DNA of 64,000 nucleotides from Rubritalea profundi. Its GTDB lineage: Bacteria; Verrucomicrobiota; Verrucomicrobiia; Verrucomicrobiales; Akkermansiaceae. This document shows positions 1-64,000 of the stretch, piece after piece (position 1 is the first letter of the stretch; each line of letters begins with the position of its first letter). Below the pieces are notes generated by a model. It worked only from the letters and a program-made list of their open reading frames with translations, did no database searches and was not told where the DNA came from. The DNA lies in the NCBI RefSeq assembly GCF_002954445.1, contig NZ_MQWA01000001.1, forward strand, positions 1,258,421 to 1,322,420. Direction: 5' to 3'. The position numbers and the translations under genes are program-made.

Positions 1-952
1 CCAGCTTCTCACCGCCTATCTCACAGACCCAAGTTTCCGGCCAGAGGCTGAACGCCAATTCAAAGCAATGCTACCGAAGATTTATGCGCAACTAAAGCAC
101 ACAGAACAAGGACCTCTAGGTAAAATGTCTGCCTGGTTCGTTAACAACGATCCACGCTTCGTATTCCCAAGCGAAGAACAGGCAAAGGCTCTATCAAGCA
201 GTCAAGTGAAAGCCTGGATAAGCCCGCAACTTACACATAATTCGTTAGAAATATCAATCGTTGGTGACACATCAATTGACACAGTCCAGGCAGCTTTAAG
301 TAAAACGCTAGCAGCTTTACCTACGAGAAACACAAGCAACGACATTCCCATCGAGAACCGGACACTAACAATAGCTAAAACACCAACAGAGAAAACCTTC
401 ACCTATCAAAGTGAAATAGAAAAGGCCATCGCCATTGTTCTCTGGAAGGCTGATGATGCAACGGATAGAAACCTCAAAAAGGTGAGACGAGCTGGACTCC
501 TTGCAGATATACTCGATGAACGCATGAGAGTCGAACTCCGAGAAAAACTGGGTGAAGCATATAGCCCGTTTGCTAGAGCATCACTCTCGCAAACCTTTAA
601 AAATAAAGGTTCTATCATGGCGTATAGCCCAGGAAAACCAGCCAACACTGAAAAAGTGGGTAAAATCATCGTCGAACTCGCTAACACACTTGCCAAGGAA
701 GGCGCCACACAAGATGAACTCGATCGTTGTCTTAAACCAAAATTCGGACTTCTTGAAAAATCGTTACGTCAGAACTCCTACTGGCTCGGCACAGTGATGG
801 ACAGAAGCCAGGCCTACCCCGACAAGATCGAGGCGGCACGCTCCCGTGACGCCGACTACGCCAGCATCACCCTTGAAGAAATAAATACCCTTGCCAAAAA
901 ATTCTGCCTGAAAGAGAACAGTGCTAGAATATCCATTTCGCCTTCTAAATAA
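1..952 (+). CDS. M16 (insulinase-like) zinc peptidase, C-terminal part
   Basis: The frame is open from base 2, so this is the 3' part of a gene that begins before the window. The first visible residues (LTAYLTDPSFRPEA) match the inter-domain region of M16B peptidases. The remaining ~310 residues look like the second, non-catalytic M16 half: a strand-helix pattern, then LREKLGEAYSPFARAS, the usual conserved 'R..LGxxYS' region of that half. The zinc motif HxxEH would lie upstream and is not visible. M16 proteins of this kind are usually periplasmic or envelope peptidases, but no signal peptide can be judged here. It ends 19 bases before the next gene, possibly in one operon. The family call is firm; the substrate is unknown. 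Confidence 0.85.
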   Translation, partial: QLLTAYLTDPSFRPEAERQFKAMLPKIYAQLKHTEQGPLGKMSAWFVNNDPRFVFPSEEQAKALSSSQVKAWISPQLTHNSLEISIVGDTSIDTVQAALSKTLAALPTRNTSNDIPIENRTLTIAKTPTEKTFTYQSEIEKAIAIVLWKADDATDRNLKKVRRAGLLADILDERMRVELREKLGEAYSPFARASLSQTFKNKGSIMAYSPGKPANTEKVGKIIVELANTLAKEGATQDELDRCLKPKFGLLEKSLRQNSYWLGTVMDRSQAYPDKIEAARSRDADYASITLEEINTLAKKFCLKENSARISISPSK

Positions 953-971
953 TTTGCAAAACACACCTATT

Positions 972-2146
972 ATGAAAACGCCATTCATCCTAACATGCTC
1001 ACTCGCCGCTGGCCTACTTTCGGCACAGGCCGACACATACAAGCTAAAGAACGGTCGCTCCTTCGAAGGTAAAATCGCAATGGAGACCGAAGACTCCTAC
1101 ATTCTACTTATTGAAATCCAAAAAGGCGTCCGTGATGAAATTACAGTGAAAAAATCAGACGTCGAGTCCATCTTAAAAGAAGACAAGTCACATGACGCTT
1201 TCAAAAAAATTCTAACGTTGCTCCCCATTAGCGACCTTCTAACTGAAAAAGACTATCAAAACCTCATCAGTAAAAATCTCACTCCATTTCTAGAGGAATA
1301 CCCAACATCAGAGCACTTGGCTGATGTCAAAAAAATTGAACTACGTTATTAGACGAGCAAGCAAGGGTGAAGGCTGGGGAACTCAAGATCAATGGAAAGT
1401 GGCTCAACACTGAAGACCGCGCTGCTAATAAATATGAAATTGAGTCAGCTCTGGCTCTGAAACCAGTTCTCGTCCATGCCAGAAATCGTAGATTCGGTGC
1501 GGCGCTCATTGCTTTAGCTGCACAAGAAAAGACATACCAGAATACCATACCCTATCACGAAGCATTGAATTTGAGTCTTCGCTTCCTTCCTATCTACAAA
1601 TCGCAAGCGCAAAAAATTGTCAATAACGCCGATGAGCTCATCAGAAAGCGTGACCTCTCACTCTCCCGTCTCTCTAGCGGAGATAAAACTCGAATCGAAA
1701 GAATTCTAGCGGAGGAAGAAGCTCAGTACCAATCGCAGCTTACCAAGGCCAAGGGATCAGGTGGGAAGTGGCTCCCACTCAACCGATTCCATCCAGAATC
1801 GGCAGAGACTGTTTTGAAATCCATTGAGTCCGAATCTAATCGTCTCCAAAAGATCGCATCTGAAAAGTACATCGATGGAGGTGCTCTCTATCGCGAATTT
1901 CTTCAATCTATCGACAAGAACGACCTCGATTCGGCAAAACTCCAACTGAGTGAGTTCGGTCGTACTCGTCCACCTAAGGAGTACAGCGATGACCTTCGGG
2001 ATCAACTATCTGCAGCCCTGGCGCAGATAAAACTCATCGAAGCGCAAAAAAAAGCCGAAGCAAAAGAAGAAGCACGCAAAGCGAAAGAAGAAGCACGCAA
2101 AGCGAAAGAAGACGCTAAGAAAAAAGCTAAGAAAAAGAGTAAATAA
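972..2146 (+). CDS. Secreted protein of unknown function, broken by one frameshift
   Basis: The first part (972-1352) encodes a signal peptide (MKTPFILTCSLAAGLLSAQA) and a small beta-rich N-terminal domain (LKNGRSFEGKI...). It stops at TAG 1350-1352. The other frame continues immediately with LLDEQARVKAGELKINGKWLN and runs to 2146. Adding one T to the TT at 1346-1347 joins both parts into one 391-codon frame, so I treat this as one gene with a single-base loss. The C-terminus is an Ala/Lys/Glu-rich charged tail with a repeated RKAKEEA motif, probably helical. I do not recognise the family. Similar KNG-x-EG starts occur in secreted verrucomicrobial proteins, which is only an impression. A terminator follows at 2175. 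Confidence 0.65.
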
Positions 2147-2174
2147 ATTCTTCCAACATGCACAGCTCTCAAAG

Positions 2175-2207
2175 CCAGATTTCGCCCAGCGGAATCTGGT
2201 TTTATTT
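2175..2207 (+). terminator. Rho-independent terminator after the secreted protein gene
   Basis: A 9-bp stem (CCAGATTTC pairing with GGAATCTGG, one G-U pair) with a 7-base loop is followed by TTTTATTTT. It lies 28 bases after the stop at 2146 and 45 bases before hisB, so it separates the two transcripts. Confidence 0.7.
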
Positions 2208-2251
2208 TGGATTGAACTTCCCGCCAGCTGACGCACAATGCCACCAATCCT

Positions 2252-2836
2252 ATGAGAACAGCATCACAGAAGCGCGACACCGCTGAGACAAAGATCAACC
2301 TCAGCCTCAATATCGACGGCTCAGGCAAGAACCAGATCGATACAGGCATTGCCTTTTTCGATCACATGCTCACCTTGTTTTCACGTCATGGGCTCATCAA
2401 CCTCGAAGTTAAAGTAGATGGCGACGTGGAAGTAGACTTCCACCACACAGTCGAGGACACTGGTATCGTTATCGGCGAATGCCTCAGAAAAGCTCTCGGC
2501 GACAAGAAAGGCATCACCCGCTACGGTCACGCATACCTCCCAATGGACGAGACGCTTTCTCGCGTAGTCGTTGACCTCTCTAACCGCCCTCATCTCGAGT
2601 TCAAATTCCCACCGGGCACACCTGATGCTCAGAACTTCCCATTCTCACTCGTAGAAGAATTCTTCCGTGCGATCGCCTGTAACCTCCGTGCTAACATCCA
2701 CGCCGAAGTCCTCTACGGTCGTGATGGGCACCACATTGCCGAGTCCCTCTTCAAAGGCCTCGCACGCGCACTGCGTATCGCGATGGAGAACGACCCACGC
2801 GTTGAAGGAATCCCAAGCACAAAGGAAGTCCTGTAA
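2252..2836 (+). CDS. hisB: Imidazoleglycerol-phosphate dehydratase
   Basis: This enzyme dehydrates imidazole glycerol phosphate to imidazole acetol phosphate, the sixth step of histidine synthesis, in the cytoplasm. The 194 residues match the stand-alone bacterial enzyme. The metal-binding signatures are all present: FDHML (36-40), HHTVED (64-69), DETLSR (99-104), EEFFRA (135-140) and DGHHIAE (158-164). There is no fused histidinol-phosphatase domain as in E. coli HisB. The ATG at 2252 fits the usual N-terminus, although no strong Shine-Dalgarno is visible. hisH follows 68 bases later on the same strand; hisA and hisF are not in the window. Confidence 0.97.
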   Translation: MRTASQKRDTAETKINLSLNIDGSGKNQIDTGIAFFDHMLTLFSRHGLINLEVKVDGDVEVDFHHTVEDTGIVIGECLRKALGDKKGITRYGHAYLPMDETLSRVVVDLSNRPHLEFKFPPGTPDAQNFPFSLVEEFFRAIACNLRANIHAEVLYGRDGHHIAESLFKGLARALRIAMENDPRVEGIPSTKEVL

Positions 2837-2904
2837 TTCTTATTTTGCGTTAGCAAACTGGCTACACGTAATACTTAAAACTTAAAACATAACACAACGA
2901 AGTT

Positions 2905-3519
2905 ATGAAAGTCGGCATCATCGACTACGGCGCGGGAAACCTCCAAAGCGTCCTCAATGCATTTCACGCCCTCGGCGCGGAAGCAAATCTCATCACCACC
3001 CCTGCTGAGCTCGCAGACCTCACCCACCTCGTACTCCCGGGCCAAGGTGAATTCGGCGATTGTTCACGCAAGCTCGAAGCCTCTGGCATGACTCAGCCGA
3101 TCAAAGACTGGATCACAGCAGATAAACCATTCCTCGGAATCTGTGTCGGTTACCAACTCCTGTTCGAAGGCAGTGAAGAATCACCGACATCTAAAGGGCT
3201 CGGCATTTTCAAAGGTCAGAACGTCAAGTTCACTGATGAAGCTGGTCTCAAAGTCCCACACATGGGATGGAATGGTGTCACTCCACAGAATCCTAACCTC
3301 AGTATGTGGAACGGCATGAGCGATGAACCGTATTTCTATTACGTTCACTCCTACTTCCCTCAAGCTGAAGAAGCTGACGTCGTAGCCTGTGTCACCACCT
3401 ATGGAAACCAAACCTTCCACGGAGCAGTCACACGTGGCAATCTCATCGCCACCCAGTTCCACCCAGAGAAATCCCAGCACGCTGGACTCCAACTCCTCAA
3501 AAATTTCCTAGCTCTCTAG
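2905..3519 (+). CDS. hisH: Imidazole glycerol phosphate synthase, glutaminase subunit
   Basis: HisH is the class I glutamine amidotransferase that feeds ammonia to HisF, producing imidazole glycerol phosphate and AICAR. The start IDYGAGNLQSV is typical. The nucleophile Cys80 sits in FLGICVGYQLLF, and the His186/Glu188 pair of the triad is in FHPEKS near the C-terminus. The 204-aa length is normal. It follows hisB closely and probably shares its transcript. Its partner hisF is absent from this window, so the histidine genes must be dispersed. There is no frame damage. Confidence 0.97.
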   Translation: MKVGIIDYGAGNLQSVLNAFHALGAEANLITTPAELADLTHLVLPGQGEFGDCSRKLEASGMTQPIKDWITADKPFLGICVGYQLLFEGSEESPTSKGLGIFKGQNVKFTDEAGLKVPHMGWNGVTPQNPNLSMWNGMSDEPYFYYVHSYFPQAEEADVVACVTTYGNQTFHGAVTRGNLIATQFHPEKSQHAGLQLLKNFLAL

Positions 3520-3526
3520 CTTTTTT

Positions 3527-3610
3527 TAACCACAGATTTCGCAGATTAGACAGATTTTCAAATTCTGTTAATTTTGTGAATTCTGTCAAAAAAATCAACC
3601 ACGAAGCGTC
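3527..3610. repeat. Intergenic 'CACAGATT'-type repeat
   Basis: The spacer between hisH and tyrS contains iterated CAGATT units (accacagatttcgcagatt..., acagatttt) followed by 'gttaattttgtgaattctgt' and 'accacgaag'. It is composed of short near-repeated words and has no credible coding content. It resembles the dispersed 'accacgaat...' repeats near 53.1 and 59.8 kb, but I see no long exact match. Confidence 0.4.
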
Positions 3611-3650
3611 CACTGGCAACTTCACACTTCTAACTTATCACTTTTTTCCC

Positions 3651-4820
3651 ATGTCTACTCATTTAGAACAACTCATCGGCGGCACCGCCAAAGTCCTCTC
3701 TGAAAAAGAACTCGCCGAAAAACTCGAGCTAGGCCGCCCACTCCGCGTCAAACTCGGAGTCGACCCAACAGCTCCAGACATCCATCTCGGCCACACAGTC
3801 GCGATCGAGAAACTCCGCCAGTTCCAACAACTAGGTCACACAGCCGTACTCATCATCGGCGACTTCACTGCCACCGTCGGCGACCCTACTGGACGCTCCG
3901 CCGCCCGCCCACCAATCACCCGCGAAGAAGTCCTCGCCAATGCCGAAACCTACACCACTCAGGCATTCAAGATTCTCGACCCAGAGAAAACTGAAGTCGT
4001 CTACAACGGCGATTGGTTCAACAGCATGACCTACGATCAGGTGCTCAAACTGAATGCCAGAGTCACGCTCCAGCAGATGCTCCAGCGCGAAGACTTCAAG
4101 TCACGTCTCGCTGAGGGCAAAGAAGTGCGCCTCCACGAGATCCAGTACCCGATCATGCAAGGCTGGGATTCAGTCGTCGTCAAAGCCGATGTTGAAATCG
4201 GTGGCACCGACCAACTCTTTAACATCCTCGTCGGCCGTGACCTGCAGAAGGAAGAAGGCATGGCCCAACAAGTCGTCATGCTGATGCCTCTACTTGAAGG
4301 TCTCGACGGCGTGAAGAAGATGTCCAAGTCATCCCACAACTACATCGGAGTCTCCGAGCCTCCGGCTGAAATGGTCAACAAACTCATGAGCGTCTCTGAC
4401 GACCTGATGGACAAGTACTACCTCATGCTCCTCGGCACATCACGTGACGAGTCCCTCCACCCGCGTGATGCCAAGCTAGAGCTCGCACGCCAAATCACCG
4501 CACGCTACCACGACGAAGCCGCTGCTACCGATGCCGTCCAAAAATGGCTCGACCGCTCAAAAGGTGACCAAGGGTCTGGCGCCACTGATGTTCATCTAGC
4601 AGACTTCCCGACCGAGCTCACAGTTCTATCACTAGCGTCTAACGCATTCCAAATTGGCTTCAAGCTGAAGAAGTCGAACGGCGAACTCAAAAAGCAATCG
4701 ATCCAGCCCGGTGCGATCCAGCTCAACGGAGAAAAGCTCACCGACCCGAATGCCGCCATCACACCAAAAATCGGAGACATCCTCCGCCTTTCTAAGAAGC
4801 ATACTGTGAAGTTTCAATAG
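3651..4820 (+). CDS. tyrS: Tyrosyl-tRNA synthetase
   Basis: This class I aminoacyl-tRNA synthetase charges tRNA-Tyr. The ATG at 3651 gives 389 aa. The same frame extends upstream to 3576, but that stretch is repeat-like spacer and not family sequence. The HIGH-type motif is HLGH (45-48) and the KMSKS loop is exact (223-227). IGGTDQLFNI (183-192) lies in the tyrosine and ATP pocket. The C-terminal ~60 residues form an S4-like RNA-binding domain (IQLNGEKLTDPN). Length and motif spacing fit the TyrZ-like branch. It is monocistronic, with a strong hairpin at 4869-4900 behind it. Confidence 0.97.
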   Translation: MSTHLEQLIGGTAKVLSEKELAEKLELGRPLRVKLGVDPTAPDIHLGHTVAIEKLRQFQQLGHTAVLIIGDFTATVGDPTGRSAARPPITREEVLANAETYTTQAFKILDPEKTEVVYNGDWFNSMTYDQVLKLNARVTLQQMLQREDFKSRLAEGKEVRLHEIQYPIMQGWDSVVVKADVEIGGTDQLFNILVGRDLQKEEGMAQQVVMLMPLLEGLDGVKKMSKSSHNYIGVSEPPAEMVNKLMSVSDDLMDKYYLMLLGTSRDESLHPRDAKLELARQITARYHDEAAATDAVQKWLDRSKGDQGSGATDVHLADFPTELTVLSLASNAFQIGFKLKKSNGELKKQSIQPGAIQLNGEKLTDPNAAITPKIGDILRLSKKHTVKFQ

Positions 4821-4868
4821 TAGCGAGTAGAGGCAGTAGCGAGTAGTCGAGGCTCATTCCAATTCTCC

Positions 4869-4906
4869 AATAGGCTCTATACTCAAGTATAGAGCCTATT
4901 TTATTT
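4869..4906 (+). terminator. Terminator downstream of tyrS
   Basis: A perfect 15-bp inverted repeat (AATAGGCTCTATACT, 2-base loop, AGTATAGAGCCTATT) is followed by TTATTT. It sits 48 bases after tyrS. The stem is long and the U tract short, so the hairpin may also protect the 3' end. Confidence 0.8.
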
Positions 4907-4927
4907 AAATAGCATGAAGCGCCTGTT

Positions 4928-5225
4928 ATGAACAAAGCCTCTCTATTTGCGCAGGAAAACGTCATTCTAGACCCCATCATTCCAGGTTTAGCACAAGCCC
5001 ATACCCCTCAAGGTTTATGCTATTCTGCCAACCATCATTGCTTTTTCATCAGCCATTATAAAAAGGGAGCCCCATCGTGCGTCACTGCTATCAATACCAA
5101 AAAGCCAACAAATCATAGCGACCTTCCAGTTATATGAGTCTCGCGACCAGCCCCATACCGACCATGTAGGAGGCGTTATACCATTTCGACAGTTAGATTG
5201 GTGGAATGGTGCTGGAGATCGTTGA
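4928..5225 (+). pseudogene. N-terminal fragment of a beta-propeller-like protein
   Basis: The ATG frame reads ILDPIIPGLAQAHTPQGLCYSANHHCFFISHY and then goes out of frame in the A run at 5099-5103. Removing one A gives a smooth continuation (NTKSQQIIATFQLYESRD, then HTDHVGGV) up to about 5175. After that the sequence stops looking like the family and ends at TGA 5223-5225, at the edge of the hairpin element at 5208. The pattern (PQG...; HVGG) resembles the first blades of secreted propeller proteins, which is inference. The rest of such a protein is absent, so this is a truncated remnant. Confidence 0.5.
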
Positions 5226-5306
5226 TTGTAGCAAGGCGGGAGGAGGAAACGTAGCGGGCTACCTGACAGACGACTAACGCAGCTAGAATCAACGATCTCC
5301 TGCACC
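5208..5306. repeat. ~99-bp hairpin (MITE/REP-like) element
   Basis: Two 25-base arms (5208-5232 and 5282-5306) are inverted repeats matching at 23 of 25 positions (arm core GGAGATCGTTGATT). They enclose a G/C-rich 49-base centre. There is no coding potential. It lies exactly where the fragment gene at 4928 loses its homology. The structure is typical of a small non-autonomous palindromic element; copies elsewhere in the genome cannot be checked here. Confidence 0.6.
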
Positions 5307-5582
5307 TTCACACTTTTCAGCTCTGCTGACTGACTAAAATACCGAATAACACCCATTCCTTCAAGATAACTGTCGAGATGGTATTAGCTATTACAACAAT
5401 TCGCTGTCTGTATATTGACTCAGGTAAACATGTTCTTTTATTTGCATAGCCCGCTCGGGACAGCTAGTTACGGGAACAAATGCTCACTCCTACACAAAGG
5501 AAAATTCACAACCGACTACTACGTCTATCAGCAAAGCGCATAGAAATCTGAATGGTCCGACACCGATTGGAGGACACCCAGA

Positions 5583-5714
5583 CGACCTTGGAGTTGGCAA
5601 CAGGTACTGGTGAAGCGTGAGCACTGTCACGTTGTGATCGCGGAGATCATCCATTGTCTTTTCCTCTTGAGTCTCGCCGAGTCCGCGCATGAAGCCCGAT
5701 TTCACAGCAGCCTT
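5583..5714 (-). pseudogene. Fragment of a second lipoyl synthase gene
   Basis: Read on the minus strand, 44 codons reproduce an internal piece of Lip[28 protein letters not shown] and QYLLPTPR. Aligned by eye to the intact lipA at 24079-25086, 34 of 43 positions are identical, with a two-codon deletion. Homology ends on both sides and no radical-SAM cysteine motif remains. It is therefore a relic of a duplicated or transferred lipA. The rest of the 5307-5804 interval holds no gene I can recognise. Confidence 0.75.
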
Positions 5715-5804
5715 GCTAAAAGACAATTGCATTGCCCGCTAGTTTCCCTTAGAAGCAACTTGGTTCCTTTACAAAATAGATTTCCCTACCTAGTTTTATT
5801 GTTT

Positions 5805-6116
5805 ATGACTGAGAGCGATATGGTTAAAGCAATTCTTGCCCGCAAAAAAGCAGGTATTGAGCGCATGTGTGCGCGTCAGCAGCGGGTACACACTCGTCTA
5901 GCTGAATATGTAGAAGCCCATCCTGAGGTCATCAATGACGGTCTAACCAAAGTGCGAGAGCAATTGGATAGACCACTTTGTACAGCCCAAGAGATCTACA
6001 AAGAATGGGAGCGCATTCTTTGTCTCAAGTCAGCGAGCTACGTTGCCGCGATTTTACGCGACACATCGGCGACCACCGAGCAACTCCGCGCCTGCGCTCC
6101 ATTTACTTTGGTGTAA
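5805..6116 (+). CDS. Small 103-aa protein, possible partner of the nucleotidyltransferase
   Basis: The ATG at 5805 starts a compact, charged, probably all-helical protein (MTESDMVKAILARKKAG...). I do not recognise a family. The frame is open further upstream, but that stretch is antisense to the lipA relic, so the start at 5805 is preferred. It precedes the nucleotidyltransferase-like gene at 6258 by 141 bases on the same strand. That order and size would fit an antitoxin-type partner, which is speculation from context. The gap contains no clear terminator. The flanking region is decayed, so it could also be a remnant. Confidence 0.5.
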   Translation: MTESDMVKAILARKKAGIERMCARQQRVHTRLAEYVEAHPEVINDGLTKVREQLDRPLCTAQEIYKEWERILCLKSASYVAAILRDTSATTEQLRACAPFTLV

Positions 6117-6257
6117 ATTGTTATTAGCCTCTGCTAACGAGAGTCATCAGAAAACTATATTCTCATTGATTAAGAACGATTTCGACACAAATGAGAGCTT
6201 CCTAAATTCTGCTAGGCCTGCTCACTTTTGTGATGCCAGAAACAGGGCAGATAGCAT

Positions 6258-6833
6258 ATGAATCAGACAGTAGTGATGTATTCCCCAAGAGAGCTTTTCG
6301 AAGAAGATTTAAAAACTGCGCTCAAGGCCGCTGCGAAGGCTTATGACCGCAAGCGTTTTGTGGTGGTGGGGTCGGCATCGATTTTGGCATCGCACCCCGA
6401 TGCTCCAGGTTACTTGAGGCTTTCAGCAGATATAGATATGTTTCCGATTCGAAAGCTAAAAACGGAAACCTTCAAGCCGGGAGACGATCTAGTCGGGCAG
6501 GCCAGTCAGTTCGAAAACGAGCACGATTTTTACGTCGAGCGGGTGGGGGACTGGACGATGCTTTCTCAGCCAGATGGTTGGCTGGAGCGCTGTGTGAAAT
6601 TTGAAGTTGAGGAAATTACTGGCTATTGCTTGGACCCACTCGACTTGGCTTACAATAAGAACGAAGCCGGGAGGAAAAAGGATATTTATTTCGTCGCTGG
6701 GATGATCAATGAGGCGATCATCACGCGTGACGAGTTAGAGGGGTTTATCAAAAAATGTTGCCCACACCCCGAGTTGCTACCGACGGTAGAAAAGCACTTC
6801 GCTCTGGTCTGCGAAGAATTGGACGGAATCTAG
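6258..6833 (+). CDS. Nucleotidyltransferase-fold protein (DUF6036/AbiEii-like)
   Basis: The 191-aa protein has the hallmark of minimal nucleotidyltransferases: a GS motif (VVVGSASILA, about 36-45) followed ~20 residues later by an acidic pair (SADIDMFP). A later LDPLDLAYNKNEAGRKKD stretch resembles the 'D...K..A.R.KD' segment of DUF6036 and AbiEii-type proteins. Such proteins are often toxins or accessory enzymes in toxin-antitoxin or phage-defence pairs, transferring a nucleotide to RNA or protein. That activity is inferred from the fold only. The gene is intact in a region otherwise full of relics, which suggests acquisition and retention. The family assignment is moderate. Confidence 0.65.
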   Translation: MNQTVVMYSPRELFEEDLKTALKAAAKAYDRKRFVVVGSASILASHPDAPGYLRLSADIDMFPIRKLKTETFKPGDDLVGQASQFENEHDFYVERVGDWTMLSQPDGWLERCVKFEVEEITGYCLDPLDLAYNKNEAGRKKDIYFVAGMINEAIITRDELEGFIKKCCPHPELLPTVEKHFALVCEELDGI

Positions 6834-6932
6834 GGAGAGTGGAATTATTGTCCATCGAAAATCTCATACCTGGAGATGAAGGAACTTACAAAGATTGTAA
6901 AACGAGCGCGAAAATGGAGATTTAAAGGCCCA

Positions 6933-7628
6933 TCAAGTGATCCGAGCAAAAGACTTCACTTCGTCGTTGGTTAAGTAACGCCATTGGTCGAGGGGGATGT
7001 TTAAGGGTATTTCGCCAATTTTTTCACGGTGCAACGAGGTCACGCGATTGCCGATAGCGGTGAACATGCGCTTGACCTGATGGTATTTACCTTCGGTGAT
7101 TGTTAAGCGAGCTTCTTTCTGACTGAGGACCTGTAAATCTGCCGGTAGAGTCAATTGGGATTCACCTTGCAATTGCAGACCTTCTTTAAACTTATCGATC
7201 AAGCCTTTCGATAGATCTCGAGAGAGACCGATACGATACACTTTCTGACAATTTTTCGATGGTGTGATGATATCATAGGTCCAACGGCCATCATCGGTGA
7301 TCAGCACTAGACCAGTGGTATCGACATCCAAACGCCCAGCCACATGTAATTCTGAAACTTTATCGATCTCCAAGGAATTGAAGAGAGAGGGATAGCCTTC
7401 ATCGACATTCGAGCAGATCGTCCCCAAGGGTTTATGCATCAGAAGGTAACGGAATGGCCGAGCCTTCAGTAATTCGCCATTGAGAGTGATGGTATTATTC
7501 TCGTGTACCTGTGCTGCCTCATTAGAGATCTCTTCACCGTTGACCCTAAGCTGGCCATCATGAATCAACTCAGTAGCCTGGGCCTTCGTATGTTCAGTAC
7601 TTTTACAGACAAATTTATCTAGGCGCAT
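6933..7628 (-). CDS. rsuA: 16S rRNA pseudouridine(516) synthase
   Basis: RsuA isomerises a single uridine in the 16S rRNA 530-loop region. The 231-aa length equals the classic E. coli enzyme. An N-terminal S4 RNA-binding domain (about 1-55, MRLDKFVCKSTEHTKAQA) precedes the catalytic domain. The catalytic aspartate, Asp101, lies in GRLDVDTTGLVLITDDG. The KYHQVKRMF motif near residue 185 and the SLHREKIG segment are also typical. It could be a close RluB/E/F relative, but length and motifs favour RsuA. It is transcribed divergently from the small gene at 7822. Confidence 0.9.
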   Translation of the reverse strand: MRLDKFVCKSTEHTKAQATELIHDGQLRVNGEEISNEAAQVHENNTITLNGELLKARPFRYLLMHKPLGTICSNVDEGYPSLFNSLEIDKVSELHVAGRLDVDTTGLVLITDDGRWTYDIITPSKNCQKVYRIGLSRDLSKGLIDKFKEGLQLQGESQLTLPADLQVLSQKEARLTITEGKYHQVKRMFTAIGNRVTSLHREKIGEIPLNIPLDQWRYLTNDEVKSFARIT

Positions 7629-7821
7629 GAGATGCTCATTAAGTTTAAAAATTGGAGCTCCAGCAACTGCTTAGACCATTTACTTTACTTTTTGCCCCAA
7701 TTCTTCCTTTTTTCTTGTTTCATACGGCTTTCAGAATGTATGAGAACTGCGCAGCAGCTGATATCGTCGCTGCATCGAGCAGGACTCACCTGTGTCAGAA
7801 GAACTACAACGAGATTATCCC

Positions 7822-8061
7822 ATGGCCTTCACACCAAGCAAAGATCAGAAACGCCGCGACCGAGAGCAGAAGAAGCTGGATAAGCGGTTGGCTCGCGAAG
7901 ATGCGAAGGCTGAAAAGCTCGTAGCCCAGATGGCCGCCAAGGAAGCGGCAGATGCCGTTAAGGATCCCTCTGAGATGACCGAAGAAGAGCTCAAAGCGAA
8001 GGAAGAGGCTGATTTTGAGGCCGAGCTCGCAGCAGAAGAGGCTGCGGCCTTAAACAGCTAG
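7822..8061 (+). CDS. Small Lys/Glu/Ala-rich coiled-coil protein
   Basis: The 79-aa product (MAFTPSKDQKRRDREQKKLDK...) is extremely charged: a basic N-terminal third followed by an acidic, Ala-rich stretch (EEELKAKEEADFEAELAAEEAA). It should form a long helix or coiled coil. The ATG at 7822 is chosen over an in-frame GTG at 7792 because the extension has a different composition. Neither start has a clear ribosome site. No family is recognised and no function can be given. Confidence 0.55.
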   Translation: MAFTPSKDQKRRDREQKKLDKRLAREDAKAEKLVAQMAAKEAADAVKDPSEMTEEELKAKEEADFEAELAAEEAAALNS

Positions 8062-8166
8062 AATCTCGCCTTTTTAAGGTGGGTTGTTTGAGAGTGACAT
8101 TGAGAGGCGACTAAGCGGCATACTCCATACAGTCCACTAGAGGCCTGCCCGCTAGTTCTTGACGCG

Positions 8167-9616
8167 CTACTTTTTACGCGGGCGGATTGGCCCCCAAAAG
8201 CTCGCCTCCTCGATCAACTGCGCTTCCTTCTTCAGAAGTTGCTCACGTAGGGTACTCACTAGGTCGAGCTTTTCAGGTGCGCGATCAAAGCGCTCTGAAT
8301 TGTCTTGTTCGACTTGGAAAAGTAAGGGCGTATCTTCGAACGCTTTAAATCCATAGTTGTCACCACGCTGAGAACCTATGCGTATATGTAACTTCCACGG
8401 TCCCACACGAAGAGCCGATGGTTTGTTATCACTATAAGAATAGAGAAACTCAAAAGGTGGGACTGCTTGTTTCGTACTCATCAGATACGGGCTAACATCG
8501 CGTCCATCAATACTTCGATCTTTAGGCAATTCACCACCGACGATACTCACCAATGTTGGCAACACATCCAGAGTACTCATCGGGTTCTGAATCACAGTGT
8601 TAGGCTTGATCATTCCAGGCCAATAGAAAATCCCAGGAACTCGGTGTCCCCCTTCCCAGGTCGACCCTTTACCATCGCGGAATGGCATAGCGTATCCGAC
8701 GTGCATCCGCGCCTCGCCATACTTGGTCTTTTCCGACTCACGGTACTTCACCCATGGTCCATTATCTGATGAGAAAATGATAAGGGTATTCTTACTGATT
8801 CCCACTTTTTCGACAGCATCCAACACCCGACCTACTGAATCATCGATCTCGGCCATCACATCACCTAACAATCCTCTACGAGAAACTCCTTTAAACTTAT
8901 CGCTGGCGAACAAGCCGAGGTGTGGTTGATTGTGTACTATATAGGCGAAGAAAGGTTTCTCTTTGTTCTTTTTGATGAACTCTACGACAGCCTCGGTGTA
9001 GCGGCCCGTGAGTGACTCAGACGCCTTGATGTCTGATGGGAGGTTCTTAGCTATTACCGAGTAGCCTTTGATCGGATCATCCCCCTCTGGATCACTCTTC
9101 AGCAACATCGCACTACCATAGTCGTGAGAGACATTTGTCCCAATCCAACTCTCAAATCCGTGGGCTAAAGGCAGCGCATCGGAAGACATATTATTTCCCT
9201 TATTCGGCGTGCCTAGGTGCCACTTTCCAAACATCCCAGTCGTGTAGCCCTGTGATTGCAGAGCCTCTGCAATAGTGGTCTCTTTGGTATGAGTGTGTCG
9301 TGCCGCACTAGGCCCAATCACCTAGGATCCTAAACCTGACCGCGCAGGGTATCTCCCCGTGAGTAAGCTATACCGCGAGGCACTACAGGCTGCAGTGGCC
9401 ACATAAAATTGAGTACAATTCGCACCACCATGCGCTATTTTCGAGATGTTCGGAGTCGACAGAGTAGGATTACCATTATGCGCTTAGTCTCCGTAGCCAC
9501 TGTCATCGACAAAGAAAACGATAAACATTCGGTTTATCAGTCGCTTCACGCGCCTAAATTGTAGGAACGGCAAGCAAGGATGAGGCAGCCAGCGCGATGG
9601 GAAGATGGAGTTTCAT
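8167..9616 (-). pseudogene. S1-family sulfatase pseudogene
   Basis: Reading down from ATG 9616, a signal peptide (MKLHLPIALAASSLLAVP) is followed by an in-frame stop, then a frameshift before FVDDSGYGD, a second stop directly after it, and a third before VIGPSAARH. From about 9321 the frame is open for 384 residues. Sulfatase landmarks remain: metal ligands in DDSGYGD, the formylglycine site CSASR followed by LLTGRYP, FGKWHLG, SSDNGP and the C-terminal domain. An intact enzyme would be exported and would remove sulfate from polysaccharides or other esters. With three stops and a frameshift before or within the active-site region, no active product is expected. Confidence 0.88.
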
Positions 9617-9721
9617 AAATGAGATAGATACAATACTGCACCGGCGGGAGCTGCAACTAGCTTCCCTATAGGCTACAAAATAGCAGCTTAAACTCTTAAG
9701 CTGCTTAAATATGTAGTGGGA

Positions 9722-10021
9722 TTACTTCCCTTTGCTGATGAGTTTGGCGAGTTGACTCGCTTTGTCCAAAATAGCTGCCGTGTCACATCCGTGTGAGTAA
9801 TAATTCTTCAAAAGCATAGCGATCATGCTTGGAGTAAGCTTATAAGGCCGAGCTGAGAGAGCGTCACGGAGACCTTGTTTTTCATTGTCACGTAAGATAA
9901 CAATGGCTTGCTCGTGGAGTTCTTTCGGGATCAATTTTTCGATCTCTTCTTGAAGTTTTTTAGGAGTTGATTTTGGAAATCCGAAAGATGAAGTAGGAGT
10001 GTTTTGTTGTTCTTCTGACAT
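9722..10021 (-). CDS. Hypothetical 99-aa helical protein
   Basis: The frame is intact and begins MSEEQQNTPTSSFGFPKSTPKK. The body is amphipathic and helical (LQEEIEKLIPKELHEQAIVILRDN...). There is no signal peptide or membrane segment, so it is probably cytoplasmic. I recognise no domain. It lies isolated between the sulfatase relic (convergent end at 9616) and the M6 peptidase relic. The base composition resembles neighbouring intact genes and not the relics, which supports it being real. Confidence 0.5.
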   Translation of the reverse strand: MSEEQQNTPTSSFGFPKSTPKKLQEEIEKLIPKELHEQAIVILRDNEKQGLRDALSARPYKLTPSMIAMLLKNYYSHGCDTAAILDKASQLAKLISKGK

Positions 10022-10179
10022 AGTGGTTTGATGTAGTGAGTGTTGCTGTTTATGAAATCTTAGATCTCAAGGATTGAGGAGGCAAGAGTTCTAGATCCCT
10101 ATATGTCAATCATCAGAAGAGTCAATAGAAACAAAACTACCGACCAATGAACAATAATTCTCACGGTCAGATCCTATAA

Positions 10180-11180
10180 ATGAGTCCCGTCGATTCCACC
10201 ATTCACCCAGACTGGGGCAGATCTCCGAGATACCCGGCGAGGCCTACGTGGTGCTCAGTGGAAGTCATCGATGAGATGGCTGGTATCGATACCCGCACGG
10301 TGCTGTATTACCACGTAATAGGGGTCATCTTCCCGGTCAGCGATGCCATGGAGTTTGATGGTAATGGCCTGCGCCATATTTGCCGACTCGAGCAACTGCG
10401 GCAGTCACACGATCTCTCAGACAGCGGGCTAAAACTGACCGCCGAGCATCGCGCTCTTTTTGTCGAGATCTTCAAAACCTACCCCGACACCGACTTCCGC
10501 GAATACGATTACATCATCGCCAACATGCCGCGTATCGGCAACACAGCCTTTGGTGAGCGCGATGACATCGCCATTCCCTACCGCGGCGAAAAACTCAATG
10601 TTGCCATGAATATCTCCAGCGCTAGCCACACCGTCCTAGCTCATGAAGTCGGACATCTAATGGGGCTGCCCGACTTGTACACCTATGGTGGTGTCAAGGG
10701 GCCGAAAAACCCGGCAGGCCCGTGAGACATCATGTCGAGTGCCGGACAGAGCACCGGTTTTTTTCGGCTGGCATCGACATAAACTCAAGTGGCTTGACGC
10801 CGATAGAAAAGCCTATCTCACCAAGAGCAGCAACTCGCTGGAACTCACGCCATTGAGCGCGTCCTCCGGGGTTTCGATGGTTGTCGTGCCGGTGGATGAC
10901 CCGGCCCGACCGAGCAAAGTCTTCGTTATCGAAGTCGCCCAGCCCCTTCAACCGAAAAAGGGAATGGAGCACAAAGCCGAAGGTATGCTTGTCTACAGTG
11001 TGGATGCGACTCTCGCCAGCGGGCAGAATCCGGTCGTGGTTTATCCGCTGCCTAGACATGAACGATGCGGCCTTTCACGCCGGCGACAGCTTGGACCATA
11101 AGAACGTACCGTTCCGGCTAAAGGTGCTGAAACGTAACGCCAGTGGTGGCTACAGCATCGACCTTCAACTCAAGGACTGA
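10180..11180 (+). pseudogene. M6-family metalloprotease pseudogene
   Basis: The zinc motif HEVGHLMGLPDLY lies about residue 155 of the first open part. It is followed by GP-stop-DIMS, where TGA at 10723-10725 replaces the tryptophan expected in the family's 'WDIMS'. A run of seven T (10758-10764) then shifts the frame into FFGWHRHKLKWLD, the expected next M6 segment. A third shift near 11054 leads to LDMNDAAFHAGDSLDH and the true C-terminus at 11180. Intact relatives are secreted peptidases. One stop and two frameshifts make this non-functional as written, and the 5' end is also poorly conserved. Confidence 0.8.
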
Positions 11181-11519
11181 GAACAAGACGAGAGAAATAG
11201 GGACAGTAAAAGATAAGGAGTATTTCTATCTACCCCTAACCAGTGTCTTTTTGCTACTTTAGCTCGAATTTTTTCCACGGCCAATATGGAAGCATCGTTT
11301 TGGTGCGGACGTATGAGTTTGTTGATCGTCATCATCCCAGAGGTCGCGCCATCCAGATAGAGGGCTGAAATACAAATCATCAAGGAAGCCATCATAACTC
11401 TCTGACGAGTTTTAAACTCATATAGATACTTACTACAACTCACTTCAGACTAATATTGTCTATCCTCTGTTTAATCAGGGGGAGCGGGGCCAGCCGTGGG
11501 TCACCTTCAACCGTTATGG
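11181..11519. other. 339-bp interval without a supported gene
   Basis: A 92-codon minus-strand frame (11165-11443) covers most of this stretch but has no family features and overlaps the M6 relic. I see no clear terminator or RNA gene. It separates the relic region from the SHD1-like gene on the minus strand. Confidence 0.4.
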
Positions 11520-11984
11520 CTAGTTCTGCGTAGGCTTCTCACCTGCGGGTGTTCCTCGCTTGTTAGCTACTGGCTCGATCAGTCTTCCAGCGCTCCGCGC
11601 CGAATCGACCAATTTCTTGATGTAAGCCTGATCTTCCAGCGAGAGCGAGGTCAGCGGCAGGGTGAAATCTTTCTTGCCGATCAGCAAGCGGATTTTTTCT
11701 GCCTCCACGATACTGACTTTACCGGTCTTTTTTTCAATGGCGAAGGCAAGTAGTGAGCCTGTGATTTTCTTCTGGTCGCTGCTCTTCCAGACTCTCTCCG
11801 GGCTGACCACGACGAACTGGATCGTCTTGACGGTCTTCTTTGTCGTCTTCACTTTATCAGCAGGTTTGACGTTGATGCCGGCAGAGTTGAATCCATCGCT
11901 GCTTAAGCCACTTGATTGGGAGAAAGCCGAAGTCGTAGCAGCGGCGAGGATGAGGAGAGTTGCTAGGAGTTTGGTGGTTTTCAT
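11520..11984 (-). CDS. Secreted SHD1-like domain protein
   Basis: A signal peptide (MKTTKLLATLLILAAATTSAFS) precedes a linker and then a ~65-residue segment. It has the look of an SLA1-homology-1 (SHD1) domain as found in planctomycete and verrucomicrobial secreted proteins: W.S.D...ITGSLLAF, RLLIGKKDFTLPLTSLSLEDQAYIKKL. In that family the 'PL..LS..D..YI' ending is the most conserved part. The function is not known; protein-protein binding is presumed. It stands alone, upstream of the DUF1501 gene's 3' end on the same strand. The domain call is moderate. Confidence 0.6.
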   Translation of the reverse strand: MKTTKLLATLLILAAATTSAFSQSSGLSSDGFNSAGINVKPADKVKTTKKTVKTIQFVVVSPERVWKSSDQKKITGSLLAFAIEKKTGKVSIVEAEKIRLLIGKKDFTLPLTSLSLEDQAYIKKLVDSARSAGRLIEPVANKRGTPAGEKPTQN

Positions 11985-12077
11985 GAATTTGTTAGGGGGG
12001 CTTCGGGTGATCGTTTTTTCTCGGAATTGACCCCGGTCTTCACCAGAGCCTTATAATATTGTCAGTCTAATTTTATA

Positions 12078-13517
12078 TCAGGCGATGATCTCTTTGACGA
12101 CTCGGGATAGTTCCACTCCTGTGAGCTTTTGATCCAGACCCTGGTGAGGGTAGCTTAAGCGGTTGTGGTCGAGCCCGAGGAGGTGAAGCATGGTAGCGTG
12201 GAGGTCGCGGACATTCACCGGGTCCTCGACGACGTTGTAACTAAAGTCATCTGTTTTTCCGAACTGGATACCTCCTTTAACGCCACCTCCAGCCATCCAA
12301 CCGGAGAAACATCGTGGGTGGTGATCCCGGCCGTAATTGTCTGCAGTAATGTTTCCCTGGCCATAGACAGTCCGGCCAAACTCACCGGCAAAAACGACAA
12401 GGGTGTCTTCGAGCAGACCGCGCATTTTAAGGTCTTTTAGTAAAGCCGCCGTCGGTTGATCGACATCCTGGCATTGCCCCTTCATGTTTTCAGGTAACTT
12501 TGTGTGGTGATCCCAGCCTCGGTGGAATAGCTGCACAAAGCGAACGTCGCGCTCAGCCATGCGGCGTGCTAATAGGCAATTTCGGGCGTAGGAACCAGGC
12601 TTATGGACATCCGGTCCATACATATCTAACACTTCCTTTGGTTCATTGGAAATGTCGGTTAACTCGGGCACCGAGCTCTGCATGCGAAAAGCCATTTCTT
12701 GCTGGCTGATTGTGGTCTGGATTTCAGGGTCACCTATCTCGGAGAAGTGCTTGCGGTTCACTTCGTCCAGAGTATCTAACATCCTGCGTCTCACCCCGGC
12801 ATCGACTCCATTTGGATTGGAAAGAAAGAGAACTGGATCGCCTGTGCTTTGGAAGGAAGTGCCCTGGTGCTTAGAGGGCAAGAATCCGCTACCCCAAAGT
12901 CGCGAATAGAGAGCCTGCACATTCACCTTTCCGCTCCAACGAGCAGAAGGCATCACCACGTAGTCAGGCAGGTTCTTGTTCAGCGAACCGAGGCCGTAGC
13001 TCAGCCATGCGCCCATGCTTGGTTTGCCGGGGATTTCCGAGCCGGTACAAAACGAAGTCTTGCCGGGGTCGTGATTGATCGCGTTAGTATTGAAGGAATG
13101 GATGAGGCACAAGTCATCCGCAACGCTTGAGAGGTGAGGCAATAATTCGCTCATCCAGACGCCGCTCTTACCTTGTTGGCTAAACTTGAATTTGGACGGG
13201 ACGACGAGTTGCTTTTTGCCGAGCGTCATCGCTGTGACGCGTTGCCCTTGGCTGATCGACTTCGGCAACTCGGTTTTGAAGAGTTTGTGTAGATCGGGTT
13301 TGTAATCGAAGAGATCGATCTGACTCGGGGCACCTGCCATAAAAAGGAAGATCACGCGTTTGGCTCGAGGCTTGTGATGGCAGCCAGCTTGAACAGCGGC
13401 ATTGCCAAGCTGTGGCACAAGTGAGGCCAAGGCAGTTGAACCCAGTCCCATACCGGTGTTCAGGAGAAATTGGCGGCGCGATTGGTTGATGGAGGGTTCT
13501 GAGAAGTTAAAATTCAT
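12078..13517 (-). CDS. DUF1501 protein, Tat-exported
   Basis: The product starts with a twin-arginine-type leader (SRRQFLLNTGMGLGSTALASL) and continues with the DUF1501 pattern: RVIFLFMAGAPSQIDLFDYKP, HDPGKTSFCTGS, and GEFGRTVYGQG with GRDHHP near the C-terminus. The fold is related to sulfatases and alkaline phosphatases, but the activity is unproven. It starts 7 bases after the stop of the upstream cytochrome-type gene, the usual paired arrangement of DUF1501 with DUF1549/DUF1553 in Planctomycetes and Verrucomicrobia. The ATG at 13517 is chosen because the longer frame to 13652 only overlaps that neighbour's 3' end. Its length, 479 aa, is normal. Confidence 0.9.
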   Translation of the reverse strand: MNFNFSEPSINQSRRQFLLNTGMGLGSTALASLVPQLGNAAVQAGCHHKPRAKRVIFLFMAGAPSQIDLFDYKPDLHKLFKTELPKSISQGQRVTAMTLGKKQLVVPSKFKFSQQGKSGVWMSELLPHLSSVADDLCLIHSFNTNAINHDPGKTSFCTGSEIPGKPSMGAWLSYGLGSLNKNLPDYVVMPSARWSGKVNVQALYSRLWGSGFLPSKHQGTSFQSTGDPVLFLSNPNGVDAGVRRRMLDTLDEVNRKHFSEIGDPEIQTTISQQEMAFRMQSSVPELTDISNEPKEVLDMYGPDVHKPGSYARNCLLARRMAERDVRFVQLFHRGWDHHTKLPENMKGQCQDVDQPTAALLKDLKMRGLLEDTLVVFAGEFGRTVYGQGNITADNYGRDHHPRCFSGWMAGGGVKGGIQFGKTDDFSYNVVEDPVNVRDLHATMLHLLGLDHNRLSYPHQGLDQKLTGVELSRVVKEIIA

Positions 13518-13524
13518 GGCAAAG

Positions 13525-15953
13525 TTATTCCCGGGTTTTAGTGATATCCAAATTATAAAGTGTGTTAACGAGGACGGTCCATGAGGACAACTTAGCCTTC
13601 GATCCGGCATCTGGTAGTTCGAGTCCCTCGCAGAGCTTTTCGGCCAGAGCACTATTCGCTAGATAAGCGACTTCGAGATCCTTCAATAGTTTGATCAATG
13701 TCTCACCCTCTAAAGCGTCGGGGAGTTTTGAGGTTACCGTTTCGTAAACGAAATCGACCTTGCTTGCTCTGAGAGTTCCTTATTAGCGAGAGCGTCCGCG
13801 GCAAGCTTGCGTGCGGCCTTCATGTACTCGGTCTCATTCAGCAGTAACAGTGCCTGGGTGGAGGTATTTGTGCGTTCACGGCGAGAGATACAGGCATCAC
13901 GGATGGGTGAGTTGAGAATCGTCATCTGCGGAGGCGGTATCGCCCTTTTCCAGAAGGTATAGACACTGCGGCGATAGATGGACGCACCCGTATCGGGTTT
14001 GAAGCTCTCATTGGTCATGGACACGGCCCTCCAGAGCCCATCGGGCTGCGGTGGCTTAACGCTTCTGCCATACATCTCTTTCGAGAGCAGGCCGCTGGTC
14101 ACTAGAATCTGGTCACGGATCATTTCAGCATCCATCCTGAAGCGCGATCCGCGAGAGAGTAGTCGATTTTCCTGATCTTTCCTGAATTGTTCAGGAGTGG
14201 CGACTGACGACTGCCTGTAAGTTTTCGACATCACCATTTGTTTTACCAGCGCTTTGATGTCCCATCCTGATTTGACAAAAGAAACGGCTAGGTGATCTAG
14301 CAGCTCTGGGTGGCTGGGGACTTCGCCTTGGGTACCGAGATCCTCGGACGTCTTGACGAGTCCCACTCCGAAGAATTGTTGCCAGAAGCGGTTCACGGCA
14401 ACTCGCGCGGTCAGCGGGTGCTTGGGATCGACGAACCATTCGGCTAAGTCCAAGCGTGAAGCGACTTTGCCAGCCATCTTAAGCGGAGGGAGAAAACCGG
14501 GAGTCCCACGCTGCACTTGCTCACCTGGAGCATCATACTCGCCACGGACTCTGACGAAAGTAGGTCGAATTTCCTCCCGCTCTTTCGACACCATCGCCTT
14601 TGAAATCGATCTATCAAAGTCGTTTCGCAGCTTGCGCACGCTTCCTAATTTGGCCCTAGCAGCCTGGGTCTTTTTCCCCAATGCCGCTTTCTCCGCTGGT
14701 ACTTTCGCCTTTCCTGCTGCGGTCTTGGCGGCATTCAATTCCTTGGATAGGCTCGCCATCTGTAGTTCAAAATCAGCAAGCTGCTGCTTTTTCTCTGGAC
14801 TAGCCATAATGATGAAAGGAGCCTGGAGACCATCCCTTTCACCTCCCTTGGTTTCGGGCTCTGCATCGAAATTGTTGAAGAAGGCATATAGGGAATAAAA
14901 ATCCTTTTGAGTAATCGGATCGTACTTGTGATCGTGGCACTGAGCGCACTGCACGGTCAGTCCCATGAACGCCGTTCCAACCGCGGTGACCCGGTCCAGC
15001 ACATTCTTGAAGTGGCTTTCCTCTGGTAGGGCGGTGCCCTTGTCAATAATCAGATGGAGCCGATTGAATCCCGATGCCACCATAGCATCATTTCCAGCGT
15101 CCGGAATCAAATCACCCGCTAGCTGGTAGCGTAGAAAGTCGTTATAGCCGAGGTTGTCGTTGAAGGCGCGAATCACCCAGTCCCGATACGCAAAGTTGTT
15201 TCGATAGAAATCTTTGTGCATGCCATTGCTGTCGGCAAAACGCACAAGATCCAGCCAGTAACGAGTCATATGTTCGCCATACCCTGGCCGAGCAATAAGA
15301 TCATCAACAAGTGACTCATAGGCGTTTGAGCGGTCGTCAGCGACGAAAGCCTGCACCTCTTCAAGAGTCGGGGGCAGTCCAGTAAGGTCAAAACTCAATC
15401 GGCGAATCAAGGTCCGTTTGTCCGCTTCGGTTGATGGTTTGATCCCCACTTTTTCCAGTCGATGAAGAATATGAGAATCAATAGCTTGGTCACTCCAGTC
15501 ACGTTTCTTCACCTCGGGAGTCTCCGGTGCTTGCGGAGGAACGAACGCCCAGAACTTCTCGTATTTTGCCCCCTGCAGAATCCAGCGCTTGACGATCTCT
15601 CGCTCACTTTGGGAAAGCACTTTTTTATGCGAATCTGCCGGCGGCATCACATCATCCTCATCGGTAGTAATGATCCTCTGCCACAGCTCGCTCTTTTTAA
15701 GAGATTTAGGCACTAGGGCTGTAGAGCCTTTGTGTGTGCGATAAGCACCTTCCTTGCCATCGGACAGATCCAGCCGAAGGTGAGCTTCGCGGTGGTTGGC
15801 ATCAAAACCGTGGCAGGCAAAGCAACGGTCAGAAAGTATCGGTCTGACATCGAGGTTGAAGGAAACCTCGTCCCCCGCTTGTGAGACTGTGAGCAGTTGA
15901 GGAAGCACACCAAAGATAGCAACGAGGAAGGAAAATCTCTGGGAGTTATTCAT
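13525..15953 (-). CDS. Planctomycete-type cytochrome C / DUF1549 / DUF1553 protein, one frameshift
   Basis: A signal peptide is followed by a haem-binding CFACH motif (PSCyt1 domain, about 43-47), then DUF1549 (RRLSFDLTGLPPTLEEV), a second CAQCH site with DHKYDPITQKDFY, a coiled linker and DUF1553 (HPLTARVAVNRFWQQFFG). The uninterrupted frame ends at 13734 in ISFTKR. The neighbouring frame supplies the expected end, VYETVTSKLPD to WTVLVNTLYNLDITKTRE, stopping at 13525. One extra G at the GG opposite 13758-13759 joins them into 809 aa. It is exported and haem-binding; its substrate is unknown. It forms an operon with the DUF1501 gene. Confidence 0.85.
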
Positions 15954-16564
15954 GATTGTTTGCTATTACTAGGAATTTACTTTTCGAGGGAAGTGGTTGG
16001 AGAGCATCGAGTTGGGGGGAGAATGGGTGTGCTGGAAAAGGTAGGACGAAAATGACGAGTGCGCAATGGCCTGTTCCTTTTCTTCTTCATATTTCCATAA
16101 TATGTCACGTATGACCTCCTTGAATTCACCTTCCTGCCACCCTTTGCTCCATCTACTTTCACAGGTCTCAACACTACTATGGTGGCTCTGACTTCTTGCT
16201 CACTCCGGCAGTTCCACGGATATCTATTTCTTCCAACAAGATCTCTCAGCTTAGTTCACTAGCACTTCTCTAGATCCTGCCCCCAATCATCCCATGAAGT
16301 CCTCCGAGGCGTTGTGTAGTCTTCCTCTTTGGTTCCCGCGATGTGCACTATTTAACGACGAGCCGTCGACCAATGTGCTTTCTACACTCGCTCCATTTGC
16401 TAACTTTCAGCACAATGTGTCCGTGCGTTCACAGACGCGCTGATGTTGGAGCTTCAGCCAACGGGCACTTTTACTTATATATACCTATATATATGCGGCT
16501 GCGCCTTTGCCTAGGCTGGTTTGATTTTTATCGTTAGCGAAAACTTTGATTAGACATCACCAAC
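15954..16564. other. 611-bp non-coding interval
   Basis: It lies between the minus-strand DUF1553 gene start and the end of folP. Only short unconvincing frames occur. Notable are an AT-rich stretch with tatata words (16475-16500) and pyrimidine-rich sequence from 16130 to 16300. The promoter of the DUF1553/DUF1501 operon should lie in the left part, but I cannot point to a clear -35/-10 pair. Confidence 0.4.
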
Positions 16565-17404
16565 TTACTCTAAATTTAGCACAGCTTCAGCCATCCGCAT
16601 CGCCTCAAAGTTAGGCTTCACCTGGTGGACTCGGTGCACCTGAGCGCCTGCCATCCGTCCTAGACTCGTGAGAGCTACAGTGCCAGTGTCGCGATCCTCG
16701 GCAGTTTCCAGTCCTAGCACGGCTCCAATCATTGACTTTCGAGAGACTCCCAACATTAGCGGACGGTCATTCACCTGCAAGGAGGATAGCCCGTGCAGCA
16801 GCTGCAAGTTGTGCTCCACGGTTTTTCCAAAGCCGACGCCTGGATCAAAACAAAGCGACTGAGGATTCACTCCTAATTTCACCAATGTCCTATAGCGTTC
16901 TTCAAAAAATGCTCTCACCTCGCGCAGCACATCTTCATACACTGGCTTACTCTGCATGTAATCAGGCATCCCCTGCATATGCATGACAACCACTCCCACT
17001 CCCTCCTGTGCACAAACTTTAGACATATTGACATCCCCCATCAGTCCTGTGACATCATTGACTATATCTGCGCCGGCCTCGATCGCCTGACGGGCGACTT
17101 CCGCCTTGCTCGTGTCTATCGAGATCAAACAATCACTCACCTCACGGAGCGCTCGGATCACTGGAATGACTCGCGCTAGCTCTTCTTGTTCAGAAACTTT
17201 CGGCGCACCCGGTCGAGTGGATTCGCCTCCGACATCGATAATCTCAGCTCCATCCTGCAGCATCCCTATAGCATGCTGCACAGCTTGACGAGGGTCGGCA
17301 TAGCTGCCTCCATCAGAAAAAGAATCCGGGGTCGCGTTGAGAATCCCCATGATGAGTCCCCTCTCTGTGAGGTCGATAACTCGACGTCTTGTTTTCCAGC
17401 GCAT
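16565..17404 (-). CDS. folP: Dihydropteroate synthase
   Basis: FolP condenses p-aminobenzoate with dihydropterin pyrophosphate in folate synthesis; it is the sulfonamide target. The 279-aa TIM barrel shows both signatures: GILNATPDSFSDGG (20-33) and GESTRPG (60-66). It also has DIVNDVTGL, FDPGVGFGKT and the C-terminal SRKSMIG. The start MRWKTRRRVIDL is slightly short but gives a complete domain. It is divergent from the secreted-protein gene at 17484, with an 79-bp shared upstream region. There are no other folate genes nearby. Confidence 0.96.
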   Translation of the reverse strand: MRWKTRRRVIDLTERGLIMGILNATPDSFSDGGSYADPRQAVQHAIGMLQDGAEIIDVGGESTRPGAPKVSEQEELARVIPVIRALREVSDCLISIDTSKAEVARQAIEAGADIVNDVTGLMGDVNMSKVCAQEGVGVVVMHMQGMPDYMQSKPVYEDVLREVRAFFEERYRTLVKLGVNPQSLCFDPGVGFGKTVEHNLQLLHGLSSLQVNDRPLMLGVSRKSMIGAVLGLETAEDRDTGTVALTSLGRMAGAQVHRVHQVKPNFEAMRMAEAVLNLE

Positions 17405-17483
17405 ACTGTGAGTAAGACATTCTATAGCACTCTGGCAAACTGAAAACTTGCAAGCTGCCGAAATAGTTGCTTATCTACTCGGT

Positions 17484-18086
17484 ATGACCACTATACCTCG
17501 CATCTTCGCCTTGATGCTCGCTGCCTGTGCCTGCCTCCAAACTCCCGTGGATGCTCAGAAAAAAAGCACCAGTAAGTCAGGGCACCTTGCTCGCATTTCT
17601 AAAAATAGGGATGGCTCGACCACTAAATTTGTGCGCGACCCAGGGAATAGAACCATGAAAAAGCTCACCTACATTGAGACAGCCAATGGCGAGAAAGTCG
17701 TACGCTCACGCACATTCTACCGACGTGATGTATTCGGCAACCTCCGCAGCGGAGAAATTTATGATGGCCAAAAAAAGAAGCTATTTCGCGTGGTCTACGG
17801 CTACCACGTAGACACTGGCCGGCTGATCGCTGAAGACATGTTCGACGCCCGAGTCAGACGCACCTACCCAAATGACCCCAGCAAGGAACAACCCGTACGC
17901 GCCACTCGCTACCACTACAACGCTCAGGGAGAACGTAGTGCCCCGACCACCTTCACCTCGCAGCCCGGAAGATCCTCTGAAGATCTCATGGGTTGGTTAA
18001 ACCGCAATAAGCCATTTAGTGACGTCGACCGTGATCCCTTCAAAAAAGTCCCAGCCAACCCGAACGCCAAACTGCTAGGTCAATAG
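17484..18086 (+). CDS. Secreted hypothetical protein
   Basis: The ATG at 17484 opens with a clear signal peptide (MTTIPRIFALMLAACACLQTPVDAQ), which is why it is preferred over the upstream in-frame start at 17448. The mature 175 residues are basic and hydrophilic, with repeated YD/YG-containing strands such as FYRRDVFGNLRSGEIYDGQ and KKKLFRVVYGYHVDTGRL. This suggests a small beta-rich domain. I recognise no named family. It stops 5 bases before the next gene at 18092, so the two are almost certainly co-transcribed and perhaps translationally coupled. Confidence 0.65.
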   Translation: MTTIPRIFALMLAACACLQTPVDAQKKSTSKSGHLARISKNRDGSTTKFVRDPGNRTMKKLTYIETANGEKVVRSRTFYRRDVFGNLRSGEIYDGQKKKLFRVVYGYHVDTGRLIAEDMFDARVRRTYPNDPSKEQPVRATRYHYNAQGERSAPTTFTSQPGRSSEDLMGWLNRNKPFSDVDRDPFKKVPANPNAKLLGQ

Positions 18087-18091
18087 CCACG

Positions 18092-19317
18092 ATGCGACCG
18101 ACGCATCAGCTCACAATTCTCAGCTTCGGAGCCTTAGTCCTAGGCACCTATCTCTACGTCCAGCACTCCCTTGCTAGACAGACAGCTAGCGAGTCAGCCG
18201 AAAATCCTCGCACCCAAGAATACATAGCGGAACTAGAGACCGAGCTGGAACAACTGCGCGGTGACAATGCCTCACTCCGCGCACTGATCGCTTCAGATGC
18301 CCCGATTGAGCTAGAAGCTGGGCTAGTCAGCTTTGTCGAAAAAGACCTTGGACTGAGCTTTCGGACACCACCGATTGCTCTCATCCGCAGTGACGACACC
18401 TTGCGTGAAGCCGCTGGCCAACTCTGGCTCGGCGCCTTTAGCGAGGTCGGGCTAGAAATCCGCAGCTACGCCTATGACATCCTCGGCATCCTGCCACCGA
18501 ACCAAAACTTCATCGGCCAAATCATCGCCGCTGAGACCACTGGCGCAATAGGCGTGTACGATCACAGCTCCGCAGAAATCCTGCTCGCTCCGCACTACGA
18601 CAACGAAAACATCCACCACCAAGCGGGCCTCATCCGGCTGCTAGCCATCTTGCTGCTCGAGCAACACGCCCCGCTGCCCAATCCGCTAACCGACGACCAA
18701 TTCTTTTGCTATCTCGCGCTCCACCGTGGTCGCGCCTCGATGCTGCAAGACCGGTTCTACGCAATCCAAGCCCGCAACATTGGCTTTGTAGATAGCGCTG
18801 CAACCACCGAAGCCCAGGAACTCTTTAGCGCGCTCCCGCCTCTCGTCCGCTACATCACCACCTTTCCCAATCAATTCGGCAAAGACTTCCTCGCTAGACT
18901 TCCAGACAAGCAAGCCATCGACCTAGCCATTCGCTCGACCAACTCGAGCAGTAAAAGCATCCTCCTCGGCAGTCCTTGGACCGAGACAAATTTCACCCCA
19001 AAAGAGGGCGATTCAGTCCAGCTCTCGACTCAGCTCGCGCACTCACCCTCAAAGGCTTCCTCGCTCAGCTCGAACTTAGCGAACAAGAACTCAAAACCGC
19101 CCTCAAAGCCTATCAAAACGATTCTCTCACTATCACTACCGAAGGCGAAAAATCTGCAACCACCACTTGGACACTCAACTGGAACTCAGCATCAGCTGCC
19201 GCCTCCTTCCATCAGCAAGCTCGAGAAATTATCAGCTCTCTCCCCACACCACCAACTCTCGTTCTTGACGGATTGAACGTCACACTGAGCGTTTCCGAGC
19301 TTTTGGCTGGCTCCTAA
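18092..19317 (+). CDS. Membrane-anchored protein of unknown function, one frameshift
   Basis: An N-terminal membrane segment (LTILSFGALVLGTYLYVQ) is followed by a coiled coil (about 38-65, YIAELETELEQLRGDNASLR) and a conserved-looking globular region (SAEILLAPHYDNENIHHQA..., ALHRGRASMLQDRF). That region resembles metallopeptidase-like proteins in layout but has no HExxH. Around 19006-19008 (GGG) the reading must shift by one base. With a fourth G, TPKEG continues as RFSPALDSARALTLKGF and the joined frame of 408 aa ends at 19317. Without it the tail to 19276 is low-complexity and unnatural. The function is unknown. Confidence 0.6.
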
Positions 19318-19655
19318 GCAAATAAAATGAGCTACGCCCACCAAACGTCCGACTCAGACATTCAGCGCTCTCCTTGATAAAAATAATCAAGGGTGAAAAC
19401 CGCTTGTCATCATCTTGAACGACTAGATACCTGCTCGAAGTTGCCATCAATCCTAGCAGTTTTTCACAAGCGAGAAAACCACCTCTCAGGTGTTGCGGAG
19501 AAACATTACTTTAGACTAATGAGATTTGTGCGGATTCGTGGTTGAGAAATACTTCACCTTGCTGGCGCGTTCAACGCTTTCGTTTTTTTTCGCGGTAACA
19601 AATGATTCGAGTCTTCATTGTTGTGTTAGGAGAAGGAAAGGTTTAGTCTACTTCT
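19318..19655. other. 338-bp intergenic region
   Basis: There is no gene. A weak 7-bp hairpin (CCTTGAT...ATCAAGG, 19375-19395) without a T tract might end the upstream transcript. A purine-rich AGGAGAAGGAAAGG at about 19628-19641 precedes the DUF4202 start, but it sits further from the ATG than usual for a ribosome site. Confidence 0.4.
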
Positions 19656-20246
19656 ATGGAAAAGGATGCCTTGTTTGAAGTCGCTTTCGAGAAGTTTGAT
19701 GCCGCGAACTCGCTCGACCCACGGCAGTGGCTGGTGGATGGAAAGAGTTACCCTCAAGAGTGCTTTTTCGCAGAGCAGCACACAAAGTGGATATTGAAAC
19801 TTGACCCAGACGCTTCAGATGCACTCTTATTAGCCTCACGTTGCCAGCATATATGCCGCTGGGAAATACCGCGTAAAAGCTATCCTATGGATAGAGCCGG
19901 TTACCTCGCATGGCGCTCAGATCTTAAGAAATTCCACGCGGAGAAAGCTGGAACAATACTCAAGGATATCGGCTTCGATGAGGATACGGTATGCCGTGTG
20001 CAGCAATTGAATTTAAAGAAGAATCTTCAAAATGACTCAGAGTGTCAAATGTTAGAAGATGCACTTTGCTTAACGTTTATGGAATATCAATTTGATGATC
20101 TTATAGCAGGCACGGAGGAAGAAAAAATGATCAAGATCGTGCAGAGAACTTGGGGGAAAATGAGTGAGCGAGGTCACCAAGAGGCGCTCAAACTCAACCT
20201 CTCAGAAACCGCTCTAACCGTGGTTCAAAAAGCTCTCGCGAGCTAG
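19656..20246 (+). CDS. DUF4202 family protein
   Basis: The 196-aa sequence follows the DUF4202 pattern closely: FDAANSLDP near the start, a metal-binding-looking SRCQHICRWEIPR block (about 61-73), then SYPMDRAGYLAWR, KFHAEKAG, LEDALCLTFMEY and TWGKMSERGHQ. The conserved His/Arg/Asp set suggests an HD-like all-helical hydrolase fold, but no activity is established that I know of. It is cytoplasmic. It stands alone with its own upstream region. The family call is confident; the function is unknown. Confidence 0.88.
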   Translation: MEKDALFEVAFEKFDAANSLDPRQWLVDGKSYPQECFFAEQHTKWILKLDPDASDALLLASRCQHICRWEIPRKSYPMDRAGYLAWRSDLKKFHAEKAGTILKDIGFDEDTVCRVQQLNLKKNLQNDSECQMLEDALCLTFMEYQFDDLIAGTEEEKMIKIVQRTWGKMSERGHQEALKLNLSETALTVVQKALAS

Positions 20247-20446
20247 GGGGCGGCGGAGGAAAATGATGGATAGGAACTATTTAAACTACCTTTCATCTTT
20301 GGCTCGAAGTTAGGAAAATTGTGCATCATTTATTAAATCAAACCCGCGAGGACTCCTAGTGGTTTTGAGTCTAAAGTGTGAGGGTATTTTAGTTATCCGT
20401 TAGATAGTTCTGGCACAGATTTGAAAGATCCGTTATGTGATGTGCT

Positions 20447-21379
20447 ATGAAATATGTCATTTTCGGATCACTCCTAGCTATCAGTAGCCCACTCATTGCC
20501 GAGGAAAAAGCGGTAGCGGTGGTGCCAGATAAAGCGGCCAACCCAGAATGGGTGAAGCTAAAAACTGCTGCGAGCCGTTATGTGAAAGCCTTCAACGATA
20601 AGGACGCAGCAGCAGTGGCAGCACTGTTTGCTGACAATGGTGAGATTCTCCTGCATGAGGACCTGAAGATAGCTGGGCATGATGCCATCGAGCAGCACTA
20701 CACACGGATTTTCGATAGTAATCATGAGGCAAAAGTAGCTTTAGAGGCGACCTCTGTGCGTTTTGTGACGCCTCGATTGGTGGTGGAAGAAGGTTCCGTC
20801 CATTATATTACGGGCGATGAGATCTCGACTCACCTGTATATGGTCATTCTAGCGCTGCAGGACGATGGTCAATGGCTCATTGTTCAATCAAGGAATCGCG
20901 AGGTTACTGACAGCGTGGCTTATGATAAATTGAGTGATGTCGAAGGGCTCATAGGTGACTGGGTTGCCTCGGTTGGTGACAATGGGAAGTTCACTATGGA
21001 TTTTCGTTGGGAGCCATCAGGAACCTGGATGATAGGTCGTGGACGTTATGTGTCACCAGACACTGACCCTGTAACTATGACTGTCCGCATTGGCTGGAAC
21101 CCTGCTTTAGCTAAAATCGTTTCGTGGACATTTGATTCCGAAGGTGGCTTTTCCAAAGCGGTGTGGACTGAGTCCTCAGACAAGTGGGTGATGAAGGCTC
21201 TGGGAGTCAACGGTGAAGGTGAAAGCACCTCAAGCACACAGTCCATTGAAGTGGTGGATACCGAAGCGGTACTTTGGAGTTTCACCAGCCGAGTCATCGG
21301 AGACGATATGGAAGATGATCGATCGATCAAACTCGTGAAAACGCCACCTAAACCATTTTTAACCCCAAAATCAAAGTAA
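20447..21379 (+). CDS. Secreted NTF2-like (SnoaL/DUF4440) domain protein
   Basis: After a short signal peptide (MKYVIFGSLLAISSPLIA) comes an NTF2-like cone domain (about 36-165): YVKAFNDKDAAAVAALFADNGEIL, a pattern typical of SgcJ/SnoaL-type proteins. The last ~130 residues form a second beta-rich domain (LIGDWVASVGDNGKFTMDFRW...GWNPALAKIVSWTFDSEGGF) reminiscent of DUF1579-type domains. It ends 4 bases before the Gly-rich repeat protein at 21384, so the two are translationally close and likely act together outside the cytoplasm. The substrate or ligand is unknown. Confidence 0.75.
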   Translation: MKYVIFGSLLAISSPLIAEEKAVAVVPDKAANPEWVKLKTAASRYVKAFNDKDAAAVAALFADNGEILLHEDLKIAGHDAIEQHYTRIFDSNHEAKVALEATSVRFVTPRLVVEEGSVHYITGDEISTHLYMVILALQDDGQWLIVQSRNREVTDSVAYDKLSDVEGLIGDWVASVGDNGKFTMDFRWEPSGTWMIGRGRYVSPDTDPVTMTVRIGWNPALAKIVSWTFDSEGGFSKAVWTESSDKWVMKALGVNGEGESTSSTQSIEVVDTEAVLWSFTSRVIGDDMEDDRSIKLVKTPPKPFLTPKSK

Positions 21380-21383
21380 CAGG

Positions 21384-23273
21384 ATGAAACTCAGTCTAGA
21401 AAATATCTGTAGCAAACAATTGTTATGGCTCATGGCATCGACAATCGTTGCGATGCCTATATTGGAAGCTCGCGCTGGTGGCCGAGGTGGCGGCGGTGGC
21501 GGCGGCCGAGGCAGCGGTGGCGGTGGCGGTGGCGGTGGACGTAGTTCCTCAGCTAAGTCATCACATCGTTCTAGTAGTCATCGAACTCCGATGACTGGAT
21601 CGAGGGCGAAGCCTGCTTCAAGACCATCTACAAAGTCTACTAGGCCAAGCTCTAGACCTTCTTCTCGTCCGAGTACACGACCTTCGACAAAACCTTCAAC
21701 CCGGCCGAGCACCCGCCCCTCGACAAAACCCTCGACTCGTCCAAGTACGAGACCGTCGACAAAACCTTCAACCCGTCCAAGTAGCAGGCCTTCCCAGCCG
21801 TCTAAAAGACCATCAATGAAGCCTGGAGACTTGAAGTACGCAAAGCCTGCGGTTGGTTTCGATGGACGCCCTATGACGCGTCCTGGTCAAGGTGGTGCAG
21901 CAACGCGTCCAGCAACTCGCCCAGCGACTCGCCCTGGACAGGGTGGTGCTGGAGTACGACCTGGAACTGGTAGGCCGAGCACTGGTCGTCCCATTGCCAG
22001 ACCGCCAATTACTGGTCGCCCCGGAAAACCGGGTAGACCTGGTGGTGGCTTGGCTGGAGGAAATCGCCCCGGCGTTGGTCACCGTCCCGGTGGAGGCAAC
22101 GTCAACATAGGAAACAAGGTTGATGTCAATTTCTCACGCAATGTGAACTGGTCAGTCAACTCAAACCACTGGGGCGGACGCCCATGGTGGGGTGCTGGCT
22201 CACACCATTCGTGGCACCATGGTCATTGGCATTACGGTTGGCACCGTAGACCCTATTACTATCGTCCAGGCCGTGTGATTGCTTGGGGACTAGTCGGATG
22301 GGGAATTGGAAGCCTTATATTCGACTGTGGTTATCATAGTTACTATAACCCGTACCCCACACAGACCGTGGTGGTGTACAACAATGGTGGCAGTAGCAAT
22401 GTGAATTACGCTGAGCCAGTCACAAGCTCTGCCGAAGCAGCGATCGAGCAGCGATCGGGCATGTCGGAGAAGGAAAGTGACACGCTTGCTAAAAAAGCGA
22501 GCGACTCCTTTGATGCCGCGGTGAAGTCTTTCAAGGAAAAAGACTATCTCAGTGCTCTTAAGAAAACCGATGAAGCAATCAGCTATGACCCTGGTGAAAC
22601 GGTGCAACATGAGTTCCGAGCTCTTTGTTTGTTCGCTCTGCAGAAATATAGCGATGCGGCCTCAGTTCTGAACTCCGTGCTATCATCCAATCCAGGATGG
22701 GGCTGGGAAACGATGATAGGCTTGTACGATTCATCTGAGACCTACACTGCTCAACTTCGCGCATTGGAATCCTACGCAAATAAAAATGCCAAAGCCGCGG
22801 ACGCTCAGTTCTTGTTAGGCTACCACTACATGACTGAGGGTCACATGAAGGAAGCGCAGGCAGCATTTGCTAAGTGTGTTGAGCTTCAGCCTCGTGATCA
22901 GGTTGCTAACGAATTACTCCGCCTTACTAAGAATTCATCTACCGGTGATTCCCAAGGAGAGTCGGACCCATCTCAGAAGGAATACACACCACCACCATTG
23001 GATCAAATTCAAGGGACGTGGACAGCTAAGAGTGGAGCTGGATCTATCAAGCTTACGATTGGGAAGGATGACAAGTTTACTTGGACGTATAATGACGGCA
23101 AGAAACCCTTCAAAATGGCAGGCGAAGCAAGCATGGATGACGGCTTGTTAGTCCTTGGTGGCGACGAAAGTCAAATTGTCGCAGCCATCGAAATGAAGGA
23201 TAAAAAGACCCTGAACTTCGTCATTGCAGGCGGCCCAGATGGTGACCCTGGCCTCAACTTCATAAAATCATAG
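21384..23273 (+). CDS. Secreted Gly-rich / RPST-repeat protein with TPR-like and lipocalin-like regions
   Basis: The order in this 629-aa protein is: signal peptide; a poly-Gly tract (about 31-52); an Arg/Pro/Ser/Thr region with about eight RPST/KPST units (about 70-145); a second Pro/Gly/Arg-rich stretch; a His/Trp/Tyr-rich hydrophobic segment (SHHSWHHGHWHYGWHRRPYYYRP and VIAWGLVGWGIGSLIF); a TPR-like helical region (about 360-510); and a C-terminal strand-rich domain starting IQGTWTAKSGAGSIKL, like DUF-type lipocalin domains. The layout resembles planctomycete secreted or cell-wall proteins. The repeat DNA is nearly identical between units, so length variation is likely. Confidence 0.75.
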   Translation: MKLSLENICSKQLLWLMASTIVAMPILEARAGGRGGGGGGGRGSGGGGGGGGRSSSAKSSHRSSSHRTPMTGSRAKPASRPSTKSTRPSSRPSSRPSTRPSTKPSTRPSTRPSTKPSTRPSTRPSTKPSTRPSSRPSQPSKRPSMKPGDLKYAKPAVGFDGRPMTRPGQGGAATRPATRPATRPGQGGAGVRPGTGRPSTGRPIARPPITGRPGKPGRPGGGLAGGNRPGVGHRPGGGNVNIGNKVDVNFSRNVNWSVNSNHWGGRPWWGAGSHHSWHHGHWHYGWHRRPYYYRPGRVIAWGLVGWGIGSLIFDCGYHSYYNPYPTQTVVVYNNGGSSNVNYAEPVTSSAEAAIEQRSGMSEKESDTLAKKASDSFDAAVKSFKEKDYLSALKKTDEAISYDPGETVQHEFRALCLFALQKYSDAASVLNSVLSSNPGWGWETMIGLYDSSETYTAQLRALESYANKNAKAADAQFLLGYHYMTEGHMKEAQAAFAKCVELQPRDQVANELLRLTKNSSTGDSQGESDPSQKEYTPPPLDQIQGTWTAKSGAGSIKLTIGKDDKFTWTYNDGKKPFKMAGEASMDDGLLVLGGDESQIVAAIEMKDKKTLNFVIAGGPDGDPGLNFIKS

Positions 23274-23344
23274 TTCATATGTTGAGCATCCTCCGTGCTG
23301 TTCATTCAGGGCGGGGGATTTTTGTTCTCAGTGAAAGGCAGTCT

Positions 23345-23515
23345 CTACGAAAAGAAGGATTTAAGAATCCATTGGTAGAGCTGGCCACCTAAGTAAATCC
23401 CCACAATCCCTATGATGCCAGATAGCACTGGTGGGGCTGGTAACGGGAGCTTAACCGCTGAAAAAATAACGCCGACTAACAGGCCAGCTAAGAGGGCTAA
23501 TAGGATTTCTGACAT
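23345..23515 (-). CDS. XapX-domain small membrane protein
   Basis: This 56-aa minus-strand gene runs MSEILLALLAGLLVGVIFSAVK to LYQWILKSFFS. It matches the XapX pattern: a 'LLALLAGLLVG.IFS..KLPLPAPPVLSGIIGIVGIYLG' layout with two membrane helices around a proline-rich LPAPP turn. Such proteins are small inner-membrane proteins of unknown role. The length is normal for the family. It is convergent with the repeat-protein gene ending at 23273. It is short, but every conserved feature is present. Confidence 0.8.
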   Translation of the reverse strand: MSEILLALLAGLLVGVIFSAVKLPLPAPPVLSGIIGIVGIYLGGQLYQWILKSFFS

Positions 23516-24024
23516 AGAGGTAAATGATTGTGAATAAGCCTAACCGTAGAGCACTGCCCGCATCCCTTACAGTAAAAACTGAGGATCTTCCTCACCAGCG
23601 TCCTAGCCGTTTTGCCTGCCATCAGGCTGTCTAAGGTCTCAATGCCCAAAGTCGAATGAGATCGCGTGCTGTGACAAAACCTTGGAGTGCTGAGGCTTGA
23701 CGCAGCTCTGGTGAGGCTGTGGTTTGACACGTGGGGTAGGAGGTCTTGCTGCTTGGTCCTACCGACGATTGTATCAAAGACCCATTTGAGATAGGCGTGC
23801 GCGTCTTTCCTTCACGTCTAGTATTGACCGCTTACGAAGAATCTGAACTCGTTCAGCTAAGGGCACCTCCGGCTCCTCCCGTTCTCGGTGTGAATGTTAT
23901 TTATTCTTTGAAATTGCGAACCGAGCTCGTTTTTGATGATAGGCCCCCTTCGGGCTGAAAAGCCTTTCTGCGCTAGGCTTCGTTGCTCTTCATTCACGGA
24001 TATATACCCTTAAGCTAGGTAGAC
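23516..24024. other. ~510-bp interval with no supported gene
   Basis: A 70-codon plus-strand frame (23746-23958) exists but lacks family features. Short complementary G+C-rich words near 23940-23985 (cccttcgggctg, gcctttctgcgctaggc) could fold locally. No tRNA or known small RNA was recognised. Confidence 0.35.
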
Positions 24025-24053
24025 AAAAAAGCGCTCCGAGTTGGAGCGCTTTT
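24025..24053 (-). terminator. Terminator of lipA
   Basis: A perfect 11-bp stem (AAAAGCGCTCC, loop GAGTT, GGAGCGCTTTT) ends in a run of six T on the minus strand, 25 bases beyond the lipA stop. The A-rich left flank makes it usable from either strand. Confidence 0.85.
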
Positions 24054-24078
24054 GAAAACTTTATTTTAGGAAACTTTC

Positions 24079-25086
24079 TTATTCTGCGTTCTCTTGATTG
24101 AGAGACTCTTGAAAGACATCAGCCTTAGCCGCTGGGATACCTAAGTCGCTTGGCTTCACTTCCAACTCAGTCGTACCGCGAAGGTCAGCCTCGATATCGT
24201 CAAGAACATCGAGTTCAGGACGGAAGTCGGCAGCGTGATAAGAGGAACGGACAAGTGGTCCTGATGCTACGTGGCGGAAGCCTTTTGCAAGTGCTATCTC
24301 CTTCAGCTCGTCGAACTTCTCAGGCGTGATGTAATCAACAACCGGAAGATGGCGTGGAGTTGGGCGCAGGTATTGGCCCATTGTGAGCACAGTCACGTTG
24401 TGATCGAGAAGGTCGTCCATGGATTTTTCTACCTCCTGCTGAGTCTCGCCGAGACCAAGCATGAGGCCTGACTTCACAGCAACCTTGCCACCAACCATGT
24501 CGCCAGCCTTCTTGAGCACAGCGAGCGAACGCCAGTACTTAGCGCGTGAGCGCACGAGCGGAGTGAGACGCTCTACGGTCTCGAGGTTGTGGTTGAAAAT
24601 GTGCGGTCGTGCGTCCATCACCATTTGCAGCGCCCAGTCGCGGTCGTTGAAATCGGGAACCAGAACTTCGATGATGATTCCAGGATTTGTCGCACGGATC
24701 TCTGTAATCACTTTATTGAAGTGCTCGGCACCACCATCTTTCAGGTCGTCACGCGCTACAGCCGTGATCACCACGTGCTTCAGCTTCATCCGGCGAGTCG
24801 CCTCTGCCACACGTTGTGGCTCATCAGCCTCGAGCTGGTCAGGGCGGGCAGTCTTGACAGCGCAGAAGCCACATGCACGAGTGCACTTCTCACCAGCGAT
24901 CATGAAGGTAGCAGTTCCCTGCCCCCAGCACTCCCAACGGTTTGGACACTGTGCTTCCTCGCAAACAGTCACGAGGTTGAGATCTTTGATCATCGACTTG
25001 GTGTCCCAGAATACGGGGTTATTCGGCAAACGCACTTTGATCCACGACGGCTTTTTGTCCGTATGGAGTGTCGGGTCCATCTTCAT
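24079..25086 (-). CDS. lipA: Lipoyl synthase
   Basis: LipA is a radical-SAM enzyme that inserts two sulfurs into protein-bound octanoyl groups to make lipoyl cofactors. Both iron-sulfur motifs are complete: CX4CX5C (Cys42, Cys47, Cys53) for the auxiliary cluster and CX3CX2C (Cys68, Cys72, Cys75) for the SAM cluster. The C-terminal RSSY serine that ligates the auxiliary cluster is also present. The ATG at 25086 (335 aa) is preferred over the longer frame to 25125 because an AGGA sits about 9 bases upstream. lipB is not adjacent. A fragment of a second copy lies at 5583-5714. Confidence 0.96.
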   Translation of the reverse strand: MKMDPTLHTDKKPSWIKVRLPNNPVFWDTKSMIKDLNLVTVCEEAQCPNRWECWGQGTATFMIAGEKCTRACGFCAVKTARPDQLEADEPQRVAEATRRMKLKHVVITAVARDDLKDGGAEHFNKVITEIRATNPGIIIEVLVPDFNDRDWALQMVMDARPHIFNHNLETVERLTPLVRSRAKYWRSLAVLKKAGDMVGGKVAVKSGLMLGLGETQQEVEKSMDDLLDHNVTVLTMGQYLRPTPRHLPVVDYITPEKFDELKEIALAKGFRHVASGPLVRSSYHAADFRPELDVLDDIEADLRGTTELEVKPSDLGIPAAKADVFQESLNQENAE

Positions 25087-25378
25087 TCTTGGTCCTGCAC
25101 AGCTCATGGCGCGGAACGTAAGCACGAAACTCCAGAAACGGAAGGTAATTTTTTACGATTACGCCACAGCCTGAACAAGATATGCATGCCACCAATCACG
25201 CTTTGTCGAAGTCATAGCAGACCCCTCCGAATTGAGTGAAATCTCTCACGATCCACTCCAAGTTTTTATTCTATCAAATCCCTCTCCTCCCAGTCTCTCC
25301 AGCGAAATGCTTAGCGTTACATAATCATACGATCATTCTTATTGTCAGCTCACACATTTCTAGCTAATAAACCTAGCT

Positions 25379-28324
25379 ATGCTTTCTCTGCGTGTCGCAC
25401 TACTCATGAGCTCTACTGTGCTCACAGCTTTCACTTGCCTCCATGCGCAAGAGTCTAACAGAAGAGTAACCAAGCCTATTGACTTCTCTGACGCCGTCGA
25501 AAAGCTCGTCGCACTAAACTTCGCAGACACAAAAGGCGCAGATTACATAAAAATCTCCACTGGATCCAATCACGGCCAACTCCCACTATCCAGCCTTCAG
25601 AACCCACCAAAGCTCTCCGGCAATGCTTGGTTTAAGAATGACAAAACCTCTCCAAAAACTGGCACGATCTTCCTAGGCTATGGCCAACAAGCGCCTTTTA
25701 CCGTCATCACGAAGAATTCCAGTCAGCCATTTCAGCCATTTCAGGCAGGTCAGCCCATCAGTTCTAAAACTCAGCCAGCTGATCTTAAAAAAGATCTCAC
25801 GGCTCTGCTCAAGTGGCTAGTAGACCTAGAAACAAATGAAGACGATGCCTCCCGCCGTAGTGACGCTGACATCAGGCATACCGCTCCAATCTTAGCTTTT
25901 GCCGTCATGGCCCACCGAAGTGGCCACAAAGAATCTGCCAACGCTATCATTCAGAAGCTTCTCACCAGTATTAACTCTCCTGAGAAAATTATTGATTCCT
26001 TGATCAGTAAAATAGCAGACCAAGAACTCTCATCAGCATCGGCCAAACTGACTCAAGGCGCTGACTGGAAAAGCTATTACGCCACCCTCCAAAAAATTGA
26101 TCAGACTTATCAGCGAGGATGGGACAAACATCCAGGACTCCAGCTCTTATTGCCTAAAGCGAAACTACGAGCGGACGGAGACCTCAGTGCGGTACCCAAG
26201 TTGGCCGGCATCACCTTCTCAGACGAAGCGATTACCGAACTCCAGGCGACTCTCTCCACCCCAGTGCTACCAGCGACCTCGTATTTAGAAAACCCCCTCT
26301 GGCTACTCAACAAGAAGCCTGCCCAATCTAACTCCAAGTCTCCATTTAACCAACTCACCACACTTGGCATGGATGGCTTCATCGCTCTCATTTCACTATT
26401 AGATGACGACACGCTCGTCATTCAGGGCACAGCAAACCAACGCGACTACTATTACTCTAGTAACAATTACTTCAATAGCTACTCAGACGACCCTGAGGAA
26501 ATTGCCTACAGCGCCTATGCAAGCATGACTCGCCCAAAAACCAGAGGAGAACTCGCAATAAACTTCATCCAGCCGTATTTTGAAAAGGCCGATAATGACT
26601 CTTATAATTCGTCTTCCGAACCTGACATTGCAGCTCTCAAATCTCAAGCCCTCGCTTGGTACAAAGCACACAAAGAGGACACTCCAATCACGCTGGCAAA
26701 GTATTTCCTGCAAAATGGAGAAGAGAAAATGATGACAGGAACCGCGGCTCACCTTATCTTCCTCGAGTCGGATGAAGCCAATCAACTGATTGAGAAAACT
26801 ATACTTAGCTCTGCTCAACCCAGCTCCTACGCAGCAAGCGTCAAGCCCTACATTATTAAGCGCCGAGAGGCTGGTAGCGAATTTCTAAAAAAGTATGAAG
26901 CTCTCCTCATCAAAGAACTCGGTGATGGCCCAGATTTTGAGAAAAACACCTCAGCCCAATACCAAATCAGCAGAGATGGCGGTGTGACCAAATTCATCGC
27001 TAAACTCAATAAATACACCAAGCCAGTCAGCCCCAAAGTGCTGCTCACTAACCTTTCTAGAAAAGATGCTAAGACAACAGAAATCCTAGAGCTGCTCGCG
27101 TCCCAGCTTAAAGGCAAACCACTCGGCGAACTTCGGCCGAAATTCATCTACGCTGCTGCAAAATCAGAGCCAGCCAAAGCAAGGATGATCATAGGTGTTT
27201 TGCTCCAACTTGATATCCCTAATCCGACCAGCATGGATGAAGCGTATGCTGTAGAAATTGGATCCTTCGAGGCCCAAGATTGGAAAAAACTTCTCGCTGA
27301 AAAACCTGATGAAGAAAATGCCCGAGGTGAGTCTCTGCGTCGCGACACCGCCCTACTTTTAGAAAACTTATTCACCCCTACTGGTGTCACTGACTCTTAC
27401 TATGAAATTCGGGCAACTCTCCCACCAGCAACTTTTAGCACTCTTATAGACACTCGCACAAAGGCCATTCTAGAGAGGGCAGAACTACCCTCTTTACCAG
27501 CCAGCGATGATATCAATAACGAGCAAATGTTAGCCTTGGTTGGCAAAATTGCGGGTACTCAACCTACAAAAATGAACTCGGTGATCGAGAGATTTACCCC
27601 CTCAGAGTTCCTCGCCTTAAAGAACCATCTCGATGCGAATGGGGCTCCCAAGAACTATCTCCTCGCTCAGTCCTTTGTTCAAAGACTCAAGTTGAACGAA
27701 CAACAAGAAAAAATCCCTAACAAAGATGAAATCCAGAAACTTTTAGAATCTCACTCCCTCATAGGGTGTAAGCTCACAGAAGATTACTTTTCGAAACTAA
27801 CCGAGCTCATCAAGGCAAACAAAGAGATCTTCAATCAAGTTGCGATCAACCTGCAAAACTCACCCAACACTATTGGTTTTGAACTCTCCCTATTCAAGAC
27901 ACCACTTTCATATCTACGCCAACTCCAAGAATCAGAAACTCTCCTCAAAGAGGGGGAAATTGACTACTACATCAGCCTCATACGTTACTCAGAGAACTCT
28001 GGATCACAAAAAGAAGTCCTCAGTTCTGACCCAGAATCCGCGCCAAAATTTAAGGCTGAAGTTAAGGCTGAAGTTAAGGACTACATTGGCTCTCTACTCG
28101 ATAATCAAAGCAGTTCATGCGTCATCATCACCGCCACAAAACTCAGCCTCAAAAAGCGCCAAGAGGAACTTAAAAAATCACGAGCCCCGAAAGAAGCTCT
28201 GCTCAAAAAAATGGCTGAAACCCCAGGAGGATCTGTCTATGCCGATCACTTTGAAGACCAGCTCGACTCGGTCACCCTAGAACAGCTGCAGTCCTACTAC
28301 GATCGTATTCTCTCTAATCAATAA
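25379..28324 (+). CDS. Large secreted protein of unknown function, first gene of the MoxR operon
   Basis: This 981-aa protein begins with a signal peptide (MLSLRVALLMSSTVLTAFTCLHAQ). The rest is largely helical and lacks any motif I recognise. There is one Tyr/Asn/Ser-rich insert (NQRDYYYSSNNYFNSYSDD, about 360-380) and a repeated KAEVKAEVK near the C-terminus. It may form a long helical-repeat solenoid. It lies 38 bases upstream of the MoxR gene in the same direction, so it heads a co-directional run reaching 42013. Its periplasmic location and position suggest a partner or substrate of the MoxR/VWA complex, by inference only. Confidence 0.7.
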   Translation: MLSLRVALLMSSTVLTAFTCLHAQESNRRVTKPIDFSDAVEKLVALNFADTKGADYIKISTGSNHGQLPLSSLQNPPKLSGNAWFKNDKTSPKTGTIFLGYGQQAPFTVITKNSSQPFQPFQAGQPISSKTQPADLKKDLTALLKWLVDLETNEDDASRRSDADIRHTAPILAFAVMAHRSGHKESANAIIQKLLTSINSPEKIIDSLISKIADQELSSASAKLTQGADWKSYYATLQKIDQTYQRGWDKHPGLQLLLPKAKLRADGDLSAVPKLAGITFSDEAITELQATLSTPVLPATSYLENPLWLLNKKPAQSNSKSPFNQLTTLGMDGFIALISLLDDDTLVIQGTANQRDYYYSSNNYFNSYSDDPEEIAYSAYASMTRPKTRGELAINFIQPYFEKADNDSYNSSSEPDIAALKSQALAWYKAHKEDTPITLAKYFLQNGEEKMMTGTAAHLIFLESDEANQLIEKTILSSAQPSSYAASVKPYIIKRREAGSEFLKKYEALLIKELGDGPDFEKNTSAQYQISRDGGVTKFIAKLNKYTKPVSPKVLLTNLSRKDAKTTEILELLASQLKGKPLGELRPKFIYAAAKSEPAKARMIIGVLLQLDIPNPTSMDEAYAVEIGSFEAQDWKKLLAEKPDEENARGESLRRDTALLLENLFTPTGVTDSYYEIRATLPPATFSTLIDTRTKAILERAELPSLPASDDINNEQMLALVGKIAGTQPTKMNSVIERFTPSEFLALKNHLDANGAPKNYLLAQSFVQRLKLNEQQEKIPNKDEIQKLLESHSLIGCKLTEDYFSKLTELIKANKEIFNQVAINLQNSPNTIGFELSLFKTPLSYLRQLQESETLLKEGEIDYYISLIRYSENSGSQKEVLSSDPESAPKFKAEVKAEVKDYIGSLLDNQSSSCVIITATKLSLKKRQEELKKSRAPKEALLKKMAETPGGSVYADHFEDQLDSVTLEQLQSYYDRILSNQ

Positions 28325-28362
28325 TCTCTTCCAAACGTTACCCACTTTAACCCAACAAACCT

Positions 28363-29346
28363 ATGCCTACCGATACTGCCGCCTCCCAATGGGAATCCGT
28401 CCAATCCTCCATCGAAACTATCCGTACAGAAACTGCCCGCGTCATCGTCGGCCAAGAAGCAGTCGTCGAGCAAATGCTCGTCTCTGTTCTCTGTAAAGGC
28501 CACTGCCTGATCGTCGGTGTCCCAGGGCTTGCTAAGACCTTGTTAGCCTCGACTATTGGCCACATTCTTGGCCTGAAATTCCAGCGCATCCAGTTCACTC
28601 CCGACCTCATGCCGACCGATATCGTGGGCTCAGAAATACTTCAAACCTCCGACAATGGTGGCCGTAGTTTCGAGTTCAGACCTGGCCCAATTTTTGCCAA
28701 CTTGATTCTAGCCGACGAGATCAACCGAACACCACCAAAGACCCAAGCAGCGCTGTTAGAAGCGATGCAGGAAAAGCAAGTCACAGTCTCAGGACAGACG
28801 CGAAAGCTTGAAGAACCCTTCATCGTCTTCGCAACCCAGAACCCTATCGAACACGAAGGAACTTACCCACTGCCAGAAGCCCAGCTCGATCGCTTTTTCT
28901 ACAACATCCACATCGATTACCCGACAATGGATGAGGAAGCTGAAATCGTAGCACGCACCACTGGCCGCGAGACTCCTGAAGCCCGCCAACTACTCAATGC
29001 TGATTCCGTGCAGAAACTCCAAGCTGCAGTGCTTGAAGTCCCTCTACCAGACTCAGTCGTTCAGGCAATCCTCAAGCTCGTGCATTCCACCCGACCAACC
29101 TCTGAACACGCCACCAAGTTTGTAAAAAACTATATCTCGTATGGTGCCGGCCCACGCGCCTCACAATGTCTCGCAAAGGCGGTGAGAGCTCTTGCCCTGC
29201 TACGCGGTAAGCCATCCGCAACAATCGAAGAAGTCAGAGCTGCTGCCCTCCCTATCCTTCGTCACAGAATCACGCCGAACTACAATGCCACTGGAGAAGG
29301 CATTACTGAGGTTCAGATTATCGAAGAGCTCATCAAAGCAATCTAA
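28363..29346 (+). CDS. MoxR-family AAA+ ATPase
   Basis: MoxR ATPases act as chaperone-like motors that insert metals or remodel partners, typically together with VWA-domain proteins. In this 327-aa protein the Walker A is GVPGLAKT (52-59), the variant with Ala before Lys usual for MoxR. Walker B is LILADEINR (114-122), followed by TQNPIEHEGTYPLPEAQLDRF (sensor and arginine region) and a C-terminal lid. The cytoplasmic location follows from the lack of a leader. DUF58 follows at 15 bases. It is a standard MoxR in length and motif set. Confidence 0.93.
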   Translation: MPTDTAASQWESVQSSIETIRTETARVIVGQEAVVEQMLVSVLCKGHCLIVGVPGLAKTLLASTIGHILGLKFQRIQFTPDLMPTDIVGSEILQTSDNGGRSFEFRPGPIFANLILADEINRTPPKTQAALLEAMQEKQVTVSGQTRKLEEPFIVFATQNPIEHEGTYPLPEAQLDRFFYNIHIDYPTMDEEAEIVARTTGRETPEARQLLNADSVQKLQAAVLEVPLPDSVVQAILKLVHSTRPTSEHATKFVKNYISYGAGPRASQCLAKAVRALALLRGKPSATIEEVRAAALPILRHRITPNYNATGEGITEVQIIEELIKAI

Positions 29347-29361
29347 CAACCATTTTCAAAT

Positions 29362-30243
29362 ATGGCAGACAGCCAACATACCTACCTCAAACCTGAGGAC
29401 ATTCTAAAGCTCCGCAACTACGAGTTCGGAGCTAAGTCGCTGGTCGAAGGCTATCTTGCGGGAAGGCACAAGTCGAACCAACGTGGATCGTCCACAGAGT
29501 TCCACGAGTACCGTCAGTACTGCCCAGGTGACGACATCAGCATGGTCGATTGGCGGGTATTTGCTCGCTCAGATAGACATTACCTCAAGACCTTCGAAGA
29601 GGAAACAAACCTAGAATGCCACGTCTTCGTAGACTCATCAGCATCAATGGGATTCAAAGAAAAATCCAAGCTGAGCAAGCTTGAGTACGCCTCGTTCTTT
29701 GCTGCCTGCCTTTCATGGTTAGTGATTCACAAAGGTGATCGAGTTGGCCTCCAAATCTTTGACAAAGACATCCGTCACCACCTACCAGCAGGCTCCACCC
29801 GGAAGCACCTTCTCAACATCCTCGACCTCTTAGAAAAGAACAAGGCTGGTTCACAAACCTCACTCGCCACTTCGCTGAAACGAGCCGCTCCTCTGCTAAA
29901 GAGAAAAGGAACCATCGTCGTGGTCTCAGACTTTTTTGATTCCCCTGAAGAAATTTTCCGCAGCCTTCATCCTTATCTTCATCGTGGATTCCGCGTCCAG
30001 CTTTGCCACATCCTCGATCCCGCTGAACTCAAGCTAACAGACCGAGGTCTCACGCGATTCGTCGACATGGAAACATCTGAGAACCTCATAGCACACACTA
30101 CTAATCTTCAGAGTGAATGGATTCAGGCGATGGAAACCCATTGCCGCAGCCTGAGACGTCTCGCTGCATCTAAGCAAATCGGCTACACCCTTAGCCCAAC
30201 CACTGAATCCTACCACAAGCTCTTCGACCAGCTCGTCAAATAA
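29362..30243 (+). CDS. DUF58 protein
   Basis: The 293-aa product shows the DUF58 core: EYRQYCPGDDISMVDWRVFARSDRHYLKTFEEE, and then a VWA-like second half with HVFVDSSASMGFKEKSK, a DxSxS metal-adhesion (MIDAS) motif. DUF58 proteins always accompany MoxR and probably serve as its adaptor or VWA-type partner. There is no membrane segment, so it is cytoplasmic. It ends 6 bases before the BatA-like gene, which suggests coupled translation. The family call is secure; the client is unknown. Confidence 0.92.
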   Translation: MADSQHTYLKPEDILKLRNYEFGAKSLVEGYLAGRHKSNQRGSSTEFHEYRQYCPGDDISMVDWRVFARSDRHYLKTFEEETNLECHVFVDSSASMGFKEKSKLSKLEYASFFAACLSWLVIHKGDRVGLQIFDKDIRHHLPAGSTRKHLLNILDLLEKNKAGSQTSLATSLKRAAPLLKRKGTIVVVSDFFDSPEEIFRSLHPYLHRGFRVQLCHILDPAELKLTDRGLTRFVDMETSENLIAHTTNLQSEWIQAMETHCRSLRRLAASKQIGYTLSPTTESYHKLFDQLVK

Positions 30244-30249
30244 GCCCCT

Positions 30250-32265
30250 ATGTCGTTCATCACTACCTACCCCGCGCTTCTTTGGATTCTGGCACTCGTC
30301 ACGGTCCCAATACTGGTGCACTTGTTTGCCCGCAGTCGGCCACCTTCCTATGCATTCTCCGACACAGCATTCCTCAAAATCTTACTGAAGAAAACGGCGC
30401 GCCTTCGCAAGCCGCAAGATTGGCTGACACTTTTGTTAAGAACACTAGCGTGCTTGGCTCTGCTGCTTGCCATTTTACATCCATTGCTGGTTGCTAGAGA
30501 TCCAAACGTAGTCGCCGGCGCCCAGAATAACATCATTCTAGTCATTGACCAATCAGCCTCCATGTCCGCTAGAGATGGAGCAACCACTCGCTTTGATAAG
30601 GCTATCTCTGAAGCCAGCAAGCTCCTCAATGACCTCAAGCCTGATAAGGCAAATATCATCTGGGCCAGAGCCTCAGCCAAATCTGAATACCCCGAGCCCG
30701 CTCCCAACCTCCAATTCCTACACGAAGCTCTGCAAAATGCCGAATCCGTCAACGAGACCTCTGCCGGCCCGAGCGCTCTCAGCATCGCTATCGGCCAATT
30801 ACAGAAAACTCAAGGATCTCGAGAGATTTTTTTGATTTCTGATTTTCAGAAGAATAGTTGGAATGGTGCTCAAACCGCACTGCCAGACTCAATCAAGTTG
30901 ACCAAAATCAAGGTAGCGTCACAGACTCCTAACAACGTAGCTGTCACAGAACTATCCTGCTCACCTAGCTCGCCCATCATTGGCCAAGACACTCTCATCC
31001 GCGCCAAGCTGTCCAACTTTTCAGATCAAAATCAACACCTTAGTTCCTACCTAAATATAGCCGGGAGCAGACAATCTAAGTCCATCGACATCCCAGCTCA
31101 TGGCCAAGTCGAAGTCCTCTTCACTGCTAGTTTTTCCAAAAGCGGCCAACTCCCGATCACGGTCAGCATCGACGAAGACACCTATCCCGCGGATGATTCT
31201 AGACACCTCATTCTCGACATTGACAGCGGACTCCAGATCACCTCGCTCGAAAGGAATCCTAGCGCCAGCTCTGAAACTCTCGACCGAGTCGCCTCCGCGC
31301 TCCCGTGGTTGAAGCATTCTTCCGTAAAAAACATCAGTAAGATTGGACCAGCAGATATTCTCTTCATTCATGATTGGGATGGATCTAACATCAAACAACT
31401 TGAACAAATCTCACAGAACACAACATTGATAGTCGACCCCTCTATCAGCTGTGGCAACGCGGCTATCGAAGAGTTATTTAGTCTTAAATCCCCATCCTCA
31501 GTCATCAACCGCAGTTCAAACTCTGATGGATGGGAGGCCACCATCTCTGACCCCTCTTCCCCCGTATTCCAGCTCTTCGCCTCTGGTGAATATGGCAACC
31601 CCGCGGCTGGCGTCTTTCACAAACGAATGGATCTCCCCATCTCATGGAGTAATGCTGAGCATATCACCTCGTTTATCTCATACACCGATAACACCCCGGC
31701 TATCCTGAGCTCCAACACAGCGACACCTAGGCTTCTCTGGAACCTTCCGATCTCACCTACCGATTCTAGCTGGGCCCTGCAGGAACCCTTTCTCCCATTC
31801 ATCGCGGAACTACTGCTCCATATCCGACCTGACTCAAAGTTAAATGAACAAGAATTCCTGAGTGGTTCACCACTCTTTTGGTCATTGCCGGATGAGATTG
31901 ATGCCAGCTCAGTCACCCTCCAAAAAGACGCGGACGCGCCCTCTCCTACCCAAGTAAACCGCGACGATCTCAGCACCGTACTCCTCAGCGAAGAGCCCGC
32001 TGCCCCAGGGATTTTCTCATGGAAAATTGGCAACCATGTCAGCCACCTCAACTATGTTAACTTTCCCTCGCCTGAGTCTGATTTACAAACGCTCACTCCC
32101 GACTCTCTAACTTTTGGCCAGACACTAGCGAGTGAGGATGTTCTCAGAAATGACGCCCTGTCCCAAGGTGTTCCATTGTGGCCGTATTTCCTAGCGGCCG
32201 GCATCCTTTTACTTTTTGCCGAGTCATTCGCATCGACTCCTCAAAAAATCACAATAGCGGACTAA
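30250..32265 (+). CDS. BatA-like VWA membrane protein
   Basis: The N-terminal BatA-type region has two membrane segments (about 5-22 and 56-80) with LLWILALVTVPILVHLFARSRP between start and loop. The VWA domain follows with IILVIDQSASMSARDG, a DxSxS MIDAS motif. The long periplasmic part ends with a third membrane helix near the C-terminus (PLWPYFLAAGILLLFAESF). At 671 aa it is longer than classic BatA, as usual for the planctomycete-verrucomicrobial versions. It is presumably anchored in the inner membrane next to the MoxR/DUF58 pair. Spacing on both sides is under 20 bases. Confidence 0.85.
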   Translation: MSFITTYPALLWILALVTVPILVHLFARSRPPSYAFSDTAFLKILLKKTARLRKPQDWLTLLLRTLACLALLLAILHPLLVARDPNVVAGAQNNIILVIDQSASMSARDGATTRFDKAISEASKLLNDLKPDKANIIWARASAKSEYPEPAPNLQFLHEALQNAESVNETSAGPSALSIAIGQLQKTQGSREIFLISDFQKNSWNGAQTALPDSIKLTKIKVASQTPNNVAVTELSCSPSSPIIGQDTLIRAKLSNFSDQNQHLSSYLNIAGSRQSKSIDIPAHGQVEVLFTASFSKSGQLPITVSIDEDTYPADDSRHLILDIDSGLQITSLERNPSASSETLDRVASALPWLKHSSVKNISKIGPADILFIHDWDGSNIKQLEQISQNTTLIVDPSISCGNAAIEELFSLKSPSSVINRSSNSDGWEATISDPSSPVFQLFASGEYGNPAAGVFHKRMDLPISWSNAEHITSFISYTDNTPAILSSNTATPRLLWNLPISPTDSSWALQEPFLPFIAELLLHIRPDSKLNEQEFLSGSPLFWSLPDEIDASSVTLQKDADAPSPTQVNRDDLSTVLLSEEPAAPGIFSWKIGNHVSHLNYVNFPSPESDLQTLTPDSLTFGQTLASEDVLRNDALSQGVPLWPYFLAAGILLLFAESFASTPQKITIAD

Positions 32266-32284
32266 CCAAACCCATTATTCTCCA

Positions 32285-34478
32285 TTGAATCCCGTACTTT
32301 CAACCCAAGCCCTGATACCAATTCTGATCCTCATTCTAGGATTAGGTCTTTTCTTGTCTTGGCGTTCCACCCAGCACGCAGGAAAACGTATTCGCATCCT
32401 GTTAGTTACTCTTCGTTGCCTCGTGTTAGCGAGTATTTGCATCCTCTTTTTTAACCCCGGAAAGTGGGTTTCACCTGAGGATTCAACCACCAAGGTTTGG
32501 CCCATACTCATAGACAACTCACTTTCTATGGCTGTCGATGACGGCCAGTCCACCCGACTGGAATCCGCCCTCGCCATTCACAAAAAACTCTCCGATTCCG
32601 CCGACAAAATTGGAGCTAAAGTGCAGACATTTAGTTTTGGAGACAACCTATCTAGTCCGTCTTCAGCCTCAACCATCCGCCCCAACGCGCTTGCTAGTAA
32701 TTTGCTTCAATCCGGCGAAGAACTATTCAGTTCACTCCAAGCCTCTGGCCAAACGCCCGCAGGAGTCATTATCCTCTCTGACGGAAGACAAACCCAACAA
32801 CCCTCAGGATCTAACTTTCTACTCCATTCCAAGGCCCACAACGCTCCTGTCCACACCATTGCCATTGGAAAAAAAAATTGACCCTGTCGATCTAGAAATA
32901 TCTTCCACTAAACGCACAGTCACAGGATTTATTGGCCAAGATATTCATATCAAAGCCACCATTCGCAACCTCCAAATTGCCGATCAAGAAATTGAGATCG
33001 AGCTGCTAGACTCCGAAGAAAAGCTGCTCAGCAAGGCCTCAATTTCTCTCGTTAAGGGAGAAAAAACCTCTCACACATTCACGATCAAAGCCCCGGAGTT
33101 GTCCACTACTGTCCACCTCCGCATCCCCATTCTAGAAGGTGAACAACGCGACAATAACAACCAATGTGCGGTCTACCTACGCGTGCTCACGACCAAAACC
33201 CGAGTCTTCATAGCGGAAGGTGCTCCCTACTGGGACTCCAAATTTTTAGCCCAGCACTTGCGGCTGCAACCACACATCGATGTTCAGTCAGTCCATCGCC
33301 TCAATGATTCGCGCTTCTTTAGAATCGACTCAAAAAAGAGCTACCACACGGATTCTGCTGAAAATATTTTCCCTGACTCAGCTGAAGAATTAGCCAAATT
33401 TGACCTGATCATATTCGGAAAAAATGCTGAGTACTTTCTTACGAACAAGCGCATTGAGCTGCTCAAGTCGTTTGTCAGAGACCAAGGTGGGGCCATCCTC
33501 TTTTCACGAGGGAAATCATACTCAGGGAAACTCCCCGAACTAGCAGATCTAGAACCTGTGACATGGACGGTTGGCCAACTCTCACAATTTTCACTCACCC
33601 CAACACCCGACGGAAAGGCTTCTGGTCTATTTGGTCAAGCACTCCCAAACCCAAGCTCCACCGTGTGGAAGTCGCTTCCTAAGCTAAAGGATGCCCATCA
33701 GATTGAGTCAGTCAAACCCTTCACTCGGGTATTGGCGCGAGGAGCAATCGATGGTCATCAGAGCACTTTCCCACTGCTCGCAGTTCGGCGCTATGGCCAA
33801 GGAGTGACTGGAATAGTCAATGCTGATGGACTCTGGAAATGGGACTTCTATCCGGAAGCGCGTGAGTTAGGTAATATGTATAGTGAATTCTGGTCCCAAC
33901 TCCTCCAATGGATGGTCGCCTATTCAGAATTCTTACCGGGCTACCAATATTCGTTACGTTCTTCCGCCACCACACTCACCCATGGCAACAACATCACTCT
34001 CACTGCTCGCTACCGTGGCAGCGACTCACCAGAGCCACCAGTCTTAAGCATCCGATTCGGCTCCTCTCCCCCCCAGACCCTCACTCCCGCTAGAGTTCCG
34101 TCAGATGACCCCATCCCCACATGGAAGGCATCCTTCACTCCGGAAACCCCAGGAAACTACGAGATCACTCTCATCACTCCAGACAAGTCACCGCAACCGA
34201 CGGCCTTGCTCCAGGCTATTGCTCCGCCAAAAGAAAGTGACAATTTCAACCCAGATCCGACTTTCCTCAGCGAAATTGCAGCTGCAACAAAGGGCCAAAG
34301 TCTCACCGCTGAGACATTTGAAAGTTATTTTGATTCCGCATTTTCTGAGATTCAGACCACTACTAAAAAAGCAAACGCCACTTGGAAACCGACATGGTCG
34401 CACTGGATCACCGCTTTTGTTTTGGTTCTTATACTCGGTTCAGAATGGTTCATCCGCAGAAGATCTGGCCTTTCATAA
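32285..34478 (+). CDS. VWA / glutamine-amidotransferase-like membrane protein, one frameshift
   Basis: It starts at TTG 32285 with a membrane segment (LIPILILILGLGLFLSW) and a second one (CLVLASICILFF). A VWA-like domain with ILIDNSLSMAVDDG (DxSxS) follows. The frame breaks at a run of nine A (32869-32877). With eight A it continues IAIGKKIDPVDLEISSTKR and runs to a C-terminal helix at 34478, giving 730 aa. The middle contains a GATase1-like fold segment (RVFIAEGAPYWDSKFLAQHL...FDLIIFGKNAEYFL). This architecture is common for the second VWA protein of such operons. It may be intact in the real genome. Confidence 0.75.
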
Positions 34479-34495
34479 ATTTCTAACACCCTAAC

Positions 34496-37270
34496 ATGTC
34501 AAAATTTCAAACATCCTATAACCGATTCAAGCACACCTGGAGCATTGGTCTCGTCTGCCGAGCACTGTTCTATCTATGCTCTGCCATGGTGCTACTCACC
34601 TTGCTGATAGGTGTCGCAGACTTTCTTTTTGCTTTCAGCCAAAAGACACGAACTGTTGTCTATTACACATTGGTCGTGAGTTCTATCATCGGCCTAGCCG
34701 TTACCTTGATTCGGTCTATTTTATTAAACAACTCAGAAGTCACAGCTCTAGCAGACAAACAGACCAACTCGACAACTCGGGCGGTGAGTGTTGCTTATGA
34801 CCTACAAAACCAACAATCCCCCACCGAGTTACATGCCTACCTTAAAGATAAAGCCCTGGCACAAGCGCACACCGAGCTTCAAGACATGTCATGGAAGTCG
34901 AGATTCCCATGGAAAGCTCTCATCACCTCCATCGTCTGTATTGTCATGACAGCTGGGATTCTAGGAAGTTTTAGCTACTTACAACCTGCTGCCTACACTA
35001 CAATAAAAGGCCGGGTGCTCACGCCTGCTAAAGATATAGCCCCATTCACCAATCTCAAATTTTCGCTAAAGAAAGAGAATGCCATCACCCTCTACGGTGG
35101 TGAGAACTCCATCACTGCTATCATCACTGGTGACGACATCGAAGACTCAGTCTATTGCCTGATTAAGAATCCGACCACTGGAGAAATCGAAAAAACCGAA
35201 ACCTTCCAAAAATCGGATAAAGAATTCACCAAGAAGTTCAGCAAGATAGTTGAAGACCTTGAAATCGCATTTTCCTGCGGCAAAGCGCGCAGTCAGTGGC
35301 TGCCTATCAATGTAATGCTGCAGCCCAAGTTTGGAGCGGTTCAGCTCACCATCACTCCCCCTCCTTACACCAAGAAGCCGCAACGCAGCATCCCACTCGA
35401 CGGCAATGCTCTGAGTATTCTAGAAGGCTCCTCAGTCGTTTTAGATGTCACCTCTAACCGCCCACTCTCAGGAGGCTTGATCACCCTTAGCCCATTCAAT
35501 GACATCGATACTCCTACCGAGCTTCCTGCTGCATCATCCAGCGGAAAAACGACTCAGTTCCAGTGGACCGCCCACCGCAGCGTATCCGTTAGTTGCTCGA
35601 TTACCGACGTGAGAGGCACCCACGGATCGTCACCACTAACATTCAACATCCAGATCATCCAAGATGAAGCACCGGCTCCAGAACTCACCAGCCCATCTGC
35701 CACCGTCCTGGCCACTCCTGACTCAATTATCCCATTGCAATGTGAAGTCACCGATGACCACGGACTCAAGGATGTAAGCTTAGTCCGTTCTTTGGTAGGC
35801 TTCCGCGACCGCAGTCAAGTCGTCGCCGCCAACCTCAGCATTACCGACCACTCCTTTACAGAAAAAATAGATCTCGGAGCTCTAGGCGTACTACCAAAGC
35901 AAGATCTAGAATTCTATTTAGAAGCCACTGACCTCAACCCCTCACTACTAGGCTCCGGCACATCTAACGTGGTCAGAGTCCACATTATATCAGTCGAAGA
36001 ATACGCTGAGAGAATCCGCATAAAAACCACTCTCAAAGCCTTCAGCGAACGCTTTAAATTGCTCGCTGAACTTATCGAAAATGCTCGGAACTCGCTCGTG
36101 GAGTTAGAGACCGCCAATAAGGCTAATGAAGAGAAAAATTTCAACGCCACACTAGAATCGTCAAGAAAATGGCACGAGCAATCCAAAGATTTAGCCTACC
36201 AACTCGCCAGAGACTTCCATGCGTATTCCATGGAAAAAGAACTAGGTGACGTAGCCGCAGCCAGCTCAGATGTGCTCAATGAAAACTTTCTAGAACTTCA
36301 AGAAATCACTTTCAGCAACCCTGTAGAGCTCAATTCCAAGAGCATCGAAAAAATGCTGGAACGCCTCGGCGGAGTGAGAGAACGCGCTAAGAAACTCAAA
36401 AAAGAAGCCGGCCAAGTCAACAACATCGGTGAGGCTATCAAACTTGCCGTCCGCTATAGAGAAATCTACAGCAACCAAAGATCGGTCACGATGCGCTTCA
36501 CCACCATCGCCAAAGAAATCCACAAAGGGATTATTAGAAATGCCAGACAACTCCCAAACTTAGCCAAAGTTCAGTTGAAAAACCGAGATGCTTTGCTCAG
36601 GCTACTCGTCGACATTCGCGCTGTCAGCGAGTCATTGCCGGATGAATTTAGTGATCTAAAAATTGCTCTCGCTGAATTTGCCGAGAAAGCTGACGAACTC
36701 AACATCGTGGAACCAATGCAAGCCGCTTCAGACGCTGCGAAGTTAGGCAACGCGGATGAGGCCACCTCTCAATCCCAATTCACCCTCAACTTGCTAGAGC
36801 AACTACTACAACTCAAAGAACCGAATACAGAAGACGGAAATGCATTTTCTCAGATGTGCCAAGGGAAACTCCAAAGGTCAAAATTCCCAGTCCCAGACAA
36901 AGTAGATGACACACTCAAAGCTATCTTGAAAGCCATGCTCGCTAAGGTCGAAAAGAAAGACCAAGAACAGAACAAAGGCCAAGGAGACGGCGATGGCCCA
37001 CCTGGAGACGGCGGTGAGGGAGGTGGTGGACAAGGTGGTAGATCTACAGCAAACCTTCCGATGTTCGGCCCATCTCGCCTAGACTTCAACAGTGCTGGAT
37101 CTCAAGGTAGCAATGGCTTAGCCAAGAAGCAACGCTCACATGGCAAACAACAACTAGAACAAAGCCAGCTGCGTAGCTCGAAAAAAGAAGACACTCTCCC
37201 ATCAAAACTTCAGCTCTATCGAATTCCCGAAAAATACAAAGACTCAGTCAAAAAATTTCAATCTAACTAA
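34496..37270 (+). CDS. DUF4175-like membrane protein with coiled-coil and Gly-rich tail
   Basis: The 924 aa contain three membrane segments in the first 170 residues (LFYLCSAMVLLTLLIGV, VVYYTLVVSSIIGLAVTLI, ALITSIVCIVMTAGILGSF), then Ig-like or beta-rich repeats (about 190-500). A helical region (about 500-800) rich in Leu/Glu/Lys follows, with likely coiled coils. A Gly-rich linker (GDGDGPPGDGGEGGGGQGG) precedes a basic C-terminus. This matches the DUF4175-type proteins found beside MoxR/VWA genes in these phyla. It likely spans the periplasm. The name is tentative but the architecture is clear. Confidence 0.65.
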   Translation: MSKFQTSYNRFKHTWSIGLVCRALFYLCSAMVLLTLLIGVADFLFAFSQKTRTVVYYTLVVSSIIGLAVTLIRSILLNNSEVTALADKQTNSTTRAVSVAYDLQNQQSPTELHAYLKDKALAQAHTELQDMSWKSRFPWKALITSIVCIVMTAGILGSFSYLQPAAYTTIKGRVLTPAKDIAPFTNLKFSLKKENAITLYGGENSITAIITGDDIEDSVYCLIKNPTTGEIEKTETFQKSDKEFTKKFSKIVEDLEIAFSCGKARSQWLPINVMLQPKFGAVQLTITPPPYTKKPQRSIPLDGNALSILEGSSVVLDVTSNRPLSGGLITLSPFNDIDTPTELPAASSSGKTTQFQWTAHRSVSVSCSITDVRGTHGSSPLTFNIQIIQDEAPAPELTSPSATVLATPDSIIPLQCEVTDDHGLKDVSLVRSLVGFRDRSQVVAANLSITDHSFTEKIDLGALGVLPKQDLEFYLEATDLNPSLLGSGTSNVVRVHIISVEEYAERIRIKTTLKAFSERFKLLAELIENARNSLVELETANKANEEKNFNATLESSRKWHEQSKDLAYQLARDFHAYSMEKELGDVAAASSDVLNENFLELQEITFSNPVELNSKSIEKMLERLGGVRERAKKLKKEAGQVNNIGEAIKLAVRYREIYSNQRSVTMRFTTIAKEIHKGIIRNARQLPNLAKVQLKNRDALLRLLVDIRAVSESLPDEFSDLKIALAEFAEKADELNIVEPMQAASDAAKLGNADEATSQSQFTLNLLEQLLQLKEPNTEDGNAFSQMCQGKLQRSKFPVPDKVDDTLKAILKAMLAKVEKKDQEQNKGQGDGDGPPGDGGEGGGGQGGRSTANLPMFGPSRLDFNSAGSQGSNGLAKKQRSHGKQQLEQSQLRSSKKEDTLPSKLQLYRIPEKYKDSVKKFQSN

Positions 37271-37278
37271 CAATCCCC

Positions 37279-37923
37279 ATGAAAACAAAACTACCAAGCT
37301 ACCTCTGCGCAATATTCCTTTGCAGCATAGCAGTCGCCAAAGAAGGAGCCGTCCAGTGCGGCAACCTCATCTATGCTGGCACCAAAACATCACGTTGTTT
37401 CAGCGATGAGTTTCTAACCACTGTTCAGCAAAAAACCAGCATCTCTACGGAAAGAAGATTCAAACAAGTAAAACTCTCCTCTGATGAACTCTTCAAATTC
37501 CCCTTTGTCATCATGACGGGTGAACAAGACTATTCGCTGACTAAAGACGAACGTGAAAACCTCAAAAAGTATCTCGAAAATGGAGGGTTCTTACTCGCCT
37601 CCCCAGGTTGCTCTAACACCGCCTGGGCTACAGCATTTGAACGTGAAATTAAGCGGATTTTTGGCAAGAGCGCACTCAAAGAAATTGGCTTCGATCACGC
37701 ACTCTTCAAGACAGTTTTTAACGTAAAAGAAATGGGACTCAGTCACGGCGGATCAGCAACTCTCAAAGGCGTCACACACAATGGAAAGCTCGTCGTCGTC
37801 TACTCATCAGATGGACTCAATGACACCTCCAACACTGAAGGTTGTTGTTGTTGCGGCGGTAACGAAATAAATAACTCGGTCCGAGTCAACGCAAACATCC
37901 TCGCCTACGCGATCCTTCACTAA
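37279..37923 (+). CDS. DUF4159 protein with a four-cysteine motif
   Basis: A signal peptide (MKTKLPSYLCAIFLCSIAVA) leads into a DUF4159 domain: CGNLIYAGTKTSRCF, FPFVIMTGEQDYSLTKDERENLKKYLENGG and FLLASPGC. The fold is GATase1/Rossmann-like and serves an unknown role. Unusually, the C-terminal part has four consecutive cysteines followed by two glycines (TEGCCCCGGNEINNSVRVN, about 191-209). These could bind metal or form disulfides. The next gene carries a thioredoxin-like CxxC and a CcdA/DsbD-like membrane domain, which hints at redox coupling (inference). Spacing is 8 bases to the previous gene and 41 to the next. Confidence 0.82.
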   Translation: MKTKLPSYLCAIFLCSIAVAKEGAVQCGNLIYAGTKTSRCFSDEFLTTVQQKTSISTERRFKQVKLSSDELFKFPFVIMTGEQDYSLTKDERENLKKYLENGGFLLASPGCSNTAWATAFEREIKRIFGKSALKEIGFDHALFKTVFNVKEMGLSHGGSATLKGVTHNGKLVVVYSSDGLNDTSNTEGCCCCGGNEINNSVRVNANILAYAILH

Positions 37924-37964
37924 GTATATATCTTAGATCTAACACCTACTTCGTTTCTTAATAG

Positions 37965-40900
37965 ATGCATCGGTTCTTTTTGTCCATCACGCTAGTATTT
38001 AGCCTCGCCCTCTCACTCAATACGTGGGCTCAAGCTGATTTAATCCAAAGTCTAGAGTCTGGTTCTCCATCCGAATCTGATTTGATCAAAGCTACACACG
38101 CACTTTCAACTCCTCAAGCCCGATCGATCATTGAAAAAGCCATTGCAAAAGCCCAGCCATTCCCTCGCAAAAACCTCGTCAATCTACTCAGCCACCAGCA
38201 ACTCATCGTAAGGATTGGCAGCCTAGAGCTGCTAGAAAATGCTGCTGCTGAAGACTTTGGTTTCAACCCATGGGACGAGCCAGCGAAAAACGAATCCACC
38301 CAACTCGCTCTTCAGCGTTGGAAACAGTGGGCTGACTCAGACTCTAAAATAGAAAGTAGCTCGGTAAAACTCTCTGAAGAACAACTCCAAAACTATATCC
38401 AGCAACTTCTCTCAGACGACAGAAATCGAGTCCAGAGAGCCCTGCGCATGTTAGAAACCAACAACTTCCATGCAGTCGCAGCTCTCCAGTCATTCCTAAT
38501 CGATCACCCAGAACTCCCTGAAGTTAAGCAACTAAAGCTGAAACAAGCTCAATACGAACTCGTCCTTATCAAGGCGAATCGCTCTAAAGCCGCAGGGCTT
38601 GCCAGAGATTTGGTCAAAGGGAACCGAGACCAACAACTCACAGCCCTCAGCCAACTCAAAAAACTGGGCCTTATAGCTATCCCCATCATCCGCGACTTCA
38701 TTGGTGAACAAGATGCTCTCACTAGAGAAACGGCTATGGACGCACTCCTCAGTGTTGGTGGCGCACAGGTTCTCTCACTCGTCGTCGAGGACCTTAAAAA
38801 TGAACAAGATGTCAACGTCCTCTACGTTGTTCTTAAAAACATCAAAGAAATCAACAACCCACAGTCTATAGCTATCGCGACCAGGCTTCTCACTCATGAA
38901 GATGAAGACATCGTGGTTGGATCAATCCAAGCTCTCACAAAATTGATAGCTAATAATTCTTCCCACTCCCCCTTTAGCTCATCTAACAAAAAAAATCTAA
39001 ACTCCGACTCACCAGTTCTGCCCTACCTCCATGACTCAAGGTGGCGAGTGAGAGTGGCCGCCATCAACCACGTCACCAAGCTTCAGCTCAAAGCCGCAGG
39101 CCCGAACTTGCTGAAACTCCTCAAGGAAGACGATGACGAATTCGTGCGCTCCCACTGTATTCAAGCAGCTGTAGCCATCAAACTTACTGACGGGCTACCA
39201 ACGCTAAAGAAACTCTTCTTCACCAATGACGAGCTTATTGGAGCCCTTACACCAGCGATCCTTGACCTTTCAAAGTCTATTCCAGCTGACCTGCTGGCTC
39301 ATCTAAAGTCGAGAGATCCCGACACCATCATTTCAGCACTCGCAGCATTCACAGATGACAAGAAGCCGATCCTCACTGTTGTCGCGGGCTATGCTCAGCA
39401 CTCAGATACTGACATCTCATGTGCGGCTCTCCGTATTCTAGCAAACGATGACGATAAGCTGAAATTCGACTTCGTCACCAACACCCTCACCGACTCTCTC
39501 AAATCTGGTTCTGAAGCAAAAATTCAAGCGATTCTCACCAGCATCGATCTACCACGCTTAAAAATTACGGACCCAAGACTCTTTCTTCCCACCCACACTT
39601 CACGCACTACCAGCTCTGTTCTTGATCCCCTCTACAAGGCCTTTCTAATGCCGGACGGCAAGCCTCTCACCCCAGCTCTCCCCACTGTAAAAACCGATTC
39701 GATTGGTGGGTTAAGCACCCTACTCACAACTCTAACAAATCTAGCTAACGAGCCCGGCAACAATAAGCGAACATTTCAGATAAGCCTCATTCTAACGAAA
39801 GCGGGTGACCCAAGGGGGCTAAAACTTATCAGCGAGAACATTGCCGAAATGCCTGTCAGCAAAAGGTCCTCTCTCGCTGACTCACTCTATTCTCCTAGCT
39901 CCGCTGAAACTCTCCCCATCTTTGATGTTCTTCTGGAAGATCCAGCTGACCACATCCGCAAGGAAGCGGCTCGCAATGCCTTCACCAATAAGAAGAACCT
40001 CAAACTCATCAAACTGGCCTTAGGTCACGTCGCCCGTGAAGACACATTGCTCAAACCCTCAGAAATCATCCAGTACCCGTTCTTTTCGGCCCTTAGAAAA
40101 TCTGGTGCAGCGTCGATCATGCAACAGTGGGCGAGCGAGCAATTTGCTAGCCCAACAGCCTCTGATAAAGTCAAAATACTGGCTCTCACAATCCACGGGA
40201 AAGCAATGCGTGTTAGAGACTCACAAGAAATCGAACAATTCACCAAGTCCACGAACCCATGGGTCCGGCGCGCAGCCTGGTATTCCATCGCTAGTAAAAA
40301 ATCATCCACCACCCCAGAGCAACTAGTCTCTATCACCAAGGACTCTAGCCCGCACGTCAGAGCAATCCTCGCTGAGGTATCGAGCAAAGAACGCACAAAC
40401 TGGAAGATCTATTTTAGCGACTCAGAATCCACTTCAGACAATAGCTATTCATCCTCAAGAAGCCGTCGGCGTATCACTCAAGAGCTCGAAGACGCACTAC
40501 GAGTGATTGCTGAAACGGACAGCTCTGTCGTCAACCAATTCGAAGCTAACTTTAGCCTACTGACTCATTCTCGCGATATCAACCTTCCTCTATTCATCGC
40601 ACTCCTCAGTAAAACCCCCAAAGAAACCCAAGCAACACGCAGGCTCTCCAGCTATGTAGAAAGCAACTTTAAAAAAATGGGCACAGGGATGCGCCCGCTG
40701 CTCGCTTACATCGATTTCAAAAGAATCAATGTCCGCTATCACAAAAAAATCCTAGAGCACTTCAAGTCTGACTCGAATGAAAATGAGGCATTCCATTCAT
40801 TCAAGAATTTAGCTCAAACCACTCAAGTTAGTGATGCACCCCAACACATCGAAGTCGAAAAAGTAGAACAACCAATCGACCGCAATAAACTCGTCGCCGT

Positions 40901-42013
40901 CTTTTCGAAAAAGAAGGCTGCAAGCAATGTGCCAAAGCTCTCGAAGTCATCGAAGACCTCAAAGCGGATTTCCCATTACTAGAAATTCAACACGTCTCGA
41001 TGAGCTCGAACGATGGCATACTTCTCAACGACCACCTATCTAACAAATTCAGTCTCCCGTCTAATGCCATAGGAAAGACTCCCTCTATCTTCACATCTCA
41101 AGGCTATGTCACCCCTCCAATTTCGGCGATCAAGCTTGGAGAGCTTCTAGAAAAAACCATGGCTAGCCCGCAGGATGAGACTTGGTTCCAGATCTCTAGT
41201 CCTGAGCTGATCGCTGCTGCAGAAGAGCGCGTCGACGCCCGCTACGACTCACTCACTCTCCCCATCGTCATCGCCGGAGGTTTGTTAGACGGCATCAACC
41301 CTTGCGCCTTTGCCACCATCATTTTCTTCCTCTCCTACCTCGGAGTCGCCAAGCGCTCGTCTAAAGAAATCTTCATGGTTGGCTCGGCATTTATCCTAGC
41401 GATTTTCATCTCCTATCTCTCAGTAGGATTGGTCTTCAATGAAATCATCGCTAAGCTCACCGAAAATAGCAGCTACCTGTGGCTGAAAAACGCTCTCAAC
41501 TACGTGTTCGCGGGCTTTGCTCTGCTAGTAGCTGTGCTGTCGCTAAAGGACTACTGGAAAGCACGCCAAGGTCGCCTCGACGACATGACGCTACAGCTGC
41601 CTAACTTCCTCAAAAAACGCATCAAAGGCGTCATCCGTAAGGGAGCTAAGTCATCACGCTTTGTCATTGCAGCCTTCTTCTCAGGCATAGCAATCTCCTT
41701 TCTCGAGCTAGCCTGTACTGGCCAAGTCTACGCGCCGATCATCTACAAGATCAATCAAGGTGCCGCCGATGCGACCTACATGCTGGTGCTCTACAACCTA
41801 GCCTTCATCCTGCCTCTAGTCATCATCTTCGCTCTAGCGATGGGCGGCATGAAATCCAATGCGCTGATCGACTTCCAGAAGAAGCACACAGCGACCGTGA
41901 AGTTGCTAACCGGTATTCTTTTCCTCTTACTTGCCGCTGTCCTTATTTTCTCAGACTTCTTCAGCGGCCTCTTAAAAAACATCCAGCCAGCACTGCTAAA
42001 CTTCATCGGCTAA
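37965..42013 (+). CDS. HEAT-repeat / thioredoxin-like / CcdA-DsbD-like fusion, one frameshift
   Basis: A signal peptide (MHRFFLSITLVFSLALSLNTWAQA) is followed by ~900 residues of HEAT-like helical repeats (for example LTRETAMDALLSVGG and WRVRVAAINHVTKLQ). At the TTTT of 40902-40905 the frame changes. With a fifth T it reads VFFEKEGCKQCAKALEVIEDLK, a thioredoxin-like CxxC domain (about 980-1070), and continues into a membrane domain (about 1100-1349). That domain has GLLDGINPCAFATIIFFLSYLG and ELACTGQVYAP, the two cysteine signatures of CcdA/DsbD electron carriers. The joined frame is exactly 1349 aa. As written it splits into 1005-aa and 337-aa frames. A thiol-redox role is inferred from the domains. 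Confidence 0.78.
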
Positions 42014-42211
42014 CATAAAGTTCCTACCGCGAAATAGACGAAAGTTCCGAAAGGGCGAGGACAATGAAGCGACGTTAAACACGAATCGCACTAATTTTAG
42101 CAAATCGCACGGCTGATTCAATCTGCATTCTTAAATCGAGCGTAGCGACCCTCGTCAATTCAGCAGAAATCTCTGTTGAATCTTTGACCCTCTCAGTGCA
42201 GCATCTGCCGC
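42014..42211. repeat. Intergenic dispersed-repeat remnants
   Basis: The spacer before aroD contains 'taccgcgaaatagacgaaag' (from about 42027), which recurs at 59836 as 'taccgcgaaaaagacgaaag', and 'gagcgtagcgac', similar to 'ggagcgcagcgact' at 53.3 and 60.0 kb. No gene is present. Confidence 0.5.
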
Positions 42212-42919
42212 ATGAGTATGAACCGCAGCCACCCGAGCATGCCACAAGGCCCTATGACCGTCGGCTCCATCGCCGATGCTAGCCTTCTCGATTACCCATT
42301 CTCGGCGGATGAATGCGAAATCGTAGAGTTCCGTCTCGACGGGTTACTCAAGAACCTGCAACAGGTTCGCGATCTGTTGATCAAACTCAAATCGAGCCAG
42401 CTGCAAACGCTCATCACCGCGCGCTGCACCTCAGAGGGCGGGCTCGCAGCTCTCACCACCGAGCAACGATGCCAACTCATCGGTGGACTCTCACCACTCG
42501 CCACCTTCGTCGACATCGAGCTAGCCAACCTAGAGGAAATGGAAAGCGCCGCTGATCAAGCCCGCACCAACGGAGCTCTCATCGTCGCCTCCTTCCACGA
42601 TTTCAAAAAGACCCCCGACACAGATTTCCTGCGCTCCAAGATCCGCCAAGCCATCGACCTCGGTGCCGACATGGTAAAAATTGCCGTCCATCATAACAGC
42701 GTGGAAGACATGTATCGCTGCGCTAGTTTACTTCAAGAAGGCCAGCCGATCGCCACTTCACTGATGGGTATGGGATCGCTTGCTCCAGTTTCTCGTGTCC
42801 TCTATTCCCAGCTTGGTTCCTTACTGAATTACGGTTATCTTGGAGTCAAGGAAACCGCACCTGGCCAGTGGCCCGCCAGCTTGCTCAGCCAAGCAATCCG
42901 CGCTTCCAAACGGTTTTAA
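42212..42919 (+). CDS. aroD: Type I 3-dehydroquinate dehydratase
   Basis: AroD dehydrates 3-dehydroquinate in the shikimate pathway via a Schiff-base lysine. The signatures are EFRLDGLL (substrate pocket), ITARCTSEGG, FVDIEL, ASFHDFKKTP (with the active His) and DMVKIAVHH, which carries the catalytic lysine. LMGMGSLAPVSRVL follows near the C-terminus. The 235 aa match a single-domain enzyme. The start is uncertain: 42212 is used, but the ATG codons 6, 27 and 42 bases downstream are also in frame. It is not in a visible shikimate operon. Confidence 0.95.
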   Translation: MSMNRSHPSMPQGPMTVGSIADASLLDYPFSADECEIVEFRLDGLLKNLQQVRDLLIKLKSSQLQTLITARCTSEGGLAALTTEQRCQLIGGLSPLATFVDIELANLEEMESAADQARTNGALIVASFHDFKKTPDTDFLRSKIRQAIDLGADMVKIAVHHNSVEDMYRCASLLQEGQPIATSLMGMGSLAPVSRVLYSQLGSLLNYGYLGVKETAPGQWPASLLSQAIRASKRF

Positions 42920-42959
42920 AGTGTTCCGTTGGCCGCATTCCGTTTTCCGATCCGACCCA

Positions 42960-43408
42960 ATGAAACGACTAAGAATCCCGCCTAACGGAACACGGAAAAC
43001 CGAACGCAAAACACTTCCGGCTCAGCGGGTAAAATGGTATAGCCAAATACTTCCCCTACTCATCCTCTGCGCTCTAACCACCTCCTTACTCGCACAGTCT
43101 GAAGAGAAACCTTGGCCTAAGCACCTCAAAAATCGGACTTCGCTCCCAAAGGTCGTTGCCACCCAGACCGACTCGCCACCCTTCCTCTATGAGTCGCGTA
43201 ACTTCCGCTTCATTTCGGATAAAAATCTCGACCTAAACAAAGTCCGCGAGTTCGCAAAAACTGCCGAATCCGTCCCAGCAGTAGTGGCTAACGTAAAAAT
43301 AGCTCTGCCCCCTACCCAGCCATTCTCACAAGTCAGAAAGCTGAAGCTCTGCAAAAAAGCCTAACCGCCTACTGGAAACCCAAAGGAATCATCATCACTT
43401 TTGAATAG
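42960..43408 (+). CDS. Short secreted protein, frameshifted and possibly truncated
   Basis: The ATG at 42960 is followed by a basic stretch and a hydrophobic export signal (ILPLLILCALTTSLLAQ). The mature part begins FLYESRNFRFISDKNLDLNKV, a pattern seen at the start of secreted DUF1570-like proteins. In the CCCCC of 43308-43312 one base is missing: with six C the frame reads ALPPYPAILTSQKAEALQKS and ends at 43408, total 149 aa. Relatives of this pattern are usually much longer, so the gene is probably also truncated. The following spacer is filled with repeats. The function is unknown. Confidence 0.45.
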
Positions 43409-43928
43409 TTTGTAGATTCGATAAAATCTACTCCAACAGATACTTATTTAACTCAATTAGCCTGTCTCATAGAGGAGAGAGTGTCGAAGGTCTGAAAGTC
43501 TAAGGTCAAGCTAGCAAAGTCTGGTGACTTTGGGAACCCAGCAATCGCGCCCACGCGATCTCACTGGACTTTGGACCTTAAGACTTTTGACACTGGCAAA
43601 TATCGAAGGCCTGAAAGTCGTGTAGGATTAGACACACACTATGTGCACAATGTGACGCTCTTCCCACGTAACGCGACCGTCCCGGTCGCTCAAAATAATT
43701 CCAGCGAAGCTGCTGACTCACGGCGCTCAGACCTCACCAGCGAACTTCAGCTCACCCAACAGACAGAGAATCAGGCCTTCGGCGATCAACTCAAGGCGAC
43801 CGAGACGGTCTCACTACGTAACGCGCCCGTCTCGGTCGCTCAAATTTTCTAGACTTCCAACAAATCTACAGCTTCTGATTTCAAGCTCAAAATAACTCTA
43901 AACTCTAAACTCTACCGGCTCCGCCGGC
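43409..43928. repeat. Repeat-filled spacer with two REP-like copies
   Basis: Two 29-base copies, 43666-43694 and 43816-43844 (acgtaacgcg.ccgtc.cggtcgctcaaa), are direct repeats with few mismatches. The second is part of a perfect 13-bp hairpin (43796-43808 with 43827-43839, GCGACCGAGACGG). Another word, tcgaagg.ctgaaagtc, occurs at 43484 and 43603. The 93-codon frame across this region is an artefact of the repeats. No gene is supported. Confidence 0.65.
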
Positions 43929-45938
43929 CTAATGCTTCACAATTTTCACTGGCGCGTCGGGGAGTGCTTTGAGGAACATTTTGCCGTAGCGCTTGGTGAC
44001 CACGCGGTTGTCGAGGATCACGACAATCCCCTTATCCTTTTCTGAGCGGATCAAGCGGCCTACGCCTTGGCGAAGTTTGATCACCGCCTCGGGCACGGAA
44101 TATTCCATGAACGGGTTGCCGCCCTCAGCCTCGATCGATTCTATTTTTGACTGCACCACTGGGTGGTCTGGCACCGAGAATGGTAAGCGGGTGACAATCA
44201 CATTGCTCAGCGACTCACCCGGCACATCGACGCCGGCCCAAAAGCTAGCCGTGCCAAAAAGCACGCTGTGGATGTCTTCGCGAAAGATCTCCACCATCTT
44301 GTGCCGTGGAGTTCCGTCACCTTGGACTAACAGTCGCCAGTCCATTTCTTCAAAATAGTCTTTCATGGCATCCGCCACATTGCGCATCACCTTGTAGCTG
44401 GTAAATAGCACGAAGGCCTTGCCCTCAGTGTATTTTAAAACTCGCCCAATCCAGTGCACCAAAGCCTCTTCGTAGGTAGGAGTCCCGGGGTCGGGCATCG
44501 CCTGCATGACGTAGATCTCCATTTGTTTTTTGTAATCAAACGGACTACCAATCTGCACAGCCTTGGCATGCTCGGCTCCCACTCGGCGGCGGAAGTAGCT
44601 CATATCTTCCTCACCGGCACTCAGAGTGGCACTGGTTAAAATACAGGTCCGTCCCTTACCAAACATCAGCTCACGCAGTCTATCAGCAACGTTGATAGGA
44701 GCTGAACGCAAGCTCAGCACATCTCCATCGCGTCCAGATTTTTCGATCCAATAGACGCTTTCCTCGTCGGTTTGATCGAGGAAAAGGCGTAAAGTCCCAT
44801 GCACCTCGCGCAGTCGGCGGGCACCATCCATCAGCTCCTTGCGGGCTGACGATTCTTTCTCTAACTTCTCAGCTTCATCCTCGACTTTATCCCACAACTT
44901 GCGCAGCGGTTCGGCTAGAGTGTTATCCACAATATCAGCTTCGCGCACTCTCGATTCCTTCGAGTATTGACCGAACTGGACACTCTCTTGGAGTTCATCG
45001 AAGAAGTCTTGTGAACGCTCTAGTAATTCTTCAGCCGCTTGAATCCCCTCGCCACAGCGTAGTTGTTTCAGCAGGCCTTTCTTGTTGCGCGGGTTGTACA
45101 GCCTCGACACATCGAAACGGAGTCCCGATTGACTCAAGCGCAGACCGAGCTGGTTCGCCGCGACATCCTCCAGTGTGTGGGCCTCATCAAAAATCACGAA
45201 ATCATTAGGGAAAATGTAGCCCATATCCCGCTCATCGCGATCGTCTGCAGCTGAATCTAACAACGAAAAGAAAAGTGTGTGATTCACGACGACAACATTC
45301 GCCTTCTCCACCCGCTTGCGCGCTTTTTGGTAAAAACAATTGCCGCGCGTCCCACAGCTCCGCGGAGTGCAAATGTGCGCCTCGCTACAAACTTGGCTCC
45401 AAACTTTAGGGGACGGACGGAAATCGAGTTCACTCAGTGTCCCATTCGTAGTCCCCTCAGCCCAGTCCCAGACTTGCTTGAGCTCGTCCACCTCACTTGA
45501 AGTGAATAGGTCACCTTTAGAATCCATCGCAATGCGCAAGCGCAATGGGCAAACGTAATTTTGGCGCCCTTTCAGCAAAACCGCGGTAAAATCTATTCCT
45601 AAAAGCTTTCGCACAATCGGGATATCTTTGTCGGTGAGTTGCTCTTGCAGGTTGATGGTGTGGGTGGAAATTACCGCTTTTTTACCACTCTGCACGGCAA
45701 ACTTCACCGCGGGAATCAAGTAGGCCAATGACTTTCCCACTCCAGTACCAGCCTCGACAGTGAGCACATTCGCCTGCTCCAGCGCAGAAGCGACCTCCAC
45801 AGCCATCTCTTGCTGCTCGGCGCGATACGCAAAATCTGGTGATTTCGACAGCAAGCCATCCGCGGAAAATATCCCGTGAATTTCATCAGCCAAGCCCTCA
45901 CAAGCCCCAGATCCAGTACCTTCTACAAATGCTATCAT
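43929..45938 (-). CDS. DinG-type iron-sulfur helicase
   Basis: This is an SF2 XPD/DinG-type 5'-3' helicase of 669 aa. Walker A is EAGTGVGKS (62-70), motif II is the DEAH box (252-255), and cysteines C131, C185, C191, C196 and C202 cluster where the FeS domain should be. One of these is extra to the usual four. The C-terminal motifs are GTASFWAGVDVPGESL and QGVGRLIRSEKDKG. DinG-like enzymes resolve R-loops and other structures and help the DNA-damage response. No ExoIII-type exonuclease domain is fused. It is monocistronic. The E. coli-style yoaA/dinG distinction cannot be made from sequence alone. Confidence 0.93.
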   Translation of the reverse strand: MIAFVEGTGSGACEGLADEIHGIFSADGLLSKSPDFAYRAEQQEMAVEVASALEQANVLTVEAGTGVGKSLAYLIPAVKFAVQSGKKAVISTHTINLQEQLTDKDIPIVRKLLGIDFTAVLLKGRQNYVCPLRLRIAMDSKGDLFTSSEVDELKQVWDWAEGTTNGTLSELDFRPSPKVWSQVCSEAHICTPRSCGTRGNCFYQKARKRVEKANVVVVNHTLFFSLLDSAADDRDERDMGYIFPNDFVIFDEAHTLEDVAANQLGLRLSQSGLRFDVSRLYNPRNKKGLLKQLRCGEGIQAAEELLERSQDFFDELQESVQFGQYSKESRVREADIVDNTLAEPLRKLWDKVEDEAEKLEKESSARKELMDGARRLREVHGTLRLFLDQTDEESVYWIEKSGRDGDVLSLRSAPINVADRLRELMFGKGRTCILTSATLSAGEEDMSYFRRRVGAEHAKAVQIGSPFDYKKQMEIYVMQAMPDPGTPTYEEALVHWIGRVLKYTEGKAFVLFTSYKVMRNVADAMKDYFEEMDWRLLVQGDGTPRHKMVEIFREDIHSVLFGTASFWAGVDVPGESLSNVIVTRLPFSVPDHPVVQSKIESIEAEGGNPFMEYSVPEAVIKLRQGVGRLIRSEKDKGIVVILDNRVVTKRYGKMFLKALPDAPVKIVKH

Positions 45939-46037
45939 GCGCGCAAGAAGCTGTACTCAATTCCCCCATAACTAGCAACTGAAACACGATTCATCTTCAA
46001 CTAACAATCATTCGATTGTAGGTTGCCGCATTCCATT

Positions 46038-46367
46038 ATGAGCAACGATTTCTACTATGACGAAGCCCTCAGCGGCAAAACTCCCATCGAAAAGGTACAC
46101 GAGAATGCTGACGTTCTCGCCTTCCATCACACTCGCCCGTCTTGGCCAGTGCATATTGTCGTCATCCCGAAGGCTCATATTCCCTCGCTCACTCAGCTGG
46201 ATGGCCACCCCATCGAGCTAGTCCACAAGGTTCTCGAAGTAGTCAGACTAGTCGCAGCTCAGGTGGAACAAGAGCACGGCTCCTGCCGCGTCCTAACTAA
46301 CCTCGGCGAATACCAAGACTCCAAGCACTTACACTTCCACGTCAATTCTGGTGAACCATTACGCTGA
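46038..46367 (+). CDS. HIT-family hydrolase
   Basis: This small histidine-triad protein (109 aa) acts on nucleotide phosphoramidates or similar. The triad is HLHFHV near the C-terminus, preceded by the characteristic NLGEYQDSKH. The first half shows IEKVHENADVLAFHHTRPSWPVHIVVIPKAHIPSL, typical for HinT-like proteins. The ATG at 46038 (MSNDFYYDE) is chosen over 46023 because the extension is not conserved in type. It precedes gshF by 77 bases on the same strand. Confidence 0.93.
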   Translation: MSNDFYYDEALSGKTPIEKVHENADVLAFHHTRPSWPVHIVVIPKAHIPSLTQLDGHPIELVHKVLEVVRLVAAQVEQEHGSCRVLTNLGEYQDSKHLHFHVNSGEPLR

Positions 46368-46444
46368 GGGTTAAATAGTTAGGGGCTACTCTATCCAACA
46401 GAAGAAAACATTGAATTTCTTGGGATTTGGGTTGAACCTGTGCC

Positions 46445-48739
46445 ATGCAGTTTCGCGACGCTCTCACGGTTCCATCCAGCCGAGCATGGCTCTTTAAGGG
46501 GAAATTTGGATTGGAGAAAGAGCACATCAGAGTGGATCGATCAGGTAAGCTGGCGCTCAGCCCGCACCCCGCAGTATTCGGCGACAAATTAGCCAACCCC
46601 TATGTGACTGTCGACTTCTCTGAGAGCCAGCTAGAGATGATCACCCCTCCCGTCGGCAGCATGGATGAAGCCCTCGGGTTTATGGAAACGATCCACGATA
46701 TCGTTACCGAGAATTTAGCCGACGAATTACTCTGGCCACAGAGCATGCCTCCAGCATTGCCCGAAGATGGTTCACAAATACCGCTCGCGCAGTTTACTAG
46801 CGAGCATCGGGCTCTGACTGAATACCGCAGATTTCTTGCTCAAACTTACGGTAGGAAGAAGCAGATGATCTCCGGCGTCCATGTCAACATCAGCCTGTCG
46901 GAAACCTTGATCGAAAAGCTCTTCGACTCATCTGCTTCAGAACATAGCCTCGGAGTTTTTCGCTCGCAGCTCTACATGAAAGCACTGCGAAACATGATGC
47001 GCCATCGTTGGATGATGATCGCCTTGTTAGGAAATTCTCCCGCCGCAGATAAAAGCTATATCACGATGTGTCCTGACCTACCTCAAGTCACTCCCAATAC
47101 CTGCTGCGGACAAAAAACTGTATCCGTTAGAGCAAGCATTTGTGGCTACAAGAACAATGAAGACTTCGTGCTCGATTACACCGACTGGTCTAGCTTTCAC
47201 AGATTAGTTCGCGACTTAGTCGATGCTGGAAAGCTAATCCACGAAAAAGAACTCTATAGCCCGATCCGGATCAAAACTCACCTGCAGACTGGCGAGATCA
47301 CTCACCTGGAAATGCGCATGTTAGATTTAGACCCTACTACCAAAGTAGGAATCCGCCCAGAGAGCCTCCATCTGCTCCACCTCTATATGCTCTGGGCAAT
47401 GACACAAGATGAGCCTAAGCCATTTGATTCCGAGCAACAGAAGATAGCCACTCAGAATCAGTACCATTGTGCCTGCTGCGGATTTGACAGCAAGATAGTA
47501 GGCGTCGATGGCGTGGCCTTCCCGCATAGTTCAAAGAAAGAGGTCAGCAACTTCCTATCAGAAATAAGCGCCCTCGTCCCAGCTGGAAACGATAGCTATA
47601 GTGAAGCTGTGCGCTACTTCCAAAATCAACTCGACTCCCCCGAACTCTCGCCGCTTGAGCAATCACGCAAAGGTATCCACAGCGAAGGCTTCATCGAATA
47701 CAACCTCACACAAGCAAAGGCCTTCCAACAAGTGAGCTCCGAACAAACATTCCGGTTCAACGGACTCGAAGACCTCGAGCTTTCGACCCAACTTATGTTG
47801 CGTGAAGCTGTCCTTCGAGGCATCAGATTCAACCTGCTAGACCGTGATGAGAACTTCGTCCAATTTGAGAAAGACGGTCATACCGAATACATCCAACAGG
47901 CCACCAAAACCTCGAAGGACAACTATGCGACCATCCTGATGATGGAGAATAAACTCGTCACCAAGAAGGTGCTCCACGCAGCCAACCTAACTGTCCCACT
48001 CGGCGGCCACTACACAGATGCAGCCCACGCCAAAGCCGATTACTTCAGGTATCAGGCAAAGCCAATCGTGGTGAAGCCAAAGTCGACTAACTTCGGACTA
48101 GGCATCAGCATTCTCAAACAAAACGAAAACCAACAACATTACGACCAAGCGATCGACATGGCATTCGCCGAGGACACGAGTGTGTTGGTCGAGCCCTTTG
48201 TCGAAGGCAGAGAGTTTCGCTTCTTCCTCATCAATGGCGCAGTCGAAGGCATCCTCCACCGCGTCCCGGCCAACGTCTGCGGCGATGGAGCTCTCACCAT
48301 CGCCGAGCTAGTAGCACTGAAGAATCAAGACCCACTGCGAGGCAAAGGCTACGTCACCCCGCTGGAGAAAATTGAACTTGGTCAAGCCGAATGCCTCTTT
48401 CTCGAAACCCAAGACCTCACAGTTGACGACATTCCTAGTGAAGACGAGACCATCTACCTCAGAGAGAACTCGAACATCAGCACCGGCGGCGACAGCATAG
48501 ACTTCACCGACGAAGTCCACCCTAGCTACAAGCGCATAGCCAGCCTAGCAGCCAAGGCTGTGGCCGCTGAAATCACAGGTCTCGATATGATCATCCCAGA
48601 TATCGACATCCCCGCTTCGGCGGAGAATTACTCGATCATCGAGATGAACTTCAATCCAGCGATCCACATTCATTGTTTTCCCTACCGTGGAAAAAACCGT
48701 CATCTCAACTCCAAGCTCATGACCTTCCTTGGGTTTTAG
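46445..48739 (+). CDS. gshF: Bifunctional glutamate-cysteine ligase / glutathione synthetase
   Basis: GshF makes glutathione in two ATP-dependent steps in one protein. The 764 aa fit the fusion. The N-terminal gamma-glutamylcysteine ligase part shows FGLEKEHIRVDRSGKL, FSESQLEMITPP and ISGVHVNISL, all family marks. From about residue 505 an ATP-grasp domain follows (VVKPKSTNFGLGISI, FVEGREFRFFLINGAVEGILHRVPANV, MNFNPAIHIHCFPY). Glutathione fits with the nearby thiol-redox genes (rhodanese at 48874; thioredoxin/CcdA fusion at 37965). No frame damage is seen. Confidence 0.95.
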   Translation: MQFRDALTVPSSRAWLFKGKFGLEKEHIRVDRSGKLALSPHPAVFGDKLANPYVTVDFSESQLEMITPPVGSMDEALGFMETIHDIVTENLADELLWPQSMPPALPEDGSQIPLAQFTSEHRALTEYRRFLAQTYGRKKQMISGVHVNISLSETLIEKLFDSSASEHSLGVFRSQLYMKALRNMMRHRWMMIALLGNSPAADKSYITMCPDLPQVTPNTCCGQKTVSVRASICGYKNNEDFVLDYTDWSSFHRLVRDLVDAGKLIHEKELYSPIRIKTHLQTGEITHLEMRMLDLDPTTKVGIRPESLHLLHLYMLWAMTQDEPKPFDSEQQKIATQNQYHCACCGFDSKIVGVDGVAFPHSSKKEVSNFLSEISALVPAGNDSYSEAVRYFQNQLDSPELSPLEQSRKGIHSEGFIEYNLTQAKAFQQVSSEQTFRFNGLEDLELSTQLMLREAVLRGIRFNLLDRDENFVQFEKDGHTEYIQQATKTSKDNYATILMMENKLVTKKVLHAANLTVPLGGHYTDAAHAKADYFRYQAKPIVVKPKSTNFGLGISILKQNENQQHYDQAIDMAFAEDTSVLVEPFVEGREFRFFLINGAVEGILHRVPANVCGDGALTIAELVALKNQDPLRGKGYVTPLEKIELGQAECLFLETQDLTVDDIPSEDETIYLRENSNISTGGDSIDFTDEVHPSYKRIASLAAKAVAAEITGLDMIIPDIDIPASAENYSIIEMNFNPAIHIHCFPYRGKNRHLNSKLMTFLGF

Positions 48740-48873
48740 GAACTAAAATCGAACATCCAACCTCTCAGTCAGCCATCTAAACTCTCTAAAAGGATTCTTC
48801 CATAACTGACTTTATCTTTTGAATATTTCAGTATCGCGATATAGTTTAATCTAAAAATCAACAACACTGAGCC

Positions 48874-49410
48874 ATGACCACAATTCCTGTTAAAGAATAC
48901 CTCGCTGACCGCAATGCTTTTTACTTAGTAGATGTACGAACTGCATCTGAGTTCAGTGAAGCGCATATTGAAGGAGCCCATCTCCACCCATTAGACTCAC
49001 TCAATGTGGCTAAGCTTGGATTTCAAGCACAAGGCAAGAAACTTCTCGTGAGTTGCCTATCCGGTGCTCGCGCTCAGAAAGCAGCAAAACAAATCGCCGC
49101 ATCGGGGCATGAAGTAGCGTGCCTTGAAGGTTCCCTACATGGCTGGGAAAAAGATGGACAACCCGTAGTCCGTAGCACGCCGAGTGGGCTCCCATTGATT
49201 CGTCAAGTACACCTAACAGTAAGCATCATCAATATGACTGCTGCGCTCTTGGCCCTTTTAATCAATCCAGCCTGGGCATGGGTAATCGTAGGAACAAGTG
49301 CTGGTCTATTTCTGGCTGGGGCCACTGGATTCTGCGGCATGGGCTTGCTCCTAGCAAAAATGCCCTGGAACCAAACCTCTCCAAAATCTGACGACTGTGA
49401 AGAGGGATGA
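48874..49410 (+). CDS. Rhodanese-domain membrane protein (with DUF2892-like helices)
   Basis: A single rhodanese domain (about 1-105) with catalytic Cys61 in VSCLSGARA is followed by two membrane helices (about 118-155; LIRQVHLTVSIINMTAALLAL and WAWVIVGTSAGLFLAGATGF) resembling DUF2892. The N-terminal DVRTASEFSEAHIEGA is typical. Such proteins handle sulfane sulfur at the inner membrane. The tail contains a Cys/Asp/Glu sequence. It follows gshF by 134 bases, which is consistent with a role in thiol metabolism. Confidence 0.88.
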   Translation: MTTIPVKEYLADRNAFYLVDVRTASEFSEAHIEGAHLHPLDSLNVAKLGFQAQGKKLLVSCLSGARAQKAAKQIAASGHEVACLEGSLHGWEKDGQPVVRSTPSGLPLIRQVHLTVSIINMTAALLALLINPAWAWVIVGTSAGLFLAGATGFCGMGLLLAKMPWNQTSPKSDDCEEG

Positions 49411-49576
49411 GGAGCCTAAAACTAAGGCTATGCGTGACATAGCCCCCCTCTCCGTTAACACATTTAAGATCGAATAATCAAAATCTTGTGACAATTTCAC
49501 TCTAATGGCCAAATAAACTAGCTCAGCTGCGAGTTTAGATTGCCATCTAACCTTATCCTTGTTTTCTTGATAGGTG

Positions 49577-51430
49577 ATGACAACAGAGCAACCCACCCGC
49601 CACCGTGCGTTGACCAAATGGGTCAACAAAATGATCGCCCTCTGCGAACCTAAAGATGTTCATTGGTGCGACGGATCGCAAGGTGAATGGAACCAACTCT
49701 CGGATGAGCTGGTAGAAAAAGGCACTCTCATTCGCCTCAACCCAGAGAAGCGTCCCAATAGCTACCTCGCCCGTTCGGCCCCATCCGATGTGGCACGAGT
49801 CGAGGAACGCACCTTCATCTCCACCAAACGTAAGGACCAAGCTGGGCCTACTAACAACTGGTGTGAAGATGCTGTAATGAAGAAAACGATTCTCGAGAAA
49901 TTCAAGGGATCGATGAAAGGCAGGACGATGTATGTAGTGCCGTTCTGCATGGGACCTCTAGATTCACCGCTAGCTAAAATTGGGGTACAGGTCACCGACT
50001 CCGCCTACGCAGTACTCAACATGCGCATCATGACTCACATGGGTGCTCATGTGTTAGACCGTTTAGAAAAAGAAGCATTCGGTGAAATCGAATCGCGCCG
50101 GACCAAGCCAGGATTTTTCATCCCCTGCCTCCACTCAGTAGGTGCACCATTGGAAGAAGGACAAAAAGATGTCCCGTGGCCGTGTAATGACGACAAATAC
50201 ATCGTTCACTTTGTACGCTCGCGCGAAATTGCCTCCTACGGCTCTGGCTACGGCGGAAACGCCTTGTTAGGCAAGAAATGCCTAGCCCTCAGAATAGCCT
50301 CTAACATCGCACGCGAACACGACTGGATGGCCGAGCACATGTTGATCTTAGGTTTGGAGTCACCCGAGGGCGAGAAAACCTATGTGACGGGAGCTTTCCC
50401 GTCAGCCTGTGGCAAAACAAATCTTTCAATGCTAGTTCCGCCTGAGAAGTACCGCAAAGCGGGCTGGAAGACGACTATCGTAGGTGACGACATCGCGTGG
50501 CTTTGGCCGCACGAGGATGGTCAACTTCACGCAATCAACCCAGAGACCGGCTACTTTGGCGTGGCTCCGGGCACATCTTACGACTCGAACCCAAATGCCA
50601 TGGACTCAATGAAGGAGAACTGCATCTTCACTAACGTCGCTCTCACCGACGACGGCGATGTCTGGTGGGAAGGTATCGACGGTGAAGTTCCAGCGCACCT
50701 CATCGACTGGCAAGGCAACGACTGGACCCCTGCCGATGGTGAAAATGGCGTCAAGGCAGCGCACCCTAACGCACGCTTCACCGCACCAGCCGAGCAATGT
50801 CCAACAATCGATCCTAACTGGCAAAACCCTGAGGGTGTACCCATCTCAGCGATCATCTTCGGAGGCAGGAGGAAGACGACTATGCCCCTCGTTTACCAAG
50901 GATTCAACTGGGTCCACGGAGTTTACATCGGCGCCACAATGGGTTCCGAGACCACTGCGGCGGCGGCGGGCGCTATTGGCAATGTCCGGCGCGACCCAAT
51001 GGCCATGCTCCCCTTCTGCGGCTACAACATGGGCAACTACTTCCGCCACTGGATCCAGATGAGTAAAAAAATCGACAAACTCCCGAAGATGTTTCATGTC
51101 AATTGGTTTAGGCTCGATGAGGATGGCAACTTCCTCTGGCCTGGATTTGGCGAAAACATGCGGGTGTTAGAGTGGGTCGTCAACCGCTGCAAAGGCCGAG
51201 CTCGCGGCCACGAAACCGCCATCGGCTGGGTCCCACAATTCGAGGACATGGATCTCGATGGGCTCGATGGATTCGATGAAGACACCTTCAACAAGGTGAT
51301 GAAAATCAGCCCCGAAGAATGGGAGCAAGAAGTACTCAGCCAAGGCGAGCTCTTCCTCAAGCTCCACCACTCGATCCCGAAAGAACTCATCTACCAGCGC
51401 GAGTTATTAGCCTCACGTATTATTGAGTAA
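49577..51430 (+). CDS. pckG: Phosphoenolpyruvate carboxykinase (GTP)
   Basis: PckG converts oxaloacetate to PEP with GTP, the entry step of gluconeogenesis. The 617-aa length and motifs are those of the GTP class: [12 protein letters not shown], the P-loop [11 protein letters not shown] (about 271-281) with its reactive cysteine, [22 protein letters not shown] and [21 protein letters not shown]. The ATG at 49577 follows an AGGTG that may act as ribosome site but is very close. An upstream GTG at 49574 is also in frame. A terminator lies at 51441. Confidence 0.96.
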
Positions 51431-51440
51431 ATTTAAGGGC

Positions 51441-51472
51441 AAAGCCGGCAAGCTCCACTTCCCGGCTTTTTT
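51441..51472 (+). terminator. Terminator of pckG
   Basis: An 8-bp stem (AAAGCCGG ... CCGGCTTT) with a 13-base loop is followed by six T, starting 11 bases after the pckG stop. Confidence 0.8.
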
Positions 51473-51562
51473 CATATCCCTCAGTGGATGAAATGAGCTC
51501 CGAGTACTCAAGAACAACGGGCCTTGCTATGCATTGGTGCGCTTACTATCTTGCTACACGAC

Positions 51563-52516
51563 ATGAACACATTCCAAGCCCTCCGCATCACAGTAGCTCT
51601 AACTGCAGCTACAGTACTTTCCTCAGGCATGCTCCATGCTGATGACCGTCAGCACAATCCTGACGCATTCACATGGAACCCAGAGCTTTCAAAAAATGGC
51701 CCCGTCCTTGTCACAGTCAGTCTGAAGAGCCAAACCGCCGCAGTCTACCGCAATGGGATCAGGATCGGTAGCTCGGAGGTAAGCACTGGCTTCAAAGGCC
51801 ACGAAACACCCACAGGAGTTTTCCACATTTTAAACAAGGATAAGAACCATCACTCTAAAACTTACGGCAATGCGTCAATGCCCTACTCCGAGCGACTTAC
51901 TTGGGATGGAGTAGCCCTACACGCGGGTGCAGTCCCTGGTCACCCGTCATCACACGGCTGCATCCACCTCCCTTATGATTTTTCAAAGAAGCTCTTTGGA
52001 ATCACTCATAACGGAACAACCGTAGTGGTTACAGATGAGGAGCCAGATGTGCATGTCTCGCATGGTCACAAAGTGCAATTTCAAAATGGCACAACGAGTA
52101 AGTTCAGCTGGCAACCTGAACTCTCCCCATCTGGGCCAACATCCATGATCTTTAGCAAGCCTGACAAAAAGCTCTATCTGATTCGCAGTGGCATTACCAT
52201 CGGCGAGTGCCCAGTCAAGACGAGCCTCTTCTCCAAACACGTTAAAGGCTCTTCAGCTTTCGTATTCAGTGGCTGGAAAGTCGATGCAAAGGACAAAACC
52301 ACAACCTCTTCTTGGACTCAGGTAAGTGGCAGAAAGGCACATCACGCTGAAACTCTCGATGAATGGTTTAAACTTGATCAGCGCTTTCAATACTTACTGC
52401 AGGGCATCATCACTCCTGGAACCAACCTAGTTGTCACTAATGACCCAGTCAAAAAACGCACAGCCAAGAGCTTCCCGCTGTTCCAAGGTCAGCTCGAAGA
52501 AAAAGAAAGCAAATAA
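51563..52516 (+). CDS. L,D-transpeptidase (YkuD) with a duplicated second half
   Basis: After a signal peptide (MNTFQALRITVALTAATVLSSGMLHA) comes a YkuD domain ending in the active site SHGCIHLP (130-137, Cys133; usual form SHGCIRL). Such enzymes cross-link peptidoglycan or attach proteins to it. The region FTWNPELSKNGPVLVTVSLKS is echoed at about 190 by FSWQPELSPSGPTSMIFSKP, followed by an RSGITIGECPVKTS that mirrors RNGIRIGSSEVSTG. This is an internal duplication, and the second copy has lost the catalytic cysteine. The start at 51563 is preferred over 51524 because it restores a normal leader. Confidence 0.88.
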   Translation: MNTFQALRITVALTAATVLSSGMLHADDRQHNPDAFTWNPELSKNGPVLVTVSLKSQTAAVYRNGIRIGSSEVSTGFKGHETPTGVFHILNKDKNHHSKTYGNASMPYSERLTWDGVALHAGAVPGHPSSHGCIHLPYDFSKKLFGITHNGTTVVVTDEEPDVHVSHGHKVQFQNGTTSKFSWQPELSPSGPTSMIFSKPDKKLYLIRSGITIGECPVKTSLFSKHVKGSSAFVFSGWKVDAKDKTTTSSWTQVSGRKAHHAETLDEWFKLDQRFQYLLQGIITPGTNLVVTNDPVKKRTAKSFPLFQGQLEEKESK

Positions 52517-52539
52517 GGCTGACGCTAAATTCTAACAAC

Positions 52540-53001
52540 ATGCAACCCACTCAACTGGAACCGCACCCTGAAGGCGGAAAATTTCGGGAAGTTTTCAGAT
52601 CGATCCATTCGGTCGATAGCCAGAATTTAGGAAGACGAAGCGCGCTCACCCACATCTATTTTCAACTAGATCACGGAGAAGTCAGCGCCTTCCATAAGGT
52701 CAGCAGCGAAGAGGTCTGGAACCTCTATAAAGGCGAAGGGCTGAAGCTCTATCAATGGGATGGCGAAAGTGATCAGGTGGAGGTCATTGAACTCTCAGAA
52801 GCGGCAAACCAATATTGCCATGTGGTCCCCGCCCACCATTGGCAGGCGGCTGAGCCATTAGGAGACTCTACGCTGGTAGGCTGCAGTGTGGCTCCAGGTT
52901 TCGAGTTCCAAGACTTCACCCTCCTACGCGATTGCTGCAGCCTCGCCGAGCAACTCAAGCAAAAGCAACCGAAGCTGGCCTATTTGGTTGTAGATAGGTA
53001 G
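52540..53001 (+). CDS. DUF985 cupin protein
   Basis: The 153-aa product follows the DUF985 pattern: LEPHPEGGKFREVFRSIHS near the N-terminus, ALTHIYFQLDHGEVSAFHKVSSEEVW, and the C-terminal VGCSVAPGFEFQDFTLL. These belong to the cupin beta-barrel superfamily, with metal-binding His and Glu in 'AFHK...EE'. The substrate is unknown. It starts 24 bases after the L,D-transpeptidase gene and probably shares its mRNA. Dispersed repeats begin about 30 bases downstream. Confidence 0.9.
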   Translation: MQPTQLEPHPEGGKFREVFRSIHSVDSQNLGRRSALTHIYFQLDHGEVSAFHKVSSEEVWNLYKGEGLKLYQWDGESDQVEVIELSEAANQYCHVVPAHHWQAAEPLGDSTLVGCSVAPGFEFQDFTLLRDCCSLAEQLKQKQPKLAYLVVDR

Positions 53002-53032
53002 GTAGTAGGAGATCTGAAGTGTTCAGATGAAT

Positions 53033-53308
53033 CCCCACCGCGCTCGTCAAGCCGAGCCTGCCACAGAGCTGAGTCGAGCCGCAGCAGTCCAGATCCGGGA
53101 CAATGAAACGAGTTCTTACCACGAATAACACCAATCGCACGAATGGGGAGTCGCTTCGCTCCAATGAATAATTAGCAATGAGTAATTAATAATTCTGAAC
53201 CGTCTGAACACTGCTATCTGAACACTTTCTCCTTTCTCCTTTCTCCACACTTTCCCCATTTTCGCGGTAAAGATCACTGCAACGGAATTCTTAATTGGAG
53301 CGCAGCGA
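53033..53308. repeat. Composite repeat region (left flank of the exosortase operon)
   Basis: It contains in order: a 26-base word (53033-53058, ccccaccgcgctcgtcaagc...) found identically at 60281-60306; a 42-base word (53103-53144) whose inverted copy at 60007-60048 matches at 40 of 42 bases; a period-7 stretch of 12 units (53166-53249) that includes a 30-base word (53185-53214) with an inverted copy at 59933-59962 (29 of 30); and 'ttcgcggtaa' plus 'ggagcgcagcgact' words also seen at 59.8-60 kb. No gene is present. Confidence 0.85.
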
Positions 53309-54802
53309 CTACATTCCTTTGCCAAAGAGTATCATATAGCAAGTTTTCACCACGATTGCTACGTCTAGAGATAAAGAATAGCGCCGGACATAGTAGAGGT
53401 CGTAGTTGAGCTTTTCTAGGGTATCCTCGTCATTCGCGCCGTAGGAATAATTGACCTGAGCCCAGCCAGTGATTCCAGGTTTCACCGCATGGCGAAAGTG
53501 GTAGAACGGAAAGCGCTCCTCGTAGCCCTTCACTAGGTCCACCCACTCGGCGCGCGGACCAATCAGGCTGAGGTCGCCGATCAAGACATTCCAGAGCTGT
53601 GGCATCTCATCGAGCCGCGTCTTGCGGATAAATGCCCCGATAGACGTCAACCGATCATCATTCACGCTGGTGTATTTTGCGCCTTTTTCTGAGCCCACCC
53701 GCATCGAACGAAATTTAAAAATCATGAAGGGCTTTTCACGGTGGCCCGTGCGCACTTGGCTAAAGATAATCGGCCCAGCGCTGGTCAACTTTACCGCAAT
53801 CGCAGTAGCGATCAACAACGGCGAGGCAAACACGAAACCAAGCAAGGCAGCCGCGATATCAATCAAGCGCTTTGCTCGGTCGTAGCTGACACTTCGGTTG
53901 AGTCGAAATCCATCCATCATCGGCCAGTTCATCGTCAACTGACTTGGTGGCTCGATCCGCAGCGTGTTCGCTAAGTAAGTCTCGTAGGTCGCAATCTTAT
54001 GGCCGAGAAACAAGGCTGAGACCATTCTACGGCTAAATTCCTCAGGGATACGCTCCACCTCGGTGGCCACCACATATTGCTCCACATACTTGCCTCGGAT
54101 CGACGACTGGAATGTCACATTCTCGATCGCTTCCACCAAGGGCGAGGTCGAGTCGCCAGCAATCAAACGCGTTCCCACCAGCTCTGGCCTGAAAGTCACC
54201 ACAATGAACTCATGCCCCCCGCCCCGCTTTACCAGGCGCGTGTAGAGATCTCTCCCTCTTCTCCCTGCGCCGATGATACACACCGCATTACCACGCTCAT
54301 ATCTCGCCTGAACGCGGGAAAGAAAGTACCGGTAGAAGATAGAAACCGCGGGAAAAAGCACCAAGGCCTCACCCACCACCAATCGTGGCGATTTGAGGTT
54401 AACTCCGTAGGAAACGATCGAGTAAATAAGACAGAAAACGACCACAGCAACACCAATCGAAGCAATAATATGCTCTGACACAAACCGCGCTTGCCGCTTA
54501 TCTGTCGCATAATTATAGCCACCAATCATATACACGCCGATGATACTCGGCAACATGATTGCGAAAAGTACTCGGCGACTGATCGAGTGAGGAAAATCCA
54601 CACCTGAGTGGAGGTAAATCGTCAGAGCAAAGATCGCACTGACCAGAAAAATATCAGTCAACAACAAAACCAAAGGGTAAAGACGGATCACCAACTTACG
54701 CTTCCAGTGGGTCCGTTCTTCGACTTCCTCACCAGTGACAGCGAAGATCGAACCGCTAAGCGAGGAGGTCTTCTCGAGGTTTCGCTTCGTACTATTTTCC
54801 AT
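53309..54802 (-). CDS. Polyprenyl glycosylphosphotransferase (EPS initiation)
   Basis: This enzyme transfers a sugar-1-phosphate to undecaprenyl phosphate to start a repeat unit. The N-terminal half has four to five membrane helices (about 30-165), then a CoA-binding-like cytoplasmic region. The C-terminal bacterial sugar transferase domain shows KRLIDIAAALLGF, KFRSMRVGSEKG, LDEMPQLWNVLIGDLSLIGPR and VKPGITGWAQVNYSYG, the standard catalytic signatures. The ATG at 54802 (497 aa) is preferred because the extension to 54835 overlaps the upstream gene. It lies 4 bases after the TPR gene and is the last gene of a four-gene operon. The exact sugar is unknown. Confidence 0.92.
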   Translation of the reverse strand: MENSTKRNLEKTSSLSGSIFAVTGEEVEERTHWKRKLVIRLYPLVLLLTDIFLVSAIFALTIYLHSGVDFPHSISRRVLFAIMLPSIIGVYMIGGYNYATDKRQARFVSEHIIASIGVAVVVFCLIYSIVSYGVNLKSPRLVVGEALVLFPAVSIFYRYFLSRVQARYERGNAVCIIGAGRRGRDLYTRLVKRGGGHEFIVVTFRPELVGTRLIAGDSTSPLVEAIENVTFQSSIRGKYVEQYVVATEVERIPEEFSRRMVSALFLGHKIATYETYLANTLRIEPPSQLTMNWPMMDGFRLNRSVSYDRAKRLIDIAAALLGFVFASPLLIATAIAVKLTSAGPIIFSQVRTGHREKPFMIFKFRSMRVGSEKGAKYTSVNDDRLTSIGAFIRKTRLDEMPQLWNVLIGDLSLIGPRAEWVDLVKGYEERFPFYHFRHAVKPGITGWAQVNYSYGANDEDTLEKLNYDLYYVRRYSLSLDVAIVVKTCYMILFGKGM

Positions 54803-54806
54803 TATA

Positions 54807-56513
54807 TTAGTTCTCTCGGAGCTTTCTCGCTTCATCCAGCATGATTCGCTGGTAAGCCGCAGCTGCCTTTTTTTCGTCTAACTGGGTGTGCGCTCGCACC
54901 AACCAGTCGTAGGCTTGGAGCAGTTGTTGCCCATCTAATTCACTCAGATGAGGCTGCATCAAATCAATGATCCCTCGCCAATTCTTTCTCAGCGAATATA
55001 TGTAGCACTTATCAAATGCAACATTAATCGACTGTTTAAAATCCACCTCCACGATCAGGTCGAGTAGATCCAAAGACTTTTGGTAGCTTGATTTATTATC
55101 ACCTTGGAAAATATTAAAGTCCAGCTGATCTGCCGAACCACCTTTAGCCGAGGCAGTAGCTGCGGAGCGCAGAACTATGAGCGAGGATGGGCTCACGGAA
55201 TTAGAGAGTCCCACATGCAGCTTAGCTTTCACCTTATCGCCACCGACCCAGGCATCCATCGCCATCGCCAAGTGGGCACCACTGCCGCCAGCCTTCACCA
55301 GCACTTCCTGCATCTGCCCAGAAAGCAAGGAATAGCCCGAAGCCACATCCACTAGCCCATTGAGCATTTCACCCGCACGGTAAGGCGGCGTTGTAGCTGC
55401 GATAGCATTGTCAAAGTGCTCAAACGCCAGAAGTCGGGACTCCGGGTTGTTCATGCGTAGCAACACCTTGAACAAGCGAATGCGCACTTCCCCAGCCCAA
55501 GCATCGTATACTCTACGATCCGAAGACAACTTACGTTTGCGCTCGATAGCAACCAAGGTCCGCTCCAGCAAAGCCCGTCCACCCTCCAGATTCTCAGTGA
55601 GACCTGAAAGCATCACCATGCCTTCCACACGCTCCCTGATATATTGTGCATCATGTGGATCCTCTAGGTCTAGAAATGCCACCAAATCTCGCAGCACTTG
55701 CTTTGCCTTCTCGGCATCACCAGCAGCCGCGTGAACCTGCGCTAATAGCAACCGGCCCTCAGGCGCCAATCCATCCTCAGCCTCCAGCACCTCAAGAGCC
55801 GCTGCAGCTTTTGATTGCGACATCAAAATGCGCGCCAGTGTCAGGCGCCAATAACTAGCATAGTTGCCATCTGGGGCCTGCTCCACCATATTGCGCGCCA
55901 TCACGACTAAGGTCTCAGCCTCCTCTGGCCGCATTGCCCCTCTTTGGATTGAATTCGATGCCACCCAGCGTTTTGCCGGCTCATACTCGCGCTCGACAAT
56001 CAGTTTTTCTCGCAATGCTCTCGCCCGCGTCACATTGCCATTGGCGCTCGCAGCGATCAACGCTCTAAACAACACTTGGTCGTTATCCTTGTAGGACGGG
56101 TGGTGGATCAGCTTAGAAAACAGCGAGTCCGCCTTCTTATAATCCCCCTCACCCATCGCCTTCAACGCCCCCTGATAATATCCACCATAGGCGCGACCAC
56201 GGTTACGGTTCGCATTGATAAAAAACACAGTGAAGCCAATCAATGCCACAATCAACACCGGCGAAGCAAACCACAGTTGTTTCCATGGACGACTCGCCGA
56301 CCAAGAGTTAAAGAAGCCTGCCACAGCCCTCAGCGGTTTAGAAAGCGTGAAGAAGAATTCCTCAACTCTCACACCCATAGTGTGATTTTTGAGCAACCGG
56401 CTCAGCTGACACAGCAACCATTGAGGCCACAGAAAGGGACTCACCAGTAGATAGAGCAGGCGATTGCGGTGCTTCATCCGCCGCATTGTCGAGGATTGGT
56501 AAGGATTATTCAT
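54807..56513 (-). CDS. Membrane-anchored TPR protein of the exosortase operon
   Basis: The N-terminal ~60 residues are basic (LLYLLVSPFLWPQW) and a membrane helix follows (about 82-105, LWFASPVLIVALIGFTVFFI). From about residue 120 it consists of TPR-like helical pairs (YYQGALKAMGEGDYKKADSLFSKL, ALEVLEAEDGLAPEGRLLLAQVH). Such proteins often organise polysaccharide or exosortase machines. Its start overlaps the exosortase stop by 4 bases (ATGA), showing translational coupling. I recognise no more specific family. It is 568 aa with no frame damage. Confidence 0.78.
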   Translation of the reverse strand: MNNPYQSSTMRRMKHRNRLLYLLVSPFLWPQWLLCQLSRLLKNHTMGVRVEEFFFTLSKPLRAVAGFFNSWSASRPWKQLWFASPVLIVALIGFTVFFINANRNRGRAYGGYYQGALKAMGEGDYKKADSLFSKLIHHPSYKDNDQVLFRALIAASANGNVTRARALREKLIVEREYEPAKRWVASNSIQRGAMRPEEAETLVVMARNMVEQAPDGNYASYWRLTLARILMSQSKAAAALEVLEAEDGLAPEGRLLLAQVHAAAGDAEKAKQVLRDLVAFLDLEDPHDAQYIRERVEGMVMLSGLTENLEGGRALLERTLVAIERKRKLSSDRRVYDAWAGEVRIRLFKVLLRMNNPESRLLAFEHFDNAIAATTPPYRAGEMLNGLVDVASGYSLLSGQMQEVLVKAGGSGAHLAMAMDAWVGGDKVKAKLHVGLSNSVSPSSLIVLRSAATASAKGGSADQLDFNIFQGDNKSSYQKSLDLLDLIVEVDFKQSINVAFDKCYIYSLRKNWRGIIDLMQPHLSELDGQQLLQAYDWLVRAHTQLDEKKAAAAYQRIMLDEARKLREN

Positions 56514-58168
56514 TCTCCACTTTTCTTCTCAATCAATGCTCGCGCTTGCTCCCTAAACGCACCATACATCTCCCTGATTTCTTGCTTGGTTGGTTCATCT
56601 AGCGGGAATGCCGCCGTCACCATCACCTGCGTCTGATAAAAAGTATTTTGGTTCTTATCCACTGATATCCCGTACGGGGCAGTCCATTGCTTCGGGTGCA
56701 GATAATACATCACCATATCAAATTGGTGCGAGGTCGGCTTCGGCTGCACTGGCTTGCCCTTATGATTACAATGACTACAAAGAATAAACCCATAGTCACC
56801 TGTCGGCAGTGACATCTCAGTCTCAGAGGCCCCCCAATTCTTATAAGACTCTGGCATCAACAATCCCTCAGCCTCAGTTTTCCAACCAAGCTGGGAATAA
56901 CAAACCTTCACATCGTGCCACTTATTAAAGGGGTAATCCAGCGCCATGATCACCATCGTGTCATGGTACTCCAATCGCCAAACAAAGGAATACGTCCCCC
57001 AAAGGCTCGACATCTCACGCTCCTCTGTCTGCACATCGAGCAATTTCCAGCCCGGCCGAGCAAACTGCACATCAGCGGGGTCAATAATCGCTAGATTTTC
57101 CTTATCGTGCATGAAGTAGGTTTGATAATTTCCAAAACCCCAACGATAATACAGCACGCTTGCCTCGAAAGCGGTCAGGCAGAGTAAGCTAAGAGCCAGC
57201 ACACTCGTCAGCACTGGCCGCGCAGCGCTCGCGCCACTCGTATGTGGCTTGCGCAAACTCTCCAAAACCTTCGAGATTCTAAATCCCACAATCGCATTCC
57301 AGACTTTCACTAGGCCACGACCATCTTTCTTCTTTTCCTTGGTCGCCACAGGCTGCAGGAAGAAACTGTACAAGGCATCACAGCTCATCAGAGCCAGTAA
57401 ACCGAATGCGAAAGAAGCCACCAGCATCACATAAACCCAGCCCGAATCCATCAGATCCCAGCCAGCCGTGCCGTAGACAATCCCCACAGTAGCAATCCGC
57501 AGCACATTGACCACAGTTGCCACAGCAAAGGCACTCCCGATCAGCAGAGCCACATGAAAGCACGGGCGCTTGCGCCACAGAGCATAAAGACACACTACCG
57601 CCACCATGCTCACCACCGAGAAAAATCCATTACAGATTTTGTCGAGTTCTATTTCGTAGCCATCAATCACCAGCAAATGCCCCTGGACCACATGGTAGGT
57701 GCCACTTTGGTCAATAACCACCGAGGCAATCTTCGAGCTCAGGCTCTCAAACAAATTGAGCAGGCGCTTCTCGATCTGATTCGGTAGTCGCACCAGCAAA
57801 AACAACAATGCCCAGACCGCAAACAAACCAGGCATCCGACGGATTCCCGAGAGATTGGCAGCCAGTAGGCCTAAAACGCCAATCGCAGCCACAGTGGCCA
57901 CCCAGCCCGTGTAATAAAGATAAGCCACCGCTGTGAGAAACATACAGGCCAGCAGCCCCAAGCCCAGCGCCAGACTGCTCGGTCCATCCTCAGCCGGCTC
58001 CGCCTTGCTCCACAGACGGATCGATAAAGACACGACAACCAGCAACAACAAGGGAAACCATTGGTAATGCTGGCGGCCCCAAAGAATCCTTAGGTGGTCC
58101 TGTAACAGGGGCCCCAAGAGCACTAGCACCAAAAGTCCCAGTATCCAAATAGCTCTATTCTTCTGCAT
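56510..58168 (-). CDS. Exosortase (XrtU/EpsI-type) with a substituted third catalytic residue
   Basis: The protein has about eight hydrophobic helices in the first 260 residues, then another helix (about 318-335) and an EpsI-like soluble tail (to 552). The family's cysteine is in DKICNGFF (Cys179) and the arginine in NVLRIATVGIV (Arg224). Where the conserved histidine is expected, the sequence reads SGWVYVMLV, with Tyr246 (TAT). A CAT codon differs by one base, so this may be a loss-of-function change or a real variant. Exosortases cut PEP-CTERM-type sorting signals at the membrane. No candidate substrate is visible in the window. The subfamily name is tentative. Confidence 0.8.
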   Translation of the reverse strand: MQKNRAIWILGLLVLVLLGPLLQDHLRILWGRQHYQWFPLLLLVVVSLSIRLWSKAEPAEDGPSSLALGLGLLACMFLTAVAYLYYTGWVATVAAIGVLGLLAANLSGIRRMPGLFAVWALLFLLVRLPNQIEKRLLNLFESLSSKIASVVIDQSGTYHVVQGHLLVIDGYEIELDKICNGFFSVVSMVAVVCLYALWRKRPCFHVALLIGSAFAVATVVNVLRIATVGIVYGTAGWDLMDSGWVYVMLVASFAFGLLALMSCDALYSFFLQPVATKEKKKDGRGLVKVWNAIVGFRISKVLESLRKPHTSGASAARPVLTSVLALSLLCLTAFEASVLYYRWGFGNYQTYFMHDKENLAIIDPADVQFARPGWKLLDVQTEEREMSSLWGTYSFVWRLEYHDTMVIMALDYPFNKWHDVKVCYSQLGWKTEAEGLLMPESYKNWGASETEMSLPTGDYGFILCSHCNHKGKPVQPKPTSHQFDMVMYYLHPKQWTAPYGISVDKNQNTFYQTQVMVTAAFPLDEPTKQEIREMYGAFREQARALIEKKSGE

Positions 58169-58185
58169 CGGAGTTCTAGGTTTTT

Positions 58186-59655
58186 TTAGTGAGCCGCCAG
58201 AGCCCTGTGCTCGTCGGCGATAATCTTTTGGCCAAGCGCGTCATAGGCCAACCCTAACATCTTATGCAAGTCCTTGTTCGGGCCATCACTCAGCGCGAGC
58301 GCTTGCTCTAGGGCTTGCAGCGCTTCATACCAACGACCCTCAGCCGCCCGCACCTCCCCCAAAGTAAACAACAAAGAATAATCCTCCGCTTGGCTTAATT
58401 TCTTGTTGCCAATCAAGCGCACCAAAGCGCCTTCAAGCTCAGAAAAATCTGGACCATCCTCTTGCAACTGAAAGCCAACCCAGGCAGCCACCAAACTTGG
58501 ATCCTCAGCATTGAGATCGTGCGCCCGTATCATATGCGCCTCCGCAGAGGCTGGATTGAGCGCAGCTAGAAAAACATGCAGGTCTGCTGCCGCCAGTGGA
58601 TTGCTTTCCTCCAGCTGCTGGCTCACCTCGCCAATGCCTTGCTGCACCCTCTCCTTCACTTCTGGATAACGCTCCAGCAACAACTTCAGTGCCGCGACAA
58701 TCTCCGATCGCCCGGGTTGGAGGCTGTACGCCTTGAGCAAAAACTCACAAGCTCGGCTCGCCTCAAAATTTTCCTCGTCCAACAAATCGATCGCCTTGAA
58801 ATACCATTGACTCGACTTCAAGCTCTTCACTAGCCCTTCATTTTGCTCACCAAAATCACGCTCAAACTTGCCGACCGCCGACTCGGCCAGATCGCCCTGC
58901 TCGAGCACCATGGCGTAGAGAATGTAGTCAATCCGCACTCCTATGTCACCACGCTTACTGCCAGTCACCTCACGCCCCAAAGTCGCAAATTTGTGCCAGC
59001 ACGATTCCTCTAGACCTAAATTATCACCCGCATAAGCCAAAAGGTTCGCCAGCTGAATGCTCAGGTCGATCTGAGAGTCCTCTGCAACACTCTGGTGGAT
59101 CACTGCTATTCCCGCATTCCGTTGATTCTGCGCTAGCAACACCTCAGCCAACAAAACCGTGGCATCTACCAATGCTGGGTCCAGCGCCACCGCTGACTCC
59201 AAATGACGTTGGCAGCGCGCTGTCAAATTTCCTTTATCCAGCAAAACCGGGCTCACCAAATGCTTGCTCCCTGATGCATCCAAAGGATAGACACTTAAAA
59301 AGCCGAACCCCTTACCCGCCAATAAATCCTCAGCCATCCACAAATGCGCCTTAGCATTTCCCTGCGGCGTCTTTGATGCCAGATTCAAAGGTGCCAAACG
59401 CTGCATCACTGCGCGCCCCTTGGCGAATTCACCTTCATCCAACAGCTCAACACCACCCTCGAAACCTAAATTAGACACCTCCTGCGCCAGCTCGGACTGG
59501 CGCGCATCGCCGAAGTCCACTTGCTCGGTCTTCTGATTGGTCATGAGCGCGTAATAAACCGCCCCCCAAAGCACAACAACCACCACCAACGCGATCCAAA
59601 GGGCACGCCCGTAGTAGCTCAACCATTTTTTTAATTTTCGGAGGGGTTTCGCCAT
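58186..59655 (-). CDS. Membrane-anchored TPR protein, first gene of the exosortase operon
   Basis: An N-terminal membrane helix (WIALVVVVVLWGAVYYALM, about 20-38) is followed by a TPR array: QRHLESAVALDPALVDATVLLAEVLL, ACEFLLKAYSLQPGRSEIVAALKLLL and WYEALQALEQALALSDGPNKDLHKML. It is likely anchored in the inner membrane with the array outside. It begins the minus-strand operon (this gene, exosortase, TPR, glycosylphosphotransferase), 17 bases upstream of the exosortase. The repeat-filled spacer 59656-60491 contains its promoter region, though no clear promoter can be named. 489 aa. Confidence 0.78.
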   Translation of the reverse strand: MAKPLRKLKKWLSYYGRALWIALVVVVVLWGAVYYALMTNQKTEQVDFGDARQSELAQEVSNLGFEGGVELLDEGEFAKGRAVMQRLAPLNLASKTPQGNAKAHLWMAEDLLAGKGFGFLSVYPLDASGSKHLVSPVLLDKGNLTARCQRHLESAVALDPALVDATVLLAEVLLAQNQRNAGIAVIHQSVAEDSQIDLSIQLANLLAYAGDNLGLEESCWHKFATLGREVTGSKRGDIGVRIDYILYAMVLEQGDLAESAVGKFERDFGEQNEGLVKSLKSSQWYFKAIDLLDEENFEASRACEFLLKAYSLQPGRSEIVAALKLLLERYPEVKERVQQGIGEVSQQLEESNPLAAADLHVFLAALNPASAEAHMIRAHDLNAEDPSLVAAWVGFQLQEDGPDFSELEGALVRLIGNKKLSQAEDYSLLFTLGEVRAAEGRWYEALQALEQALALSDGPNKDLHKMLGLAYDALGQKIIADEHRALAAH

Positions 59656-60491
59656 AACTACCCATCAGCCTGCCCCTGTAATCTCTAACATTCAAGTAAT
59701 ACGTGAGGAAGATTTTAGATTAAAAATTAAAGAGGGAAGATGGAAGATGGAAGATGGAAGAGGGCCTGCTATATAAAGCGACTCTACCACGAATAACACC
59801 AATTCCACGAATCTTGCTCGGATAATGAAATCTCTCTACCGCGAAAAAGACGAAAGAAGCTAAAGTTGCCAGTCCGATGAAGCGGTAGAAGGAGAAAGGA
59901 GAGAGGGGGGAGTGAGAGGAGTGAGGAGTGGGGCAGTGTTCAGACGGTCCAGAATTATTAATTATTAATTGGAGCGCAGCGACTAAGGGGCAACCCTCAA
60001 CAACCCATTCGTGCGATTGGTGTGATTCGTGGTAAAAACTCGTTTCATCCTGCCGGCCCTTTAACATCTTTCGTGGTAGAGCCCGTTTCATCTAGCTAGC
60101 CCCCTTGACTATTGACCCATGACCCATGACTGCCCGCAGGGCTCCTCTACCCTTTCCCCTTATTCCCCCCGCTCCATCGTCCTAGTTCTGGAGTGCGCGT
60201 GCTCGACACCGCTCTGGTGGATGGATGTGGCTCGACACATGGGGTGCGGAGCTGAGTAGCCTGGGCTAGAAACGATGCAACCCCACCGCGCTCGTCAAGC
60301 CGAGCCAGCCGCAAAGCGGTGTCGAGCCACACGCACTCCAAACCACTGCAACGGAATCCGTTAAATCAGCGTAATCCGCGCCAAGAACTCGTTTCATCTA
60401 GCTGGCCCATAAAACGAACACTGAACTCTGCCAACTGAACACTTCTACTCAGCAAGCTTGCTCCACTTTCTAAAAAGTGCATCTTCCTGAC
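59656..60491. repeat. Composite repeat region (right flank of the exosortase operon)
   Basis: This 836-bp spacer holds: a period-7 stretch (59708-59762, gaagatg units); direct copies of left-flank words at 59786-59812 (accacgaataacaccaat...); 'taccgcgaaaaagacgaaag' at 59836; a purine-rich period-7 stretch around 59886-59932; the inverted 30-base word (59933-59962) and inverted 42-base word (60007-60048) described for 53033-53308; a long inverted repeat (60188-60340); the 26-base word at 60281-60306; and 'actgcaacggaatcc' near 60352. There is no supported gene. Confidence 0.85.
60188..60340. repeat. Long inverted repeat (26-bp arms)
   Basis: 60188-60213 (ctggagtgcgcg...accgct) is the near-perfect reverse complement of 60315-60340 (agcggtgtcgagcc...). 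The arms differ at only about three positions and enclose ~100 bases. It could fold into a large hairpin. Confidence 0.75.
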
Positions 60492-61565
60492 ATGTCACAA
60501 ACCTTCGCACTCATCCTCGCTGGCGGCAGCGGCACACGCTTCTGGCCACTCTCGCGCGACGCCAAGCCTAAACAACTCCTCGACCTATTCGGCGACACCA
60601 CCTTACTGAACAAAACCATTTCTAGGCTCGAAGGACTAATCCCCAAGGAGAACATCCTCATCCTCACCAACCAGCTTCAACTTGAAGCAGTCAGAGAGGT
60701 TGCTCATGAACTTCCCGCTGAGAATATTTTTGCTGAACCAGCAAAACGCGACACCGCGCCAGCCGTAGCGCTAGGTGTCGGCCTGGTTGCAGCCCGTGAC
60801 CCACAGGCAACTATGGTGATCCTCCCCGCCGACCAATTAATCAGCGACATCGAGAACTTTCACAGCGTGCTTTCCGATGCTATCACTACAGCGCAACAAT
60901 CTAATTCACTAGTAACGATCGGCATCAAACCCACTTGGCCGTGCCCATCATTCGGATACGTAGAACGCGGTGGCGTTAGCCCACTTGCCCCTAGTGGACT
61001 CAAAAACGTCCCACACGAAGTAACCTGTTTCCGAGAAAAGCCGGCTCCAGAGCTTGCGGCTCAATTCCTAGAGCAAGGGAACTTCGCATGGAATGCCGGA
61101 ATGTTCATCTGGTCAATTGCGACAGTCATCAAAGAGCTCACCACGCATAACCCTGAATTGGCGAACTTCATCTCTGAACTTCAAAACTCCGACGATATCA
61201 ACAAGACGGTGGCTGAGAAATTTGACAAGCTCACACCCACTTCTATCGACTACGCTCTCATGGAGAAAGCTACCAGCGTGCTCAACATCGAAGCCAATTT
61301 TGACTGGGACGACGTGGGATCATGGATCTCAGTTTCCAAGTACCTCGATTCAACAGAAAGCAATAACAAGACAAACAGCCCACTCGTAGAAATCGATAGT
61401 AGCAACAACATTGTTTTTACTGAGTCAAAAAACACTCAAGTCGCCCTGCTTGGTGTCGATGACCTCATCGTCGTACAAACCGCCGACTCCATCCTTGTCG
61501 CCCACCGCGACAAAGCAGACGACATCAAAAAAATCGTCACCAAGCTTCCGAAAGAGCTAACGTGA
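60492..61565 (+). CDS. manC: Mannose-1-phosphate guanylyltransferase
   Basis: ManC makes GDP-mannose from mannose-1-phosphate and GTP, feeding polysaccharide synthesis. The start LILAGGSGTRFWPLSRDAKPKQ (nucleotide-binding signature, about 7-28) and AGMFIWSIATVIKEL plus FDWDDVGSWISVSKYL are conserved. At 357 aa it has only the transferase domain, with no fused isomerase (cupin) half. The ATG at 60492 is preferred over the GTG at 60477. A period-7 array starts 20 bases after its stop. With fcl and gmd it forms a GDP-mannose/GDP-fucose supply set. Confidence 0.93.
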   Translation: MSQTFALILAGGSGTRFWPLSRDAKPKQLLDLFGDTTLLNKTISRLEGLIPKENILILTNQLQLEAVREVAHELPAENIFAEPAKRDTAPAVALGVGLVAARDPQATMVILPADQLISDIENFHSVLSDAITTAQQSNSLVTIGIKPTWPCPSFGYVERGGVSPLAPSGLKNVPHEVTCFREKPAPELAAQFLEQGNFAWNAGMFIWSIATVIKELTTHNPELANFISELQNSDDINKTVAEKFDKLTPTSIDYALMEKATSVLNIEANFDWDDVGSWISVSKYLDSTESNNKTNSPLVEIDSSNNIVFTESKNTQVALLGVDDLIVVQTADSILVAHRDKADDIKKIVTKLPKELT

Positions 61566-61585
61566 AACTCTTCCCGGATGGCTAA

Positions 61586-61725
61586 TGACAGATGACAGAT
61601 GACAGATGGCGGATGATGGATGATGGATGATGGATGATGGATGATGTCTCTTAAATCTTAAATCCGACATCGTGAATCAGCTTATCAGCAATCAGCTATC
61701 AGCTATCAGCTATCAGCAATCACAA
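61586..61725. repeat. Heptanucleotide array between manC and fcl
   Basis: A period-7 run stays in register: three TGACAGA units, TGGCGGA, four TGATGGA, then degenerate units (TCTTAAA twice, others), then ATCAGCA/ATCAGCT five times (61684-61718). The last unit, ATCACAA (61719-61725), contains the fcl stop codon (TCA on the plus strand at 61720-61722). Confidence 0.85.
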
Positions 61726-62742
61726 GCGCAGCTCCGCTTGACTGCTTAAAAACCATTGATAAGTCTTCTCGAGGCCATGTTCGAGGCTCAAGGAATATTG
61801 CCAGCCGAGGTCCTTGAGTCGGCTAACATCCATGAGCTTCCTTGGTGTCCCGTCTGGCTTAGTCGCATCGAAGGCTAGTTCACCGTCAAATCCGACCACT
61901 CGCTGCATCGTCTCTGCGAGCTCGCGAATCGTGCAATCCACACCTGTACCTACGTTAATATGCGACATCATCGGATCCGTCTGCTTGTCGTAGACGTCTT
62001 TAGAAAGATTCATCACATGCACACTTGCTGCAGCCATGTCGTCTACATAGAGAAATTCTCGCATCGGCGTACCTGATCCCCACACCACAACATTGGCGGC
62101 ATCGTTCAATTTTGCCTCATGGAAGCGTCTCATCATCGCGGGGATTACGTGACTGTTCTCTGGGTGGAAGTTGTCATTCTCTCCGTAGAGATTTGTCGGC
62201 ATCACACTGCGGTAATCCACTCCATATTGTCTATTATATGATTCACAGAGCTTTATGCCCGCAATCTTAGCAACAGCGTACGGCTCATTGGTTGGCTCTA
62301 AATGGCCGTCAAGAAGAGCCGTTTCAACCATCGGTTGTTCAGCAAGCTTTGGGTAAATGCAACTAGAACCAAGGAAAAGCAATTGCTTCACTCCTGACTT
62401 GTAGGCTTGATGGATAATATTACACTCCATCATCAAATTCTCATAAATGAAGTCCGCCGGGTATGTATTGTTCGCGTGAATTCCACCAACCTTTGCGGCA
62501 GCTAGATACACTTGATCAATCTTCTCTTCTGCAAAAAACTCTGCAACTGCTGCTTGTGAACTAAGGTCCAACTCAGCACGCGTGCGCGTCACTAGCTCAC
62601 AATTACCAGCTTCCAACAACTGCCTCGCAATCGCCGATCCCACCATCCCCTTATGCCCTGCTATGAATACACGCTTAGCGTGTGATGACTGATTGCTGAT
62701 TGCTGATTGCTGACTACTCGGATCTAACTGATTCTTTTCCAT
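61720..62742 (-). CDS. fcl: GDP-L-fucose synthase
   Basis: This SDR-type epimerase/reductase converts GDP-4-keto-6-deoxymannose to GDP-fucose. The Rossmann motif is GHKGMVGSA (29-37) after RVFIA; the active site is YAVAK with EPTNEP just before it. [18 protein letters not shown] closes the protein. 340 aa fits the family. The first ~21 residues ([20 protein letters not shown]) lie on a heptanucleotide repeat (62683-62717) and are not family sequence. Repeat-number change there would shift the frame. The four-helix-bundle gene lies between this and gmd. Confidence 0.95.
62683..62717. repeat. Heptanucleotide repeat inside the 5' end of fcl
   Basis: The plus strand reads TGATGAC, three perfect TGATTGC units, then TGACTAC (five units in register). 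It encodes part of the extra N-terminus of the fcl product. As 7 is not a multiple of 3, gain or loss of one unit breaks the reading frame from ATG 62742. Confidence 0.8.
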
Positions 62743-62810
62743 TTCTACTATTTGATTATTCTAAAATTTGATACCCGCTATTTACCGCTAATGGCTGAAT
62801 AGCTTCACTC

Positions 62811-62917
62811 TGATGATTGATGATTGATGGCTGATTTAAGATTTAAGACATTCATCTTCCGTCTTCCGTCTTCCGTCTTCCGTCTTCCGTCTTCCGTCTT
62901 CCGTCTTCCATCTTCCA
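62811..62917. repeat. Heptanucleotide array ending at the four-helix-bundle gene's stop
   Basis: TGATGAT twice, TGATGGC and related units lead into seven TCTTCCG and two TCTTCCA (62855-62917). The array ends exactly at the TCA (62918-62920) that is the stop codon of the minus-strand gene. Confidence 0.88.
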
Positions 62918-63268
62918 TCATTTCCTTAGATATTTGGCGAAGCCGGCTAGCTGTTTGGAGATGCTTTCACAGTGCGCACAGCGTAATTCAGCAATTGAAG
63001 GCTCAACGAAACCTAATTTTACAGCTAAATAGTACATACTCCGCACTTCGCCGCACGAGCCTTTTGCTATGTCCAGAAAACGGGCGAAATCAGCTGGAGT
63101 TTGGCGCTCAGCGCCTTCCGCGACATTATTCGAGACTGACACTGCCGCGCGCTTTATCTGGTCACAAAATCCATAGTCACGAACCTCTTTAAAGTCAGAG
63201 TACACAGAGAACGCAATATCTTGCGCCATTTGCCAAACCTCCATTTCTTCGAATCGTTTACCACTCAT
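62918..63268 (-). CDS. Four-helix-bundle protein (S23/IVP, TIGR02436-like)
   Basis: The 116-aa protein shows the family pattern: KRFEEMEVWQMAQDIAFSVY, IKRAAVSVSNNVAEGAERQT, FARFLDIAKGSCGEVRSMYYLAVKLG and a C-terminal helix. Relatives are encoded in intervening sequences of 23S rRNA and also as free genes in polysaccharide loci. Their function is unknown beyond a pentameric helical bundle. Here it interrupts the fcl-gmd pair, with period-7 arrays on both sides reaching to its stop codon and to 2 bases from its start codon. Confidence 0.9.
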   Translation of the reverse strand: MSGKRFEEMEVWQMAQDIAFSVYSDFKEVRDYGFCDQIKRAAVSVSNNVAEGAERQTPADFARFLDIAKGSCGEVRSMYYLAVKLGFVEPSIAELRCAHCESISKQLAGFAKYLRK

Positions 63269-63270
63269 TT

Positions 63271-63459
63271 TGTTGATTATTGATGTCAGATCTAAGATTA
63301 AAGATATTTGATTTAAGATGTCTGATCTAAGATTAAAGATGTTTGATGTTTGATTTAAAATGTCAGATTTAAGATCCAGGATTTAAGAGTCTTCCCTCTT
63401 CCCTCTTCCCTCTTCCCTCTTCCCTCTTCCCTCTTCCCTCTTCCATCTTCCATCTTCCA
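63271..63459. repeat. 189-bp heptanucleotide array
   Basis: Twenty-seven consecutive 7-base units stay in register. The first part has units ending in GAT (TGTTGAT, TATTGAT, GTCAGAT, CTAAGAT, TAAAGAT, ATTTGAT, TTAAGAT, and so on). The last ten are seven TCTTCCC and three TCTTCCA (63390-63459). It fills all but 15 bases of the spacer between the four-helix gene start (63268) and the gmd stop (63473). Confidence 0.9.
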
Positions 63460-63472
63460 TCAAAAATGACAC

Positions 63473-64000
63473 TTACTCAGTCGTGACACTCACCACGTGC
63501 CCATGAGCTTTCAATAAAGTATGAGCCTTAGCCTGCTGGACGTCATTTTGAACCATTTCAGCACACATCTCTTCGACTGTGATTTCAGGTACCCATCCGA
63601 GCTTTTCTTTGGCGTAGCTAGGGTCACCGAGGAGAGTTTCCACTTCCGCTGGTCGGAAATAGCGTGGATCCACTTTGACTATCACCTCACCCACTTTAAC
63701 GCCTGGTGCTTTCTCGCGATCGACATTGGTAACAGTTGCAACTTCATTTAGACCTTCACCTGTGAATTCAAGCTCGATACCGGCTTCTTTGGCTGACATC
63801 TTTACGAATGCACGCACAGAAATTTGCTTACCTGTCGCAATCACAAAGTCTTCTGGAGTGTCTTGCTGAAGCATCATCCACTGCATCCGCACGTAGTCCT
63901 TGGCATGGCCCCAGTCGCGTAGCGCGTCCATGTTTCCTAGGTAGAGGCATTGCTCTAATCCTTGAGAAATGTTGGCAACTGCACGGGTGATCTTACGCGT
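63473..64000 (-). CDS. gmd: GDP-mannose 4,6-dehydratase, C-terminal part
   Basis: The frame is open to the window edge, so the N-terminal half lies outside. Visible are [23 protein letters not shown] (the signature of the family), [17 protein letters not shown] and [29 protein letters not shown]. Gmd makes GDP-4-keto-6-deoxymannose, the substrate of fcl. The NAD-binding motif and catalytic Tyr-Lys are not in the window. It is co-directional with the four-helix gene and fcl. Confidence 0.95.

Follow-up and report, generated by a model that had tools for sequence, protein, structure and literature searches.

Inverted heptad arrays around four-helix-bundle IVP/S23 genes: a putative repeat-recognizing element in Rubritalea profundi and other bacteria

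The window (the whole 64,000-nt stretch of Rubritalea profundi DNA that was analyzed) carried near its right end a gene of the four-helix-bundle IVP/S23 family. This gene was placed between fcl and gmd, with all three genes on the minus strand, and it was bordered on either side by period-7 DNA. The features were as follows:

53151-53312 (array 53163-53193), no strand assigned: element of AAT heptads that lacks a gene and has GTCGCTKCGCTCC in inverted orientation at its outer ends, of the same anchor class as IVP locus L002
59710-59761, plus strand: gene-less GATGGAA array
61577-61646 facing 61684-61722, no strand assigned: gene-less inverted pair, (GATNNNN) units facing (NNNNATC) units and reaching the fcl stop codon, with nine GAT and six ATC anchors and a lag-7 identity of 0.74
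61720-62742, minus strand: fcl (GDP-L-fucose synthase; NF047922), the downstream host gene
62683-62713, plus strand: GATTGCT heptads translated in-frame in the 5' end of fcl, encoding an N-terminal stretch of 12 residues
62812-62853, plus strand: outer part of the downstream array, (GATNNNN)n heptads in the order GATGATT (twice), GATGGCT, GATTTAA (twice), and GACATTC
62854-62919, minus strand: heptads in reverse complement (GAYGGAA when read on the minus strand) that extend into the IVP stop codon, seven TCTTCCG plus two TCTTCCA, 98% matches by TRF
62918-63268, minus strand: four-helix-bundle (IVP/S23) gene, 116 aa (PF05635/TIGR02436; AF2 and Foldseek)
63275-63386, plus strand: 16 (GATNNNN) heptads (one with AAT) upstream of the IVP start, from the unit list
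63389-63461, minus strand: reverse-complement heptads forming the outer part of the upstream array and adjoining gmd, seven TCTTCCC plus three TCTTCCA
63473-64000, continuing past the window, minus strand: gmd (GDP-mannose 4,6-dehydratase; TIGR01472), the upstream host gene

The IVP product passed the curated cut-offs of PF05635 (E = 1.9e-29; 102.4 versus 33.8 bits) and TIGR02436 (E = 2.6e-27; 95.2 versus 24 bits). Lag-7 identity was (i) 0.84 in the left array (62811-62917), with 0.14 to 0.42 at other lags except 14, and (ii) 0.72 in the right array (63271-63459), with 0.25 to 0.33 at other lags except 14. These scores and identities confirmed what an earlier note had read from the letters, namely a TIGR02436-like gene inside period-7 DNA on both sides; its further statements that the gene interrupts the fcl-gmd pair and that one array meets the stop codon (which fell within the first heptad) were also borne out. 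The counts of TCTTCC units given there were correct, but the TCTTCC words were not the defining feature, which was instead an inverted layout with a protein-matched anchor (see below). Both arrays were composed of one heptad type, GAY plus four free bases: the second half of the left flank read, on the plus strand, GTCTTCC seven times and ATCTTCC, the reverse complement of GAY heptads, and the right flank had sixteen GATNNNN-type units followed by the reverse complement (CCCTCTT)n/(CCATCTT)n. The TCTTCC units were the same GAY-NNNN heptad read on the opposite strand, and TCTTCC was rejected as the core motif, the anchor being GAY-NNNN and varying among loci. Since (GATNNNN)n preceded (NNNNATC)n, its reverse complement, on each flank, each flank constituted a head-to-head pair.

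Period 7 was prominent in the window, with seven arrays against none at periods 4, 5, 8, 10, and 11. A 123-aa open reading frame at 59720-60091 on the minus strand consisted mostly of translated repeat DNA (HESHQSHE..PSSIFHLPSSLFNF) and was likely no gene, and the N-terminal ~20 residues of fcl (62683-62742) may be an array-derived extension or the result of a wrong start. The AAT-heptad element with GTCGCTKCGCTCC ends belonged to a dispersed gene-less family (window 53151-53312, L190:14256, and L200:2399), and a GGTGGCGGC-type repeat plus 3.3 copies of a 36-bp unit (TRF) lay at 21477-21783. No rRNA was matched at 59000-64000, where fcl and gmd rather than 23S rRNA flanked the IVP gene; no known RNA family was a credible match, PADLOC and PHROGs gave no match to a defense or phage family, and the window contained no reverse transcriptase match, the reverse transcriptase matches of the source genome (G000) lying more than 1.3 Mb away.

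The AlphaFold (AF2) model of the window IVP was a confident four-helix bundle (pLDDT 97.1). Its nearest solved structures by Foldseek were 2gsc and 2rld (five chains each) and Avd of diversity-generating retroelements (DGRs), with a TM score of 0.77 to 4dwl and about 0.77 to 0.79 across the Avd structures (4dwl and 8ube). Judged from these relatives, the IVP is probably pentameric, the number of chains in a deposit being no proof of the biological assembly. PF05635, the sole domain matched in the window IVP gene, is not known to include a catalytic domain, and the Y1 tyrosine transposase domain (PF01797) was absent from it.

The array comparison was applied to 185 IVP genes out of 189 loci collected by similarity-ranked searches (hence no random sample of the family), together with 367 control open reading frames from the same loci. 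An inverted array was scored when the left 150 nt contained at least three copies of one 3-mer spaced by k and the right 150 nt contained its reverse complement likewise, with one consecutive miss tolerated, the best of 64 words taken, and IVP genes and controls treated alike. Inverted arrays were specific for IVP genes: at period 7 or 8 they were present on both flanks of 118 of the 185 IVP genes (64%) versus 17 of the 367 controls (5%; odds ratio 36, Fisher p ~2e-52). Outside Verrucomicrobiota (Bacteroidota, Omnitrophota, Chloroflexota, NC10, Patescibacteria, and others), the figures for period 7 or 8 were 79% of 28 IVP genes versus 4% of 91 controls. The period scan gave 56% versus 3% at k = 7 and 9% versus 1% at k = 8, with other spacings in the IVP flanks at the background level of 1% to 3%. 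A direct arrangement was found at 17% of IVP genes, against 56% for the inverted one, and was rejected as the defining layout. Exact left/right inverted matches of at least 12 nt, the longest being 33 nt, occurred at 58 of 185 IVP genes and 5 of 367 controls. About one-third of the IVP genes did not pass by these strict criteria; L005 of the source genome, with 4 and 2 anchors, was among them. The gene-plus-repeat cassette suspected in the earlier note was thereby supported, its association holding across several phyla, and the period-7 DNA it had proposed to look for beside other TIGR02436 genes was there; gene and arrays were consistently associated, although gene-less arrays were also common where a genome had an IVP elsewhere.

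Each unit comprised a 3-base anchor plus four variable bases, and each arm, when extended by two-of-three anchor matches, had a median and a mode of five units on both sides. Arms of five heptads beside a putative ring of five subunits would suggest one anchor per subunit. Left-arm anchors (n = 126) were mainly purine-rich (AGT 21, AGA 9, AAG 9, GTA 8, AAT 8, and others), and the median spacing was 24 nt from the end of the left arm to the start codon and 14 nt from the stop codon to the right arm. The element lay mostly in the sense orientation: of 119 loci, 79 had both neighbors co-directional with the IVP gene, and at 10 both neighbors ran the opposite way. As RNA or single-stranded DNA the arms can fold back on each other (mean duplex -25 kcal/mol), and unit-by-unit complementarity was barely above that expected from a shared heptad profile (median z -0.30), which gave marginal support to a precise RNA stem as a conserved feature; since selection for exact pairing was weak, recognition of the heptad profile is preferred over that of a precise stem. 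By eye, six loci (L010, L026, L044, L047, L050, and L051) had a further pair of head-to-head arrays upstream of the IVP gene, and there the left arm could pair with the near or the far right arm. In L048, the mini-palindrome GTCGCTTCGCGAC stood immediately beyond both arms, and some other members were flanked by similar GC-rich palindromes.

The source genome harbored five IVP genes, and all five had inverted array flanks by eye, each with a different anchor: GAT (L004, the window locus), AAT (L002), GAA (L003), GTC (L005), and a period-8 AGTT type (L001). L001 was also located between fcl and gmd, in a second cluster (neighbors read from the flanking sequence), and its protein was at most 32% identical to every other IVP of the genome; the fcl-gmd site was thus used twice by unrelated members. 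In a 400-kb sample of this genome, gene-less arrays fell into the classes AAT, GAT, GAA, and period-8 type, matching resident IVP loci, and into AGT and TTG, for neither of which a resident IVP was found. Inverted TTGGNNN/CCAATNN elements (CCAACAAGGAATATCCAA) were dispersed at L190:4192-4345 and at L205:429-565, 8548-8835, and 14409-14999, and no resident IVP with their anchor was found.

The anchor followed the version of the protein and not the genomic location. Among loci with unrelated neighbors (homology being judged roughly, from 5-residue words in common), motif similarity was (i) 0.78 for proteins 65% to 95% identical (8 pairs), (ii) 0.585 for those 55% to 65% identical (75 pairs), and (iii) 0.48 for those 45% to 55% identical (239 pairs), each versus 0.41 permuted (0/5000). 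The match extended across phyla, as with GTTTtCa in Chloroflexi L077 and GTTntCa in Nealsonbacteria L072. In the protein alignment, two positions of the last helix (helix 4) that are separated by a single helical turn, 102 and 106, were associated with the anchor more strongly than overall identity accounts for (0.149 and 0.117, respectively; 95% null maximum 0.113). They are candidate specificity residues, an assignment that is only suggestive because the null models the tree incompletely. S44, E51, G52, S71, and E74 were invariant in 65 IVPs across phyla.

These data bear on an origin by polymerase slippage, in which period-7 DNA would expand as microsatellites and share tolerated intergenic sites with IVP genes. 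Uniform runs such as the seven GTCTTCC units resemble slippage products, and slippage has been proposed for heptanucleotides, described in work cited in PMC4679880 as the most frequent long repeats of most bacterial genomes. The inverted rather than direct arrangement, the 3% level of the control reading frames of the same loci, and the tracking of the protein by the anchor at unrelated loci all speak against it; this account is already disfavored and appears very improbable.

Array counts were made genome-wide for runs of six RRT anchors at period 7 (RRT anchors only, overlapping registers counted, and shared ancestry ignored in the tests). Gene and arrays co-occurred: RRT arrays were present in 57 of 69 IVP-bearing versus 7 of 27 IVP-less genomes of the phylum (p = 3e-7), and their abundance followed the IVP count over the 96 genomes (Spearman 0.58, p = 7e-10, uncorrected for shared ancestry), with no association for a period-10 control (p = 0.62; Spearman -0.04). 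Among 58 closer relatives, the median was 36 arrays in IVP-bearing versus 1 in IVP-less genomes (p = 0.004; period-9 control p = 0.93). Arrays also occurred in G013, G143, and G118, for which no IVP was found, with many in the first two, where they possibly go back to a lost gene or another cause.

Filled and empty sites were observed at the metK-ahcY gap, which was empty and 35 to 111 nt long in most relatives versus 310 to 543 nt long and filled with an IVP gene plus arms in others, congeners including both states. In G023, this gap contained a 111-nt gene-less element with AGTTTTC arms nearly identical to the arms of IVP locus L030 in the same genome (inverted arms exact over 32 nt); the two shared the outer ends AGTTTG/CAAACT. 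No target-site duplications or exact junctions were resolved, the intergenic spacers among congeners being too diverged. For 95% of 62 IVPs from 16 genomes, the nearest IVP was in another genome rather than in its own (median best identity 0.64 to other genomes versus 0.37 within), which fits repeated acquisition and not local duplication.

These distributions also bear on a cassette for RNA processing only, inherited and immobile, whose arms would pair in the operon transcript and be cut by RNase III so that the IVP controls its own mRNA. Such a cassette would account for the sense-orientation bias and for arms able to pair, and RNase III cuts the Coxiella burnetii 23S intervening sequence (IVS) at the first GACAGAT heptamer (PMC4990558). 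It leaves aside the array matches at a distance from the gene, which number from dozens to hundreds per genome, and the sites filled in some congeners and empty in others, both of which call for a spreading step, and it sits poorly with the weak stem complementarity beyond the heptad profile; on balance we consider it unlikely. With mirrored arrays matched to the protein version, gene and flanking repeats look instead like one spreading element, putatively mobile or selfish.

If the element spreads, the arrays could be owned by another mobile system, a Y1/RAYT transposase or a reverse transcriptase, with the IVP as cargo or accessory. Y1_Tnp was matched in 52 of 58 relatives, reverse transcriptase counts correlated with IVP counts, and the fold resembles the DGR accessory protein Avd. 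Y1_Tnp, being near-universal in the genome set, cannot discriminate, and G037 had two IVPs and no Y1_Tnp match; IVP-rich genomes had no reverse transcriptase match (G055 with nine IVPs, G040 with seven, and G024 with five), and the arrays agreed with the IVP's own phylogeny. Neither enzyme was retained as an obligate partner, and ownership by such a system is quite unlikely. Avd shares the four-helix-bundle fold and differs from the IVP in acting together with a reverse transcriptase and TR/VR repeats, with many IVP-rich genomes lacking a reverse transcriptase match.

The spreading element combining IVP gene and arrays is best read as organized like RAYT-REP and related to the 23S rRNA intervening sequences. 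A RAYT gene invariably lies between two REPs in inverted orientation (PMC2817692); the likeness consists in a single gene between inverted repeats, many gene-less inverted copies, and repeats specific to the resident protein, and inverted repeat copies both flanked the IVP gene and occurred dispersed without it. RAYT-REP has a Y1 tyrosine transposase and a GTAG-headed GC-rich palindrome, whereas the IVP element has a four-helix bundle without known catalysis and tandem heptads.

The Coxiella 23S IVS, described in PMC4990558 as a selfish element in 23S rRNA helix 45, shares with the IVP element the protein family, complementary ends around the reading frame, and tandem GACAGAT heptamers directly before the S23 frame, where RNase III cuts. 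It differs in that the heptamers in that account stand at one end of one locus, inside rRNA, and that the account does not connect them with inverted arrays at other sites or with an anchor specific to the protein. The window element had the S23/IVP frame and stem-capable complementary ends and not the 23S rRNA location. Insertions in the rRNA of CPR bacteria also contain IVP reading frames (PMC11270868).

Orphan heptamers were reported as proposed regulator sites in two cases: (i) TAACTGA arrays in Beggiatoaceae, Cyanobacteria, and Bacteroidetes, whose binder is given as unknown (PMC4679880), and (ii) class 3 sites of Geobacter metallireducens, five strand-switching heptamers MTYCTGA (PMC2700814). 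Both are tandem and mostly intergenic; TCAGTTA, the reverse complement of TAACTGA, has the AGT anchor, and the Geobacter sites share the five units and the strand-switching layout. The likeness is one by description, and the two accounts, in their accessible parts, make no mention of IVP proteins. A link between IVP proteins and heptad arrays in general was not found in the open-access literature as far as it was accessible, and earlier work may exist.

We favor, with a probability of roughly 0.6, a widespread small element in which the IVP gene is combined with inverted heptad arrays and the protein recognizes its own arrays and aids their upkeep or spread. We infer the following course: the element, an IVP gene with two inverted arms of about five anchored heptads each, would ride in operons of many bacteria; the putative pentameric bundle would recognize (bind) its own arrays in a register that pairs each subunit with one heptad anchor, its substrate being the arms folded back as an RNA hairpin or single-stranded DNA; this action would maintain and mobilize the element and gene-less array pairs of the same anchor, cutting and joining presumably being done by a host enzyme; and the intervening sequences of 23S rRNA that carry an S23 frame would represent members inserted into rRNA. 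A bolder version, to which we give tentative and somewhat lesser credence, is a new element class with a protein-repeat recognition code, in which a pentameric IVP would read its own 3-base anchor at a 7-base pitch, move or amplify matching arrays, and be a main source of heptanucleotide repeats in bacterial genomes, with 23S rRNA intervening sequences as a special case.

We know of no function established for the S23/IVP family over decades. Under the favored reading, this family and the heptamer repeats of scattered genomes, which have no known binder or cause, would each gain a testable partner, and open reading frame calls consisting of translated heptads alone would be explained. The 23S rRNA intervening sequences would be placed in a wider class, and a protein of ~115 residues with 7-base units would offer a simple system for the study of repeat recognition. 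IVP elements may be the reason why 7-base repeats are common in bacterial genomes.
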